Assembly: GCA_963678705.1 (NCBI GenBank)
Contig: OY783203.1
Span: 25,030,535 to 25,094,534 of the forward strand
Length of the DNA stretch: 64,000 nucleotides
Direction of reading: 5' to 3'
Origin: Panorpa germanica
Lineage: Eukaryota > Arthropoda > Insecta > Mecoptera > Panorpidae
The notes under the pieces were generated by a model. That model was given only the letters and a program-made list of their open reading frames with translations. It was not told where the DNA came from and made no database searches. Each line of letters begins with the position of its first letter. The stretch's first letter is position 1. Both the position numbers and the translations under genes were made by a program. Positions 1 through 64,000 of the stretch are shown piece after piece.

Positions 1-235
1 GTAAATTTAAGTTTGTTGCAAAAAATGGCAGACACCGAGGGTATTTGTTTGTTATCCGTCGAAATTGGTTTTACTGTGCATAGCACGTCATAATGCATCT
101 CTAAGTTCATTTCAGGGTTCATTTTTTGTGTTTCAAAAAGGAGCAAACTTTTGTTTTAACTTTTCAAAATCATCAGACTCTATCACAACACTCATAAAAG
201 GTTTTTCTGTATTTTTTATAATTTAATTTAATTCT
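1..235 (-). pseudogene. hAT transposase C-terminal remnant (partial at window edge)
   Basis: This segment is recognisably similar to the hAT tail at 33581-33860. On the + strand both share the order 'acaccgag', a block around 'gcatagc(a/g)c(a/g)', and a run ending in 'aattcttc(c/t)tccattgat'. The better copy encodes the hAT dimerisation region, so this one is read as the same region, on the minus strand. The frame here is broken by stops and indels and no ORF of useful length survives. It runs off the left edge, so the rest of the element cannot be seen. The family assignment is inferred through the second copy. Confidence 0.5.
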
Positions 236-289
236 TCCTCCATTGATGATTTCTTCTAAGAATAGAAGCAGTAATGAAAGCTGTAAAAT

Positions 290-1040
290 TCGAGGAGAAA
301 AATAATTAACTCTGAAGGTGAAATCCTAAGAAAAATTAGGGAGGAGAGTAGAAAGGAGGGTGGGGGAGTAGCCTGAAAAAAGAAAGGTGTATTTTTAAAG
401 GAATGGAATGGCGACAGAGGCAGAGAGAAGAAGAGAAGAAGGCACAAGTGTGGAAGAGGAGCTAAGGAGAAGAGACAGGGAGATACAACAACAGAAAAGA
501 ATGGAAAAAATTTAGAAGAGCAAGTAAAACAAAAGATATAAAAGGATTTGGGAGAAGGAGCTACCAGAATACTTAAGAAAAAGACACAAAAAACATGAGA
601 AGGATTGTCAGATTCAGATTGGGACACGAGGAGAAAGAAAACAGATACTGGGCAAATAGCGAGAAAAGGATTTGCAGGGTGTGCGGAACGGAGATAGAAA
701 CATTGGAGCACAACAAGTTTTCAAGTGAGAAAGGTAATAAACAAAAAGAATGTTGGTCAATTATTAAAGGAAGGGAAGAGGTGGATGGCGGAGATAGAGA
801 AAAGGAGCGAGGAAAGAGAAGGAATGGCAGAATAGAAACAGGAGGGAGGATAGCAGGAGGAGCGAAGCAGTAGCAGTAGCAGTTTTGTTTTTTATTTTTA
901 TAAGGAAATTTTTTTTCTTTTGGAAGGAGTGAGAATGTGTAGATATAATAAGGATCAAAGATGAATTAAGCACAATGATATGTAAATTAATGAGTTAAGG
1001 CACAAGAATGTAGTGCCAAATGGCAAAAACATTAAAATAA
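290..1040 (+). pseudogene. 3' end of a non-LTR (LINE) retrotransposon, decayed
   Basis: The + strand is strikingly purine-rich. An ORF at 595-873 carries a short stretch with RFRLG, NRYW and a CRVCG...ETLEH motif. This Cys-X2-Cys...His pattern sits at the C-terminus of many insect non-LTR retrotransposon ORF2 proteins, after the reverse transcriptase. Just upstream, in another frame (about 530-595), the words WEKELPEYLRKR fit the normal preceding sequence, so there is at least one frameshift. Past 873 the sequence is a 3' UTR grading into A-rich DNA near 1030-1045, as expected for an element inserted by its 3' end. No reverse transcriptase core is present, so this is a 5'-truncated dead copy. 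The clade is uncertain. Confidence 0.55.
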
Positions 1041-2224
1041 AATAATGGTAAATGTTAATTTCTTTTCATCGTCATCGGCCAATAACGATGGCCATCGGCT
1101 AAGTTGTCCGTAGAATAGAATGTTGTGCAGCAATTCACTCGCTATTTGACTTGTTGAATCCGCCATAATTTTCTTCATATAATTCAGTGTGAATATAGTA
1201 TTGTGTCATTACGGATTAGAACTTTAATTGCCAATTGGGTAGGTTCAAGTTCATTCATTATGTTCAGAATCACTTCAGCACTTCAAAATCTATTACGGTG
1301 GTACAGGATGTACCGTCAATGCAAAAAGTTTATCTCTCGGTAATACGAAATACAAAATACGAAGTATATGAGGGACGAGCAAATATTGGGAAAATGAATT
1401 TTTCAATTCCCTATTAAACTGCTTTTTGCTTGTTAAAATGATTTTTTATACATATAATAGTTTAATAAATTAAAAATTACCTATAATTAATATCAAATTT
1501 ATATTAATTCAATTTAAATACAAATTAAATATTTTGAAAAAGGAATAATAAATTTTGCAACGCTGCAAATTTACGTGTGTTGACGCATGCGTAATTTGGT
1601 TCTTTCACCAATAAATTGTTATATTTTATATAACATTTATTCCGATTTTAAATTTCCCGCTCAAATTGGCATTTGCAACGTTGCCGGCTCATAACTACAT
1701 TTACTGTTTCTTAAAGGTTTTATTTAAATATTTTCGTAAATAGATATCCTTTTGATAATATAATATAATTTGATAATAATATAATTTTAGAGAAGTTAGA
1801 GAAAAGATTATTTTATATACACCAAGTTTTTGAAAGCCGTGTCACCATTTTTTTATAGTTAAAAGTTATATTATGTGGTGAAATTGAGCTAAAAATTATG
1901 ATTTGTATGGAAAATGACTATTTTTAATCATGTATAAAAAGAAAACCATAAACCCTAGGTTTCTAAAATTTTGAGACAGCATGTATTTTAACTATTTGTA
2001 TCGACCCTCCAAATTTCACAACGTTTTCATCATTTACGTTAACGTCCTATACCTCCTTAACCCCAGCATTTGTGAACAGTTTAACTCTAACAAAGCTCGT
2101 TCACTAAATTTCTATTGTTTCACGAAAACACTAATCAAATTCGCTAAAGAACTCCAACATGTTTTGCAGGATAAAATTAGCTCTTCTGAGTTCTGCCAAA
2201 ATTGTTTGGCCGTTGGGTTTTACG
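1041..2224. other. AT-rich non-coding stretch
   Basis: I see no coding region, RNA gene or recognisable repeat here. The open frame at 1981-2292 has neither coding-like composition nor a familiar motif, and is treated as chance. Confidence 0.5.
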
Positions 2225-2278
2225 TTTACGTTTGGGATCACGGGTCCGGGTCGGGTAGAGTCGGGTACAGAAAACCTA
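2225..2278 (+). repeat. Fragment of a CGGGTCCGGGTCGGG-type hAT element end
   Basis: A GC-rich island in AT-rich DNA reads 'cgggtccgggtcgggt' and ends in 'aaaacctact'. The same word array occurs at 34081-34185, next to the hAT transposase remnant, where it ends 'gtgcggaagcccta'. This looks like the outer end of a related hAT copy whose transposase tail may be the fragment at the start of the window. Confidence 0.45.
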
Positions 2279-2638
2279 CTATCGATCAGTGATATCTTTT
2301 TCTTGATAATTAATGTATTCTCAACATTGCCAAAAATGTTGAATGAAATATGAAATAGAAAGATTCTTAATTAACGAAACCACAGCATTTGGAATTGGTA
2401 TCACTTCTAGTGACGGCTATATTTTCAGCTACTTGACCATAATGGTGTCCAGGATTACTTTAACCGTTGTGCTAAAAATAGTTTGCAACTATTGCGTCAA
2501 TGCATTAGATGGACTCTGATAAAATCATTCCATATACTCATACGTATTAAACTTTAATTTAGTTAATGGTGGCAATAATTAAAGTAATAAGAAAGGAAAT
2601 CTTTGAAGTGTTTCATATGACAAATATAAAATTGCAAT

Positions 2639-2735
2639 GGACTAGACTGCTATGTCTTTGGGTTCGCTCCTTGACTACAGTTATATCTTCTGGCTTTGGT
2701 TGTTATTAAATTAAATTGATTATATAGAAACATAA
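2639..2735 (+). repeat. tRNA-derived SINE fragment
   Basis: It contains 'tatgtctttgggttcgctcc' (box-B-like) followed by 'ttatatcttctggctttggt' and 'tgttattaaat'. This is the same order as the fuller SINE copies at 32981 and 60765. The box-A half is missing, so this is a 5'-truncated copy. Confidence 0.5.
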
Positions 2736-2858
2736 TCATAAAAAGATGCAAATCGAAAAAAATTGATACTAAAAATAGTAATAATTATTATAGTCTTTGA
2801 ATACGTAATTTATTTATATGTTCAAATTAGTTTTAAAAAATGTATTCTATTAAAAAAA

Positions 2859-2976
2859 AAATATCGAGATTAACTTTACCAAAGCTGGTCCAGTGATACG
2901 TTTATTATATGGTAGTGCTCCTGCTCATCTACTTTTACGAATTTTTCCATACTTCAAGTTTGACAAACTTGTGTAA
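2859..2976 (+). other. Short unassigned ORF segment (about 38 codons)
   Basis: A stop-free stretch ending at TAA 2974-2976 reads ...TKAGPVIRLLYGSAPAHLLL and continues with a hydrophobic/aromatic run to FDKLV. The composition looks more protein-like than the surroundings, with G, P, R and L in place of K/N/I/F runs. There is no ATG and no clear upstream acceptor. I do not recognise it. It could be an exon fragment, a TE remnant or chance. Confidence 0.15.
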
Positions 2977-3244
2977 GTATAACGTACTACATGTATTACA
3001 GAGCTGCTAAATGCATGTTTTAACAATGCTCAAATATCGCGGCGCCGTCAGAGCAATGTTTGTGAGTTTGTATCCCGAAGCAATGTATGCAACTCGAGTA
3101 ACATTTTTTTTCGGAAATTGTGTGCGTTCGTAACCCGAGGTACCACTGCAAATACATACATGTAATGGCCAGCATTGTACATGAGAGTTTAGCACCTTAA
3201 ACTATACGAATAAAAAATACACTATTAAAATACAGCCGTCATCG

Positions 3245-4316
3245 CTCGAAGTGTTCACGCTGCTTCAGCGGCTAATGACAGCGCGCTCATTTTTTGATAA
3301 GCGTTAGTCTGATATGCTGTTTACAAACTTACAGAAGCATATCGTTTTACATCGCAGTTAAAAAAAAGTTATCGAAAAGTAATTCAAACGCAACAGTGTT
3401 ATTGCTTTGTATTTGGCTGGAAAATCGCAAGCAGCCATTGTTAATGAGCTCGGACATTTACATGTAAACAAAATGTTTGACTATCGGACCATTAATGTTA
3501 CAATGATACTGGTAGCATCAAAGGTGGACATCCAAATACAGCAACATCGCCAGAATAGTTCGAAAGGTGAAGGCCAGAATTCAACGTAATTCACTACAAA
3601 GCGCAGTTTAATTGGCGAAAAATCTCCATGTGTTTGCTCGTAACTTGGGGCGCATATTAAAATTAAACTCCGATTGAAGCCCTACAAAATGTAAAAATTG
3701 CAAGATTTAACACTTGCAAAAAAGGCAGTTCGCCTGACAAGAGCAAAGGTGTTGCATGTTGGTGGTGAGCTTGAAAATTTGGTCTTTTCTTATGAAGAAA
3801 TTTTTACTGTTCAGCAATATGTAAACAAACAAAACGATCATGTATGGTTACAGTGCAAATCAAAATACAAAAATTTAGATCTGCGAAAGCAAGCGTCTGG
3901 TATGGACCGCGGTAACGCCCATATGGTCATAGGGCGTAAGGTAAAACAACAAATCTACTGTGAAAAGTTTTTACTTTGTTACCTTGGGCACGTAAATAAT
4001 TCGGTATTCCCAGTTCATTTCTTGAAAACAATGGCCACCATATCGATCCACCGATTTTTCTATATGGTCCATTCTGTACCAAAATGGACAAAGGCAGAAT
4101 GGAACAAAATACCATCAGACCACTTTCGTGCAGCGTGTGAAGCTTTCCCGGACAGACTCGATACTATTCAGATGTTCAGCCACCGCACTAAAGGTGGTTA
4201 CGTCGAACAATAACATTTTTTTTTTAATTTGAAATGTTTTTACGATATACTAAACTTTCTAAATAAAAAATCAAAATTGACAAAATTACAGGAATTTTAA
4301 TTGGTAACACTTCGAG
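3245..4316 (+). pseudogene. Tc1/mariner-type transposon remnant with decayed transposase
   Basis: Two fragments of one transposase are visible. The first, around 3407-3480, reads LAGKSQAAIVNELG...KMFDYRTI, an N-terminal helix-turn-helix. The second, 3698-4213, reads KKAVRLTRAKVL, NLVFSYEEIF, QQYVNKQNDHVWL and a C-terminal FPDRLDT...KGGYVEQ ending in TAA. In active relatives the FS-D-E-K-x-F block supplies the first catalytic aspartate. Here it reads FSYEEIF, so the Asp is replaced by Tyr. Stops and frameshifts separate the parts. An 11-bp inverted repeat, CTCGAAGTGTT at 3245-3255 and its complement at 4306-4316, brackets the coding region and probably marks the inner TIRs. A TA follows the right copy. 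The element cannot be active. The subfamily is uncertain. Confidence 0.7.
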
Positions 4317-4480
4317 TACCTTACCAAAAAGTTATAAAAGAGACAATGATCCAGTATTTAAAATTGCCATATAAAAAAATGAGAAAAAAGTTTAATTAAA
4401 ATTATATTTAAAGTAAGAATTAAAATTCATTTTAATGGCCTACACCACAAGAAGATTAAAATAATTATTTGCATTATATT

Positions 4481-5000
4481 AATTACTAGAGCTTACCCCC
4501 GTCTTTTGATTTGACCTTTTGGCGTGCATGATTTGAATTCAATAAAATAATTCGTAATTACATTTCATATTTAACTCTATTTTTAAATAGAAATAATAAA
4601 CTCGCTCAATAATAAAATAATTTTTCATATAAATTGACTAAAAGATTATATTTTTTTCAACAAAATATAAAATATTTTCAATTTATTCCTTATTTGACCA
4701 ACTTTTTTTGAAAATTTGGGATTTTCTTTTCGATTCGTAAATCAGGTACCAAAGTTAGCCCCTATATCAAATTTCAACTTTCTAGCCCAATTTTTACTTT
4801 CGGCAAAAACCGCCCCCGTGCCCCGAAATACAATTTTGAATTTTTTTTTTAATGACATGTTTTATTATTAAGTAATCCAAAATTTGAGATTTCTCCAAAG
4901 TTTCCTACCGGGCCCTCTAATTTTCTCAACCCCCATTTCCAATTTTTCAATTTCTAAATTTCAAAAAATGTTAGAATTGAACACCGTAATACACATACCA
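4481..5000. repeat. Dispersed repeat, copy 1 of 2 (other copy at 47313-47870)
   Basis: Long stretches match 47313-47870 in the same orientation: 'ttacccccgtc', 'ttttggcgtg(c/t)atgatttgaat', 'caataaaataattcgta', 'tttcaactttctag', 'ttcctaccgggcc', and 'aatgttag(a/c)attgaa'. Divergence is moderate, with small indels. I see no TIR, LTR or coding motif, so the class is unknown. Confidence 0.6.
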
Positions 5001-5209
5001 AATTTCAACTTTCTATCTAAACTAATATCGAACACAGGTTAAGGCTAAACAATGATCCACTGCGTTAACCGGTGCTATATTTTCTTTGTTTTGTTGGTAT
5101 TTCGTTTAATTGTCTAAATGCTAGATATATTGATACCTTTAAGGTAGTTGTTCAGTGACAGTCTGATTTAAAATAATAGCATAGTCCACTACGAATATAA
5201 GATTATATC

Positions 5210-5482
5210 ACTTTAATTTCATGCTTTTTAAACCCCTCCCCCGTGCTTGTCGCACCTTGTCACACTTTGCGGAATCCTCACCAGCTTTCCTTGGTGTTAC
5301 ATATGTCACACATTTTGAAATAAAAATTTAGAACTTTAATAAAACAACACATTTATATAATCAATAATCCCAAAATAACAGAACTAAGTAAATGTGGCCT
5401 CCCCCTTATTGTCACATCTTATCACAATTTGTTGACCCCCTCCCCTTTGCTTATGACGTAATTAATGGATGACCCCTTACTC
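5210..5482. repeat. Remnant of a GGGGTCATCCATTAATTACGTCA-type dispersed repeat
   Basis: The right part reads as the complement of AGGGGTCATCCATTAATTAC followed by GTCATAAGC and a G-rich run. The same AGGGGTCATCCATAAA opening recurs at 19625 and 36730. The interior has paired statements of 'cccctcccc' and 'gtcacacttt/gtcacatctt', typical of a short TIR element. The boundaries are approximate. Confidence 0.4.
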
Positions 5483-5528
5483 CAGTTGAGAACATTGTGG
5501 AAGTACAGTCTCGCTTCTCTCACACACA

Positions 5529-5741
5529 TCCAAATAGCCAGGTCAGCATTTAAGGGGTGGCAGACGGGGGGCAGTAGCGGCCCCGTGGCCTCCACATGAG
5601 AGGTCCCTCCGCAATAAAGATAAAAGCAATACATTTTTGAAAAACTTGGCGGGAAAAAATTGTTCCTTTTATTCGGAAAATAATTAGGGCCTCCGCTACT
5701 TCGTTGCCCCAGGACCTCCACACCTCTAATCCGGCCCTGCA
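5529..5741 (-). mobile_element. hAT-like non-autonomous element remnant
   Basis: A GC-rich block ends at 5741 in the complement of CAGGGCCGGATTAGAGGTGT, a typical hAT-style TIR beginning CAGGG. The left boundary near 5529 is not resolved and no target duplication was identified. The interior has no transposase. Confidence 0.45.
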
Positions 5742-5749
5742 AATAGCAT

Positions 5750-8700
5750 CAATATGTATTTGTATACACACATCCATAGTAATACAGAATTGAACGTGGT
5801 AATTACACTGGGTGTTACTGAGCATCTTATTTGCGTTCAGTAGTCGTATAACTATATGTATAAGAGCATTTATTTCGTAGCCATTTGAAACAAAAATGTG
5901 TATTCTCCATAAGAGCGTGTAGAAATTACAAAATTATTATTAATTTTTACATAAACACACGGTGTGGTAAATTTTAAAATAATTAGGCTAATATGATTTG
6001 TATTTAATTGAAGAGTAATTAAGCAAAGTTTTATTAAAATTCATGATTAAACACATCCAGTGAATAACTATCTTAAGGCGATGATCTAGAATTAAAAAAA
6101 AAAACGATTTCGAAAGTATAGTCTTTTAAGAATATAATGTTAAATATTTGTAAGGATATTGACAATATTTTCGTTTCTGCAGCCGCTTTAGAATATATCA
6201 ATAGGCAAATAGCAACAGCATACTTAAAACTTTTATCTGATTTATCTCAAAAATACTTTCTTCGGGATGGTGTTGTAGAAAAAAAAAAACAGTTCAACCG
6301 AATCGTCTGAAACTTTAATATATTATTTACAACATCAATAGCTATCGTTGGAACTAGAATCATTTTTTATTTTCATTAATTTCGTATTTTTTTCATTAAA
6401 TAAGTAGTAAAAAAAATTTAGTCTTTATAATTAAAATTTCAAAAGCGCGCCATTTTGTCAATTTACAAATATTTTTTTCTCTATTTCCGACCATAACTGC
6501 ACTCATACTAATTAATAATTTTCTTGGTTTTTATTTATCAGATAAATAGAAGAGCCAAAATCGGCAACACCGTCCAGGTCCAATTTTTTGACAGAATCTA
6601 CTTCAGCGCCATTTTTAACATATTTAACAATATTTTTAAATTTCAAAAAAGATTTTTTTGTATGTAGAATAAGTGTAATGTAAGCCTAAAAAGTTAAAAT
6701 ATCGTTTTTCATTATTTTTATTGTAAAAAAAATAATTCTCAAAATATTTTAAAGTTTCGAGCTCTAGACAACCTTATGCAAAGTTTTGGATGTATTTCCT
6801 ATACATAGACACTATAAAATCTGTCAACAATGTAGAAGTTCACCAATAAAACGTAACGAGAAGCGAAATATTTGTTATTTTTAAAAAAGAAAAACGAGGT
6901 TCTGTTTGGGTGATTCTTTTGCAATATTAATACAATATGTTATAAATTGTAGTTAAATAACTGTAAGTTCGTATCCACATACAAATATTTGGTTGGTTCA
7001 AATATTTTTATGTAAAAATGTTTAATTAAATGAATCGATAATTGACATAATTTTTATGGTAGCCATTGTTACGTTAATAAAACAGAAATTCAACATAATA
7101 TTTTTAATACAAAATAAAAATGATATAAATAAAGTAAATAAACCTAAATTGCATGTAAATGTTTTTATTTAAATTGTATTACATTATTAAAACAAAAATA
7201 TAAAATATTCTATACAAACTATAATATTTTGTTTAGAAATAAAAGTAAAAGTACAATTGGATGGTGTTTGCATTTTTGCATAGCTCCGTAAAATTTCACG
7301 AAAGAAATAGTTGCTCAAAAAAATTAAATCAAATATTTTAAGGGTACTCTGTTAATTTAAATATAGAAAGAATATAATGTATAGAACATTAAACAAAGGT
7401 AAATATTAAAAAATATATATTAAAAGAAATGTAATATGTTGGTGCAATGTTAATATTATTATTTTAAAATAAAAAAAATTATCTTTTTATTCAGTAATTA
7501 AAAAACTCTTCAAACGCCGATTTTAACGTATCAACCGATTTTATAAAGTGTTGCTAAAAGATATACAACAAAAAACTGTACATATGTGTTCGTAACAGCA
7601 GCGAAGCGCAGCGGAAATAAACGAAGAATAAACGATGAAACAAAATAATATTCTGATCTAACCTAGTCGGTTTGGCGTAGTGTAAGTGTGGGACGGTGTG
7701 TACTTGAGTGACGAAGTTTGTTGTACTTTTTTAGTATTAAAATATAAAGAAATGTGTTTTTAAAAATATCTGTTTTTGTTTATTAATGTGAGAATTTGTG
7801 TTAAAAAATAAGTGAAGTTTTTATTAAATAAATGTTTACTAGTTATGGAATAAATAAAAGTAAGTTTTGAGCATGCTGTTTTAAAATAATTTTTTTTTGT
7901 TTATATACCGTTAGTGTCATGCGTACCGCTTAAATTTTTCTTTAAAATATTTTACATATTTATTTAATTAATATAATAAATATATATATATTATCAATAT
8001 ATATATAAATAATTTTATTTCATTTACTTTTTTAAAATATTATTTATATAATAATAATTAAGGATTTATTTTGCTTTATAATTGTATGTAAATATGGTGG
8101 TAAAATTTAGTACTGTAAATGAAATTATTTTTAATTATATCTTAATTCTTATACAATATTAAACCTATGCATATCTAACAAGAATAAGTCTGTACCTCTT
8201 ACTTAGTTGTTTGTTAGTTACCGGGTATACTCTAAGTAAAAAGTTTCAATGTTTATTATTTTATTTTATAGGTAACCTTTCTTTGTTGATAGTTTAGTTT
8301 GTTTGGGTAATATCATATGATCAAATTAATTGTTTAATAAATTAATATAAATATAATTTCGTAACGTAGAACTTTAGTTTATCTTACATAACGTTATGTT
8401 TATTTATTCACGTCGACCTATTTCCGAATTCTATCAGCGACGCGTCTCAATATTGGCAGTTTTTATAATGTCTAAACCACACCGCTGCCTAACAAGTTTA
8501 TAGGCTGTGGTGTGTTTATATAGAGATATATAATCAAAAACTTGATAACATCCAAGTCCAGAAATATAACACTGTTTGGGGATAATAATCAACCTAAAAT
8601 AGTTTTTACGTGATTTTAATTTCACGAACTTGCAGTACAATGATTTTTATTTAGTTAAATTAAGCCTTGATAATATGACCATTGTCTTGAAATTAGGTAA

Positions 8701-9900
8701 ATCTAAAAGTATCACATTTGTTTTATATTCAAAGCCAGGTTTCCGCCCCATAGGACCTGTTCCATACAAATGCTTATAAGGACGGATATTCGTAGCGTAA
8801 ATAACTTGCATCATAGGTATAGGTTAAGATACTTATACTATTTCAATTTGTTCTATCATTTTGTATGAAAATAGCGCTACCTGTTTATGGTGTAGTGTTT
8901 ATTTCGTTTAACAAGTGTATATGATATGTAATTTTAAGTTCGAAATTTTCTCATATTTATTCGGTATTTGATATGTGCGTAATATATGGTAGCACATTTT
9001 TTAAATGGTGTAAATTATATAACTATAATATATATTCATCTCACTGGATGAAAGCTTGTATTTTTGCTTTCATAAATCATTTAAAAGTTTATGAAAGAAT
9101 AACATTATCAGAATTTGACCCGCGTAAATTAATAATTTGGCTCGTCTCGTTCTAGCGAGTGACATACTAATACTATTTTTTATTTGTATGACAAATGTTA
9201 AAAATATTCTAACTGAAATTGATTGTACATATTTGTTTACTATGTGTTTGTGTACAAATATAGCAGCTATACAAAAGTGAAATTAGAATAACTTAAATAA
9301 AATTGTAATATAGATATGTTCATCACCTAGAAAATATGTTTTATTATGTCTTTTCATGGTTAGTCACTTGACATTCAGTATTTACTCTTTAAATACCTTG
9401 AAATTGTATCAGTTGTCTGATAAGATATAAGGAACGGTGCGAGCAGTGCACATTGCATAGACTTAAAGCGTCCTATGGACCATTCTAGGGATCATATGTC
9501 GTTGTTATCTAACAAAGCGTGAGCAGAGCTGGCGTTAGGATTTTGGGTGCTGAGAATTTGTAAATTGATACTTTTTGTATTTGATTGGGACATGCAAAGT
9601 CAATACCAAAGCAACTGGAAGTAATTATTATGTTAGAAACGTCGATATTAGTGAGTCACAATTTTGGTCCCGGGTAGTACATTCAAAGTGATGAACTTTT
9701 TTTGCTTTCATTTTAAATTTGTGTAAATTTAATTATAAACAATTAATTTTAAGAAATTAATACAATTTAAAAGTCTTTTGAGCACGGAACCTCGGTCTGG
9801 GTTCGAAAAACAAACACCTGAGTCGGCCCAGTACTACAAATGAGACTTTAAACGTAATCATGCAGATTTAAATCCTTATTTTGTTACTGTTTAATTGGTG
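5750..9900. other. AT-rich, repeat-poor stretch
   Basis: No protein-coding region or RNA gene is supported. Low-complexity A/T runs are common. A segment at about 7590-7865 stands out: it is richer in G, carries 'tgggacggtgtgtacttgag', and ends 'aaaagtaagtt', which would serve as a splice donor. It could be an untranslated first exon of the gene whose coding exon lies near 62 kb, but this is a guess. The stretch at 8434-8640 is open on the minus strand without a coding signature. Confidence 0.4.
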
Positions 9901-9905
9901 TCCGT

Positions 9906-10076
9906 TAACTTTTGACGATTTTTCGATGGCCTATATTTTCAAATTAAACTATTTATACTCACTCAAAGGTATGAGATTTATTGTACTCTTTATTTAAAGT
10001 CGGCTCATAGTTTTGTATAAACTTATATAATCTAATTTAGAAAATATAGACCTTAGAAAAATCGTCAAAAGTTAAT
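9906..10076. repeat. Short inverted-repeat element (about 170 bp)
   Basis: 'ttaacttttgacgatttttc' at 9906-9925 is repeated in inverted orientation at 10057-10076. The arms continue through 'tatattttc...aaatta', giving about 40 paired bases with few mismatches around a roughly 90-bp centre. This is consistent with a small MITE. Target duplications are not clear. Confidence 0.55.
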
Positions 10077-13000
10077 TTCATTAAAGTCACTCAGTTAAAC
10101 ATGTACAAAATAAGTGCCTAAGGCGTTTAATGTCCTCCTATTTTTGCTCCTATTAGGAGTACACATAATCAAATTCATTTTGATAAAAATTAAACACGAC
10201 ACTGCACTGGTCCGGGAAAAGACTCCAAAAACTCACATTAAGCATACATTCTCTCTGATAACAATTAAAAATTCAATTAGGGAAATAAATTTATTAAAAA
10301 AGATGTTTTTTTTTGCTGTAGTACAAAACAAATTAAAATAAACAAAGCACAATAAAAAAAAATTGTTAGCTACAATGAGTGTATTTTTTTATGTATAAGT
10401 TTTTAATATTTTCTAAACATTTTAAATAAAAAAATAAGGTGTAGAGAATCTTTTTAGATATATTTAATTGTCTTTTAATTTTGTAGTCTATGTGTATTAT
10501 TGTACATAAAGTAATCGATTGTAATTCTGTCAATTTTCAATTATCTTGAAATTTTAATCACATATTTTCATAGATGAATGAAGTTTTCTCGATTCTACTT
10601 GGTGGAAGACAAGGTAATGATTAAAAGTTATGAAATTTGTTTATTAAAGTATGATAATAAGAAATTATAAATTACTGTGCATATATTTTTTTCATGTCAA
10701 GAATTTATAATTCGAGTACTTTTGGTCCTAAACTTCATCTAGAAAGTTAAACAAAAGCAAGATTTTTATTCGACATGAAAACACTAACGTGTTTTTTATT
10801 TAAATAATAAAATTCTATTGTTTATCTTCCACACAATGTATGTTAATTGCAATCAATTGTTGTAATGAAAAGGTTTTGTAATACACCGGTAAGTTTTACA
10901 GTTTAGAAAGAGAAACTTTGGTACTGTATTAGCTCCGTCACTAGTAGAAATAATGTTATACTTTATTTATAACAAATAATTATTTGTTATCATTTAATAC
11001 ACCTTTTTATTAATTCCTAATTTATGGATTTTCAAATATTATGAAATATACTTAAATTAAGTAAAAAATGTTGTCTAAAAATAATGCGTTATCTGCTTTA
11101 CATACTATAAGAATCATAAAATTCCCTGTCCCTTTAAAACGACCTTTGCTATCATTAGAATTATAAAACTTATCGTTTGGACAGTTTTTTTTCGAATAAA
11201 TAGTACTAGGTTTCGTTTAAGCCAAATGGTATTAGTATTTTAGGTTATAGCTTGTGTTTTGTATTTTGTTCAAGAGCAAAATCTTGATCAAGAATTTCAC
11301 GTAAATTTGATTAAAACTATGATATGTATGTATATATGTAGAACTTCTTTATATACACCAATTTTTCTTTATAATCAAGTTCTAGTAACTAAAAGTTATT
11401 GCTGGTAAGTCACCTTCCGCTAGTCTGATCACTTAAAATTACCTAAATCAATTTGGTTTTATCTACGTAGATCATTACTAAGTATTACTTTAATTTAATT
11501 ATTATTGTATAAATATTATATTATTAGTATTAGTTCCTCTACAGTTATGTTTCTTGTATAAACCTCTTGTAAATATCCGCTAATCACCAAACATTGATAT
11601 TGCTTTTATACATGTTACCTTTTACTTAAATGAAAACTAGTAATATTTAATCTAGAACGGTGTCATTTGTAGCCTATTTTTTAAATCAATAAAGCGCTTT
11701 TCATATTCAATAAATTTTAATGCACCATACAAGCCAATTCCAATTATTCACATAAAATAATTATTTGTAACAGTCCTTATTATGGTCGTTACTATGGAAT
11801 TTAAGATCAAGCTAAATTATGATGAAACATCGTATTTATCAGACGAAAAATTTGACTTTATATACATTCCGTGTACTAATTTTCTTTTTCTAACTTTTCT
11901 AAAAATATTTCGTTAAGAAGATTCATAAAGACTACCAAATATACAACTTTCTCGTGCTTCGTCTTATTGTACCTTATTTCACGCTTTGTACGTTATTTGA
12001 TACAATATCTTACAGTCCGTTTTAGTCGCAAGTAATTGTGATTACTATTTTCATTTCTAGCAGTGACGTAATATTAATAATGAATCCTGGCCGAGTTCAA
12101 AGTCTGTAAGTCTACTATCGATTTTCTGAAAAAACTGTTTTTGACTTACTAGAAATTCAATTCAATTGTATACATTTAATATTTTACTTTTGTTGGTCTA
12201 ACTGCCTGAATTCTATTTTCTTATGCCACAATTACACATATAGGTATAGAATTATTTTATAACCAGTCACAGCTTCTGCATTAGCTGTTACTGTAGTTAT
12301 ACTCAAATAGATTCTATTCCTATCACTAACAACATCCTATTATTTTGACAGTTTTTATAGTTTAGTGACCTTTTATATCTTTATACAATACTGGGAGCAA
12401 TAACTTAACAACACAGTAACCAGAAGTGTTAATACAAAGAAAAAGAGCTGATATGCCATCTTAAAAGAGATTTCATAACTTTCTCCAACTGATTTTTATG
12501 TAATACTTTATTTATAATATCTATTGATTCGATTTTTGATGTACTGTATTTATAAATAGTAACTGTATTTGATGCTTGAAATATTTATAAATAATTATAG
12601 TAAAGAAACAAACCAAGGTTCAATACTTCACTTTAAATTTTTCTGTTCATAAGTTTCTCTTAAATAATTAAACTTTCTTGTATGTAAAATTATTTTCATA
12701 CCGACTTCTTTCACTGTACTATATTTATGTTACTTAATATAGTACTAAATGAATATTTTTTCGTTATGCAAATTTTTACTTGTGTATGTGTAATATTTTT
12801 GTATCAGTAATTTATTTTACTTATCAATTTAAACTAGAATCGATTTTGAAAATGTTTCCTATGAGTTAAATTGAAAAGTCACTGCGAGATTTTTGCTAGT
12901 TACTACGAGTGTCGAATGCCTCTGGAGTGATAGGGGATAATAGATTATTAAAAATGTATGCAAGCCTTTAATGCCGGTGTATGGTAACCTTTTTTGTTAA

Positions 13001-16000
13001 ATTGTAGGTCGATACTGATATTAAATATCTCTGTTTTGAGCATTAACAGTTTTCTTTATATTCCATTAATTTGCGATGTTGCGAAGCAAACCTTGAGTAG
13101 CAATTTTGCCAGAGATGCATGAGGTGACAATTAGTAACCTATTCAGTTTTTCAGGGACTTGACTTGACAGGTTAGGATACCTCTGATAGGGTCCTAGTGA
13201 GGCACTTGAAGGTAATATTAAACAAGGGCCATATCAAAAATAAAAGATATATTCAATTTCTAATTTTAGTGCGTTCAACATTAGCACTAATGTTAAAAAT
13301 ACTGAAGGTACTTTCATTTTAATATTTTCTAAAATATATTTGCAATCATGATGTTGCATATATTTTTTATGTAGAGTCGTTACAATGTTTGAAATGCAGA
13401 TATTAAAAAGTTTTATCTCTTTTTATGTTGTATAAGAATTTGCAAATAAATATTTATTTATTTCGACTTTGAATAGTTTGGTTATAAAATGGGAGTAAAA
13501 TAAACTTTCAATACGAGTATATTAGGCAGTAGTGAACTGGGAGTGGTATTTGTTATGTGCGTGTGTGCTAGGTGACTGACAGCGCACGCTGTGTCATTTC
13601 TGTGCACTTTTTGTACGTCATTCATCACTGATTGCGGCGAGAATTACAAAAATATCTTAATTGAAATATATAGACGTCTTTCACATAGAAACGTGAGGGT
13701 ATGTATTGCGTGATATGTATGTGTGCTACTCATTCATTCACAACATAGGATATATAAAAGTATATGTTTTTCCAAAACTTCTTACAAAGTGCCACAGTGT
13801 GGTAAAGCATCAAAAGCAATTCTTGCTAAAAGAAATATTCTGTTAATGTGTTTATTCCTTATGATAGTATACGTTGAACTCTTATAAACTATTATATGAA
13901 AATTCTATTGGTAGTTTTTGATAAATGATAAGTATTATTTTTATTTGTAACTTATAACAGGTTTATCGTATTTGCACATCACAGCACTTTAAGCACCATG
14001 CAATTGATTCACTTCCGCATATATTTTTTTTACTTTGACTTTCATTCATTGAACTGTGATGTGACATTTTCTTCATTTTTTTTGATAAAAGTTTTGTTAA
14101 AATAATGGTTTTACTAACATTAGTCACGTTCACGCTTTTTAGTACCGGATGTCCATTGAGAAAGTTCAAATTTTGTTTAAAAGAAAAAACTATTTTACAC
14201 AAAATATTTATACCGTACCAACATATTAATGTGTTTTAATTAAAATTAGTAACCAGGTACTTCAAATGTAATGCAATAATTATAAATCAAGCTCATATTC
14301 TGCTATGGATCATCATATATTCAGCCTCATTAGTCAGTTTCATTAAAACTTGTAAAAGTGATCATAGTCCAAAACAGATCAAACGTTGAAAGCGGCGTGC
14401 TGTAATCTCAGTTGCTCTATTTATATGTAGTTAATAATACAACATTAGATTTAAAGATAAATCCACTAATTACTGACTTTATGATATTACTATTTGCAGT
14501 CTATGTTGAACAGGTTATCGTAAAGAGGACTCTTGTAATTTTAAAATCGATCCAGTAAAACGTACATAGGAATTAGTAATTAATATTATCAATGACAACG
14601 TCAAGAATTTGTCACAGTTTTTACACTGATAACTAGTGCAAGTAGCGGAAAAATCAATTCATTTATCTTATCGTATAGCTTATACATGTGTCTAATGATA
14701 TGTTTACTTCAAACTAATACGAGTACAAGAGATTATTACAATAAGTGAAAAATGTTATAATTTTCATTTTGTTATCCATTTTTGTAATGAACACTTTTTC
14801 TAAATTAAATATAAGTATAATATGTATCTGTCGTGAGAATCATAACTTTCAACATCTGTCATCTAAAATTAGACGTGCGAATTTTTTGTGGTTATGTCCT
14901 TTCTTCTCAATTCTGTTATATTACTGTCGCATTAACATTAAGATTAACATTTACATTAACATTACGAGCGGTGTACGAGGCTACTTTAAGTTTGAGGTTT
15001 AATTCTGTCTATCTAATAATTTGTCTCATAATTGTAATTATATCTAGTGCCAAATTTACTAAACGTCAATTAGATAGATGACCCACCCTGAGAGAGCAAA
15101 GTGGCGGTAGTAATTATACTCGATTTATTTATTTTTTATAAAAACATGAATATCAAAGTTATAATTAGCGAAAAACGAATATTTGGATCGCTAATTAATT
15201 TGATAATTTTTTACTAATTAACTTGACTACTTAATGGTACTTTAATTTATAGAAATAAATAAAGTATGGTCATCGTAGTTATAGGGTGATCACACTTCTA
15301 AAATAGTCAAACGAAATTAATTATAATCTTCGAAAAATTATATTGAATTATTTGGTTAAATTGTTAATCCACTTTTTTATAGATTAGGAATAGATTACGC
15401 AATTGATATGCTTTTCCAAAAGAAACAATAAACAAAAGAACAACAATCATACAAGATTTGTTCAATTTATTAAACGTCTGGCTATTTCCGATACTAAGAA
15501 CAGTTTCTGAGATACTTACACATTACACACGAAAACACTCATTCCTAATAAGTTTGTGATCCCAGAAATTATATCATCAATGCTCTTGGCCACTATACTT
15601 TTGAATTATTTGTTTAATGGCATTCTTATTGATATAAATTTGTTTCTAATATAAGTGAATAGATTTTCATTTCATTGACATTAGCCAATAACTTTCTACG
15701 CAGTGTATCACGTAACCGAACTGAGTTTTGATAGTTTGTATATTAATTAGTATCATTTAATATTAATTAATATAGTTAAATATTTTCTATTAACAAACAT
15801 CTTCACTCACAAAATTAATAAAAATTTTAAATTTACATAAATTACGTCATCATTCTCTATCAAATACTTTAACTTCTTGCATATTTTATCAACAAATAAT
15901 TTTAATTACATAATTAAGTCATCGTCTCTCTCACACACGACATAGTAGCAGTAGATTGTTGTCTGTTTAAATTATAATCAATATTCATGACATCGGACAT

Positions 16001-16360
16001 CATTATTCCTATCTTTAGTGATGCTTCTATGACGTCATAATATCGAAGTTCGAACCTGATGTACTGTGACCGTAAAGCAACATCCAACATGTTGTACACA
16101 TATTACAAAAACAAAGCGTCTACACCGGATCAACAACGACTTGCTGCATCAGCGTTCAGTTCATACAATGGACCGTGTGCAACGACATATGTACGACAAT
16201 ATTTTAGTGATATTTGATATAAAGGTATGGCGAAAACAGAAACGCAAATGCTGACCAGAGGATAAAGCCTAACTGCGGAAAAAGATGCAAATTTCGTAAC
16301 ACATTACACATACGATTTTAAATTCACATGAAAAAAAACAGCGAAATTTTTCCGCAGTGC
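10077..16360. other. Long AT-rich non-coding stretch
   Basis: No supported gene and almost no recognisable transposon. Minor features are a perfect 18-bp palindrome near 10970-10990 ('aacaaataattatttgtt') and a short array of TTAACA-like hexamers at 14931-14966. The open frames at 13963-14202 (minus) and 14745-15002 (plus) lack coding character. The stretch is most simply intronic or intergenic DNA. Confidence 0.45.
14931..14966. repeat. Short degenerate TTAACA hexamer array
   Basis: About six consecutive units of the form attaaca/agatta/acattt/acatta lie in a row. This is a small imperfect tandem repeat that appears to have no coding role. Confidence 0.5.
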
Positions 16361-16365
16361 TCACT

Positions 16366-17034
16366 GGGCCTAAGGCCTGTCTCAGTATGGCACCGTAATT
16401 CAACGAATTTTGGCCGGACGTATACACGGTACCACGCTTTACCTACCCCACTAAATGGAAATGTAATGAGACCTCGCACACTGCAAGCGGCAAAGCCGTC
16501 CGAATAGGGGCAGCACCTACCTCTCACATTAGAACCAAATAATAGCGAATTTTAACCAAGCGATACCACCACCACATCGCTAACCTATCCGAACCTTGTA
16601 ACCAGCAAACCAGTAAATGCAACCAGCCGCCTCAGACTGGAGGGGATACCTAAGAACTTTCGTTGTATCGCCTCAATCCACTTCGTTTGGAATCTATCGG
16701 CGACATTGCTCTGTGAACAAGTATGTTCAACTTGCTTCAGTTTATACCAACCACCAAACAAATACGATAGAACTAAATTAAAATTCACGCCAACCAGAAC
16801 TCAGACATATAATAAATGCTAAAGTCCCTTTAATACCAGTGGTGTATCGATAAAAATTAAAGTAAATATTTGCTCATGATAAATTATATTAGTGCAAAAG
16901 AATTCCTATACACCGTGTTGGTACGGGGTTTGTATGTATTGTGACACACACAGTCGGTTTGCTTTGAGAATACGTCCGAATTCGTCGTCGCTTAAATACG
17001 GTGCCATAGTGCGACAGGTCTAAGACTTACTACA
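16366..17034. mobile_element. Non-autonomous TIR element with about 60-bp inverted ends
   Basis: The left end reads 'cctaaggcctgtctcagtat' then 'ggcaccgta', and a little further 'cggacgtatac'. The complement of the right end reads GTCTTAGACCTGTCGCACTA then TGGCACCGTA and CGGACGTATTC. The interior is GC-richer than the flanks and has no credible transposase, although two minus-strand frames of 67 codons are open. The superfamily is unknown. The right half contains a sequence shared with 27860-27995. Confidence 0.55.
16800..16925. repeat. Repeat segment shared with 27860-27995
   Basis: Common words in the same order and orientation are 'cagaactcaga', 'gtatcgata(a)', 'ttgctc(t)catgata', 'agtgcaaaa', and 'cctatacaccgt' or 'caatacatcc'. 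At 27.8 kb it interrupts a CAGGG-type element, so it is probably mobile in its own right. Confidence 0.45.
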
Positions 17035-20000
17035 CTGGTTCATATGACTAGTACTTTTCGAACAAAAATCTTTTAACTTGTAAACTATTATTTTTTTAAT
17101 CTTTAATCTAAGAAACGAAAAGTCAAAAAGCAAAAGTTATCCTTTCCTTAAATCAATACTTTTAAAGCCACAAAAGAAATTATTTTAAATTCGAATTTGA
17201 AAAAAGAAGCTCAACAGGCTATAAGACAATTTATTTCTGCGTAAAATGACGTAAACGACTACCAAAAATATTGAAAATTGTTCAAATTATAATGCAGACA
17301 ATGAAGAACGAAGTTCTCAGAAAAATTTAGTTGAAGGTTCAACCCTGGTATTGTTTTTAAATGTACGTGCAGTTTGAAATACTTCCATATTTTACTTAAT
17401 CATTATCGCCTATAGTGTGTTCACAGTTCGCCATAGTGGGAAACATTTATGCATTCTAAAATTATCAAATTCACCAAAAAAACCTGACGGTTATTGCACA
17501 TAAAGTTTAGAAAAATATGGTAAAGAATTTTTTTAATAAAATATTTACGATTTTTTAATAATCAAGTAATAAAAATGTAAATAAATTTAGACAAGTTGCT
17601 ATATGAGTGTGACGTCACAATGCATTGGCTAAAGACCATATAATACCAGTAAAACATTGCAAAAATGTTCTCCAAATTTTTTTTAAATTTGCTGGATGAT
17701 GAACTGATTGTTTTGCGGTACTAGTTGGTCTCTTAGATGTTCTTTCTATAAATTCACAAATATCGGAAACGTGGCTGTGCAATCTGTTAAACGTTCTTGA
17801 AACGCACTTGTTGAATAACATCATTTACATAAATACATGTTTATTAAAATGTGACCTGTATGTTCTCAATAATATTTTACAGTTAGCCAGATTGCAAGAT
17901 ACTCGTACGTTTATGTTGTTTTTATTAATTGCACGATACAAATGTACTGACTTATAATTATTATACAAGATTTGCACATAACGGAAAAAGTACATGTTGC
18001 TTGCATACTTCTGGTTACCGGTTACTGTGGTTGCATCTTCTCATTTATGTACAGGGTGTTCAGTACGATATTTTTTACATATTGGCTATTGACTCTAGTA
18101 CTATATTATTCTCAATAGCAGGTATAAATAACCACATTACTTCAAACTCTGTATCATAAATTAAGAAAGTAGCAAAATGTCATTGGAGTGTACGTGAATG
18201 AGAATGTGAATTATTTACATAATATATATTAAATCTATGATCTATTTTTTTGCCCTTATTTTAAAGTGCAATGTTATCAAGTACTTAGTACTTTACTTAC
18301 TTAGCAAGTACCTGAACCTAGACGGCATTCGTACTGAGTAAATCCGCCTAGGACTGCCAATGAAAGTAAATTTTCTTCATTAGCTTTTATATGCAAAATA
18401 AAATATGTTGTCGTTCGCATTACTTAAGTTTCTTTCTAAATGTTTTGGTATAATTTATTTCTTTGCTGTGATTATTGTCAATCATTTCCATTTAATTAAT
18501 ATCAATAAATTCAATATCAAAATGACATTTTATAAATCCATAATTAATACAAAGGCGAATGAGTGGTAATGAGTTATTCAACTCTTTCTTTTAAATTTAT
18601 TGAAATTTGAAAAAACAACATTAGAAGGAATCAAGTGCTGCACTTTAGGAATTCTCGAATCAGTAAATTGTGACAAGGCCGCTTTTAGGATCGGTGGGCA
18701 TCTTGGCATAAATTGTGCCGCGGTCCTCCTACATCTTACAAACTGTGAATTTTGTTCTTAATTTTTTCTTCTTTAACGTCATTAAAGATTCCTGACTAAT
18801 TCCCAAATCTCCATGAGACATAAAAGAAGAAAAGAAGGTCATTTCTTCAGCTTGAAAAGTTTAAAAAATCCTGACCAATTCCCAAATCTCCTTGTGATCT
18901 ATAAGGAAAAAAAACTTCATTTATTCCAAGAACTACTATTTCTGCTTTTGAAAAATAAATTATTAATTCTAAAAATATATTTTTGTGGCTTGAACTGTGG
19001 TATCGAGTCGACTCAATCGATATTTTATTGTTTTTACAAACAATAAAGTTTTCCATCTAAATTTAAAATATATCGCCATCAGTGGAATTTGTCCCTTTTG
19101 CTAAACGGATTCATATATTTTATCATGAATCATCATGGCTTTTTAATCGAAGCGATAAATCATTTTAGTATAGCCATATATAGCATTTCACCGCAATTGT
19201 ACCGAGGGTTTGCTGATTTACAATGCACATGACCGTAATGTTACTGTTTGAATATTATAATATTTAAAAAAACAAACCCTGCAACATTGCCCTAAAAATT
19301 AAAAAAAAACCTCGGTGTAAAATACAATTTGATATATTTTTAATCAAAATGTCAACTTTCCCGCTGTATAACTTTTATCATTTCTTTCTGGTCTGTTTCA
19401 TAAATTACCATAAAATAAAAACATGAAAATTGGCTGGAAAAGAGGCTGAAATTAATTTGAAGATATTGATTTCATGTAAATGGAAATGCGAAATATTCAA
19501 ACTCATGTCCGAGAATTTATGAGGATAGACAGTCTTAGGAAAGTGTCACTAGTATGTGACCGCACTAGCAAGTCCTGACACCTTTTAGTAAAACGTTCGA
19601 TGTTGCGCTGGTGAGGACGAGCCTTAGGGGTCATCCATAAATTACGTTACACAAGATTCATAACTTGAATACGTCTATACCGACTTATATTTACTTTGCG
19701 GTAAAGTGATGGATGTTGTACCAGTGAAGAAACTCCTCTGTAGGGAAGCTTATTATAAAAGATAAAATATTTCTTTGTTTTTGAAATCAAGTAAACATAT
19801 AAATGAATTGCTCATAAATAATGAGAAATGTAAATTAAAAAGGTTTAATTACAAAAAGTTTTAAATAATAAAACATTTAAATAAGGCAAAACATTTCTTT
19901 GTTCACTAAATTTGACTACAGCCACATCGTGTTTTCATATGAGCAAAACAGATTTTTGTTTCAATAGCGAGAAGCCTGTGACAAAACTAATTTACCACTG

Positions 20001-20719
20001 ACCGTTGTACGATGCAAATGTATTTCTAACAAATTGAGTTCAAGTTATAATGTACATGCGGCAATTAAAGTGTTAACGAATATGTCATCCGTAAATATGT
20101 GTGGATCCGTAAGGACGCTGCAAGAAATTTTGTTATTTACTAAGGCTTTTAAAATATCCAGTTTTCAAGTCCACAGAATTCGTCTAATGTAAACATTGTC
20201 TTTGTAAATGTTTTCTTACTCCTGCCAGGCTGTGACAAATTTGTCACCCAAATAAGTGTAATCTCTTTATTTTTAGAATTTGGAATGTAATCTTAATTTA
20301 AAGACATGGATCTAGATTGCTTGTCGGAGAGTTGTTCGATGTTCTAATATTACAATTGAGTTGTGAACTAACTTCTTAATTCGTTTTTGAAATATAATGC
20401 AATATAAAAATTAAGGAAGATATATCTATTTAAAGTTTAATTTTCGTTTTACCGCCTAATATTTATCGTATTTATTTTTCGTTGTATACGTAATATGGTT
20501 TTATAACAGCTGCTAGTGTTGTGATGTTTAATTTTTCATCTTTTTCTTGTTTAACAGAGATGGCAATGGTAGCCAAATGGTAGTGGAGAAGAAGAATTGA
20601 CATCTATTAGTAGGCATTTTTGTAAATTTTAAATTTTTTTTGTTATTAAGAGTTTGCAAATGATTATTTCAATTGTTAATTGACTATTTCAATTGCGAGT
20701 TGAATAAATATGAGTGCGC
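17035..20719. other. AT-rich non-coding stretch
   Basis: No gene is supported. A repeat-like patch at 19585-19745 contains 'aggggtcatccataaattac' and two versions of a '(c/g)gatgttg(c/t)(a/g)c(c/t)(a/g)gtgaag(a/g)a' phrase, the second of which also appears near 36975. Other open frames in this stretch show no coding signature. Confidence 0.45.
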
Positions 20720-20721
20720 GA

Positions 20722-21290
20722 GACATTGGGCGAGAGCATTGATGCTTGACGTCTTACTGTTGTGTCTTCGGGTTCGATTCCCGAGCCAGAGTTTTATTTT
20801 CAGGGTTTGGTTGTTATCAAATAAAAAAAAAGCGATAAAGGCAAAGAGAGAGATAGCAGCCGAGTGTCCTATATGTCTCTTCCTAGCCGAACCGCTGCTG
20901 CTGGTTTGATTGATTGGCGGTTAGGTAGGGGGTAAACAAGCAAGCAGACGCTTTAGTAAACTTAGCAGTCATAGTGCTCGGCTAAAAAGAGACACAGAGG
21001 ACTCTCGACAGCTATCTCTCTTTGCCTTTATCGCAGTATTCAGCCTCTGGTGCACTCCATTCTTGTACCTCTATGCTAAGAACAGAAGATAAAAGAAAAA
21101 AGAATGACGCACAACAATTGAAACTACAATTACCGAGTCAGATAATGATGATGATAGCTTGGATTCAAACATAGAATTGAAAAGTTAAACATCAAACAAT
21201 GACATAACAAAGAAGAATACGAAAAAGAAATATAAGAAAACAGAAAGAGTTACAAGTGCAACGGAAAAAATGTTTTTATTATAAATGTAT
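20722..21290 (+). repeat. tRNA-derived SINE interrupted by a MITE
   Basis: The head reads 'gggcgagagcattgatgctt', followed by a box B 'ggttcgattcc' (20771-20781) flanked by complementary 'tcggg...cccga'. This is a tRNA T-arm geometry. It continues with 'ttttattttcagggtttggt' and 'tgttatcaa'. A separate inverted-repeat element occupies 20832-21033. SINE-tail-like sequence ('aagaagaatacgaaaaagaa', 'aaacagaaag') then resumes to about 21290 and resembles the tail of the copy at 32981. So one SINE copy appears to have been hit by a later insertion. Confidence 0.55.
20832..21033. mobile_element. 202-bp MITE with GCGATAAAGGCAAAGAGAGA ends
   Basis: The left end is 'gcgataaaggcaaagagaga' then 'gatagcagccgag'. 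The complement of the right end reads GCGATAAAGGCAAAGAGAGA then TAGCTGTCGAG. The arms pair for about 60 bases, including 'tgtctctt(c/t)(c/t)tagccga'. It lies inside a SINE copy. There is no coding capacity. The superfamily is uncertain. Confidence 0.65.
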
Positions 21291-21530
21291 ATATTGTTTT
21301 AAGGGCTAATAACTACCAAAAGTTGATGCACTCAAATAAATATTTAAAAAATAGCCAACTTTTGATACAGTGCAGTCTTATATAAACTCAGTTATGGTTC
21401 ACCTAATTTTTTTTAATATTTTACATTTTTTTTATGCGACCACGTTTCGTAAGACATGAAGATAACACACACACGTGATAAACGCACAAGACGGCAGTGA
21501 TCTAAAGCAGGAGCGTTGACGGTTACAGCG

Positions 21531-22010
21531 TAGGGATGGCGATCTGAGATCGATTAATCGAAGTATCGATTCTTTGAGTCGGAAAAATCGATTTTTTAAA
21601 TCGATTTTAAACAATGGATCCATCCCGTGATCCCGTCAAAAATCGAGATTTGATTTTTTTTGTTGTAAGAATATAACTTTATAATTATTTACATTATTTA
21701 TAATTATATTATTTATATAGGAATTATAATTATTTTATTCTATCATAAATAACGAAAAATGATTTTTTTAATTAATCAAAAATCACTCTTCACTTATTCT
21801 TTAATTAACAAAAAGGCTTGTATTTTTTTTACAAATTTAATAAAAATAAAATCGGTAAAAGATCGTTTTTTTTGGGTTAGTGTGTTAATATTTTATAAAA
21901 ACTCACAAAGAATCGAAAAATCGATTTTTGAGAAATCAATCTTCTAGACTTCGATTTTTTTCTGAATCCATTCGAATCGATTAAAAAATCGTCCGTTTTT
22001 AAGAAGAATT
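21531..22010. mobile_element. hAT-type MITE, TAGGGATGGCGAT family, copy A (truncated)
   Basis: It starts TAGGGATGGCGATCTGAGAT and contains repeated ATCGATTTTT/AAAAATCGAT palindromic blocks. It runs in the opposite orientation to copies B (22996) and C (39376). The right end stops at 'aagaagaattc', short of the expected GCCATCCCTA, so the last roughly 10 bp of that TIR are lost. There is no coding capacity. Confidence 0.7.
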
Positions 22011-22995
22011 CTAATACACATAAGAACAACGTTAAAAAGTTAACATTTTTAAACGTAGAAATCGCTATAACATAAAATAATAACGAATGCTTATAAATTT
22101 TGTGTAAATATAAAAAAGAACGCTAAACTATAAATAATACTGTTTATTTGCTACAAAATCGATATACTCGTATATATTTAACATTTTAATACCATTCTAT
22201 CATGTATAATGTAACATAATTTTTGTATATTTCACATAACACGGATAGATATAAAAATAACCAGAAAACTTTTTATTTCTATGTTTAGAACTTTTTTTTG
22301 TTGATTCCTACAGCATATTTACAAATAATATTGAAGAAGATTCTCGCGTCCCTCGATAGGAAGGCAATAGACAGACACAGAAGTCGAGCGCTTCGCTTCG
22401 TCTACGTGTGAGTTTGCATTGGGCCCCGCACTAACAATACGAGTAACTTTAGGCCTGTGTACACCTGCTGCAGTACACTGGTTTTTAACCCAGCAAGTTT
22501 TGTATGCGTTCACCGTCCGGTGTATATCGGTATTCATTCCCCTTATGTCTTTTTTTGTTTGTTAGAAACTGCAGGAAACTTTTGTTGTCTCCCCCTCTTT
22601 CTCTGACTATTTAAAAAATACTCACAGTCACCGGAAACAATACCCTAGCAGCTAGCGACACGCTAACGTGCAGCGTGCATGTGTCTGTTGTATATGTGTG
22701 TGTGTGTGTGTTATAAAATGTAACGTGTCTTCTTGAGGGGGACTGTTCAAGAGTTGCAAGTTGGTCCTATGGTGGCACGACCCGTGACTGACGACAATGG
22801 AGACACTCGTAGTTAACCTGGATTACAAGCAGACTTTTGTTTTTTCTTTTATTTAAAATTTTTAATATATTTTTCCGTTACACATTCTGTCTAGTTATCA
22901 ATTATTAGTCTAGTGTGGTGCAGAATTATTTTTCATCCCTTAATTCTTTACTCAGTGCTAGTTTATAGGCGTAAATAGTTTTAGATTATAGACAC
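22011..22995. other. Non-coding stretch between hAT MITE copies A and B
   Basis: Mixed AT-rich sequence with a (TG)n microsatellite around 22696-22711. The segment 22380-22560 is GC-richer but shows no motif I recognise. Confidence 0.4.
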
Positions 22996-23515
22996 TAGGG
23001 ATGGCGATTCTCCTTAAAAATGATCGATTTTTTAATCGATTAGAATCGAAGTCTACAGAACCGATTTAAAAAAAAATCTAAGTCTAGAAGATCGATTTCT
23101 CAAAAATCGATTTTTCGATTCTTTGTGACCTTTTAAATAAAGAAAAAAAAAAACAATAACCAAAAAAAAAGAGAAAACAGTCTTTTATCGATTTTATTTT
23201 TATTAAATTTGTAAAATACAAGCCTATCTTATAATTAAAAATTAAGTGAAGAGTGATTTTTATTAATCAATAAAATTATGTATGTTACTTATAGAATAAA
23301 ATAATTATAATTCCCAATAATTTATGTCCAAGCTCATAATGAATAATGTAAATAATTGCATAGTTGCATTCCTACAAAAAAAATCTAATCTCGATTTTCG
23401 AGTGTTTGTGCTCCATTCACGGGGTCGATCTATTGTTTAAAATCGAAAAAAAAAACGATTTTTTCGACTCAAAAAATCGATTCTTCGATTAATCGATGTC
23501 AGATCGCTATCCCTA
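22996..23515. mobile_element. hAT-type MITE, TAGGGATGGCGAT family, copy B
   Basis: 520 bp with outer ends TAGGGATGGCGATTCT and the complement of TAGGGATAGCGATCTGA. The flanks 'atagacac' and 'ataaacat' match at 6 of 8 positions, consistent with a decayed 8-bp hAT target duplication. The interior is full of ATCGATTTT-type palindromes and has no ORF. Confidence 0.75.
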
Positions 23516-23561
23516 ATAAACATTATTGCTGAAGCATTGACGCTCCATGAAGCGACTACAT

Positions 23562-23632
23562 ATTGTGCGAGAGCATTGATAACTGCTGTGCCTTCGGGTT
23601 CGATTTCCGAACCAGAGTTATATTTTCGGCTC
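23562..23632 (+). repeat. tRNA-derived SINE head fragment
   Basis: 'tgtgcgagagcattgataac' is followed by a box-B-like 'gggttcgatttcc' and 'agagttatattttcgg'. It is truncated shortly after the tRNA-like part, where the inverted-repeat arm at 23630 begins. Confidence 0.5.
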
Positions 23633-23925
23633 TCGTTCTCTTTAGTTAGAAAAAAAGGTATCGTTTTAGTCTCGGTCTCGTGTCGTCATGTCACATATCA
23701 CAATTTTTTAACAGAATTAATCAACTGGTTCAATTTCACTTAATGCATCATCACTTTCATCTAGTCTCGGGTTTTTTCAGGTTGACACTACTAACACCTA
23801 CACTCAACGACATTTTTGTGGCAACTAAAGCCTAAAATGTCTTCAAACAATCGCATTGTAAATAATTTATATTCACATTTATTTTCCTTTAAAACATTCG
23901 TTTTCGTTCGGCTACAAAATGTCGT
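23630..23925 (-). repeat. Left arm of a large inverted pair (mate 25035-25500)
   Basis: It begins 'tcgttctctttagtt' and 'cgttttagtctcggtctcg', then from about 23700 'caactggttcaatttcactt', 'aatgcatcatcact', 'ctactaacacctacactcaa' and 'gtcttcaaacaatcgcatt'. The complement of each phrase occurs in reverse order at 25035-25500. The arm is shorter than its mate by roughly 170 bp. See the mate for the likely origin. Confidence 0.6.
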
Positions 23926-24049
23926 AAAAGACAAAATTATAAAATAAAATATTTAACAGATGTTATATTTCGTAAATGTACGACCTAACCTTTTTCGTAA
24001 TAAAAAGAGGTTGAAGAGAAAGTTTATGTTGCTGGTATTTTATTTTTCT

Positions 24050-24875
24050 AGCAATTTTTTTTTGAAATATAGTCAACGAGACTCTCGGGTCTCGCCGTAT
24101 GTGGTCTTGGTACCGTCTCAATAGTTTTCAGAAATGTCTCGTCTGGTATCGTCTTGCTTTTACGAGACCTTTTACGAGATCATTTAGTATTTAAATAGTG
24201 CCTAGGACCTAATAACTTTTCTTTCGGTTCTGTTTATCACATATCACAATTGACTGATAAGTGATAGCGATTTTTTTTCTTTAAAATATTGGCATCAAAT
24301 TTATATAAAGTATTCGAGTGTACCTGTAAACAAAATAACAAAGATGTCTGGAAATATAAAAGATGTGTAGTATATGGAGATTCAACGGTTTTTTTTACTT
24401 ACTCGAGGGTTCCACGGAGTTAAGAGACTAGAGATTTCGAGGCTGCAGCGCTGCGAGTTGGGACCTCGAAACAGTGAATCTGCTTCGTCGCTTTGTCTGT
24501 AGCAGTCTGTGGTTCGTGAGGTACTGTGTCTAGTAAGTAGTACGGTGAGTGCTGCTGATGCTGCTGACTCAATGCTAAGATATCCCGCGACACCTAGTGG
24601 CACCTACGAGTAGTTATGTAGTGTTACCGTTTCCAGAAATGAGGAATTTGATCTGCGGAACGTCTAACGTCTAACGCCGTTTGATTTCCTTCTAAGGCGC
24701 ATTCCTAATTAACCAATATAGATTAGAACGGGTTTAAATGTACGATGACAATTTATTTGTCTACGTCTCTTGATTTGTAGAAAATATGATTGCATCTTGA
24801 CAGTTTCAAGACACATTCAATGCTCAATTTTGAAATTTTAAATTCAAATAAATGTATTCAAAAATCGACGACACA
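24050..24875. other. Central part of the 23.6-25.5 kb inverted structure
   Basis: 24070-24190 is another patch of GAGAC/GTCTC words like those in the right arm. 24382-24620 is a GC-rich block with no recognised motif. No gene is supported. Confidence 0.35.
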
Positions 24876-24985
24876 GCTGGTGAGAGCATTGATATATGAC
24901 GCTGACTTCTGTATCTTCGGCCTCGATCTCCAGAACAGAATTATATTTTCTGGGATTGGTTGTTATCAAGTTTAAATTGATTATG
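24876..24985 (+). repeat. tRNA-derived SINE fragment
   Basis: 'ggtgagagcattgatatatg' is followed by a degraded box B 'cggcctcgatctcc', then 'agaattatattttctgggat' and 'tggttgttatcaa'. It is in the same orientation as the fragment at 23562. Confidence 0.5.
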
Positions 24986-25034
24986 TTTATACATACATAA
25001 ACTAATTAGGCGGCGGTGTAGTTCATCTATCCGA

Positions 25035-25524
25035 ATGGACACGAATGTTTTAAGGGAAAATAAATGTGAATATAAATTATTTAGAATGCGATTGTTTGAA
25101 GACATTTTAAGCTTTAGTTGCCGCAAAAATGTCGTTGAGTGTAGGTGTTAGTAGTGTCAGCCTGACAAAAAGGCCGAGATTAGATTGAAGTGATGATGCA
25201 TTAAGTGAAATTGAACCAGTTGGTCAACTGTGTATAAAAAAAATTCTTCAAAGATAATTTTTTTTTTAATTTGATACAATTAATGGTAATATGCTTATTG
25301 TGTGAAAATTTAGAATAAAAACAATAATTAGCCGACATAATATAATGAATTACTTTGTTTAAGACTATCTTAAAAGTAAGTTCTCACAATAACGAGATGT
25401 AACGAGAAGAGACGAGACGAGACAAACGATTACGAGATGAGTCCGAGACTAAAACGATATCTATTTTTTTTTCGAAACTAACGAGAACGAGGCGAGATTT
25501 TTGAAACTCTCATGTAGCCCTAGT
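25035..25524 (+). mobile_element. Right arm of inverted pair, ending in a hAT-like terminus
   Basis: It ends at 25524 with the complement of TAGGGCTACATGAGAGTTTC, a hAT-style terminus, preceded by clustered GAGACGAGAC words. Around 25127 an ATG opens MSLSVGVSSVSLTKRPRLD followed, across a stop, by SDDALSEIEPVGQL. This looks like a decayed N-terminal coding segment, possibly of a hAT transposase. The arm is inverted relative to 23630-23925. I read the pair as two inverted, partly deleted copies of one hAT-like element. That is inference. Confidence 0.45.
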
Positions 25525-26404
25525 AACGATCAAAAGTACGTTTTACATTGAGACGTACACGCACGTTCTCTATAAAAGCAAATTGTTACAAAATGTAATC
25601 ATATACATGTCATTTTTTGTAGGTTATTTCATAACAGCGATACTGCTTGTAGGTTTGAATTTGGGCCAAAAGATTCAATGTTTTAGACGATCGTTCCGAG
25701 CATGACATAAGTGACACAACCCGTTATTTGTTCCGCCAGACAATTTTATAAGCAGATCCACACACAAAGACAATTCACAAGAATCGCCTCGCTATTTTTT
25801 TTCATTTTAAGTTGACTTTGTTCTGATGCTCTAATGTCAAATTTACAGCGGTTAAGTTTTAAATTGCATTATGTCTGCAGAGTTAGGATATTCTTTGTTT
25901 CTGGCCAGGGTTCTAACCGTTACGTTTCGTCGACGTTACGTCCTTTTACTGTTCTTATCGTTCCGGTGTTTTGTCATAAACATCTGTTTAGCATTAGTTT
26001 GTTCTCTGGTGCAGTGGCACTCATTATTGCGTAGCTCGAATGCATTCAGTGCAACAGGAATACTTAACCGTACACCGTACTGCACACTGTTTGACACTGT
26101 ACAGTGTACAACCACTTTATTATATGCAGTTCATAACATTTTTGTTGTTTCGTAAAATACATGTGTAATAAAAAAAGTTAATTATCTAAATTAACGACTG
26201 CCGTCCGCTTGAATATCTTTAATTAGTGGATGCCTCTTAATACGAGTAGTTGCACAGAATTCTGATTGGTGAGTGGCGCTCGTATATTTTACTCGGCCTA
26301 TTCACATTCTTGGTACACGACATTTTTCATTACACATTGTGTATAAAATTTAGTGTTGTCAATGATAATTATTTCTTATTATTACAAAGTTTATTTTAAA
26401 ACCT
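25525..26404. other. Non-coding stretch
   Basis: Two overlapping frames near 25834-26155 are open, but their composition is Phe/Val/Leu-rich with no familiar motif. I see no repeat boundary or RNA gene. Confidence 0.35.
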
Positions 26405-26407
26405 TTA

Positions 26408-26964
26408 GGTCCTCAGCACACGACGCGACTGGTTGCAGACCGTAACCCCGAATCTGCCCGAACCGAATGTGATTACAACTGTGTTGCTAATAAAAAAACG
26501 AACGTGTTTACGAGTGAAATAAAACACACGGCATGAACGTAACTAAACTGATTTTAAACTTGTTTTGAGCATATATTCAGCGACTATATTTCTCGGTCGC
26601 AGGGCACTGTTACTTTCATGCTTTTGATGATGACATCATCAACAGAGATGTTTACGAATACTATTGAAAAGTATTTAAATACATACATACAATCAAATAT
26701 AACACAATAGAATCCCCTGTTTTGCTATTGTTAAAAATTCTATAGAGTCACGATACACGGCTCGACATGGCTCGTGCTCGTTTTCGTTGAAAACTTCGTA
26801 TCTCGTTTAGTTTGCAATCAGCCGACTCGTGTGCCTTTTCTCGTGTTTTACCTCACTCGCATACACGTTCGATCTCTCACTAACAACACAGTTGTAATCA
26901 CATTCGCTTCAGGTAGATTCGGGGCTAAAGTTTGCAACCAGTCGCGTCGTGTGCAGAGGGCCCC
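26408..26964. mobile_element. PIF/Harbinger-like MITE with TTA target duplication, copy 1
   Basis: 557 bp flanked by TTA on both sides (26405-26407 and 26965-26967). The left end reads 'ggtcctcagcacacgacgcg'. The complement of the right end reads GGGGCCCTCTGCACACGACG. The arms pair for roughly 100 bp, through 'gaatctgccc' and 'gaatgtgattacaactgtgt'. The 3-bp TTA duplication and GG-starting ends fit PIF/Harbinger. The core carries 'cagagatgt...aagtatttaaatac', which resembles the small hAT MITE at 30485. Confidence 0.75.
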
Positions 26965-27039
26965 TTAATCGTAAAGCGGTAAACGATTTAGTCATTATTT
27001 AAACCAGAATTTGTCAGTCATCAGATGGTGACGGTTCAA

Positions 27040-27162
27040 TCAGGGCCAGCCCAAGTGGCAGGTTAGGTGGGCCATGGCCCGAATTACCATTATATAGGAG
27101 AGTCAAATTTATATCATTTGTTGTTGTAATTGTTTGGGGGCGCCATGAATATTGGTAGAGTT
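27040..27162. repeat. hAT-like element end fragment
   Basis: It begins 'cagggccagcccaagtggca' and is GC-rich with 'gggggcgccatgaatattgg', in the style of hAT termini beginning CAGGGCC. The other end is missing because another repeat begins at about 27165. Confidence 0.35.
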
Positions 27163-27164
27163 GG

Positions 27165-27340
27165 CTAGTAGAACCTCAAATGTTCAATTATTTTTTAAAA
27201 AGTCCCTATATTTTAGGAGATATTAAAACTTACAAAAGTATTTTTGGCTCTTTAATTATTAACAGAAAACGTTATAGAAAATGCTAATGCATGGTACGTC
27301 ACAATCGCTTTATTTTCCTTTTCTTTTAAACAACAGAGAA
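27165..27340 (-). repeat. Fragment of the GGGCTTGTGTCC-type element
   Basis: Inverted relative to 40412-41016. 'ctagtagaacctcaaatgtt' then 'caattatttttt' matches the complement of 'aacatttgaggttctagtaa', and 'catggtacgtcacaatcgct' matches the complement of the 'gcgattgtgatgttacatgc' region. The outer TIR is not preserved. Confidence 0.5.
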
Positions 27341-27808
27341 GCAATTGAATATATATGTGATTCGTTTTTTACGATTGTCTATCCCATAAAGTTATATATT
27401 ATTTTTTATTAAGTTTTTTTTATTATTTATGTTTGTGAAAAAAGGAAAATAATCTCAATTACTTATTTATTCTGTGACGTCTTATGCATAGTTAAAACAT
27501 GTGGCTGTGACGGCTATCACTCCGTCAATTTTTGCATATTTAAATAATGAAAACGTCAATATACATATATTAACCTTTATTTTAATCAAACATTAAAAAA
27601 ACGACCCCTAAAATTGAGTTCACAAGCCCTTATATTTAACCACTACATCAATTATGTAACAGGTTAGACATGACATTTGAATTCTACATATGCGAGTATG
27701 GACAAGAATTATTAGTATTTTGTACTATGCCAAATACTTTTTGGGTTATAGTATGATAACATCGAAAAATTATTTGGTTCTAAAAATGGTTTCTTCTTCT
27801 AAAAATGT

Positions 27809-28141
27809 GATTGCGGCAACTATTTCATATATAGCATATTATATTTCATTTAAAATTCAAAATTCACGACACCCAGAACTCAGATGTGTAAGAAATACAA
27901 AGGTATCTTTCTTAACAGTAGGGTATCGATAATAATTAGAGAAAAATTTTGCTCTCATGATAAGCTGTGCTAGTGCAAAACAACTCCAATACATCCTTCT
28001 GTACTGTACAAGTTTGAATCAGCCTACTTGTGTATTTAAGTAATACGAATACAATTTCTATATCAAGGAAAGTACGAAAAATTTTACTGGAAAACCGGGA
28101 ATTATCAGGGAAATTTGAAATCATTTTTTGTGGCCACCCTG
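27809..28141. mobile_element. CAGGGTGGC-type element, disrupted copy
   Basis: The interior 'gattgcggcaactatttcat' then 'atatag(c/t)atattatatttcat' (27809 on) and the right end '...gggaaatttgaaatcatttt' then 'ttgtggccaccctg' match the intact copies at 34889 and 58438. The left end is absent, and 27865-28010 is a different repeat shared with 16800-16925. Confidence 0.6.
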
Positions 28142-28149
28142 TAAAGGAA

Positions 28150-30476
28150 TTCATACAAATTTAATTCTAATTTGTTTCTAATCAGCTTTATATATTAAAT
28201 GGTTTAAATTATAGGGGGTTTAGGGTTATGTTTAGAGTTTGTATTGCCAATAATGCATTTAGTGAATCGAATAGTATTATACCTATAATAGTTCGCGCTA
28301 TTGTTGGTTTTTGTGATAGCTTATATACTTTCGTTTATAACATATAGTATCTTATCATCCAGGTACTTAATACCCTGTGTAAATATGATACGCTACCATG
28401 ATTTTATGCTAATTACGACTACTCAGAACAAAACCGTTTTATAAATTGTTGTCACTGCGAATAAGTCAAATGTTACGATCAAATAGAGCCATGTGAAGTA
28501 GACAACGCTCTACTTATTACATTTATTTTATTTACTCGTTACAAACAATACAAACACACTACTCGTATACTGCAAATCAATACCTAAAATAATACGCGAG
28601 CTATTTTTAAAATAAGTATAACAGTTCATTTACATTCGGAAAAGGACTGTTCATTTTTTCGTTAGTAACCTATTCGCTCGTTAAAAAATATATGTAAAAG
28701 CTGTGAAGGGTTGGTTCATCAGTTCTAAAATTAAAGTCATTGCTGATCAACAATATTTAATAAAGGGCTCTATTGATTTCTAATTTGGAACCTGAATTTA
28801 ATATATATTTTTAAAGGAACACTGTTCATTAAGATATCTTTGAAATTTTTGACGATAGATAGGGAGCTTAGGTTTTAGCCGTAAGGGTTAATAAAAGTAT
28901 CTTTATTTAGTTTAGTGCAGCAAATAAAAACTGTCATTATTGTGTTCGTTTTGTTCAGATCAAAAGTGATAATCGTTTAATATGTAAAATTCTAATCAAA
29001 ATATAGTTTTTATTTATATGAATAACTTTTTACCTAAGCAGTTATTTATGTAATAAATATTACTAGCTCTTTATTTAATCTATTTCCTTTGTGGTAAAAT
29101 TTCTGTGCAAATCGCTCCATCTAGGACTTCACTTTGCAGTGTTTCAATGGACTTACTTACAGGCTACATGCAATGCAAATATATTTAGCTTTTGTGTGGC
29201 TTCCAGTTTCATATAACTAATCCTTAAATGTCTAACTTATTTTATTGCATTTATATTTTTTTAGACCAGAGCACAGTTAAGTGAGCGAAAGCGGAATAGG
29301 ATGAGGAAAAGATTTTGGGGACAATGAAAGTAATTAAACATTTAACATTTAAAGACAAAGAAAAGTGTTTCAAGTAATTACAAAAAAATCAATCCTTAAA
29401 GTAGCAAAATATTGCGAATTTGTATCAAAAAATAGTTTCGGGTTAGTTTATCACAACGCAATTTAACCCGGCGTCAGTCAGGTTGGGTTATAATGACCCG
29501 TGATGTTTTGAAACGCGCGTTATATATTGTATAGTCTTTTCGTAAATAGCGAGTTCCTTTTTTTATATTTTTTATCTATTACAATCTAGTCTATTAGACT
29601 AATAAGCAATTTAACGTTAACGTAATATAATTATAAACATTAAAGATATTGCTCTTCAGCATACCTTATTGTATAATATGAAATATTTAACATAACTATG
29701 TATTACGTTTAATTTTATTAAACTAACTCAAAAGGTTTAAAAGTGAAAAGCACTTTTCTATATGTTTCTCCATCGTTATCCAGTAGGTGTGTTACCTCTT
29801 CATTAACATGTGTTGTTGGAGTCTTTCCTGGTGACTCTTGGCAAATTTCCTTATTGTAGTGTCCACAGTATCAAGTTCCTAATATGACTCGTTTTTTTTT
29901 ATTGTTTTTCATCAAAATATAATAATTTAGGAATTATTCATCCCATTAAATTTCCTTGAAACGGTAGAAATCAACCGTTCAATATCCGTGTTATCTTGAC
30001 CCATCATACAGTTAATTTACTAATTTTCAACCATACAGACGCTGGTTAAAGTGTAGGAAGGGATGGAGAGGGACGAAGGGGAGCCGTGCGATTGATTTCT
30101 TCTGCAATAAATTGCTTTGCTATAATTTAATCCAGTAACCGTTTAAAGTGTCCCGTGATTTCGTGTTACATTACTTGTTGTTCAATCTTTGTCCCCGTAC
30201 GAAGATCGTTCCTCTCCGCATACAGAGAGACAGAGTGGCAGAGTATATATCCACCACATATCTGGTTCTGGTTCACCTTCTGTTATTATTCTTCTACCAT
30301 AAGTTTGAGCGACTTAGTCAGCAGGTGCATGAAATAAAAAGTACTTGCAAGGCTATTTCTGTCGTCACTACTATTGTCGTATTGTAATTACAGCACTAAG
30401 TATTACAGCACACAGCCCCCAGACCTACGTCGTTTTAGCAAAGCTGAAATTTTGAGAATAAATAGTGTAATACATA
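28150..30476. other. Non-coding stretch
   Basis: No gene or repeat boundary is supported. 30148-30387 is open in two frames with somewhat GC-richer sequence, but no motif is recognised. Confidence 0.4.
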
Positions 30477-30484
30477 GTTAAGAG

Positions 30485-30658
30485 CAGAGATGTGCACAAA
30501 TAGTTTTTAAAAGTATTTAAATACAAAATAGACCAAGCTCCCAGAGGAATTTCGTTTGCAAACAGTTTACGGTCTGCATATTTTGCAAAGAAACTCGTTT
30601 GGGAGCCTGGTCTATTTTGTATTTAAATACTTTTGAAAACTATTTGCACACATGTCTG
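30485..30658. mobile_element. 174-bp hAT MITE, near-perfect hairpin
   Basis: The ends CAGAGATGTGCAC and the complement of CAGACATGTGTGC are flanked by an exact 8-bp duplication GTTAAGAG (30477-30484 and 30659-30666). The arms pair for about 55 bp with few mismatches, including AAAGTATTTAAATAC and AAAATAGACCA(A/G)GCTCCCA. The 8-bp duplication and CAGAGATG start are diagnostic of hAT. There is no coding capacity. Confidence 0.85.
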
Positions 30659-30669
30659 GTTAAGAGCAA

Positions 30670-31540
30670 TGTGTATTTGCTAGCTTGAAAGCGGGGCACT
30701 TTTATAGTTAGTGCTAAAGGTGCAAGTATGATGGATGGTTTTTATATATGTTTTACAGAATATTCTAAAAAACCAACACTCACTTTTGCCAGACCACTCC
30801 CGTGCGCTGTACAATCCGCCAGACACTTTAAAGCCCTCTAGCGCTTTAAAGAAAAGTCATAAAATGCTACAGACAATCTATGTACACTGTACAGCGTCTT
30901 CATCGTTACCTAACTGAAATTCATAATTTATTTAAGAACAACCTTTTTTTTACCTAATTTATTAAGAGCTGTAAGACTTTTTCTTAAAAGTGCACAACAT
31001 TCAAATCTTGTTAAGCCCCATTCCCACTTATTGAGTTTTAGAATTAATTTAAGGTTATAACATAAAATACATGTTTCAGCTTGTGAAGTATAAAGAAATA
31101 CAAACCTTTTTAATAAATAAATATAGTAATTATTACAAAATAATGTATATTACTGACGCATGATGAATTATTTCACAAGTTCAAAATTACATTTAGGGTT
31201 AAATCCTTAAACTAAAACTCAATAAATTTTGTAGGGGGGAATAGGGAGGGGCACTTGAAAATATAGTTTGAAGTATAATAGTCAGGGCAGGGTATACTCG
31301 TAGTTAGATCCTCGGCAGAAATATGATTAATATTATTGTTCAAAATTTAAAGTCGATCAGATGATTCGTAATTGAGCTATGGTACAGCAAACTTAAAATA
31401 GTTTCGATATAAACGTCATTATAGTACAAAAAATCCAAAGAATACCAAAAGAATACTACAGATCTGCCCATACTCATAAACACAAACGCAATTCCTCATG
31501 CGAATGAACCAAAATATGTTCCAAATGAACCAAATATGAA
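30670..31540. other. Non-coding stretch
   Basis: No supported gene. The open frame at 30735-30917 lacks coding character, and 31230-31260 is a short G-rich run. Confidence 0.4.
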
Positions 31541-31544
31541 AACG

Positions 31545-31952
31545 CATGTCAAAAAGAAAAAGGAAGAACTGAACATAAAATACAAGGAATATGTATTGGC
31601 TAATTGGACGACACTCTGAACTAAACATTGAAAACAAGCTGCTTATTTATAAACAGGTGCTAAGGCAAAAGCCAGTGTGGACGCATGGAGTGCAACTCTG
31701 GGGTTGCGCTCTAAAATAAAGTTCTGCGAGGAATAGTTAATGCACCGTGGTATATCCGCAATGACGAATATATATAGAGAAATACATAGAGACCTGAAGA
31801 TTAACACAGTCGGAGAAGAAATCAAAACTATAGCAGCGAAGCACGATTTGAGACTTCGTAACCACGAAAACATCGCCGTGACGCAAATGTTGCTTGATAG
31901 TAATGATGGTCGAAGACTTCGCAGGACTAAACCCTCGGACCTAGTAACCTAA
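31545..31952 (+). pseudogene. Jockey-like non-LTR retrotransposon ORF2 C-terminus, decayed
   Basis: Successive frame-shifted fragments read NIENKLLIYKQVL, KPVWTHGVQLWGCA, KVLRGIVNAPWYIRN, then from 31740 REIHRDLKINTVGEEIKTIAAKH and RLRNHENIAV. The same motif order occurs in the intact tail at 55372-55722, on the minus strand. This region follows the RT thumb at the ORF2 C-terminus of Jockey-type elements. At least two frameshifts and one stop break it. Only the 3' part of the element remains. Confidence 0.7.
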
Positions 31953-31959
31953 TCATGTA

Positions 31960-32975
31960 GAATTGTTCATTGGAGCAATCTGTACCACACCGTGTAATTA
32001 TAAAAATGTAAGCTACTAGATAAGATGCTACTAGATTAGTTGCAGTATTATAGCCAATAAAAAAAATTATAGTACAAGAAAGTTTAAAAAGACATATTGT
32101 ATTATATTTTATTTCGTCACACAAAAGAATGACGGAATCCGCAGGGTCGCTAGCAATGTCGCCATTTCGACGCATACGCTTCAGACACACTTGTATGAGT
32201 AGCCAGACAAAGAATACTTAATGCGATGCGTACAATGATTTCCATGCTGATAAGTGGACGCTAACCTTAGAGCTTCATGCGTTGCATCGTCCTCATAGCC
32301 GGTAGAGCGCGGTATTCCGTCATGCTGACTCCATATGATATCAGAACGTGCAATTGTAGTTTTTATGCTAAGTATACATTAGGGCCATATTTATGTACAT
32401 GCCGGTAAAAGGTAAACCACATCAAATGATCATTCTGTCTCGCTGTAAATGTCGTGGGAGAGGGGGCACAATATAAAATAAGACAATAATAAGTGCTGGA
32501 GGAGGCCGGTCGAAGCGATGAATATGGGATAAAGTATATGCAAGAAACCTTGAAGTTAAATTGTTGCGGAAACAACATTTCAAATTTTTGTAATTGTTTA
32601 AAATTAAGTGTGTAATTGTATGTACGAGAATGTATTACAAAACTAAAGAGTATTTGTTAATACGTATTAAAGTATACAAAAAGACGCTTACCTCATTTTT
32701 TAGTCGAAACAAATTATCTGGACAAGTCAACCGTATTAAAAAATATAAAAATAATTCGTTAAACAATAAGATGTTTATAAATAGCTGCTTGTACATACAC
32801 AGTCGTATAATTCAAATGCTTATTGCTTGAGCTAAAGGTAGCGCAAATCTTCGCAGAAGCACATATCCTTGACGCAGTTCATCGCAAAGCGGCGAGATGT
32901 TTATGAATAGCTACTTTAATGTTACTTTTGCGGCGATGTATTAGATAACTGGAATTACAATATGTATCATATACG
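31960..32975. other. Non-coding stretch
   Basis: No gene is recognised. Several 70-85 codon frames are open on both strands, but none shows a familiar motif or coding-like composition. Confidence 0.4.
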
Positions 32976-32980
32976 ATACA

Positions 32981-33365
32981 GTTTGGCGAGAGCATTTGAT
33001 GCTGAGCTCTGACTACTGTGTCCCCGGGTTAGATCCCCGGGCCAGAATTATATTTTCTGGGTTTGGTAAAATCAGATTTAATTAGTTCTGTGCAACCATA
33101 ATAATGAATATGGAAAAAAATGATCCACAAAAGATAAATTCGAAAAAGAAAACAGAAAAAAGTGGTAAAGGAAAAAAGAATGAAATGGAAAGATGAAATG
33201 GGGGACATCATAGTTGATGATTTCTGTATCAGATCGTGATGCTGAAATAGAAAAAGGACGTGGAGAACGATGGATAAGGAAGTAATTAGAGAAGCACCGA
33301 CGAAGAATTTGAAATAGAATGATGAAGAAAAGCTGAAAACGTAGAAATATAGATTATATAATATA
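32981..33365 (+). repeat. tRNA-derived SINE, near full length
   Basis: The head 'gtttggcgagagcatttgat' then 'gctgagctctgac' is followed by box B 'gggttagatcc' (33026-33036) between 'cccc' and 'ccggg' arms. Next come 'agaattatattttctgggtt' and 'tggtaaaatcagatttaatt', and a long purine-rich tail with 'atggaaagatgaaatggggg', 'gtatcagatcgtgatgctga' and 'aatagaaaaag'. It matches the minus-strand copy at 60765-61112 along its length, giving a family length of about 350-385 bp. The tRNA of origin is not determined. Confidence 0.7.
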
Positions 33366-33429
33366 TTGTATGTATGTATAAATTAGGTGTTATAAAAAAA
33401 AATGTATATAAATATCTTCTTCTGAATAC

Positions 33430-34185
33430 CCGGTGTTTTAATACCGCCGGATACGGGTCCGGATCAGGTCCGAAATCAGAAAAATATAAAAAACATCTGA
33501 ATTTTCAAGTAATAATCGCAATTCATTTATTATTTAAGTAATTACATAATAATTTTACAATTTATTATATTTTACTAGCTCTAAAAGTGATATTTAAGAA
33601 ATACCAATGCATTTAGAGACTTATCCTCCCAATGACGATCTAAGTTTGGTGCAAAAGCAAACACCGAGAATGTTCTTTCATTATACGTTGAAGTTGGTTT
33701 GACCGTGCATAGCGCGGCATAAAGATTCTCTAGATTTAGCGTTCTTTTTTTTGTATTCCTTAAAAGGGTAAACTCCTGCTTCAATTTTCCAAAATCTTAA
33801 GACTCTATAACAGTACTCACAACAGATTTTAAAATTAAATTAAATTCTTCTTCCATTGATTTATAATATCTTTTTATCGTTATCTACTAACAACATATCT
33901 TATGTTTTTTGTAGAATTGACTGCGAAAAGTCTACTCATTACCTGCGAAGCTAAACTTTTAATGTTAACTGTTAATTTGACCATGTAAATAAATATTTCA
34001 GAAATATTTTAAATTTTAGGGCTGTGTAATTCGAGCGGCGCGCATTGGGTTTTATTTAATTTTGTATTTACACCAGCAAAAGCATTCGGACCCGTATCCG
34101 TCGGGTTTTCTACCCGGGTCCCGGGTTCGGGTTTATTGCCAATACCTGACGGATTCGGGTCCGGGTCGGGTGCGGAAGCCCTACT
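33430..34185 (-). mobile_element. hAT element fragment with transposase tail
   Basis: The right end at 34185 is the complement of TAGGGCTTCCGCACCCGACC, a hAT-type terminus followed by further CCCGGACCCG-type words. The interior carries the transposase C-terminus (33581-33860). The left boundary near 33430 is also GC-rich ('cgccggatacgggtccgg') but is not a clean inverted copy of the right end, so the element is internally deleted or truncated. Confidence 0.55.
33581..33860 (-). pseudogene. hAT transposase C-terminal dimerisation region
   Basis: The minus-strand frame at 33784-33581 reads NLENLYAALCTVKPTSTYNE then RTFSVFAF, and ends DKSLNALVFLKYHF. The order P-T-S/T-x(2)-ERxFS followed by S-L-x-A-L-V-F-L-K is the hallmark of the hAT C-terminal dimerisation domain. 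Further N-terminal sequence (to about 33860) is frame-broken but alignable to positions 1-235. The DNA-binding domain and catalytic core are absent, so it is not functional. It lies inside the hAT fragment. Confidence 0.75.
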
Positions 34186-34236
34186 AATAACTATAATAAA
34201 TAGTTGATGCACTCAAAAATAAATATATGTATCATA
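34183..34236 (+). repeat. Short repeat containing GTTGATGCACTCAAATAAATA
   Basis: 'ctaataacta...agttgatgcactcaaaaata' here matches 21305-21347 in the same orientation and, inverted, about 56220-56250. It is about 40-50 bp and its origin is unknown. Confidence 0.4.
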
Positions 34237-34239
34237 AAC

Positions 34240-34880
34240 AAAAACATACTACACTGTAAACTTTGTCAATAGAGCCAACACATTTACTGAATTGCCGTAC
34301 TTTCTGGTCACATATCGTTGTACTCGTACATACTATACAAATATTGATTCCTTAATCAATATGAGAACCAATATTTTCCAGGTCTATGATAACTATCAAG
34401 GTCGGGTGAATCGAACTTCTACGAGTATTTGTTTATGCATTAATATATAATTCAGGAGATCAATCGTTGTGAGTCACAGATAATTAACAAAGGACCCACA
34501 AAGGAACGGAACAATAGCAGTTGTTGAAGACACTAATTATAATTAGATTTAATTAGAGCAGGAAACTAAATGTATATAATCAGATATCTTAATAAACGAT
34601 ATGTAGTTAAACGATTTAATGTTTTGTTGGAATGTGGTTTCTTCGAAAAGAAAGTACAAATCATGTGAGGTGCTAATTAGTTTTGTTCGTGATAAATATA
34701 ATTAATAATACACATATTGAATTACTGAAATATTGATTGATTAAAAACTTTTCTTAAAAATTATATTTGTCGTATTGTAATTAAGCTACACTACTGTGGT
34801 TTAGGAACAAATAGCGAACCAACGCTTTATCTATGCTTTCGTTTTGTGGGCACTTATACACTTACTAAGTGATCAAATAT
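34240..34880. other. Non-coding stretch
   Basis: No gene or recognised repeat. Confidence 0.4.
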
Positions 34881-34888
34881 CAATAAAA

Positions 34889-35520
34889 CAGGGTGGCCAC
34901 AGACCTGGAAAACCTGGAAATCCGACAATTATCAGGCAATTGAATGCAACCTGAAAATATCAGGGAATTTTAGGAAATTTCAATAAATATCAGGGAATTA
35001 AAAAAAATATCAGGGAATTTGATTGCGGCAACTATTTCATATATAGTATATTATATTTCATTTAAAATTCAAAATGAAATGAATCAGATAGTTTAAAAAG
35101 AAATCACGTAGCTAATGAAAAAGAAATTTGGCGTCAAAAAAAGCTAAAATTTTAGCTGAAATTCGAGTTATTGATGATCAATTTAAAAATCTTCAATAAT
35201 TTTATCTAATAAATATTAAGAGTTAATTTGTTCTAGTTTATACTAGTCATTAGCTTATTTTTGTCTTACTCAATTTAAGTTACTTTTTATTGACGAGTAA
35301 TAAATTGTATTTAATTAGTTATTAAACGCCAACTAAGGCAATGAGATAAAAAATAAATCAGAAATATAAATATTTTTTTTTAGTTTAATACCAGATTTAA
35401 TTATTGGTAATTACAATATAGTCAAAACTTTAAATATTTAAGTGATACGAATAAAATTTCTATATCAGGGAACAGTAGGGAATCAAGGAAATTTAAAATC
35501 ATTTTTTTGTGGCCACCCAG
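34889..35520. mobile_element. CAGGGTGGC-type DNA element with 5-bp target duplication
   Basis: 632 bp. The left end is CAGGGTGGCCACAGACCTGG and the complement of the right end is CTGGGTGGCCACAAAAAAAT. Both flanks read TAAAA (34884-34888 and 35521-35525). Subterminal DNA repeats 'atatcagggaatt' several times. No transposase is visible, so it is non-autonomous. The 5-bp duplication is supported by a second copy (58438) with a different 5-bp flank. Confidence 0.75.
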
Positions 35521-35529
35521 TAAAACTGC

Positions 35530-38500
35530 CAACATAGTAGGAGGTCCTTGATCATAGATCTAATCTTAGAAATAGACTGACAAAAATTACGTACTATCGT
35601 ACCAGACATGTATTTAAAAGGTGCAAAGACAGTCAATGCCAGCTTTGGCTAATAATATACGTGATAAAATATTAAAATTGGAAATCGACATTCGTTAGGA
35701 AAAATAGAACAAGGAAAAGGAGACAATATTTAAAATGGATGACAAGATCAGTAACATATAAACTCAAACTAATTAAAAGTAACTAGTAAAATAAAATATA
35801 ATTGAAGTTTAATTAGAAAAATTTTCGTTTCAAATTAGGATAAGATCTAAAAAAGTGGATTAATTAGTATCGACAGGTTGACGTTACTCTAGGATACTAG
35901 TAAAATCTTAGTGTGTTTTTTAGCCTTAAGTTTTAAAGGGTAAAAAGTTTTATGTTTAGTGGTTCAAGATAATTTGACGACTGCAGCAAAGCAAATAAAG
36001 AAACAAATCCACTATCATTGCCATTACTATCACTGGCATAAAAATATTCCGGCACTAATTTTAAATGAAAATATAGGCCGGTACTTCCGTGGCTCCTTAA
36101 TAACACATCTGATTTAGTAACTCACATTTCAATAACAAAAACAAGTCATTGATTTACTTGTTAGGTAATGACCGTGTAATTCGGGACATGGGACACCCAC
36201 GCCTCAACAACTTTGCGAATTAATCCTTATTGTTACGGTGAAGAGCAGACTAGAAGGTCACTGGTAGAGTTAGAGAGGTTGCTGTGAAATGTAAAACAAT
36301 CCGTTGTACAATCATAAAAAAGTAAAGTAAAGTAAAGAACCATCTGCACTGGTTCAACATTTTTCTACACAAACTATTCTGATTGTAAGCATGTTTATTA
36401 AAATGTGTTTGGTTAAAAATGTATACACACCGAAGCAACCTTTTGCATGTTTTTTTAGTTGTTTTTAATCAGTGTGTTGTAAATTTAAAATAGTTAACTG
36501 TGCGTAGTTCATTTATTGCAGTAACTTGCTTTGACATTTATTGTGCTGGTGTAGACCAGAGACACACACACATTTCTTATAAGTGTCTGTCAAATGAAAT
36601 AAAAGCAGAACTTATTAAGCTCATTACAACATAAATTTACTTTAATTATTAAATAAAACGTTTAATACTGCACCAATGTAAACACTACAATTTCCATCGT
36701 CTTTAAATCTCTTACAGAAATTGTACATTTAGGGGTCATCCATAAACCAGGTGGTCTCATTTTGTTCTCATTAGAAACCCCGGTCCGCCCCATGTAGCTA
36801 ATCGTAGCTTTTACTATGAAAAAAGGATATACAAACAGAAGTGAGAGCAAAAAAAGTTAATGAATAAAATAAATGAAGAAATTTAGTTTCTCTGAACCTC
36901 TTCGCCCACACATGACCAAGGCACGTGGATACGGATGATCAATTATTATCAAGAAAACTTACTGCAGTAGAATGTTGGATGTTGCACCAGTAGAGACGCT
37001 GCTTGACATCATGTTACATCATCAGTGCTATATATTTTAAGAAATATATAGAAATCTGGATAAATGTTAATCTCTTTATAATTTATTACGTAATTGATAT
37101 TCTCATTTGGTGTCAACCGCAATAACAAGCATACCACGCACTTTACTTATACGCATATTTCTGAACGGACATTTGAATAAAATTCATTTGAATGTTTGGC
37201 AAATCTATTAAAAGTAGGTATGTAGAACACGGAGATAAAGGAAATTGGGCGATTTTGTAGAAACCAGGTCCTTCCTTCCTTTTTACTCCTTCCTTCGCTA
37301 TGATCTGATTTGTGATGAATTACTTCTGTTACAGCCGTATGATAGAACTAATATAAAAAAGGCCAGTAAACATTTTGGAGTCACTTTGGCATCATATTGG
37401 AGATGCGTATGACTTTTTTGTTATGAAAGAGTTAATTTACAGTAAAGATAAAGTTTATGTGAACTTTAATTGAAGTACAATAGTGATAGAAACGTCACAA
37501 AACAGTGCACTTCACCAAATTATTTACTGGGTAATGAGTATTATAATGGTCTTATTAATGTAATTGTCATCTCTAAGGCTAACCTACTTCTTTTAAATCT
37601 CAAATTCACATGTAATACACTAATACATCGATGATCTTCCTATAACTTTTAGATTTCTTTAGCCTGTACCGCGTAATGTACGAGTATTATATTCCGCTGG
37701 TATTTAACTTATATCAAAAACCTTGCTTTAAATTTATTGCAATTAGTTAATTACACATAATTAATATTACATAGCAGGTCCCTGTGTCACCCATCCGGAG
37801 ATGTGGTGTCTGAGTGGTTGGTTGCAGTGTTCCTCAACCTGTGTACATTTCAGATGGGAAGGCAGAGAAGTTACTCATTTTAAACTTTTCTTTAGAAATA
37901 GTTAATATTTTAATTTATAATTAAGATTAACATTAAGCCTATTTAATTATATATTACGTACTGGCATAATGCATTAATTTATGAATGGCCATGTAGAAAA
38001 TTGTCTTGCAATGTAGTTTCAAGCTTGCTAACTTGCTACAAGTTTATTGAAAGGTTCATTTTCTAGTTCTTATATAGAAATTGTAACTCAGTATGTAAGA
38101 TTCAACTTTGTAGCGGGTCCAAAATCGGGCTAAATCAAATGTTCTACTTCTACCAGGATGGTTTTACTTATTAACATTTCACAAACGTTTGGTTTTTACC
38201 TTCTTGTGTAGTTGAACGCCACACTAATGTAAACTATTATGTTTTATTGTAACTATTGCGTACTTTAGGTCATTTAAATTTGAGTCTAGTTAGATGTAGT
38301 ATTATTGTTGGGATAGGATTATTTGTACAATCTGCTTAAGGTGCTTACTAAATTTTAGAGATGAACTTGCAAGATTTTTTTTGTACTAATTCAATATGTG
38401 CAAGTGCCGATTCGAGAATAGTTTTAATGAAGCTGTCACAGTACATCTGACGCAACATGATGTATTACAGAATAATTGGCTGTTGCATCAAAGATGTGTG

Positions 38501-39370
38501 GCTGACATTGCATTACGTCATTGCAGAAAGTGTGCGCACATGGACGTACGGCTGTGTCACGTGAAAAAAGTTAAGAGACAAGACTGATAATTAATAACTA
38601 GAGATATTGTCAATAGTTATGTAATAACTACTGATGTCGTGTGTGAATAGGTTTTCTTTTTTCCTTATCCTTCTGCACATCCTAAACTGTGGCTGTATGT
38701 GATTCATATAAACCTTTGCAGGAGAATAATTACGTATAGTTTAAATTATGAGAGTTCGGCGGCGACTCATTTTTAAAACAAGTTGTGGGATATAAACTGC
38801 CGATATATCTAAAAAGCCTATTTTTTTATAATGAATATAGAAACCAATAAGATAAAATTCAATATCGTATTATAGATTTATACCGCTCTTATAACCTCTT
38901 TTAAGTATAAGTCACCGCCGAACTATCGTGATTTGGACTATACTTGTATTGTGCATATGCATTTTCATTTTATCTTGAATTTGTGTCATATACATCTTAC
39001 CAAACTTAGTTTTTTAAAATTCGTATTTATTAAAACATAAAATTGAAATATTTAATAAATAAGTAATAGTTTTCGAATAACTCTTTGTATTTCCAAAAAT
39101 GTAGGCTCGCTAACGCAGCTCGTATTTTTACGCTGTCGTCAAACATAAATCCATGTCACATACAATGTGTTTGGTACTGGAGTAATAATATTTTAATGGC
39201 ATAAATTGAGCCTAATTTCATCGACCAAAGGCCTTATATTAGGGCCCCGTTCGATGGCAGCCATTTTAATTTGAATGTTGCGGACATAAAAGTACTAGAT
39301 ACTCAAAAAAGGTTAATGAATTGTAAAGAAATTCTTTGAAAAGAAAATATTACCATTATTATTTACCATT
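35530..39370. other. Non-coding stretch
   Basis: No gene is supported. 36319-36337 is a short AGTAA array. 36725-36800 has an 'aggggtcatccataaa' repeat end and a GC-rich patch, and 36965-37005 resembles 19700-19735. 38396-38587 is open on + with many Cys/His residues (CHVKK, CRKC), but these do not form a spaced zinc finger I recognise. Confidence 0.4.
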
Positions 39371-39375
39371 TGCAT

Positions 39376-39865
39376 TAGGGACGGCGATTCTTCTTAAAAA
39401 AGATCGATTTTTTAATCGATTCGAATTGAAGTCTAAAGTATTGATTCAGAAAAAAATCGAAGTCTAGAAGATCGATTTCTCAAAAATCGATTTTTCGATT
39501 CTTTTTGAGTTTTTATAAAAAAAGATACTAACCCAACAAAAAAAGAAAAGAAAACAATCTTTTAATGATTTTCATTTTATTAATTTTTTTTAAAAAATAC
39601 AAGCTTTTCTTATAATTAAAGAATAAACGAAGAGTAATTTTTGATTAATTTTAATAAAATCATGTAAGTTATTTATTATAGAATGAAATAATTATAATTC
39701 TTAATATTTCATGTCCAAGTTTATAATAAATAATGTAAATAATTGTATAGTTGCATTCTTACAAAAAAAAAAATCGAATCGGTTTTCGGGTGTTTGATTC
39801 TGTGAATCTATCCATTGGTCAAAATCGATTTAAAAAATCGATATTTTAGACTCAAAAAATCCCTA
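39376..39865. mobile_element. hAT-type MITE, TAGGGATGGCGAT family, copy C
   Basis: 490 bp with an exact 8-bp target duplication ATTTGCAT (39368-39375 and 39866-39873). The left end is TAGGGACGGCGATTCTTC, while the right end is reduced to TCCCTA after 'gactcaaaaaa'. The interior matches copies A and B, with repeated ATCGATTTTT blocks and 'agtctagaagatcgatttct'. It is non-coding. The 8-bp duplication identifies the family as hAT. Confidence 0.85.
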
Positions 39866-40208
39866 ATTTGCATGTAATGTTTACATATCCAGTACGGTAT
39901 TTACCTCTAGACTCTACCTATTATTTTTAAAAATTTCAAATCTGTGTTTTCATATTGTGATTTCAATTTCTTTTCTTTTAGGAAATATTGAATATTGATG
40001 TGAAATTGTATGTTTTAGAATATTACATGTGTCATAGGATTCTACATAAAAATAAAAAACTGCATCGCGAAGTATTACGCTATGTAAAAAATGTTTAATT
40101 TTCCTAAAATTTAAATCAACAATGATTATTAATTTGGGTCCGAAACGGTTGACTATGATTTAGGCTAGTATTGGTAGATCAACAAAGTAGATTATAAAAA
40201 ACTGTTTA

Positions 40209-41016
40209 ATGGGCTTGTGTCCTCATTTTTTAGTGGTCGATTTTTCAATTGTTGATTGAAATTGATTAGTGTAATATAAACGGATTGCATTGCATGCTCT
40301 GGCCTACATGAAGATGTTACGGTTTTAATAGTAATAATACTCATAAATTTCAGAGAGAATAGATATTTTTCTTAGCCTTAATCAAATCTGATAGTTAATT
40401 ATCATTAGCCAATGGGCTTGTGTCCTCATTTTTTAGTAGTCGATTTTTCAATTGTTGATTGAAATTGATGTTAATAAATGTGTATTGGCGTGTCTATTTT
40501 ATTAAATATCTAAATATTGACAGAGATATAGCAATTAAAAGTTTGAATTGTAGTTTTAGCGCTAGAAATGGTCGGCCTTATTTTTATGACGTGAAATGCA
40601 TTTTAACGTCAGTTATTTGTTGAGTAGGTCAGTGCTGTGGTAATGTTCTGTAGCTGTTGGTAGTAAAATAATCAAATCAAGTCAAAGAATAAGTTTTTAT
40701 TTTATTTAATCCTGCTAAGGCAGACATAATATTGAAATTTTATTGTTCCTTGAAATAGTTGTAAATAATATTTGATATATAAATACATATAGCAGAGATT
40801 TATGAGCTGTAAGGTTGGCAGCGATTGTGATGTTACATGCATTTGGAATGTGTACAACGTTGAATCCCTTTAATAATTAAAGAGACATAATGACTTTTTT
40901 AATTGTTAATATATAAGGAGTTATTAAAAATAATTGAACATTTGAGGTTCTAGTAACCCACTTTATCAATATATAGTACACTTTTATAGAAATTAAGACA
41001 TAGGACACAAGCCCAT
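40209..41016. mobile_element. TIR element with AATGGGCTTGTGTCC ends (left end duplicated)
   Basis: 'atgggcttgtgtcctcattt' then 'tttag(t)ggtcgatttttcaa' occurs at 40209 and again at 40412. The complement, 'ggacacaagcccat', closes the element at 41016. So 40412-41016 is one complete unit of about 605 bp, and 40209-40411 is an extra left end. A fragment of the same family is at 27165. The target duplication is not clear. There is no coding capacity. Confidence 0.6.
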
Positions 41017-41118
41017 TATAATCTGATTTTGTAAAACAAATGTAGTTTTAAAAACCACTGGTCGTTGTGAACTTCAGAACTTCACACGCAAAGTACGCAT
41101 AGGAGTGTTTCATACTCG

Positions 41119-41151
41119 TATGCCACGACGACGACGACGACGACGACGACG
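41119..41151. repeat. (ACG)n microsatellite, about 10 units
   Basis: A perfect run of ACG triplets is visible. It falls in a minus-strand open frame as a Val run, with no evidence that the frame is coding. Confidence 0.9.
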
Positions 41152-41639
41152 TAACAACGCTTCGTGACGGTGTAAACATTGCGTTCATTAATCATCTGGT
41201 AACCCTGACGCTGGGTGAACGTGAACACTGAACACCCGTCAGAATGCTGACTGCCATGATTCATGCTAATAAAATAGTCTGTGTAGTAATGAAAAATTAT
41301 AATTAAAAAAATTATTAAATGAAAAACCACCTACAAGCTGCCGTTTACAAAACGTTACTGGTTTTCGTAACTTTGGTTTTCGTTTCGGTATTTTATAACT
41401 CTTACATACTTCTTATCTACGAATCTATGTATTATATAATGTGTTATAAATACATAAAACTAATTAATCAAATTTCTAAGTAATGTTTAACTATATATAT
41501 ATAGCTAACTATATATTATATTAATTATATACTATATTATATTATTATATACTATATTCTGCTTTGAACTCATAGATATAAATATAGATTATACATACAT
41601 TATAAGAGAGGTGTGTACACTATATTTTTCGAGTCATGG

Positions 41640-42081
41640 TTTGTACACTGGGTCTTTGAGGGAACCGAAGGATTTTACGAGTTTTCTAAGCTTTCAAAAA
41701 TTCTGGATTACTTCTTGAAGTGTTTACTACATGGCCCAGAAGTTGCCAAAGTCCAAAGTTTAAAACCGTTGTTAATAAAAATTGATAAATAGTAAATAAC
41801 GTGGAAAAAACGGAATATTGTTAAACAATTCGTAATAAATATTAAGATAAACGATTGTAGACTTTTTTATCTTAGACTATAAGCTTTCGAAGGCAACTTT
41901 CACTGGCTCGCCTTTGCAAGTAACCTGCCAGATCCGGAATCTGCTGGAACCTTAAGTCCCTACCACTACCTACATTTTTTAGGGGGCATAGGTAAACCGC
42001 GCTCTGTACTCATGAGAGATAAATAGAAGTTTGAAATTTCAACTGTTCCTTAAAAGACCCAGTATACACACGAAGGGTTAA
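41640..42081. mobile_element. Probable TTAA-type MITE with CACTGGGTCTTT ends
   Basis: 'tgtacactgggtctttgagg' then 'gaac' at 41642 pairs with the complement of 42045-42070 (TATACTGGGTCTTTTAAGG then AAC). The right boundary reads the complement of TTAACCCTTCGTGTG, which suggests a TTAA target site at 42078-42081. The left boundary is eroded. No transposase. Confidence 0.4.
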
Positions 42082-42089
42082 TAACAGAT

Positions 42090-42860
42090 TTCCTAAGTAA
42101 CCCATTCGAGTGACCGAAGTCATTTCCCAATGACTCAACAATATTTACCAATTACCAATGTTTGATTAAAATTCCGAATCCCTGAAGTAATACCTGTAAA
42201 TTTATGGATTTGGATGCCTCCCTTAAAAACACATTCTCTCCATCACACTGCATAATACGATGTGAATTCGGCGAGGGCAAGGGTGAGAATTATCTCACAG
42301 CCCTCAGCTCCCCACACAACACCCTATTCTGATCTAGTTCGTGTCAACTCAGTGGATGTTAATTTTAAGATAAAATGTAAACGATATGGACATTCTTATA
42401 TTGTCACGTTACAGTACAAGGAGAACTGTGGAAGGTAACGATTTGATATTAGGTGTCGTTGTCAAAGTGGCAGTAGCAAGAGCAAATTAATGCACAGCTC
42501 TTCAAGTTCATAGTAACGCTTGTAATTTGAATATTTAAATAAATTTGCATATATTGTAATAATTATTCCCCGCTGGATTTGCAAACAGATTTATATGTAG
42601 ATGAGTCTCCTAATAAATCTTTCCATACTTTTGATCGCGTTGTAATATTCTTTCTCTTATCGTGAATTGTGTTCAAGCAGAAAGTCTGTGGTTGCGTCTG
42701 TTAGCGTCGGTTGGTGTCGGGACGTCGCCGTCGGTGGAGTAGGACGTGGAACGTGGGGCGTCTGGTGCAAATGTATCCCCGTAACGGGGAACATCGCTGC
42801 TGCGTTAAGTATTCATAATATACGTCTGGCATACAACTCTCAATATATTTCTTCAAAACA
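42090..42860. other. Non-coding stretch
   Basis: The GC content rises at 42680-42800, around a run of open frame on both strands, but no motif is recognised. No gene is supported. Confidence 0.35.
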
Positions 42861-42864
42861 TTTA

Positions 42865-43536
42865 GGACCTCCGCACATGGGTCGACTGATTTCAAACTAA
42901 TCGAGCCGTGTTTCGTGACTCTATAGAATTTTTAACAATAGCATAACAAGTGATTTTATTATGTCGTATTTAAATACTTTTGATCAGTATTTGTGCACAT
43001 CTGTGCTCTTGATGTCACCATCAAAAGCATGCCCTACGACATACAAACACAGTCGCCCAAAACATGCTCAAAACCAGTTTAAAATCAGTTGTCTTTCATT
43101 CGTGCCATGTGTTTCACTCGTATACACGTGCGATCTCTCACTAATAACACAGTTCCATTCTCATTCGATTCGAGGCTAAGGTGTGCAATCAGTCGACGAG
43201 TCGACTACCCTATATAATTTTTAACAGTAGCATAATAGGGGATTTTATTGTGTCGTATTTGTATGTATGTATGTATTTAAATACTTTTGAATAGTATATG
43301 TGCACATCTTTGCTCATAATGTCACACTTAAAAGCATGCAACCAAGCATGCCCTGCGACCGAGAAACAGAGTCGCTGAAAACGTGCTCAAAACCAGTTTT
43401 GTTTCGTTCGTGCCGTGTGTTTTCTCTCACTTGAATACACGTTGGTTCTCTCACTAACAACACAGTTCCATTCTCATTCGGTTCGGGCAGATTCGGTGCA
43501 AAAGTTTGCAATCAGTCGCCTCATGTGCGGAGGACC
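42865..43536. mobile_element. PIF/Harbinger-like MITE with TTA target duplication, copy 2
   Basis: 672 bp flanked by TTA (42862-42864 and 43537-43539). The left end is GGACCTCCGCACATGGGTCG and the complement of the right end is GGTCCTCCGCACATGAGGCG. The core appears tandemly duplicated: 'gtgcacatct', 'aaaagcatgc', 'catgctcaaaaccagttt' and 'aacacagttccattctcatt' each occur twice about 300-340 bp apart. It contains a TATG microsatellite (43260-43280). Related to 26408-26964. Confidence 0.7.
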
Positions 43537-43793
43537 TTAGACACATATGTAGGCGGAAAAATTATGCATATATTAAGAGTATTTTAAAGTCTTTTTTATA
43601 CGAGTATTTTGTTTCTTAAGTTGGGCATTATTTCAGTTCTACACCAACAATTTATTATTGAGAGGTTGACATTCCAACAACATGTTTTAGTAATTAAGAC
43701 ATTAACAGAGCACAGGTGTTCTAGTTCATTATTATACTCTCAAACAATCCTTCATTTGATATTAACGAAGTTTATTTCTACATAATTTGTGGG

Positions 43794-44104
43794 TGTACGA
43801 AATAAAACCATGCGAGTAAAATAGATTGAATAATTTATTCAAATATTCAACGATAAAATTAATTTACACTTTTATTAAATAACTTTAACCAAAATCTTAT
43901 AATGTAAAATGGTTGCGAATCATGATACTTGACAGTGTAAAAGCCAGAACACGACTAACTTGCCTCGCTGTATGCCCGTGGCGTACACTGCAATACTCGT
44001 AATGTTGCCATGCGTATAACTTCTACCAGAGACAACAATACATTATAATGTTGGAATGTCAGCAGAGACATATCTTATGTTCTGTACTGATTTTGTACTG
44101 AACA
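43794..44104 (-). repeat. 3' LTR of the BEL/Pao element
   Basis: 311 bp, identical to the 5' LTR. The sequence immediately upstream on the minus strand (CCTGGGCCCCCAATTTA) is not an obvious polypurine tract. Confidence 0.93.
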
Positions 44105-44168
44105 TAAATTGGGGGCCCAGGAAAAATAGATGAGCTCACAACCAATATCAAATTATACAATATTACAT

Positions 44169-44282
44169 AAAATTATTATAAACAAAATTACACAAAATAA
44201 TGTAAACTTCTTAATTCTAATTCTTCTTAAAATTATTATAAACAAAATTACACAAAATAATATAAACTTCTTAATTCTATGG
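44169..44282. repeat. 60-bp tandem duplication in the BEL/Pao 3' region
   Basis: 'aaaattattataaacaaaat' then 'tacacaaaataat(g/a)taaact' and 'tcttaattcta' occurs twice in direct succession, with one clear substitution. Confidence 0.85.
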
Positions 44283-44401
44283 TAGTCTACATAATTTTGT
44301 GAAAATAATATAAAACAAATTAATAACTATCCTAAATATAACAGAAACCGTAATTATCAATATAGCATACAATATCATCAACATAACTGACACAACAATC
44401 A

Positions 44402-46054
44402 TCAAATAGTTACAATAATAGTAACTAGCCAAAAATGTTTCAGTTTAATGATGTTAGAAAATTCTTTAAACAAATCCAACAGTAAAGGTGCTTGTTCTAC
44501 TTCAATGTTGTAAGCATTGCTTTTAGTATCTTCACCTTCTGATGGAAGTATTGTATTTGAATCAGAAATTTTATCTGTTGCTTGTTTTATTTGCGCCAGC
44601 AAGACTGCGCTAATAAGCTCAAGTTGGGGTATTGTAAGTACCTTACTTGATGGAGCCACACTAGACTTGCAGCAAATTAAATTTGTTTTTATCTTGCTAT
44701 TTGAGTTAGGACACTTAAAGGTAAATGTGTCCAAAATAATATTGTGTTTTAAACCTAATGTCATAATAATGGTTGATTTGTTTAATAATGTTTTATAGAC
44801 CTCCAATAGTGAAGGATTGCGTCTAAATCTTTTTTCTAACACATTAAATCTTTGCAGGGCGACTGAGAAAGAATCCCCCAATTCTATTTTATTTACTGGG
44901 CTGAGTAATGGCAAATCAACAGTTGAAGTATTATTTTTAAGTGCTACTGAATTTTGAAAATTATGTTCAGCCTTTAAGTATTCCTCAGAAAACTCATCTG
45001 ATTCCTCTGGGACTTTCTCAGTCGTCCAAGATTGTTCCATAACATTCTCAAGGTTTGTATGGTCATAAATAGCAAGATTACATACAATATTATTATGTGA
45101 ATACTTATTTTGATTATGCAATTTTCTTGGAACCACATTTCCAAATGTGTTTTGTTGATCAATAAATTTTTCTTTATAATTATTGTCATGTGACATATTT
45201 TTATAATTTGAACTATACTCAAGTGCAATTGCACGTCTTTCTAAAAATGAAATAAATTCTGCCATAGTAGGCAGTTTTTCTAAATTTCTTTCCATGTGGA
45301 AAGTGCGGTTAGTAAAGATATCTAATTTTCTACTTAAGGTTGAGATTAAAATCATATCCCATTTGTCTACAGGCTGATCAAGATTTTTTAACGCTTGTAA
45401 TTGCTGTTTGACTTGACATAAAAAAGCCCTTATAGCGACTGCAGTACCTTTCTGCATGTTTGGAATATCAAGTAGTATACTAATATGATTAAAGATTAAT
45501 CTCGCCTTATTTTCATACCGCGCTAACAATAAATCAAGAGCCTCTTTATATGAGCTGTTCACAAGCGGCAGATTTATGATTATTGAAAGAGCCTCATCAA
45601 GGAGATACTTTCTCAAATAAAAAAGTCTTTGTACATCGGACAATGAGGTATTATTATGAACAACTGCTTGGAAGAGCTCATAAAAGGGCTTAAACCTGGT
45701 TATATCCTTGCCATCGAAGTTTGGAATTTCCACCGCTGGAAGCTTCGATGGAACTAAGTTAGGCCTATTAACTTCTTTTAACTTATTGATGCTAGCATTT
45801 AATTTTGCTAGAATATTAAAATACTTTTCTTCAACTTCTTCTATGTCTTCATCATCCTGATCATCAATCTCTAAAATGCTGTACTGCGTGAGCTCGTACG
45901 ATTGAAATGTAGTCATCAACTTTTCTTTTTTCACCTCCAGCAACTCCACTGTAGCGGAGTCGAGAGCCCTTGGGTCGCTGACGTAATTGTCCATCCTTGA
46001 TATTGAACTTTTTGCAGTCGTCCGCGCCGTTCTAAGCCTTTTCAATCCCTCCAT
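44402..46054 (-). CDS. BEL/Pao gag with fused pol remnants, 550 aa
   Basis: Starts at ATG 46054 and is uninterrupted to the stop at 44402. Residues about 100-285 match the gag-like region typical of BEL/Pao (DUF1759): PAVEIPNFDGK, FKPFYELFQAVVHN, KYLLDEAL, and an A-x-L-L-x-R-Y motif. Residues about 338-425 resemble the segment preceding and entering the reverse transcriptase (EQSWTTEKVP, LGDSFSVALQRFNVLEKR). Residues about 460-490 (CKSSVAPSSK, LTIPQLELISA) resemble the post-RT region of Pao-type pol. The CCHC knuckle, aspartic protease, the YxDD catalytic core and the integrase are missing. The junctions keep the frame, so a particle-forming protein without enzymes is plausible. It lies on the minus strand between the leader repeats and the tandem repeat. 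Confidence 0.85.
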   Translation of the reverse strand: MEGLKRLRTARTTAKSSISRMDNYVSDPRALDSATVELLEVKKEKLMTTFQSYELTQYSILEIDDQDDEDIEEVEEKYFNILAKLNASINKLKEVNRPNLVPSKLPAVEIPNFDGKDITRFKPFYELFQAVVHNNTSLSDVQRLFYLRKYLLDEALSIIINLPLVNSSYKEALDLLLARYENKARLIFNHISILLDIPNMQKGTAVAIRAFLCQVKQQLQALKNLDQPVDKWDMILISTLSRKLDIFTNRTFHMERNLEKLPTMAEFISFLERRAIALEYSSNYKNMSHDNNYKEKFIDQQNTFGNVVPRKLHNQNKYSHNNIVCNLAIYDHTNLENVMEQSWTTEKVPEESDEFSEEYLKAEHNFQNSVALKNNTSTVDLPLLSPVNKIELGDSFSVALQRFNVLEKRFRRNPSLLEVYKTLLNKSTIIMTLGLKHNIILDTFTFKCPNSNSKIKTNLICCKSSVAPSSKVLTIPQLELISAVLLAQIKQATDKISDSNTILPSEGEDTKSNAYNIEVEQAPLLLDLFKEFSNIIKLKHFWLVTIIVTI

Positions 46055-46249
46055 ATTGCTTAGGTGATAAAATCGTACTTTTACGATATACGAAACGTGG
46101 ATGACAAAACGAATCCAGCTTAATCCAGCAACTTAAGAAGTTTTTAATAAATTGGTACTTGTAGATAGTAATAATAGCTTTGTACCTTCATGAGTAAAAA
46201 AGTATTTTACTCTCTTCCAGCATCCATGTATCCTTTTCCGTAATGATAA

Positions 46250-46705
46250 CTTTCTTGAATAATTTTTCTTGAAATATAAATGTGTAGTAACCAAATCGTC
46301 TGTGAATCCGCCTAAATCAAGCGTTGCATTACCCAATCAATGGCAATTGATGACTTGCCGGGCCGCCATAGGGTAAATGTAAAAAATAGCTTGTACACGT
46401 GTCGGGTATTATACAGATGTAACCTCAAAACACAACGAGATCACACGCGGTTACCAATGGCTTGTAAGACCAGTTTTGTTTGTAGGAATTAAAACCTTCT
46501 TGAAATGTAATTGTAATATCCAAATCCTCTGTGAATCCGTTAAAATAGAACGTAGCATTACCCAATCAATGGCAATTGTGACTTCTAGAGTCGCCAAGGG
46601 GTAAATGTAAAAAAAACGCCTCAAAACACAACGAAAACACACGCGGTTAATAAACTCGAAGGACCAACTTTGCTTGTAAGGCTCGAAGGACCAGCTTCGC
46701 ATGTA
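46250..46705 (-). repeat. Tandemly repeated leader of the BEL/Pao element
   Basis: Two diverged units share 'cattacccaatcaatggcaa' then 'ttg', '(a/g)gggtaaatgtaaaaaa', 'aacacaacga(g/a)', 'acacgcggtta' and 'cttgtaag', at about 46325-46480 and 46555-46705. The upper unit ends in the primer-binding-like words. The repeat lies between the 5' LTR and the ORF, where packaging signals would be expected. Confidence 0.6.
46626..46700 (-). promoter_or_regulatory. Probable primer-binding site and duplicated copy
   Basis: Just inside the 5' LTR the minus strand reads TGCGAAGC then TGGTCCTTCGAGC. TGG is the usual start of a site complementary to a tRNA 3' CCA end. About 30 bp further on, TTGGTCCTTCGAG occurs again. 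The first copy, 8 nt from the LTR, is the likely primer-binding site. The tRNA is not identified. Confidence 0.5.
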
Positions 46706-47012
46706 CGAAATAAAACCATGCGAGTAAAATAGATTGAATAATTTATTCAAATATTCAACGATAAAATTAATTTACACTTTTATTAAATAACTTTAACCAA
46801 AATCTTATAATGTAAAATGGTTGCGAATCATGATACTTGACAGTGTAAAAGCCAGAACACGACTAACTTGCCTCGCTGTATGCCCGTGGCGTACACTGCA
46901 ATACTCGTAATGTTGCCATGCGTATAACTTCTACCAGAGACAACAATACATTATAATGTTGGAATGTCAGCAGAGACATATCTTATGTTCTGTACTGATT
47001 TTGTACTGAACA
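46702..47012 (-). repeat. 5' LTR of the BEL/Pao element
   Basis: 311 bp, starting (minus strand) at 47012 with TGTTCAGTACAAAATCAGTA and ending ...TTTCGTACA at 46702. No difference from the 3' LTR was found on reading. It should carry the promoter of the element. Confidence 0.93.
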
Positions 47013-47312
47013 GTGGGTACTAACGTTAGAGTCGTCATTGACGATCAGAAAATACAATTATATAATTTAAGACGCAGTGAATTATTCTAAATTATTTTTG
47101 GAAAATGTTTATGAAATTTAAACTTCACTGTGCATTTTTTCTTTTTTAATTCGAAGAAGTTCAACCACATCAGACTTCAATATGTTATTCATCACGTTTA
47201 AATTATGCGAATTTTTAAAGATGCATAATATCAAAACGTTCTGATAGCCGTTAATTTTCTTTCTATTATGTTATATAAATATTCTTTTTTAGCTATCTTA
47301 TTTTATACATAA

Positions 47313-47870
47313 CTAGAGGTTACCCCCGTCAGTGCGACGTCTTTTTGGCGTGTATGATTTGAATCCAATAAAATAATTCGTATTTTCATTTCATATTTAA
47401 TTCTATTTTTAAATTAAAATAATAAACTCGCACAATAATAAAATAATTTTTCAATTTATCAAAATAAAAAATATTTTCAATTTATGCGTTATTTGACTAA
47501 CATTTTTTCAAAATTTGGGAATTTTTTTTCGATTCGTAAATAAGTTACCAAGGTTAGCCTATATACAAAATTTCAACTTTCTAGCACAATTTTTACTCTC
47601 GGCAAATACTACCCTCGTGCTCCCAAATAAAATTTTGAAATTTTGAATTTTTTGTTATTAATAATATACTTAATTATTGCTAGAATCCAGAATGTGAACT
47701 TTCGATAAAGTTCCCTACCGGGCCACCGAATTTCTTCAATCTCCCCTTTTTCAATTTTTGGATTTCTGGATTTTTGAGAAATGTTAGCATTGAATACCTT
47801 AATACCGTGGACTCCAAATGTCTTAGAATTTTTTTCTCTACGAAATAGGAAATTTTCAAAAACTTCCCTG
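47313..47870. repeat. Dispersed repeat, copy 2 of 2 (other copy at 4481-5000)
   Basis: Same phrases as copy 1: 'ggttacccccgtc', 'ttttggcgtgtatgatttga', 'aattttt(t/c)ttcgattcgtaaat', 'ttcaactttctagcacaatt', and 'ttccctaccgggcc'. It begins about 300 bp outside the BEL/Pao element. Class unknown. Minus-strand open frames of about 100 codons overlap it but are not supported as genes. Confidence 0.6.
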
Positions 47871-47879
47871 GAGCCGTTT

Positions 47880-48760
47880 TCGAGATGCCATACAAAATTC
47901 GAACCAGACATATAAACATATAAGAATATAAATAAACACTTGGAACATTATAATATAGAATCTGAAACACAGGTCTTGTACTTTGGCTCATCTTGTTTCC
48001 ATACAGCAAAACATTGTGTATGCTTTTCCAATTGTGGATCTAAAGAGAAACGCGAATAATAGAATCTGAGAACTATCCCACGATTGTAATAAATTTTAAA
48101 ATAATTTAGTTACTTTTAAGTTAACAATAACATATCTTTCTTTCAACCAGAAAAAATGAAACTGTTTGATTACTAATTACCTAATTAGGTACAAGAGATG
48201 CACAACATGTTTGTTAAGATCTCGTATGACACCATATTGTTTTTCACACAACAAAAAAACAATGTACAAATAGTACTTGTAATCATCTCGTAATGGAAGC
48301 GTTCGTATTTACTACTTTGAAGCAGGGAAAGTCTGTTCTTCTTTAGGCTCACATTTAGGACGTGTCCAATCTGCTGCACTTGGAGTGGATTAACGCCCCC
48401 AGCAGTGATAATGTAATATATATTCAAATTTATTCTTATAAAAATCAATTGCGTAAGATAAATATATTTTTTGCAATATGCATGTATTCTCAATTCAGAG
48501 ATATGGAAAAAGTTTTTTTTTTTTTTTTTATAAATTTAATAACTATATCGGAACCCACACAGTTTATTTTTTAAGTGTATCCAGTGTAAATTTGTAATAT
48601 TTTAAATTCCGTCCCTCTTGGCAATAAGCTTCTCAATATAGTATATTATAAATAAAAACTTGAAAACATTATAATATGCAATGACTCACTTTTCACTTTT
48701 TTGCTCGATTTCTCTACTCGTAAATTTTCGTGAAATTTTCAGGAATTGCGCCTTTTGAGT
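47880..48760. other. Non-coding stretch
   Basis: No gene is supported. It includes a T run at 48516-48530. Confidence 0.4.
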
Positions 48761-48767
48761 AAATCGA

Positions 48768-49246
48768 GTGATTTTTACGGAAAGAAGAAGAGTTTACGAT
48801 TCGATTGAACTCAGGAATAGCGCCCCAGGCCATTGTCTTATATCGGGGAAGGAGTCAGCAGATGAAGCTGCCAAGTTGGCTGCTATGGAAGTAACTCCAG
48901 TCTCTGACAGATTACACTTAGACTTAATAGAATGGTATAAAAAGGGTATAAGCAAATTCAAAACCAGTGCTGGACGCAAATGAGTAAAAACAAATTGAGA
49001 TTAATTAAGGAAAATACAAACAAGTGGGAACTTCTTATCAAAGCAATAGACAATTCAAAAGCCATCTTCAGACTAAGAACAGGACATACGAGATTAACGC
49101 ATCAATATTTAATCAGTAAAACAACAGCTCCGCAGTGCAGCAACTGTCAGACACAAATAACAGTTCATCATCTACTAGTAACCTGCCCACAATATCAAAT
49201 GCAAAGAACAAAATTCCATCACCATCAGTGGTGAATTAAAGGACAT
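48768..49246 (+). pseudogene. Non-LTR retrotransposon RNase H and C-terminal fragment
   Basis: The first frame (48768-48983) contains PGHCLISGKESADEAAKLAA, which matches the last conserved block of the retrotransposon-type RNase H (GNExAD) including its aspartate. It ends in TGA. The second frame (48980-49234) reads NKLRLIKENTNKW, RLRTGHTRLTHQYLISK, and a Cys-X2-Cys-X8-His-type PQCSNCQ...VHHLLVTCPQYQ motif, the usual C-terminus of I/R1-type elements. The two frames overlap by a few bases, so a frameshift with loss of a short linker has broken the protein. The RT core is absent. Confidence 0.75.
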
Positions 49247-49850
49247 ACTTTCAGACAGTACAGAAAAAATTTAAAAAGTGCTGGAATTTCTAAATGATAT
49301 AAATATAATAAACCAAATTTAATTAAAATAAATTATCTTCAGGCGAATATGACCTAGTTGTTGGAATCGCCTCAAATTCTAACATAAAAAGAAATAAAAT
49401 AAAGAAAAAAATTCCGTCCTATCCAGTCTAAGCGCATGTATCCTCCAAATGAAGTAGTCGTAGTAAAACCTTATATCCTATTTCCACGCCGAAAAATCAG
49501 CGCTGGTTGTAAATCATTCAAAAAAAAGTTGAGGCCAAATACATACACCTGCATTTTTGTACATTTTTGTTGAAAATGTTTACTCATAACTTAATTAAAT
49601 TTATGTATATCCTTAATACAACTAATAATTACTATTTTTGTGCACATTGTCTAAAATAAATTATTAAAATCTATTTAGGGTGAAAAATTAATGTGTCTCG
49701 TAAAAACTGGCGACAAAAAATAGCGCAGAACCTATTTGATGCAGGACCAAGCAAGTCTAGTTAGCTCAAAAATTCGTTACGGCGTGTGTACTAATTTTAT
49801 TTAAAACCGGCGCCGATTTTCTGCATGCAAAGTTACTGTTGTAAATGCAG
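49247..49850. other. Probable retrotransposon 3' UTR and non-coding DNA
   Basis: 49247-49410 probably holds the 3' UTR of the preceding element, ending in 'aaaaagaaataaaataaag'. The rest shows no feature. Confidence 0.35.
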
Positions 49851-49855
49851 TGTTA

Positions 49856-50332
49856 TCCGATTTCACACTAGAGAGACAAAACACGAACAAAACACCAATG
49901 TTACTACCAAAGAGACAGTTCTGTTTGTTTTACATTTTTATTTTTATAAACTTGTTTTACTAAACAAAATACCTTCCCATCAGGATCAAAGGAAAACACA
50001 TTTGTTGTTGTTTTTTAGTCTGCTGGGTTTGAACACACAGTTTTGTTTTTTGTGAACATTTGCGCTTGTCAGTTGTTGTTTATCATTTGACTAGCAATTA
50101 GTCCTAAGAGCAGTTACAACTATAAGTGCAGAATGCAGTGGACAAAAGATAAGACCAGAAATTTAATAAAAATGTATAGCCAACACAAAAATGTATGGGA
50201 TACTAATTTTTTATTGGACACATAGAAAACACTAAAAATAAAACCAGCGTGTTCAATGTGAACAATCTGTTTTCGAAAAACAGAACTGTTTTAAAATAAA
50301 TCAAAACTGTCTCTTTGGTGTAAAACGAGAAT
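49856..50332. mobile_element. TA-type MITE, CACACCAGAGA family, copy 1
   Basis: The left end 'tccgatttcacactagagag' then 'ac' and the complement of the right end TTTTACACCAAAGAGACAG match the copy at 52639. Shared interior phrases are 'accaaagagacagttctgtt', 'ccatcaggatcaaaggaaaa', 'ttttcgaaaaacagaactgt' and 'tttaaaataaa'. The outermost bases are degraded. No coding capacity. Confidence 0.6.
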
Positions 50333-50713
50333 TAGATCTTATTCTATTCAGTTTAAAGATTAGAAGTACATCCTAGCCCAGAGTATTAAGAGAGCTGCTG
50401 ATCCAGCGATCCAGTTCATATTAAATTTTATCCATTGAAAATTTCTGTGTAAAAATGAGATATTTATTCTCATGCTAACAATTTATTAATAACATTTTTA
50501 TTTTACGTACGATATTATACGTACGGTGTTTCTCGGGTTAACGCTTGTGCACCTGTGCTTATATATACAAGGCCTAGTTGTGATTGAATCGTAAGGTTTT
50601 AACGGTTTTTACTAGTTTGATTTTTCTTATTAATATTATGCAGATTTGCCAACGGCAATACACTTGTATTTATGTGTGGAATATAATATATAAACGTATT
50701 TGTTATAACTCTA

Positions 50714-51008
50714 AAGCCGGTACCAAACGATGCTGTCACGTTAGAAGAAGTTCGGGCTATTGTTGGTTTTTTGACACATGTCAAAGTGAATTTACTACCC
50801 CCACCACACACTTCATCCACATGTCATGCACTGCTAAACGAACCGTTTAACAATGGAACGTTTTATACTTGAAGGTTTCTTTATTTACTTGATAGTTTTT
50901 CTTAAACAGTGTCAGTGAAACTTGCCATGTCAAACTTCCAATATTTGACTCTCACATTGGAGGCAAGCATTTGAATCAAATGTTCACCGCATCGTTTGTT
51001 ACCGGCTT
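50714..51008. mobile_element. TA-flanked MITE with AAGCCGGTAACAAACGATGC ends
   Basis: The left end is AAGCCGGTACCAAACGATGC and the complement of the right end is AAGCCGGTAACAAACGATGC then GGTGAAC. TA lies immediately outside each end (50712-50713 and 51009-51010). 295 bp, non-coding. A Tc1/mariner-type origin is likely from the TA target. Confidence 0.65.
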
Positions 51009-51019
51009 TATCAAAGCAC

Positions 51020-51670
51020 GAAGTGGGAATGAACGTCTGGTAGTGCAGTGCGCGCAATGTGTGCATTGCAGCGTATGCAGGAACGTACGTACATCAAGCG
51101 TATTTTTATGTTACCACCTGTAATAAATAACACTAATTATATGATTCAGCTTTATTTACCATTGAGTGCAGTTGTGTTCTAGCATTTAGATATTGAAAAT
51201 AATAACAACTGCAATTAAATTATAACGCGTTTCTGGTATTCAAGCATTGAAGCAAAACATTTCAAATCACCATCTATTCTGCGTGTCACAACATTTTTAC
51301 TGTATTTTTAAAGTTGAAGATGTTTATGTCGTGCTTCTTCTTTTTTTGTTTCTTCGGATGAAGTAGTTATCTGTAATTTGTAATTAAATTACTTACATAT
51401 GTACTCAGCGAATATCTACGTAACGTTTACGTATGCATGAGGAGAAGAAGAACGCAGAGTCAAATTAACTTTAAAACCATAGGCTAAAATATTTAATTTG
51501 ATGGGATTTTTATTATATGATATTTTATAGATTTAAAAAAAGGTTATATTTTTCATCACTCAGTTATCAAACTCCGCGTCAGTTTTATATCAACTCCGAC
51601 TAACGGCACTCTATCAGTGACCCTTCTCTCCGCCGTTATTCTTTATTCCAGGACCGTATTTATATATTAT
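51020..51670. other. Non-coding stretch
   Basis: No gene or repeat recognised. Confidence 0.4.
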
Positions 51671-51673
51671 AGT

Positions 51674-52316
51674 CCAAGATCCTAGGCCCGCCAGACATCC
51701 CTTATTTTCTGATGAACAAAATGTGTAAGATTGAGTAGTGTTAGTATGTACAATGATCGTAGGCCTACCTGCTAACTTGACCAGGCGGCCATTTTCCAGG
51801 TATCATGTAATCAAGGTTTATGTCTCACTCACTCTCATGCGCACAGATAATGCCCTCTTGCTCCTACTCATAGCGGAATTTAAATTGGGTTTAGGGGATG
51901 TTTGGAACCTTGGATCAATCTGTCCTCTTGTAAAACGTTTTAAAACAGTTGTCTTGTAATACCTTGTATTACCTTGCAGACGCTTTAAAGCTGACAAAAA
52001 AATTACTTAAACTTACTTATAGTCTAATGGTCCATTTTTATATATGTTAGCGAGACAACTATTTTAAAACGTTTTACAAAAGGATAGATCGATTTAAGGG
52101 GCCAAACATACGCCCGATCCCTCCTATTAGTAGGAACGAGAGGGCATTATCCGTGCGCATGAGAGTAAGTGAGACATATACCTTGATTACCTGATACCTG
52201 GAAAATGGCCGCCAGGTCAAGTTAGCATATTAACATTAGTACATATTAACACTACTCAATCTTACACATTTTGTTCATCAGAAAATAAGTGATGTCTGCC
52301 GGGCCTGGGATCTTGC
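51674..52316. mobile_element. Foldback element, about 640 bp with roughly 280-bp arms
   Basis: The arms are at 51674-51957 and 52046-52316, inverted, with a loop of about 88 bp. Paired phrases include 'cttattttctgatgaacaaa' then 'atgtgtaagattgagtagtg', 'ggcggccattttccaggtat', 'atgtctcact(c/t)actctcatgc', and 'cttttgtaaaacgttttaaa' or its variant. Identity falls toward 51880, where the arms differ by indels. The end of the left arm and the loop carry 'gttgtcttgtaatacc' then 'ttgtattacc', also found at 57725-57752. No coding capacity; ORFs inside are chance. Confidence 0.8.
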
Positions 52317-52638
52317 TCTATTATATATATATAGAAAATGCAACTGAGTAAGTCACGTTTTCGGTAAACTCCCCTCTATAACTGCGTGATGTATTTAATT
52401 TGGGGACAACTGCATTTATAAAGAATCAATAATTTAAAACAATATCCGTATTTATATTCGTTAATGGAAAATTGAATGGAATAATTTGAGATGTTATATC
52501 AGTAGAATAACTTCATATTAATTCTCCTTATATTTTTCTAACCAATCAGCATTTTTTTTTTTGAATCAACATTGACATATAATGCCGGTTTCACACCAGA
52601 GAGAGAATGTTTAAACACATTGTAACATATACTTATTA

Positions 52639-52992
52639 TGCCGGTTTCACACCAGAGAAACAGTTCAATAAAACATGAACAAAAACTTGTGTTTCTGAAC
52701 AAAAACATAAATGTTTACACCAAAGACACAGTTCTTAAAACATTTTTATCTTTAAAAACTGTTTTAGTAAACACATTCCCATCTGGAGTTGCTAAGATCA
52801 AAGGAAAGACGTTTGTTATTGATTTTTAGTCTACTTGCTTTGAACACGCACTAAATACAAAACCAGTCTGTTCAGTGCGAACAGTCTGTTTTCGAAAAAC
52901 AGAACTGTTTTAAAATAAAACAAATCATGTTTTTGTTTTGTTATTTGAAAACAAAACTGTTTCAAAACTGTCTCTTTGGTGTAAAACCGGCA
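52639..52992. mobile_element. TA-type MITE, CACACCAGAGA family, copy 2
   Basis: 354 bp flanked by TA. The left end is TGCCGGTTTCACACCAGAGA then AACAGTT. The complement of the right end is TGCCGGTTTTACACCAAAGA then GACAGTT. A partial left end of the same family sits just upstream at 52581. The interior contains further AACTGTTTT/AAAACAGTT palindromes. Related to 49856. Confidence 0.75.
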
Positions 52993-52994
52993 TA

Positions 52995-54238
52995 ATATAC
53001 ATTCCATCTCTTCGATGACATTTAGGACTCTATTGATTGTTATCTATTTAAAAGAAATTGATTTTTTGGTGCATTCTTTCTTGATCTGCCGGTACGTGGG
53101 TACTTTTATTCTATAACAGTCATTTAGCAACAGAGCTCAGACATTTTTTTACTAATTGAAGGTAAAGAAAGATAATGCAAACCACTTTTTCTTAAATACA
53201 AAACCCCATTACACTAGTCATCTTTTTTGCTTTATTCTATTTTTATTTTGTTTTTGCAATATCTTTCGCTTTTTCGCTGTCCCTATAGTAGCTTTATGGT
53301 TTCTTTCTATTTAATCTTCTGGTTAGTCTCTAGTGATCTTCTATTTTTAATATTAAGACATTTTGATGGTTAGGCAATGTATAAAGTGCAAATCCTGTCC
53401 TAATAACTGAAGTACGCTGCGCACTGAACGCAAATAATTATAATACATCCTATGCAACTTACGTACGGTACATTGTAATGTGAATAATAATAGATAAGAG
53501 TATTTTAGTCTAGAGGCACGAATTTAGGACATTTTTTCATGCTCGATAACAAAAAACCTATAAATATTTTTAGTATCTATTTGTTTATGATTTATTTATT
53601 TATGTTTTAAGAATGCACAGAAAAATTATCGAAAAAAGAAATTCAAAATTTATAAAGTTACAGGCTGGTGAAGTGTAGTGGTACAAAAAGGGTGTGTCAC
53701 GTTTTTTCTTCTAGTTATCTTTAACAAAAAAAAACGAAAAGATTCTTAATTAGAATTAGCTAGTAGAAATGTCGTTATACAGAAGAAAAGCTCAGAGATG
53801 AAAAAATATTTTCTTTTGCAAAATGGCGACTGTTTCAAAAGAAAAAAAAAGGTTGATATTGTACCTGTTTTTTTTTGAGTTTTCAAATTTTTTAAAAATA
53901 ATAAAAATCAAAATTTTGACTTAATTCTAGTAGGGGCTATAAAAAGATATATAATGAAGTCCTTACCATTCCAAGTTCATTTGAACTTGAGATATCATGT
54001 CAACCATGTTGAAAAAAGTAGATTCCAGTGTTTAACGGTTTTGTTGACGTGTCACTAAATTAGCCATAACTCCGAAAATAATTAGATTTTTTAAAATTTC
54101 TAGACTAAATACTAGAATACTGCCTTAAAACTCAGTCAAAGACCAAATTTAATTTGTAGAATTTTTTTCTATTTGGTATCTCAGCTTTTTGCAAGTTAGG
54201 AAAATAAATGAGAAAACACAGAATTCTAAAATTATGCA
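52995..54238. other. AT-rich non-coding stretch
   Basis: No gene or repeat boundary is supported. Confidence 0.4.
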
Positions 54239-54246
54239 GTGTAGTC

Positions 54247-54649
54247 TAGGGGTGTACCGAATATTCGCATTTGCAATAGCTTATGCGAATGTTTTGCGAA
54301 TGTATTTGTCAACGAAAAGTGAAAATAATTTATAAAATAACAATGCAACTGATTCGGTAATACAACTTGATATAAAATAACAATTACATAATAATCAAAA
54401 TAAACTTTTCAAACATACAATGCAGCTATCTAAATTACCAAATTGTTAATTACTTTACTTTAAATGATATCTTTACTGAGAACACAAATGATAGGATTTA
54501 TATTATATTACTAAGTAAATCATTTGTTAATTAAAGGATAAATGCACGATCAAAATGTGAGATAGTAATTGCTTACTTTTGGTGCTATTTTTAAAAAGTT
54601 GATATTCGCATTCGCGAATGTAGGAAATCGAACATTCGTTACATCCCTA
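54247..54649. mobile_element. 403-bp hAT MITE, TAGGGGTGTACCGAATATTC ends
   Basis: The left end is TAGGGGTGTACCGAATATTC and the complement of the right end is TAGGGATGTAACGAATGTTC. An exact 8-bp target duplication GTGTAGTC lies on both sides (54239-54246 and 54650-54657). Subterminal GAATGTT/GCGAAT words are repeated. There is no coding capacity. hAT is certain from the duplication and TAGGG start. Confidence 0.88.
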
Positions 54650-54664
54650 GTGTAGTCATATTAC

Positions 54665-55365
54665 GTACTTTAAAAATCAGATCACATTATGCTACAATCA
54701 TATACTGAGCAATTGTCAAGATATTTAGGAGGTCTTAAATCAGAATAGATAACTGGTATTATATATTTTTATTCTATAAATACTCCAATAAAATGTTATA
54801 TGAGAATTCGTAAAATAAATAACGAACCACTGCAATCTTGACTTGATGTATGCAACGTTACAAAAATGCTTATGACGAGTATTGTGTCACTCATGGTACT
54901 ATGTTGCAACAGTTGTAAATATGAAAACAATAGGATTTTTATCAGGTACGAGAGATGTACGAGTAATAACTCATCAGATCAGCTGGTATTCACCAGTCGC
55001 TTGTTCAGGATACTGGACCGGCTGAACGCTGAATGCTGAATACTGGATGCTGTAAATGTAAATGTAAATTGTTGTCTGTAGAATATCATCATCCTGGAAT
55101 CTCGTGTTGCGAGTAGCTCCACTTGCTGAAACCGTTATTTTGTCCCAGTGAAGCAAATGAGTTTAAGAGGGAGCGGAACCAATTTGCCCGTCTGTGATAT
55201 GTTTCCATATTTTATTAGTTATTAATAAATAAGTCCAGAACGATTGTAGTTCACCTTTTTTTTGAATACCTATTATATTGTTATAACTATTTTATAAAAA
55301 CTATCTAATAACATTTTTTCTAGTTAATTTAATAATGGTAATATTTTGAAGTCAGAGTTTCTTTC
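54665..55365. other. Non-coding stretch
   Basis: No gene is supported. Confidence 0.4.
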
Positions 55366-55371
55366 ATCATA

Positions 55372-55722
55372 CTACAGCGGGTGAAACGCTTCTACGTTGA
55401 CATGGTGTTGGAGACGTTGCTCGTGCTTTCTTGCTATTTTCGTAATTTCTTCAGCTACTTCAGTTACTTTGAGATCCCTATGTATATCGCTATTGCGGAC
55501 ATGCCATGGTGCATTCACTATGTTCCTCAGAACTTTATTTTGGAAAGTTTGAATGACTATGATGTTGCATTTCTTCGTACAGCCCCATAGCTGGACTCCA
55601 TATGTCCAAACTGGTTTCAATATTTGCTTATACAGCATTAGTTTGTTATGTATGGATAATGTGGATTTGCGTCTCATTAGCCGGTACATTTTCTTATATC
55701 TTATTCCCATCTTCTTCACCAT
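55372..55722 (-). pseudogene. Jockey-like ORF2 C-terminus, 116 codons open
   Basis: Reads KLMLYKQILKPVWTYGVQLW then GCTKKCN, QNKVLRNIVNAPWHVRNSDI then HRDLKV, EEITKIARKHEQRL and HHVNVEA before a stop. This motif order is the end of Jockey-type reverse transcriptase ORF2. The stretch is uninterrupted and better preserved than the copy at 31545-31952. The 5' boundary near 55730 is abrupt and no RT core is present, so this is a truncated fragment and not a working gene. Confidence 0.78.
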
Positions 55723-55734
55723 TTTTGAAAACTA

Positions 55735-57588
55735 AAATCTCCCAAACAATAATAAAGAATAATATATACTAATAATATATTAATATAATAATAATTCTTA
55801 GTTTTTTTTTTATTGAATTTATTTTTTTTAAATTTCGAGGAGTATTTGCATATATAAGTGCACAGTTTGAAAGCTAACAGAAAGCTCTATTGAAGTAAAG
55901 ACGGGCTTGTTTTGAAACTCAATTTTCTAAATTAATTAAAGACCATGTTAAATTTTTAGTGTACCATTGAAATTGTAACGTTGAATTGAACGTTCAAACG
56001 TTGTCGTTTATTTTCAATCAATCAAGATCAGTTTGTTCAGAAATCATCATTATGAGATACGAGTATGACTGTTTTAAGTCTCTTTAAGCACTTATACTCG
56101 TATATGCAATGATAATAAGAATAAGTTTTATAATAATACTCGTATATGTTTATTTAAATTACTTATTGTAAGTGTATTACCATGAGTAATGCATAAATCG
56201 AAAGATTATATATATATGTTTTTTATTATTTATTTGAGTGCATCAACCTTCAATACTTATTTACACTTAAAACAATATATACATTTATAAACATTTGTAA
56301 TATATAATTTATAGTCTATAAATACGAGTATAGGTATTTAAAATATAGAGATTAAATTAATTTTATTGATAAAGTTAATGAAGTTCTTAAGACAGTCTCC
56401 GCTTTCAAATATCTGCTTATAGTCTTCAGGCGTATTACAGTTTTGTTTGTGCGATAGTACTTGGAGCATTGAAAAATAATATGCTTTATTGTTAGTAGGC
56501 TGTTATATAGTTCACATATTAGTTGTGGTTCTCTTTTGAATAAGTTATGAGTGAGATTTGTATCACCTATCGATAATACTCGTATTTTTGTTACTAATAG
56601 TATGAAAACAAAATATTATATCTGTTTTTAAGAAATAGCAATATTTCAACGGATCCACTTTATGTTGACAGATTTATATTATTTTAATAAAGAAATCCTT
56701 AGATAGATAGCAATTGGTATGAAAAGACGTAAGCACATAAGTCCTGAACTCACTATATGTGCAAAGCTTTAATATAATAATATCTATTATATAAAAGTTT
56801 TTTAAGTCAATCGAATTTAAAAAAAAAATAATTAATTATTATTGATTTTTTGTACATTGAAGACGATTCATTTCGAGTCTGTCATCACCGGTACTGCTAT
56901 TTCAAGAACATAAGTATAATCTTATCCTCGGTACGAGTTTTACAAATTTTACTTAGCAAAAACACTGACTCCGTGCCTCCTTAAAATATTTTCATATGTA
57001 AAAATGGTTATGTATAATCCCATGGTATTATTGATTAATTATATCTACCATATTATTATTTATAGCTATTAGAGTTATAATGCTGTAACACGTACACGAG
57101 TATTTTAACTGTTTATTTTACGGTCGTATTCTTCTGTTTATTTTATGTGTTATTGTGTAATTCTGTAGTGTTTTATGTCCAACTACTGACTTAAGTAGTA
57201 GAATCTAGTGAGCTGTATGTGTGTGTGGCTTTCTACATCATTATTCCCTACATAGTACCTCCAGGTCGAAGGTGGTTGCAGCGATTATTACAAATATATC
57301 GGTTTCGTCGTAAAACATTAAAATACTTGAACAATCACGATTAGAGTTCAGCAATAACACTCATGGTTTCCTGGATGTACAGGTACTGCACCTGCATATC
57401 AACTGCATAAGATCTCAATGCATCATAACTAATTCACTTGAATTAAAGTAGTACCTATAGCTGCACCTTTTTTTATTTTAATCAGTGTTTTGAATAATTT
57501 TTGTTAATTTTCGTATTTCCGTCTAGAAATCTATAAATATGTTTCATCAATCAAGTATAAGACACTATAAGGCAGTTGCTTAACCCTT
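55735..57588. other. AT-rich non-coding stretch
   Basis: No gene is supported. The inverted copy of the GTTGATGCACTCAAATAAATA word is at about 56222-56250. Confidence 0.4.
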
Positions 57589-57593
57589 TCGAC

Positions 57594-57770
57594 TGGTTTA
57601 AAGGCTTAAAGCAAAAGTGATTATTTTAAATTCTGAAGATTGAGGATAAAAATTTATAAAATTTGAATACGTCATAAACTATATATGTTAAAATGATAAA
57701 ATTTTGTATGGCATCTAATACAGAAGTTGTCTTGTAATACCTTGTATTACCCTGCAGTAACACGACGGGG
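57594..57770. mobile_element. 177-bp MITE with TTAA target site
   Basis: TTAA lies on each side (57590-57593 and 57771-57774). The ends are CCCTTTCGACTG and the complement of CCCCGTCGTGTTACTGC. TTAA targets and CCC-starting ends fit the piggyBac group, although the ends match only partly. It includes 'gttgtcttgtaatacc' then 'ttgtattacc', shared with the foldback at 51946. Confidence 0.5.
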
Positions 57771-57779
57771 TTAAACTCT

Positions 57780-58430
57780 AGTACTATGTCATAATAAAGT
57801 TCAGATTTGGTTATAGGTGTAGTACCCTGACTACATTGTCTAGCCTCTAGCCATCCATGTCTTGTGGAGTTTTAGAAATGGTTTTTGAAAATAGCAAATA
57901 TTTATTATTTCCATAAATATTATTTGTAAAATATTTACCATTTTTCAATTAAGCTGTAATGTAATTAAATAACCGTTTAAAATATATATTTAGCTGTATG
58001 ATTACAAGTACTTAAAGAAATTGAATTTTTAACCCCAGGGTGTTATTTAAAAATCAATCATTCAGCAACCCCTAAATTGATTGTAAGTTAACCGAAACAG
58101 AATCCGGGAACCCATTAGCCTGCTGATTGCTCATGGGCTCATGGATTGGCTTCTCATAACAGGGATGCGAGTATAAATGTAAATTATTTTTAAAAATCCT
58201 ATTTAAATCATCTGAAATAAAAACCAAAAACAGTTACAGTAATATTTTTGAAAGAATAATTGATATTGAATATATTTAACTTACATCAAATTTGAAAAAG
58301 GTTTTAGATTGTATTTCGAGCTGTAGGTTACTATTGTAAAACATATTTAAAGCAGCTCTAAAAGGTTGGTTATGTCTCCACTGAACAAACGCTGAAAACT
58401 AAACGACGCTAAGATAGGCTTGTGCATATT
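57780..58430. other. Non-coding stretch
   Basis: No gene or repeat recognised. Confidence 0.4.
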
Positions 58431-58437
58431 AGTTATT

Positions 58438-58922
58438 CAGGGTTGCTGGAAAACCTAGAAGTCCGGGAATTATCAAGGAATTTAATGCAACCTGGAAATA
58501 TCAGATAATTTTAGGAAATTTTAAAAAATATCAGAGCATTTCAGGTAATTTCAAAAAATATCAGGGAATTTGATTGCGGCAACTATTTCATATATAGTAT
58601 ATTATATTTCCTTTAAAATTCAAGAAACGTCACTAAATAGGGCACTTCACCAATTTGTTTACTGTGTAGTCATTAGCTTATTTTTGTCTTACTCATTTAA
58701 GTTACTTTTGAATAACGAGTAAGAAATCGTATTTAGTTAGTTATTAAACGCCAACTAAGGCAATGAGATAAAAATTTTTTTTTTTTTTTTAGTTTAATAC
58801 CAGATTTAGTTATTGGTAATTACAATATAATCAAAACTTTAAATATTGAAATGATACGAATAAAATCTGGAAAACCTGGAATTATCAGGGAAATTTGAAA
58901 TCATTTTTTTGTAGCCACCCTG
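58438..58922. mobile_element. CAGGGTGGC-type DNA element with TTATT duplication
   Basis: 485 bp flanked by TTATT (58433-58437 and 58923-58927). The left end is CAGGGTTGCTGGAAAACCTA and the complement of the right end is CAGGGTGGCTACAAAAAAAT. Interior words 'ggaattatca', 'atatcagggaatttgattgc' and 'ggcaactatttcatatatag' match the 34889 copy. No transposase. Confidence 0.75.
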
Positions 58923-58934
58923 TTATTGGTTATT

Positions 58935-59838
58935 GATATGCAGAATAATGTGTACTAAGAGCGATCACAAATCACAATAATGCATAAACTAAGTTTATGT
59001 CTCATATAAGTCTCAAAAGATCTCTCTATTTCACAAAAGTGTCGTTGTGACCACACATATAATACTAAAACCATAGCTCTCGCTGCATACGTCTTCCCTC
59101 CTCTCCTACGTTTGATACGATAAATCGAATGCGTCTGGACCTGTGGACGTTTACCTCTACTGTACCTTTGACGTCAACATTCCTGAATTCTTAATAATGA
59201 TTCAATATAAATGATACAACACAAACTGGATAAAGCGTGTACGTAAATCGATCTGTCAATCAATCACAACGCGATTTTTGTTTCATATACGGAAATAGAT
59301 GTTCAAATTTTACTGGTGATTCATTTGGAGCACATCCTCGTACCATTACATACAGACGTACTTACGAGGACGGGTACATGAAAGATCCGACAAACGATAA
59401 AGCGACAGAGCGTTTGACGGGTACTCTTTTCCCTGTTTTTGCAACAGTCAGTTGCTGATCTTTTAAAATAAAATAAACTTGTTTTAAACCAGTTGGAATA
59501 AGTAATTGTCACAAACATTTTAAACAATACATTTTGTCATATTTTTATAAAACAATTCTTTGTGAATTATTTTGTTAAATGCAAATAACACAACGTAACA
59601 TTTTAACCTACATTTGTACCAGTTTATAATATACAATTTCTTACTTAAAAATTCTTTATGTCATTCTACATATATATTTGTATAGAGCGGTGGTCGACAA
59701 CCTTAATAGTCAAAAGAGTCAAATTTTAGCAGTCTACGATACATTACATTTCTTTGGCGAGCCAAATTTTTTTTCTTTTTTTTTTTATATTAATTTATAG
59801 TGCATATATAGTGCATTGGGTTATTAGCACTTAAACAA
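58935..59838. other. Non-coding stretch
   Basis: The 73-codon frame at 59237-59458 is somewhat GC-richer than its surroundings but has no recognised motif, and its complement is equally open. Not called as a gene. Confidence 0.35.
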
Positions 59839-60557
59839 ATATACACTGTCTGTTCAAAAAATTTTTCTATTTTGTCCCCTTCAAAGTAGTCCCCCTCAGA
59901 TATAATACACTTGTGCCAGCGTTTTTTCCAATCCTCGAAGCAGTTCTGATATGCACTTTTTGGTATGCTCTTGATCTCTCTCAGCGATTCGGTTTGTATC
60001 TTCTCAATCGTCTCAAAACGCCGTCCTTTCATGGGTCTCTTCAATCTTGGGAACAGGAAAAAGTCGCAGGGGGCCAAATCTGGTGAATACGGTGGCTGAG
60101 GCATGATTACGGTGTTGTTTTTGGACAAAAAATTACGAACAAGCAATGACGAGTGAGCAGGTGCATTAACAAACTTCGCTGCCACACGCTTCATGCCCAA
60201 AATTTCCGAAAAAATTGCATGGTATGAGCCAATCGATATACCGACATCCTCAGCAACTTCTCTAATAGTGATTCGACGATTCTTCATAACAATTTTCTTC
60301 ACTTCCTCAACATTTTCCTCAACAGTTGATGTGCTGGGGCGTTCAGGGCGAGCGTCGTCATCCACATCTTCTCGACCTTCTGTGAAAAGCTTGTACCACT
60401 TGTAAACATTTTTTTGGCTTAAAGTAGACTCACCATATGGCACTTTCAACATTTCAAGTGTTTTGGAGCACTTGATTCCATTTTTCACACAAAATTTAAT
60501 GCAAACTCTTTGATCTATGTTTTTTCGACAGCAGAAATCGCCGAACACGCAAAACAC
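59790..60557 (-). pseudogene. mariner transposase with in-frame central deletion
   Basis: 255 codons from 60557. Residues 14-125 form the N-terminal DNA-binding part (KNIDQRVCIKFC, STLSQKNVYKWYKLFTEG, ITIREVAEDVGISIGS). At residues 130/131 (about 60167) AAKFV joins NAPAHSS directly, dropping roughly 100 residues with the first catalytic Asp and, by its HDNAPAH context, the second. The C-terminal block keeps PYSPDLAPCDFFLFP, whose Asp at 165 would be the third catalytic residue, and KCIISEGDYFEGD. The usual stop after this is lost, so the frame reads on through the TIR into flanking DNA. The true start is uncertain: the relatives' Met lies just before IDQR, and the extra N-terminal residues here are probably not native. 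It cannot catalyse transposition. Confidence 0.88.
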
Positions 60558-60730
60558 TTCTAACTGTTATGCCTCTCATAAACAAACTAAATGTGCTATA
60601 TAGCTAAAACTGTGAACATATGTTCGAGACGAGTGTACCAACATAACAAAATAAATAAATCGATAATCGAATGTACGTAGCCCGCGAAATTTGACCTTGA
60701 CTGAAAATTCACCTTTTTGAACAGACCTCG
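59844..60730 (-). mobile_element. Internally deleted mariner transposon
   Basis: 887 bp with TA at each side (59842-59843 and 60731-60732). On the minus strand it starts CGAGGTCTGTTCAAAAAGGT. The other end reads CACTGTCTGTTCAAAAAAT. These are mariner TIRs sharing a GTCTGTTCAAAAA core. It carries one open frame, the transposase minus its middle third. Full-length mariners are about 1.3 kb, so some 300-400 bp are gone. It is non-autonomous but its ends look intact. Confidence 0.9.
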
Positions 60731-60764
60731 TATATTACATTTTATAGGATATAATCTATACAAT

Positions 60765-61112
60765 TTATAATTTTCTATTTCACTTATTCTATTTAAAATT
60801 CTTCAATCTTTGCTTCTTTTCCATTATCCATCTTTTTCTATTTCAACTATAACTGCATCACAATCTGATAAATCGCTTCCACTATGATGACAGGCATTGC
60901 ATTCTCTGGTTTTTCCTTTAATTAGCATTTTTTCTTTGTCTACAATTTGTATACTTCTACTTTTCTGATCTTTCACCTATAATTCATTTCTTTATGGTTG
61001 CACATAACCAATTAAATCTGATTGTTACCAAACCCAGGTAATATAACTCTGGCCCGGGGATCGAACCCAAAGACATAGTAGCCAGAGTCAAGCATCAATG
61101 CTCTCAACTACT
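60765..61112 (-). repeat. tRNA-derived SINE, near full length
   Basis: On the minus strand, 'gagagcattgatgcttgact' then 'ctggctactatg' leads to box B 'gggttcgatcc' (complement at 61058-61068), then 'agagttatattacctgggtt', 'tggtaacaatcagatttaat' and a purine-rich tail ending near 60765. It is co-linear with the + copy at 32981-33365. It lies 34 bp beyond the mariner. Confidence 0.72.
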
Positions 61113-61119
61113 TGTTTCG

Positions 61120-61990
61120 TCGAGCCAAATTTTGTTTAACTCACACGCAAAATAATTGTATCTCGTCACAAGTAAACTATGTTCCCCTTTTTTAACTCAT
61201 ACACTTTATATACTCATTTTTAACTCATACATTTTACGCGGGAAGAGCCGCAGAATGCCGAGCACTGGTATAGAATTAGGTTTGTGATATTAATTATTTA
61301 CAAACTTTAAACCGCCTATATTGCGTAATTGTGGGCTATAAGGCTATTTTTTTTTTATTCTTTCGGACAGAGTCGAACTGGTGTACTCTGAATTATCCGT
61401 TAGAAATATGCAACGATATTATCTATTGCATGTGATTCTGTTTTGGGGTGTTGTGACACATGCGATTGCCGTTAGCTATTTTAAAACGAATGAATGTTTA
61501 AAAAAGGAATAAATCTATTAAAGTATCAATAAAAACATGCAGTGGCACTTTTTGTTTTTCACTTACGCCGGAATACGAGTATAGTTAAAAATAAATTTTA
61601 AAAATAACTAATATCTGACTAATGACATTAAGTAAATAACTTTGAGAAACGAAATGATTGATTTACTAAAATCGTTTTCTATTCAAAAAAATAACGTTAA
61701 ACGTTTAATAGTTAGTATAGAAAAGGTTGAGTAGGTTGAAATTGGTTTTTCATTTCAAGTTTTGCCAAAAACCGGCCACAGTTATGTCCAACTAGAACAA
61801 AAATAGATAAAAAGAGATAAGAAACAAAATTGTCAACTAAGTTTTTTGAGTTCACAATCACATTACTGCGAATAGATGCATATTATATAAAATAATAATA
61901 ATATGCATATTCAATTATTATTACTAAAAATGTTTTTATAATTAAAATGAAAAACCAGATTTTTAATTTAATATTAACTAATTTTTCTTC
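61120..61990. other. Non-coding stretch, probably intron
   Basis: No gene or repeat is recognised up to the pyrimidine tract that precedes the exon at 62005. Confidence 0.45.
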
Positions 61991-62004
61991 CTTTTTTTTT
62001 ACAG
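61981..62004 (+). promoter_or_regulatory. 3' splice acceptor with strong pyrimidine tract
   Basis: 'tttttcttccttttttttttacag' style sequence ends at AG 62003-62004. It is one of the best acceptors in the window and sits right before the leader of the coding exon. Confidence 0.55.
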
Positions 62005-62362
62005 ATGGCGCACCGGACTAAAATTAAAAGTTATATGTTTATACCAATAAAACTTTGTGAACCTTTTTAAAGTGATCTTAAACAACATCATCCACTGATA
62101 GTAACAGACAGTGCTTCGTTGTAAATAAATTGTGAACTGACATTAATTATAGTGAAGTGCAACTTTATCTACTTTAATATACTTAAAATAATTGTTTTAA
62201 TTTGTGTTTTAAACAAATAACAGTGGTGGTTATGTTCGGGCCGCGGGGTTACCCGTGTGCCCTATTCTGAATTTTTATTTTTATTTAAAACCGTTTGTGA
62301 TTTTGTGAATTTATTATAATCATTAACTGATTAACTGTGGATCTTTGGACTTTGATTAAGGT
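62005..62362 (+). other. 5' untranslated part of the exon, with an upstream ORF
   Basis: About 358 nt between the acceptor and the ATG at 62363. The exon would open with ATG GCG CAC..., a 21-codon ORF closed by TAA, which is out of the way of the main start. If retained in the mRNA it would act as an upstream ORF and reduce translation of the main frame. At 62358-62366 the sequence AAG|GTATGA is also a usable donor that would remove the main ATG. Confidence 0.4.
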
Positions 62363-62431
62363 ATGACCGACTACATCGACCCGCATTTCGTGCGGGCACT
62401 CTGTAAGGACCCGGATCGACGCACCCTTCAA
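62363..62431 (+). CDS. First coding exon of an unidentified host gene (partial)
   Basis: ATG at 62363 opens 23 codons beginning MTDYIDPHFVRALCKDPD and ending RRTLQ, then CAA|GTAAGAC at 62432 gives a consensus donor in phase 0. The coding stretch is about 60% GC, sharply different from its AT-rich surroundings and rich in C/G third positions, as expected for a conserved insect protein. I do not recognise the N-terminus. The following exon is not in the window, and nothing in the next 1.5 kb continues the frame. It is the only credible host coding sequence seen. Alternatives are a chance open stretch or a TE-derived exon, both less likely given the acceptor, start and donor together. Confidence 0.55.
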
Positions 62432-62751
62432 GTAAGACATTATGTGTTTATGCCTAACTATCTTTTTTACATATACGAGTAAATTTTATTTTAGTTAGTA
62501 AGCTCCATATTGATCTCTATTTTTTGGCTTTTTAGTATTTCAAACATTTTAGTACTAAAATGCCGCTTAATTTGTTAGGTAAAGTTTTACCATAGAGGCA
62601 GATTTTGTCCATAATAGAATATATTCGTGTGTGTTAATTAATGAATAAGGTAAAAGTGCATCGTAATCCGATGGTAATCGTATTAATTCAGTTAAAAGAC
62701 TTTGCATAGATTTAAATGTCATAAGTAAAGTTCTTGTAGCCTGGGAATTTT
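62432..62751. other. Start of intron after the coding exon
   Basis: AT-rich sequence with no other feature, following GTAAGA. Confidence 0.4.
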
Positions 62752-63355
62752 ACACTTTTACCTGACATGAAGGCCGGTAGTTATTATTTTTGGATATGTT
62801 TTAAAGTTAGCGCTGTTAATGAAAACTCGAAGTTATCCAACACGGGCAATGTGGGCACACGCCGCCATCTTGGAAAAATGGCGGTTAAAAACGGTTGTTT
62901 TTTTTTAGCAATATCTCGTTACTAGTGCGTCACGATAAAAATAGTTGTTGGGATTTATAAAGGACTCAATTCTCTACAAGTTTTGTATACAATATTTTTT
63001 TGTATGTCTTACAGGGACGGAGGTACGTCACTGCAAAGTAGGGCACCTCAATGAAAATTTTAAAATATTTCACTTAGAGATCAATTTTTTAATGTTTTTT
63101 ATAAGATATATAAAAATATTGTATACAAAACTTGTAGGGAATTGAGCCCTCTATATGTTTGATAATAACTCTTTTTATCGCAGGACGCACTAGTAACGTG
63201 ATATTGCTAAAAAACCGTTTTAGGCAGCCATTTTGCCAAGATGGCGGCGCGTGCCGACATTGCCCGTGTTGGATAACTTGAGGTTTTCATTAACAGCCCT
63301 AACTTTAAAACATATCCAAAAATTATAACTACCGCCCCTCATGTCAGGTAAGTGC
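62752..63355. mobile_element. Foldback element, about 600 bp with roughly 245-bp arms
   Basis: The left arm (about 62752-62999) and right arm (63113-63355) are inverted copies. Paired phrases include 'cctgacatga(a/g)gg', 'tttttggatatgttttaaag' then 'ttag(c/g)gctgttaatgaaaa', 'gttatccaacacgggcaatg', 'cgccgccatcttgg', and 'ctacaagttttgtatacaat'. The loop is about 113 bp. It is non-coding and sits inside the intron. Superfamily unknown. Confidence 0.8.
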
Positions 63356-63359
63356 TTTT

Positions 63360-64000
63360 TTTCGGCTCGGGAACTGGGCTCGATATATTTATGGAATTGA
63401 TGATTTTTAATTAATATTTTTGGTTAATAAGGATTTAATATTCATTTTTCAACTTTCAAAGTCATGTGTTTGTAAATCGTTTTCCAAATAACAATTTACT
63501 GAAATTTTGACATAAATATTATTGACATTTCGTTTATTTCTGATAATGCGATTACCGATTTCAAGAACAATTTTAACTCGTCTTTAATTAAGACTCGTTT
63601 ATTTAAGAGCTTCAAATTTAACCAAACAGCGGATTAACGTACGTTGAAGACTTACAGAGACTTTTGTTTTCTTTAAAACTAATCTTCTGGGTTTATTAAT
63701 ATCCTTAGTTTCATTTTTTTACGATTCTATAGAAATTTAGTTAAATTTTTTAGTTAACAAGTTGTTATATTTATTTCGAACAGATTTGTCTACTAAATGT
63801 CGAAGGGAATTACAAACAAACAGTAAAAATACAGGAATAATGAACTCTGGAAATTAAATATAGCCCGGAGATTTATTTCAACGTGTCTATGCTATTTCTG
63901 CTTTAGTGCTTCAGTGTTCCTTCTAAAATATGTTTGTCTTCGGATCTATTTCTAACCTACTCGGATTATGCACGGTTGTTTATAGCTAAAAGCTAAACCT
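63360..64000. other. Intron or intergenic sequence to window edge
   Basis: AT-rich, with no supported feature. Confidence 0.4.

What the first reader, a model, noticed from the sequence alone, without database searches (positions are those of the whole stretch)
43794..47012. Young, compact BEL/Pao derivative that kept gag and dropped its enzymes in frame
The two 311-bp LTRs read as identical and the 5-bp duplication is exact, so this deleted form inserted recently. Its single 550-codon ORF fuses the gag-like region to scraps of pol, with protease, RT core and integrase gone and no stop introduced. Repeated in-frame loss suggests the shortened protein is maintained. The element may be a self-packaging, trans-mobilised family instead of a one-off wreck.
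Basis: partly seen in the sequence, partly recalled or inferred. Interest (0 to 1): 0.8.

Follow-up and report, generated by a model that had tools for sequence, protein, structure and literature searches.

The report
Stripped-down jumping element that still spreads
A shortened retroelement that lost its enzymes, but kept an open capsid-like gene, sits at hundreds of places in this genome and has probably spread by sharing particles and sequence with its full-length relatives.

Summary
In detail: minus strand, two identical 311-bp LTRs, exact GTGGG duplication, one 550-codon ORF. It is no one-off wreck. Its RT-deletion junction occurs at 449 places, the uncut RT core at 145; reversed-pattern controls gave 0. 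The 66 junction copies held show a nested deletion series with two separate losses of the nucleocapsid-protease region. Ten of ten shared ORF deletions keep frame (one shared 1-bp insertion in the last two codons left out); 10 of 13 private small indels break it. Full-length relatives share the LTR, and L009 is a mosaic of short-type 5' end and full-length body, which points to co-packaging and template switching.

"Trans-mobilised family" is well supported. "Maintained protein" is partly supported: open frame strongly, gag residues weakly (N:S 51:30, p 0.03-0.14), pol tail not at all. "Self-packaging" is not supported: the zinc-knuckle region is gone. The closest known kinds are plant TR-GAG and semi-autonomous elements; I file it as a BEL/Pao variant of that kind.

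The parts
43789..43793 (.). target-site duplication GTGGG, left copy
47013..47017 (.). target-site duplication GTGGG, right copy
46702..47012 (-). 5' LTR, 311 bp (element reads on the minus strand)
   Evidence: identical to the other LTR
43794..44104 (-). 3' LTR, 311 bp
46055..46701 (-). 5' leader with diverged tandem copies of a unit of about 229 bp (46283-46349 and 46512-46578, and others)
   Evidence: 98-100% identical to L009
44402..46054 (-). 550-codon ORF
45170..46054 (-). gag-like part, codons 1-295, holding DUF1759 (residues 113-252, about 45299-45718)
45148..45170 (-). junction J1: nucleocapsid + protease region deleted in frame, with a short filler
44778..45148 (-). pol scrap between protease and RT core
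44778..44785 (-). junction J2: RT core deleted (669 bp net); junction word at 449 places in the genome
44698..44703 (-). junction J3: 327 bp net deleted, first part of Peptidase_A17
44570..44710 (-). Peptidase_A17 scrap (residues 449-495)
44567..44591 (-). junction J4 (nested: J4a, then further loss J4c), 282 bp net
44401..44442 (-). junction J5: integrase region deleted, runs past the ORF stop

Best explanation
This is a young copy of a large non-autonomous BEL/Pao family that has been inserting until recently. It keeps an open gag-like frame and borrows protease, RT and integrase from full-length relatives with the same LTR. Shown from sequence: the deletion series, the shared junctions, the separate recent insertions, the kept frame, and the mosaics with full-length copies. 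Inferred: transcripts of short and full-length copies are packaged in the same particles. The full-length RT copies both and switches templates, which makes new deletion forms and swaps LTRs, leaders and gag patches. The full-length integrase inserts the product. The shortened capsid-like protein probably co-assembles with full-length Gag. An open frame appears to be needed in cis for a copy to found descendants.
For: Counts: J2 at 449 places, uncut RT core at 145, reversed controls 0 in both. Insertion: 39 of 45 short copies with both LTRs have an exact 5-bp duplication at the expected place (three of the 39 are segmental duplicates of others), and 35 of 45 LTR pairs differ by about 1% or less, while their LTRs are 78-98% identical to the window's. 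Frame: 10 of 10 shared ORF deletions are in frame, against 10 of 13 private small indels that break it (Fisher p 0.0004; small indels only, 0 of 4 against 10 of 13, p 0.015). Stops: 0 among 141 shared variants, 10 among 283 singletons (p 0.035). Recombination: in 120-base blocks, L009 294-1373 matches its best short copy at 97-100% in 8 of 9 blocks, and its best other full-length copy (of L064, L066, L067) at 78-93% in all 9. The first block is undecided (89 vs 88). Beyond that it matches full-length copies at 97-100%. Short copy L053 has one block nearest to full-length (98, against 92 for the best window-like and 94 for the best older form). All four J1/J4a combinations exist.
Against: No RNA or protein data. 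With changes polarised by full-length and older forms, gag N:S is 51:30 (p 0.03-0.14 by the null used) and does not differ from singletons (Fisher p 0.27). A stricter derived-allele count gives 33:19, p 0.13. The clearer gag signal is carried partly by alleles also seen in full-length or older copies. The nucleocapsid region is gone, so the protein may not package RNA by itself. Of the 42 window-like copies, 12 have an ORF that closes before codon 510. One shared 1-bp insertion (25 copies) lies in the last two codons and lengthens the C terminus; it was not counted among the ten. Only three other full-length copies, and only their 5' 3 kb, were compared with L009. In the leader tree the four full-length copies do not group together.
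Confidence: 0.75

Rival explanations
1. Pure passenger: the short RNA is mobilised wholly in trans, and the ORF is open only because few young source copies gave rise to all the others.
For: Gag constraint is weak after polarisation, the tail shows none, and plant BARE2 spreads without making Gag (PMC3735527).
Against: 122-141 variants are shared between copies; about 4-7 shared stops would be expected and none is seen. All 10 shared deletions counted keep frame, while most private indels do not.
Confidence: 0.2
2. A form of the best explanation: the open frame is needed for its own sake. Translation through most of the RNA protects or routes it (for example escape from decay of messages with early stops), and the residues matter little.
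For: The tail keeps frame without residue constraint: shared N:S 59:19 over codons 297-550, and 22:4 and 33:8 for derived changes in its first scrap, with no shared stops. Gag constraint is weak.
Against: For shared variants, gag N:S is lower than tail N:S in each of the seven comparisons made (Fisher p 0.005-0.19, five of them 0.06-0.08), so some residues probably matter. Singletons show no such difference.
Confidence: 0.3
3. The shortened Gag acts as a brake on full-length copies, like Ty1 p22.
For: A truncated Gag is the kind of protein that blocks Ty1 assembly (PMC4599808 abstract).
Against: A brake on the helper would also hurt the short copies, and they outnumber uncut ones 449 to 145. 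[quoted passage not shown] here the N-terminal part is kept. Not tested.
Confidence: 0.08
4. The deletions are spliced-out introns of the genomic RNA fixed by reverse transcription.
For: Several separate internal pieces are missing with frame kept.
Against: By eye the ends are not GT...AG. J2, J3 and J4a have short matches at the ends and J1 has filler, as in template switching. Nested and alternative ends (J1/J1', J4a/b/c) do not suit fixed splice sites.
Confidence: 0.03

Closest known systems
TR-GAG elements (terminal-repeat retrotransposons with GAG domain; Chaparro et al. 2015 as cited in PMC8704663 and PMC5818461)
   Same: Two LTRs, one ORF for GAG (562 aa in AT5TE33540), no pol; a full-length relative of high similarity is the presumed helper; one was seen to transpose in a plant ddm1 mutant (passages).
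   Different: The TR-GAGs in the passages I saw are plant elements. Here gag lacks the nucleocapsid and is fused in frame to pol scraps.
Wheat RLG_Sabrina_SA / RLG_WHAM semi-autonomous elements (PMC9744471)
   Same: Gag kept and RT/INT lost, high copy number, a proposed autonomous partner. LTR transfer by gene conversion or template switching was proposed in that paper for Angela elements (section 12 and passages).
   Different: The wheat elements keep the protease and are gypsy; the window element lost it. Older forms here (L029, L034, L049) do keep gag + protease, like Sabrina_SA.
rooA short copies in Drosophila erecta (PMC3087523)
   Same: An LTR element (BEL/Pao by recall), young copies about 25% of canonical length, thought to spread by intact helpers (passages).
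   Different: Some rooA copies carry stop codons. No frame maintenance, deletion series or helper mosaics appear in the three passages I saw.
BARE2 (PMC3735527)
   Same: Non-autonomous partner packaged in particles of its relative (abstract and passages).
   Different: BARE2 cannot make Gag and lacks its start codon; here the gag start and frame are kept.

Membership tests
BEL/Pao LTR retrotransposons | TG...CA LTRs and short (4-6 bp, recalled) target duplication | tested here: met
   311-bp LTRs, 5-bp duplication
BEL/Pao LTR retrotransposons | BEL/Pao-type gag (DUF1759, association recalled) and Pao peptidase A17 | tested here: met
   E 1.1e-26 and 4.2e-08 (A17 only in part)
BEL/Pao LTR retrotransposons | protease, RT, RNase H, integrase in that order | tested here: not met
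   absent from this copy; protease, RT and integrase pieces present in same-LTR relative L009. Filed as a deletion derivative, not as an autonomous member
TR-GAG | two LTRs, one ORF with GAG, no pol enzymes | tested here: met
   pol scraps remain in the tail
TR-GAG | complete GAG including nucleocapsid (whether this defines the class was not checked) | tested here: not met
   zinc-knuckle stretch of L009 (read by eye) falls in the J1 deletion
TR-GAG | plant LTR element | tested here: not met
   BEL/Pao domains; host unnamed
TRIM / LARD | no coding capacity | tested here: not met
   550-codon ORF; 27 of 42 window-like copies open to 540 codons or more
BARE2-like full parasite | cannot make Gag | tested here: not met
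   gag ATG present in the window copy and the 41 other window-like copies; ORF open to 510 codons or more in 30 of these 42. That protein is made was not tested
trans-mobilised family (any) | RNA packaged and copied by a helper | not testable with these tools
   indirect: mosaics L009 and L053, shared LTR and leader

The most novel reading that the evidence does not exclude
A retroelement lineage in which the open frame itself is the selected trait. Copies must be translated through a long frame to be stabilised or packaged in cis, so pol is worn away only by in-frame steps while its residues drift freely. The capsid-only protein serves as an entry ticket to the helper's particles.
Probability: 0.3. 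Interest if true: 0.75.

Novelty: new variant of a known kind. Interest (0 to 1): 0.6.

Why it matters
Gag-keeping, enzyme-less LTR elements are described from plants in the papers I saw. Here one genome holds older forms too: gag + protease forms, two separate nucleocapsid-protease losses and the most reduced form, next to full-length relatives with which they recombine. That makes it possible to test what a parasite of a retroelement must keep: cis signals, an open frame, or a working capsid protein. It also shows helper and parasite swapping LTRs and leaders, which could let the parasite follow its helper as the helper changes.

Tried and rejected
Single-sequence fold of the gag part: mean pLDDT 45.7, all helical, not used for a fold search. 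PDB sequence search of the ORF: 0 hits up to E 1. Splicing as origin of the gaps: rejected by eye on the junction ends. The idea that the J1 filler was copied from the RT start of a full-length RNA: score 14 against L009 near 3283, reached by 0 of 60 and 16 of 3000 random sequences, and the filler's bounds were chosen after seeing it; a lead only. The first selection count gave a strong gag signal; it shrank when alleles shared with full-length or older forms were set aside or polarised, so I claim only weak residue constraint. IQ-TREE codon models were run, but no omega was read from the output, so none is cited. L065 gave no match to the L009 piece and was dropped from the trees. By its RT core and integrase lie about 5.0 kb apart, against 1.9 kb in L009, so the fetched stretch probably fell inside an insertion. 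L012 held one LTR and no internal match and was dropped. Segmental duplicates L041, L042, L059-L061, L063 and the odd forms L029, L034, L036, L038, L049, L057 were dropped from the 42-copy counts. The primer tRNA and the host species were not worked out.

Full report
Observation. The element at 43794-47012 reads on the minus strand. Its LTRs are identical over 311 bp and its 5-bp flanks are both GTGGG. The ORF is 550 codons, 44402-46054; the next longest listed there is 99. Pfam gives DUF1759 and positions 101-147 of 162 of Peptidase_A17. I call the reverse complement 'el', with el position = 47013 minus window position.

Family. An LTR search of the window's own genome (464 Mb, unnamed) scored 40 of 1266 candidates, with the other copies 93-98% identical. 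One fetched copy, L009, has the same LTR at 95% and one open gag-pol frame of about 1.7 thousand residues. Against it, the window element lacks five stretches. In L009 these hold DUF1758 protease, RVT_1 (25.8 bits, below its cut-off of 29.6), the first 100 positions of A17, and Integrase_H2C2, rve (below cut-off) and DUF5641. One stretch gave only a weak, unrelated match below its cut-off. The zinc knuckles, read by eye, lie in the protease stretch.

Copy number. The 41-base RT-deletion junction (J2), with up to 3 mismatches, occurs at 449 places (218 + 231), and the reversed pattern at 0. A 41-base word inside the deleted RT core occurs at 145 places (65 + 80), reversed 0. An integrase piece of L009 had 223 candidates, and the 40 scored were 97-100% identical. 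By these two words short forms outnumber uncut ones about three to one. These are places, not separate insertions; some are segmental duplicates, and a word misses copies that have diverged further.

Sample. I held 66 J2 copies: the window's, 13 regions chosen from paired or strong LTR hits, 40 from the exact-match list (gag to J2 only) from its two-mismatch list. None was chosen by its ORF.

Insertion history. Of 54 fetched regions L010-L063, 45 hold two long LTR matches. In 39 of these an exact 5-bp duplication sits at the expected place. L026 gave none, and L043, L048, L050, L058 and L059 gave one out of place. LTR pairs differ at 0-4% of sites; in 35 of 45 the printed value is 0.010 or less. 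LTRs of these copies are 78-98% identical to the window's. So the short form has kept inserting while its lineages diverged.

Deletion series. L049 lacks the RT core (J2), the J3 stretch and the integrase, but keeps zinc knuckles, protease and the J4 region. L029 and L034 add the deletion J4a. L038 and L057 have their own removal of zinc knuckles and protease (J1', 846 bp net), keep the J4 region, and keep the frame open to 598 and 587 codons. L036 and the window type share J1, with the same filler, but have different J4 deletions. Of the 66 copies, 46 carry both the J1 and J4a words. L027 and L048 carry J4a plus a 27-bp in-frame loss at J1; L068-L073 and L075-L079 show the same span at J1, and L074 has J1 itself, but J4 lies outside these 12 pieces. 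All four combinations of J1 and J4a exist (window type; L036; L029/L034; L049), which implies recombination between deletion forms unless the junctions recurred exactly.

Frame. Net lengths are J1 765, J1' 846, J2 669, J3 327, J4a 141, J4b 150 (L036 only), J4c 282; small shared deletions are 27, 3, 27 and 24. All are multiples of 3. Leaving out J4b, which is in one copy, 10 of 10 shared events keep frame (1.7e-5 if each had chance 1/3). The J lengths were measured on 2 to 7 copies each that carry them, not on all; one L057 value (4 bp in the J4 span) and a 9-bp difference in L034 are private. Of 13 private small indels inside the ORF, 10 break frame (Fisher p 0.0004; small indels only, 10/13 against 0/4, p 0.015). 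Not counted: a shared 1-bp insertion (25 copies) in the last two codons, which lengthens the C terminus, and a shared 1-bp deletion (3 copies) past the window's stop.

Stops. In 42 window-like copies, 0 of 141 variants seen in two or more copies make a stop, against 10 of 283 singletons (Fisher p 0.035). In the polarised set (gag and first tail scrap), 0 stops stand beside 122 shared variants and 8 beside 157 singletons. ORFs are open to 510 codons or more in 30 of the 42.

Residues. Window against L009: dN/dS 0.21 in gag and 0.46 in the scraps; the full-length lineage contributes to both. Within 42 copies, gag N:S for shared variants is 33:30 against 2.5-3.0 to 1 expected, and the tail is 59:19. 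With alleles also found in full-length copies removed, gag is 22:16, p 0.051. With 54 copies and alleles of full-length and older forms removed, gag is 33:19, p 0.13, and the first tail scrap 22:4. With changes polarised by full-length plus older forms, gag is 51:30 (p 0.03-0.14 by the null used), first tail scrap 33:8, gag against tail p 0.063, gag against its singletons p 0.27 (43 variable gag sites could not be polarised). So gag constraint is at most moderate, and the tail shows none.

Recombination. In the gag and tail trees the four usable full-length copies form one group (support 90-100). In the LTR tree they fall among window-like copies, away from the older forms (support 92-100). 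In the leader tree they do not group together; L009's leader lies among short copies (support 92-100). In 120-base blocks, L009 294-1373 is nearer to short copies than to other full-length ones in all 9 blocks: eight clearly (97-100 against 78-93) and the first barely (89 against 88). Downstream it matches other full-length copies at 97-100; in one downstream block (1614-1733) a short copy scores higher, 99 against 97. L053 carries one block nearest to full-length (98, against 92 for the best window-like and 94 for the best older form). L009 has its own duplication and identical LTRs over the 297 bases compared, as expected for a reverse-transcription product. This is the best sequence evidence that both RNAs meet in one particle. 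Gene conversion in the genome is not excluded for the L053 patch.

Mechanism. Shown: family, deletion series, frame, mosaics. Inferred: co-packaging, copying and integration by full-length enzymes, co-assembly of the short protein, and a need for an open frame in cis. Self-packaging is unlikely without the nucleocapsid.

Literature (9 searches ran). TR-GAG (passages), wheat Sabrina/WHAM (section 12 and passages), barley (passages: WHAM, Sabrina_A and Giselle with potentially intact gag), roo/rooA (passages), BARE2 (abstract and passages), Culex (passages: non-autonomous LTR elements without coding potential), Ty1 p22 (abstract). The other papers were seen only as search listings. I found no gag-keeping BEL/Pao family in these searches. 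Most subscription papers are not in the library, so this is no proof of absence.

Noticed in passing
window 46283-46700: The leader holds diverged tandem copies of a unit of about 229 bp; the sequence next to the LTR (TGGTCCTTCGAG-like on the element strand) occurs more than once, so there may be more than one primer-site-like copy. Copies with a shorter 5' part exist (e.g. L040, L058).
   Followed up: partly
window 59790-60557, minus strand: Open frame of 255 aa with weak matches to HTH_48 (Mos1 transposase) and DDE_3, below Pfam's cut-offs: probably a mariner-type transposase remnant.
   Followed up: partly
window 3698-4213, plus strand: 171-aa open frame without a Pfam match at E 0.01.
   Followed up: no
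L058-L061 (G000 C183:125278-146430): Four J2 copies lie in a row 5.3-6.5 kb apart with nearly identical ORFs (99.9%): a tandem or segmental array that includes the element.
   Followed up: no
L022 and L063 (G000 C214): Two copies about 12 kb apart share the same target duplication TATAC and 99.6% of the ORF: a segmental duplication rather than two insertions.
   Followed up: partly
J2 places, genome-wide listing: Among the listed places many lie on C5 and C6, while the uncut RT-core places look more even across contigs; both listings are cut, so this is only an impression.
   Followed up: no
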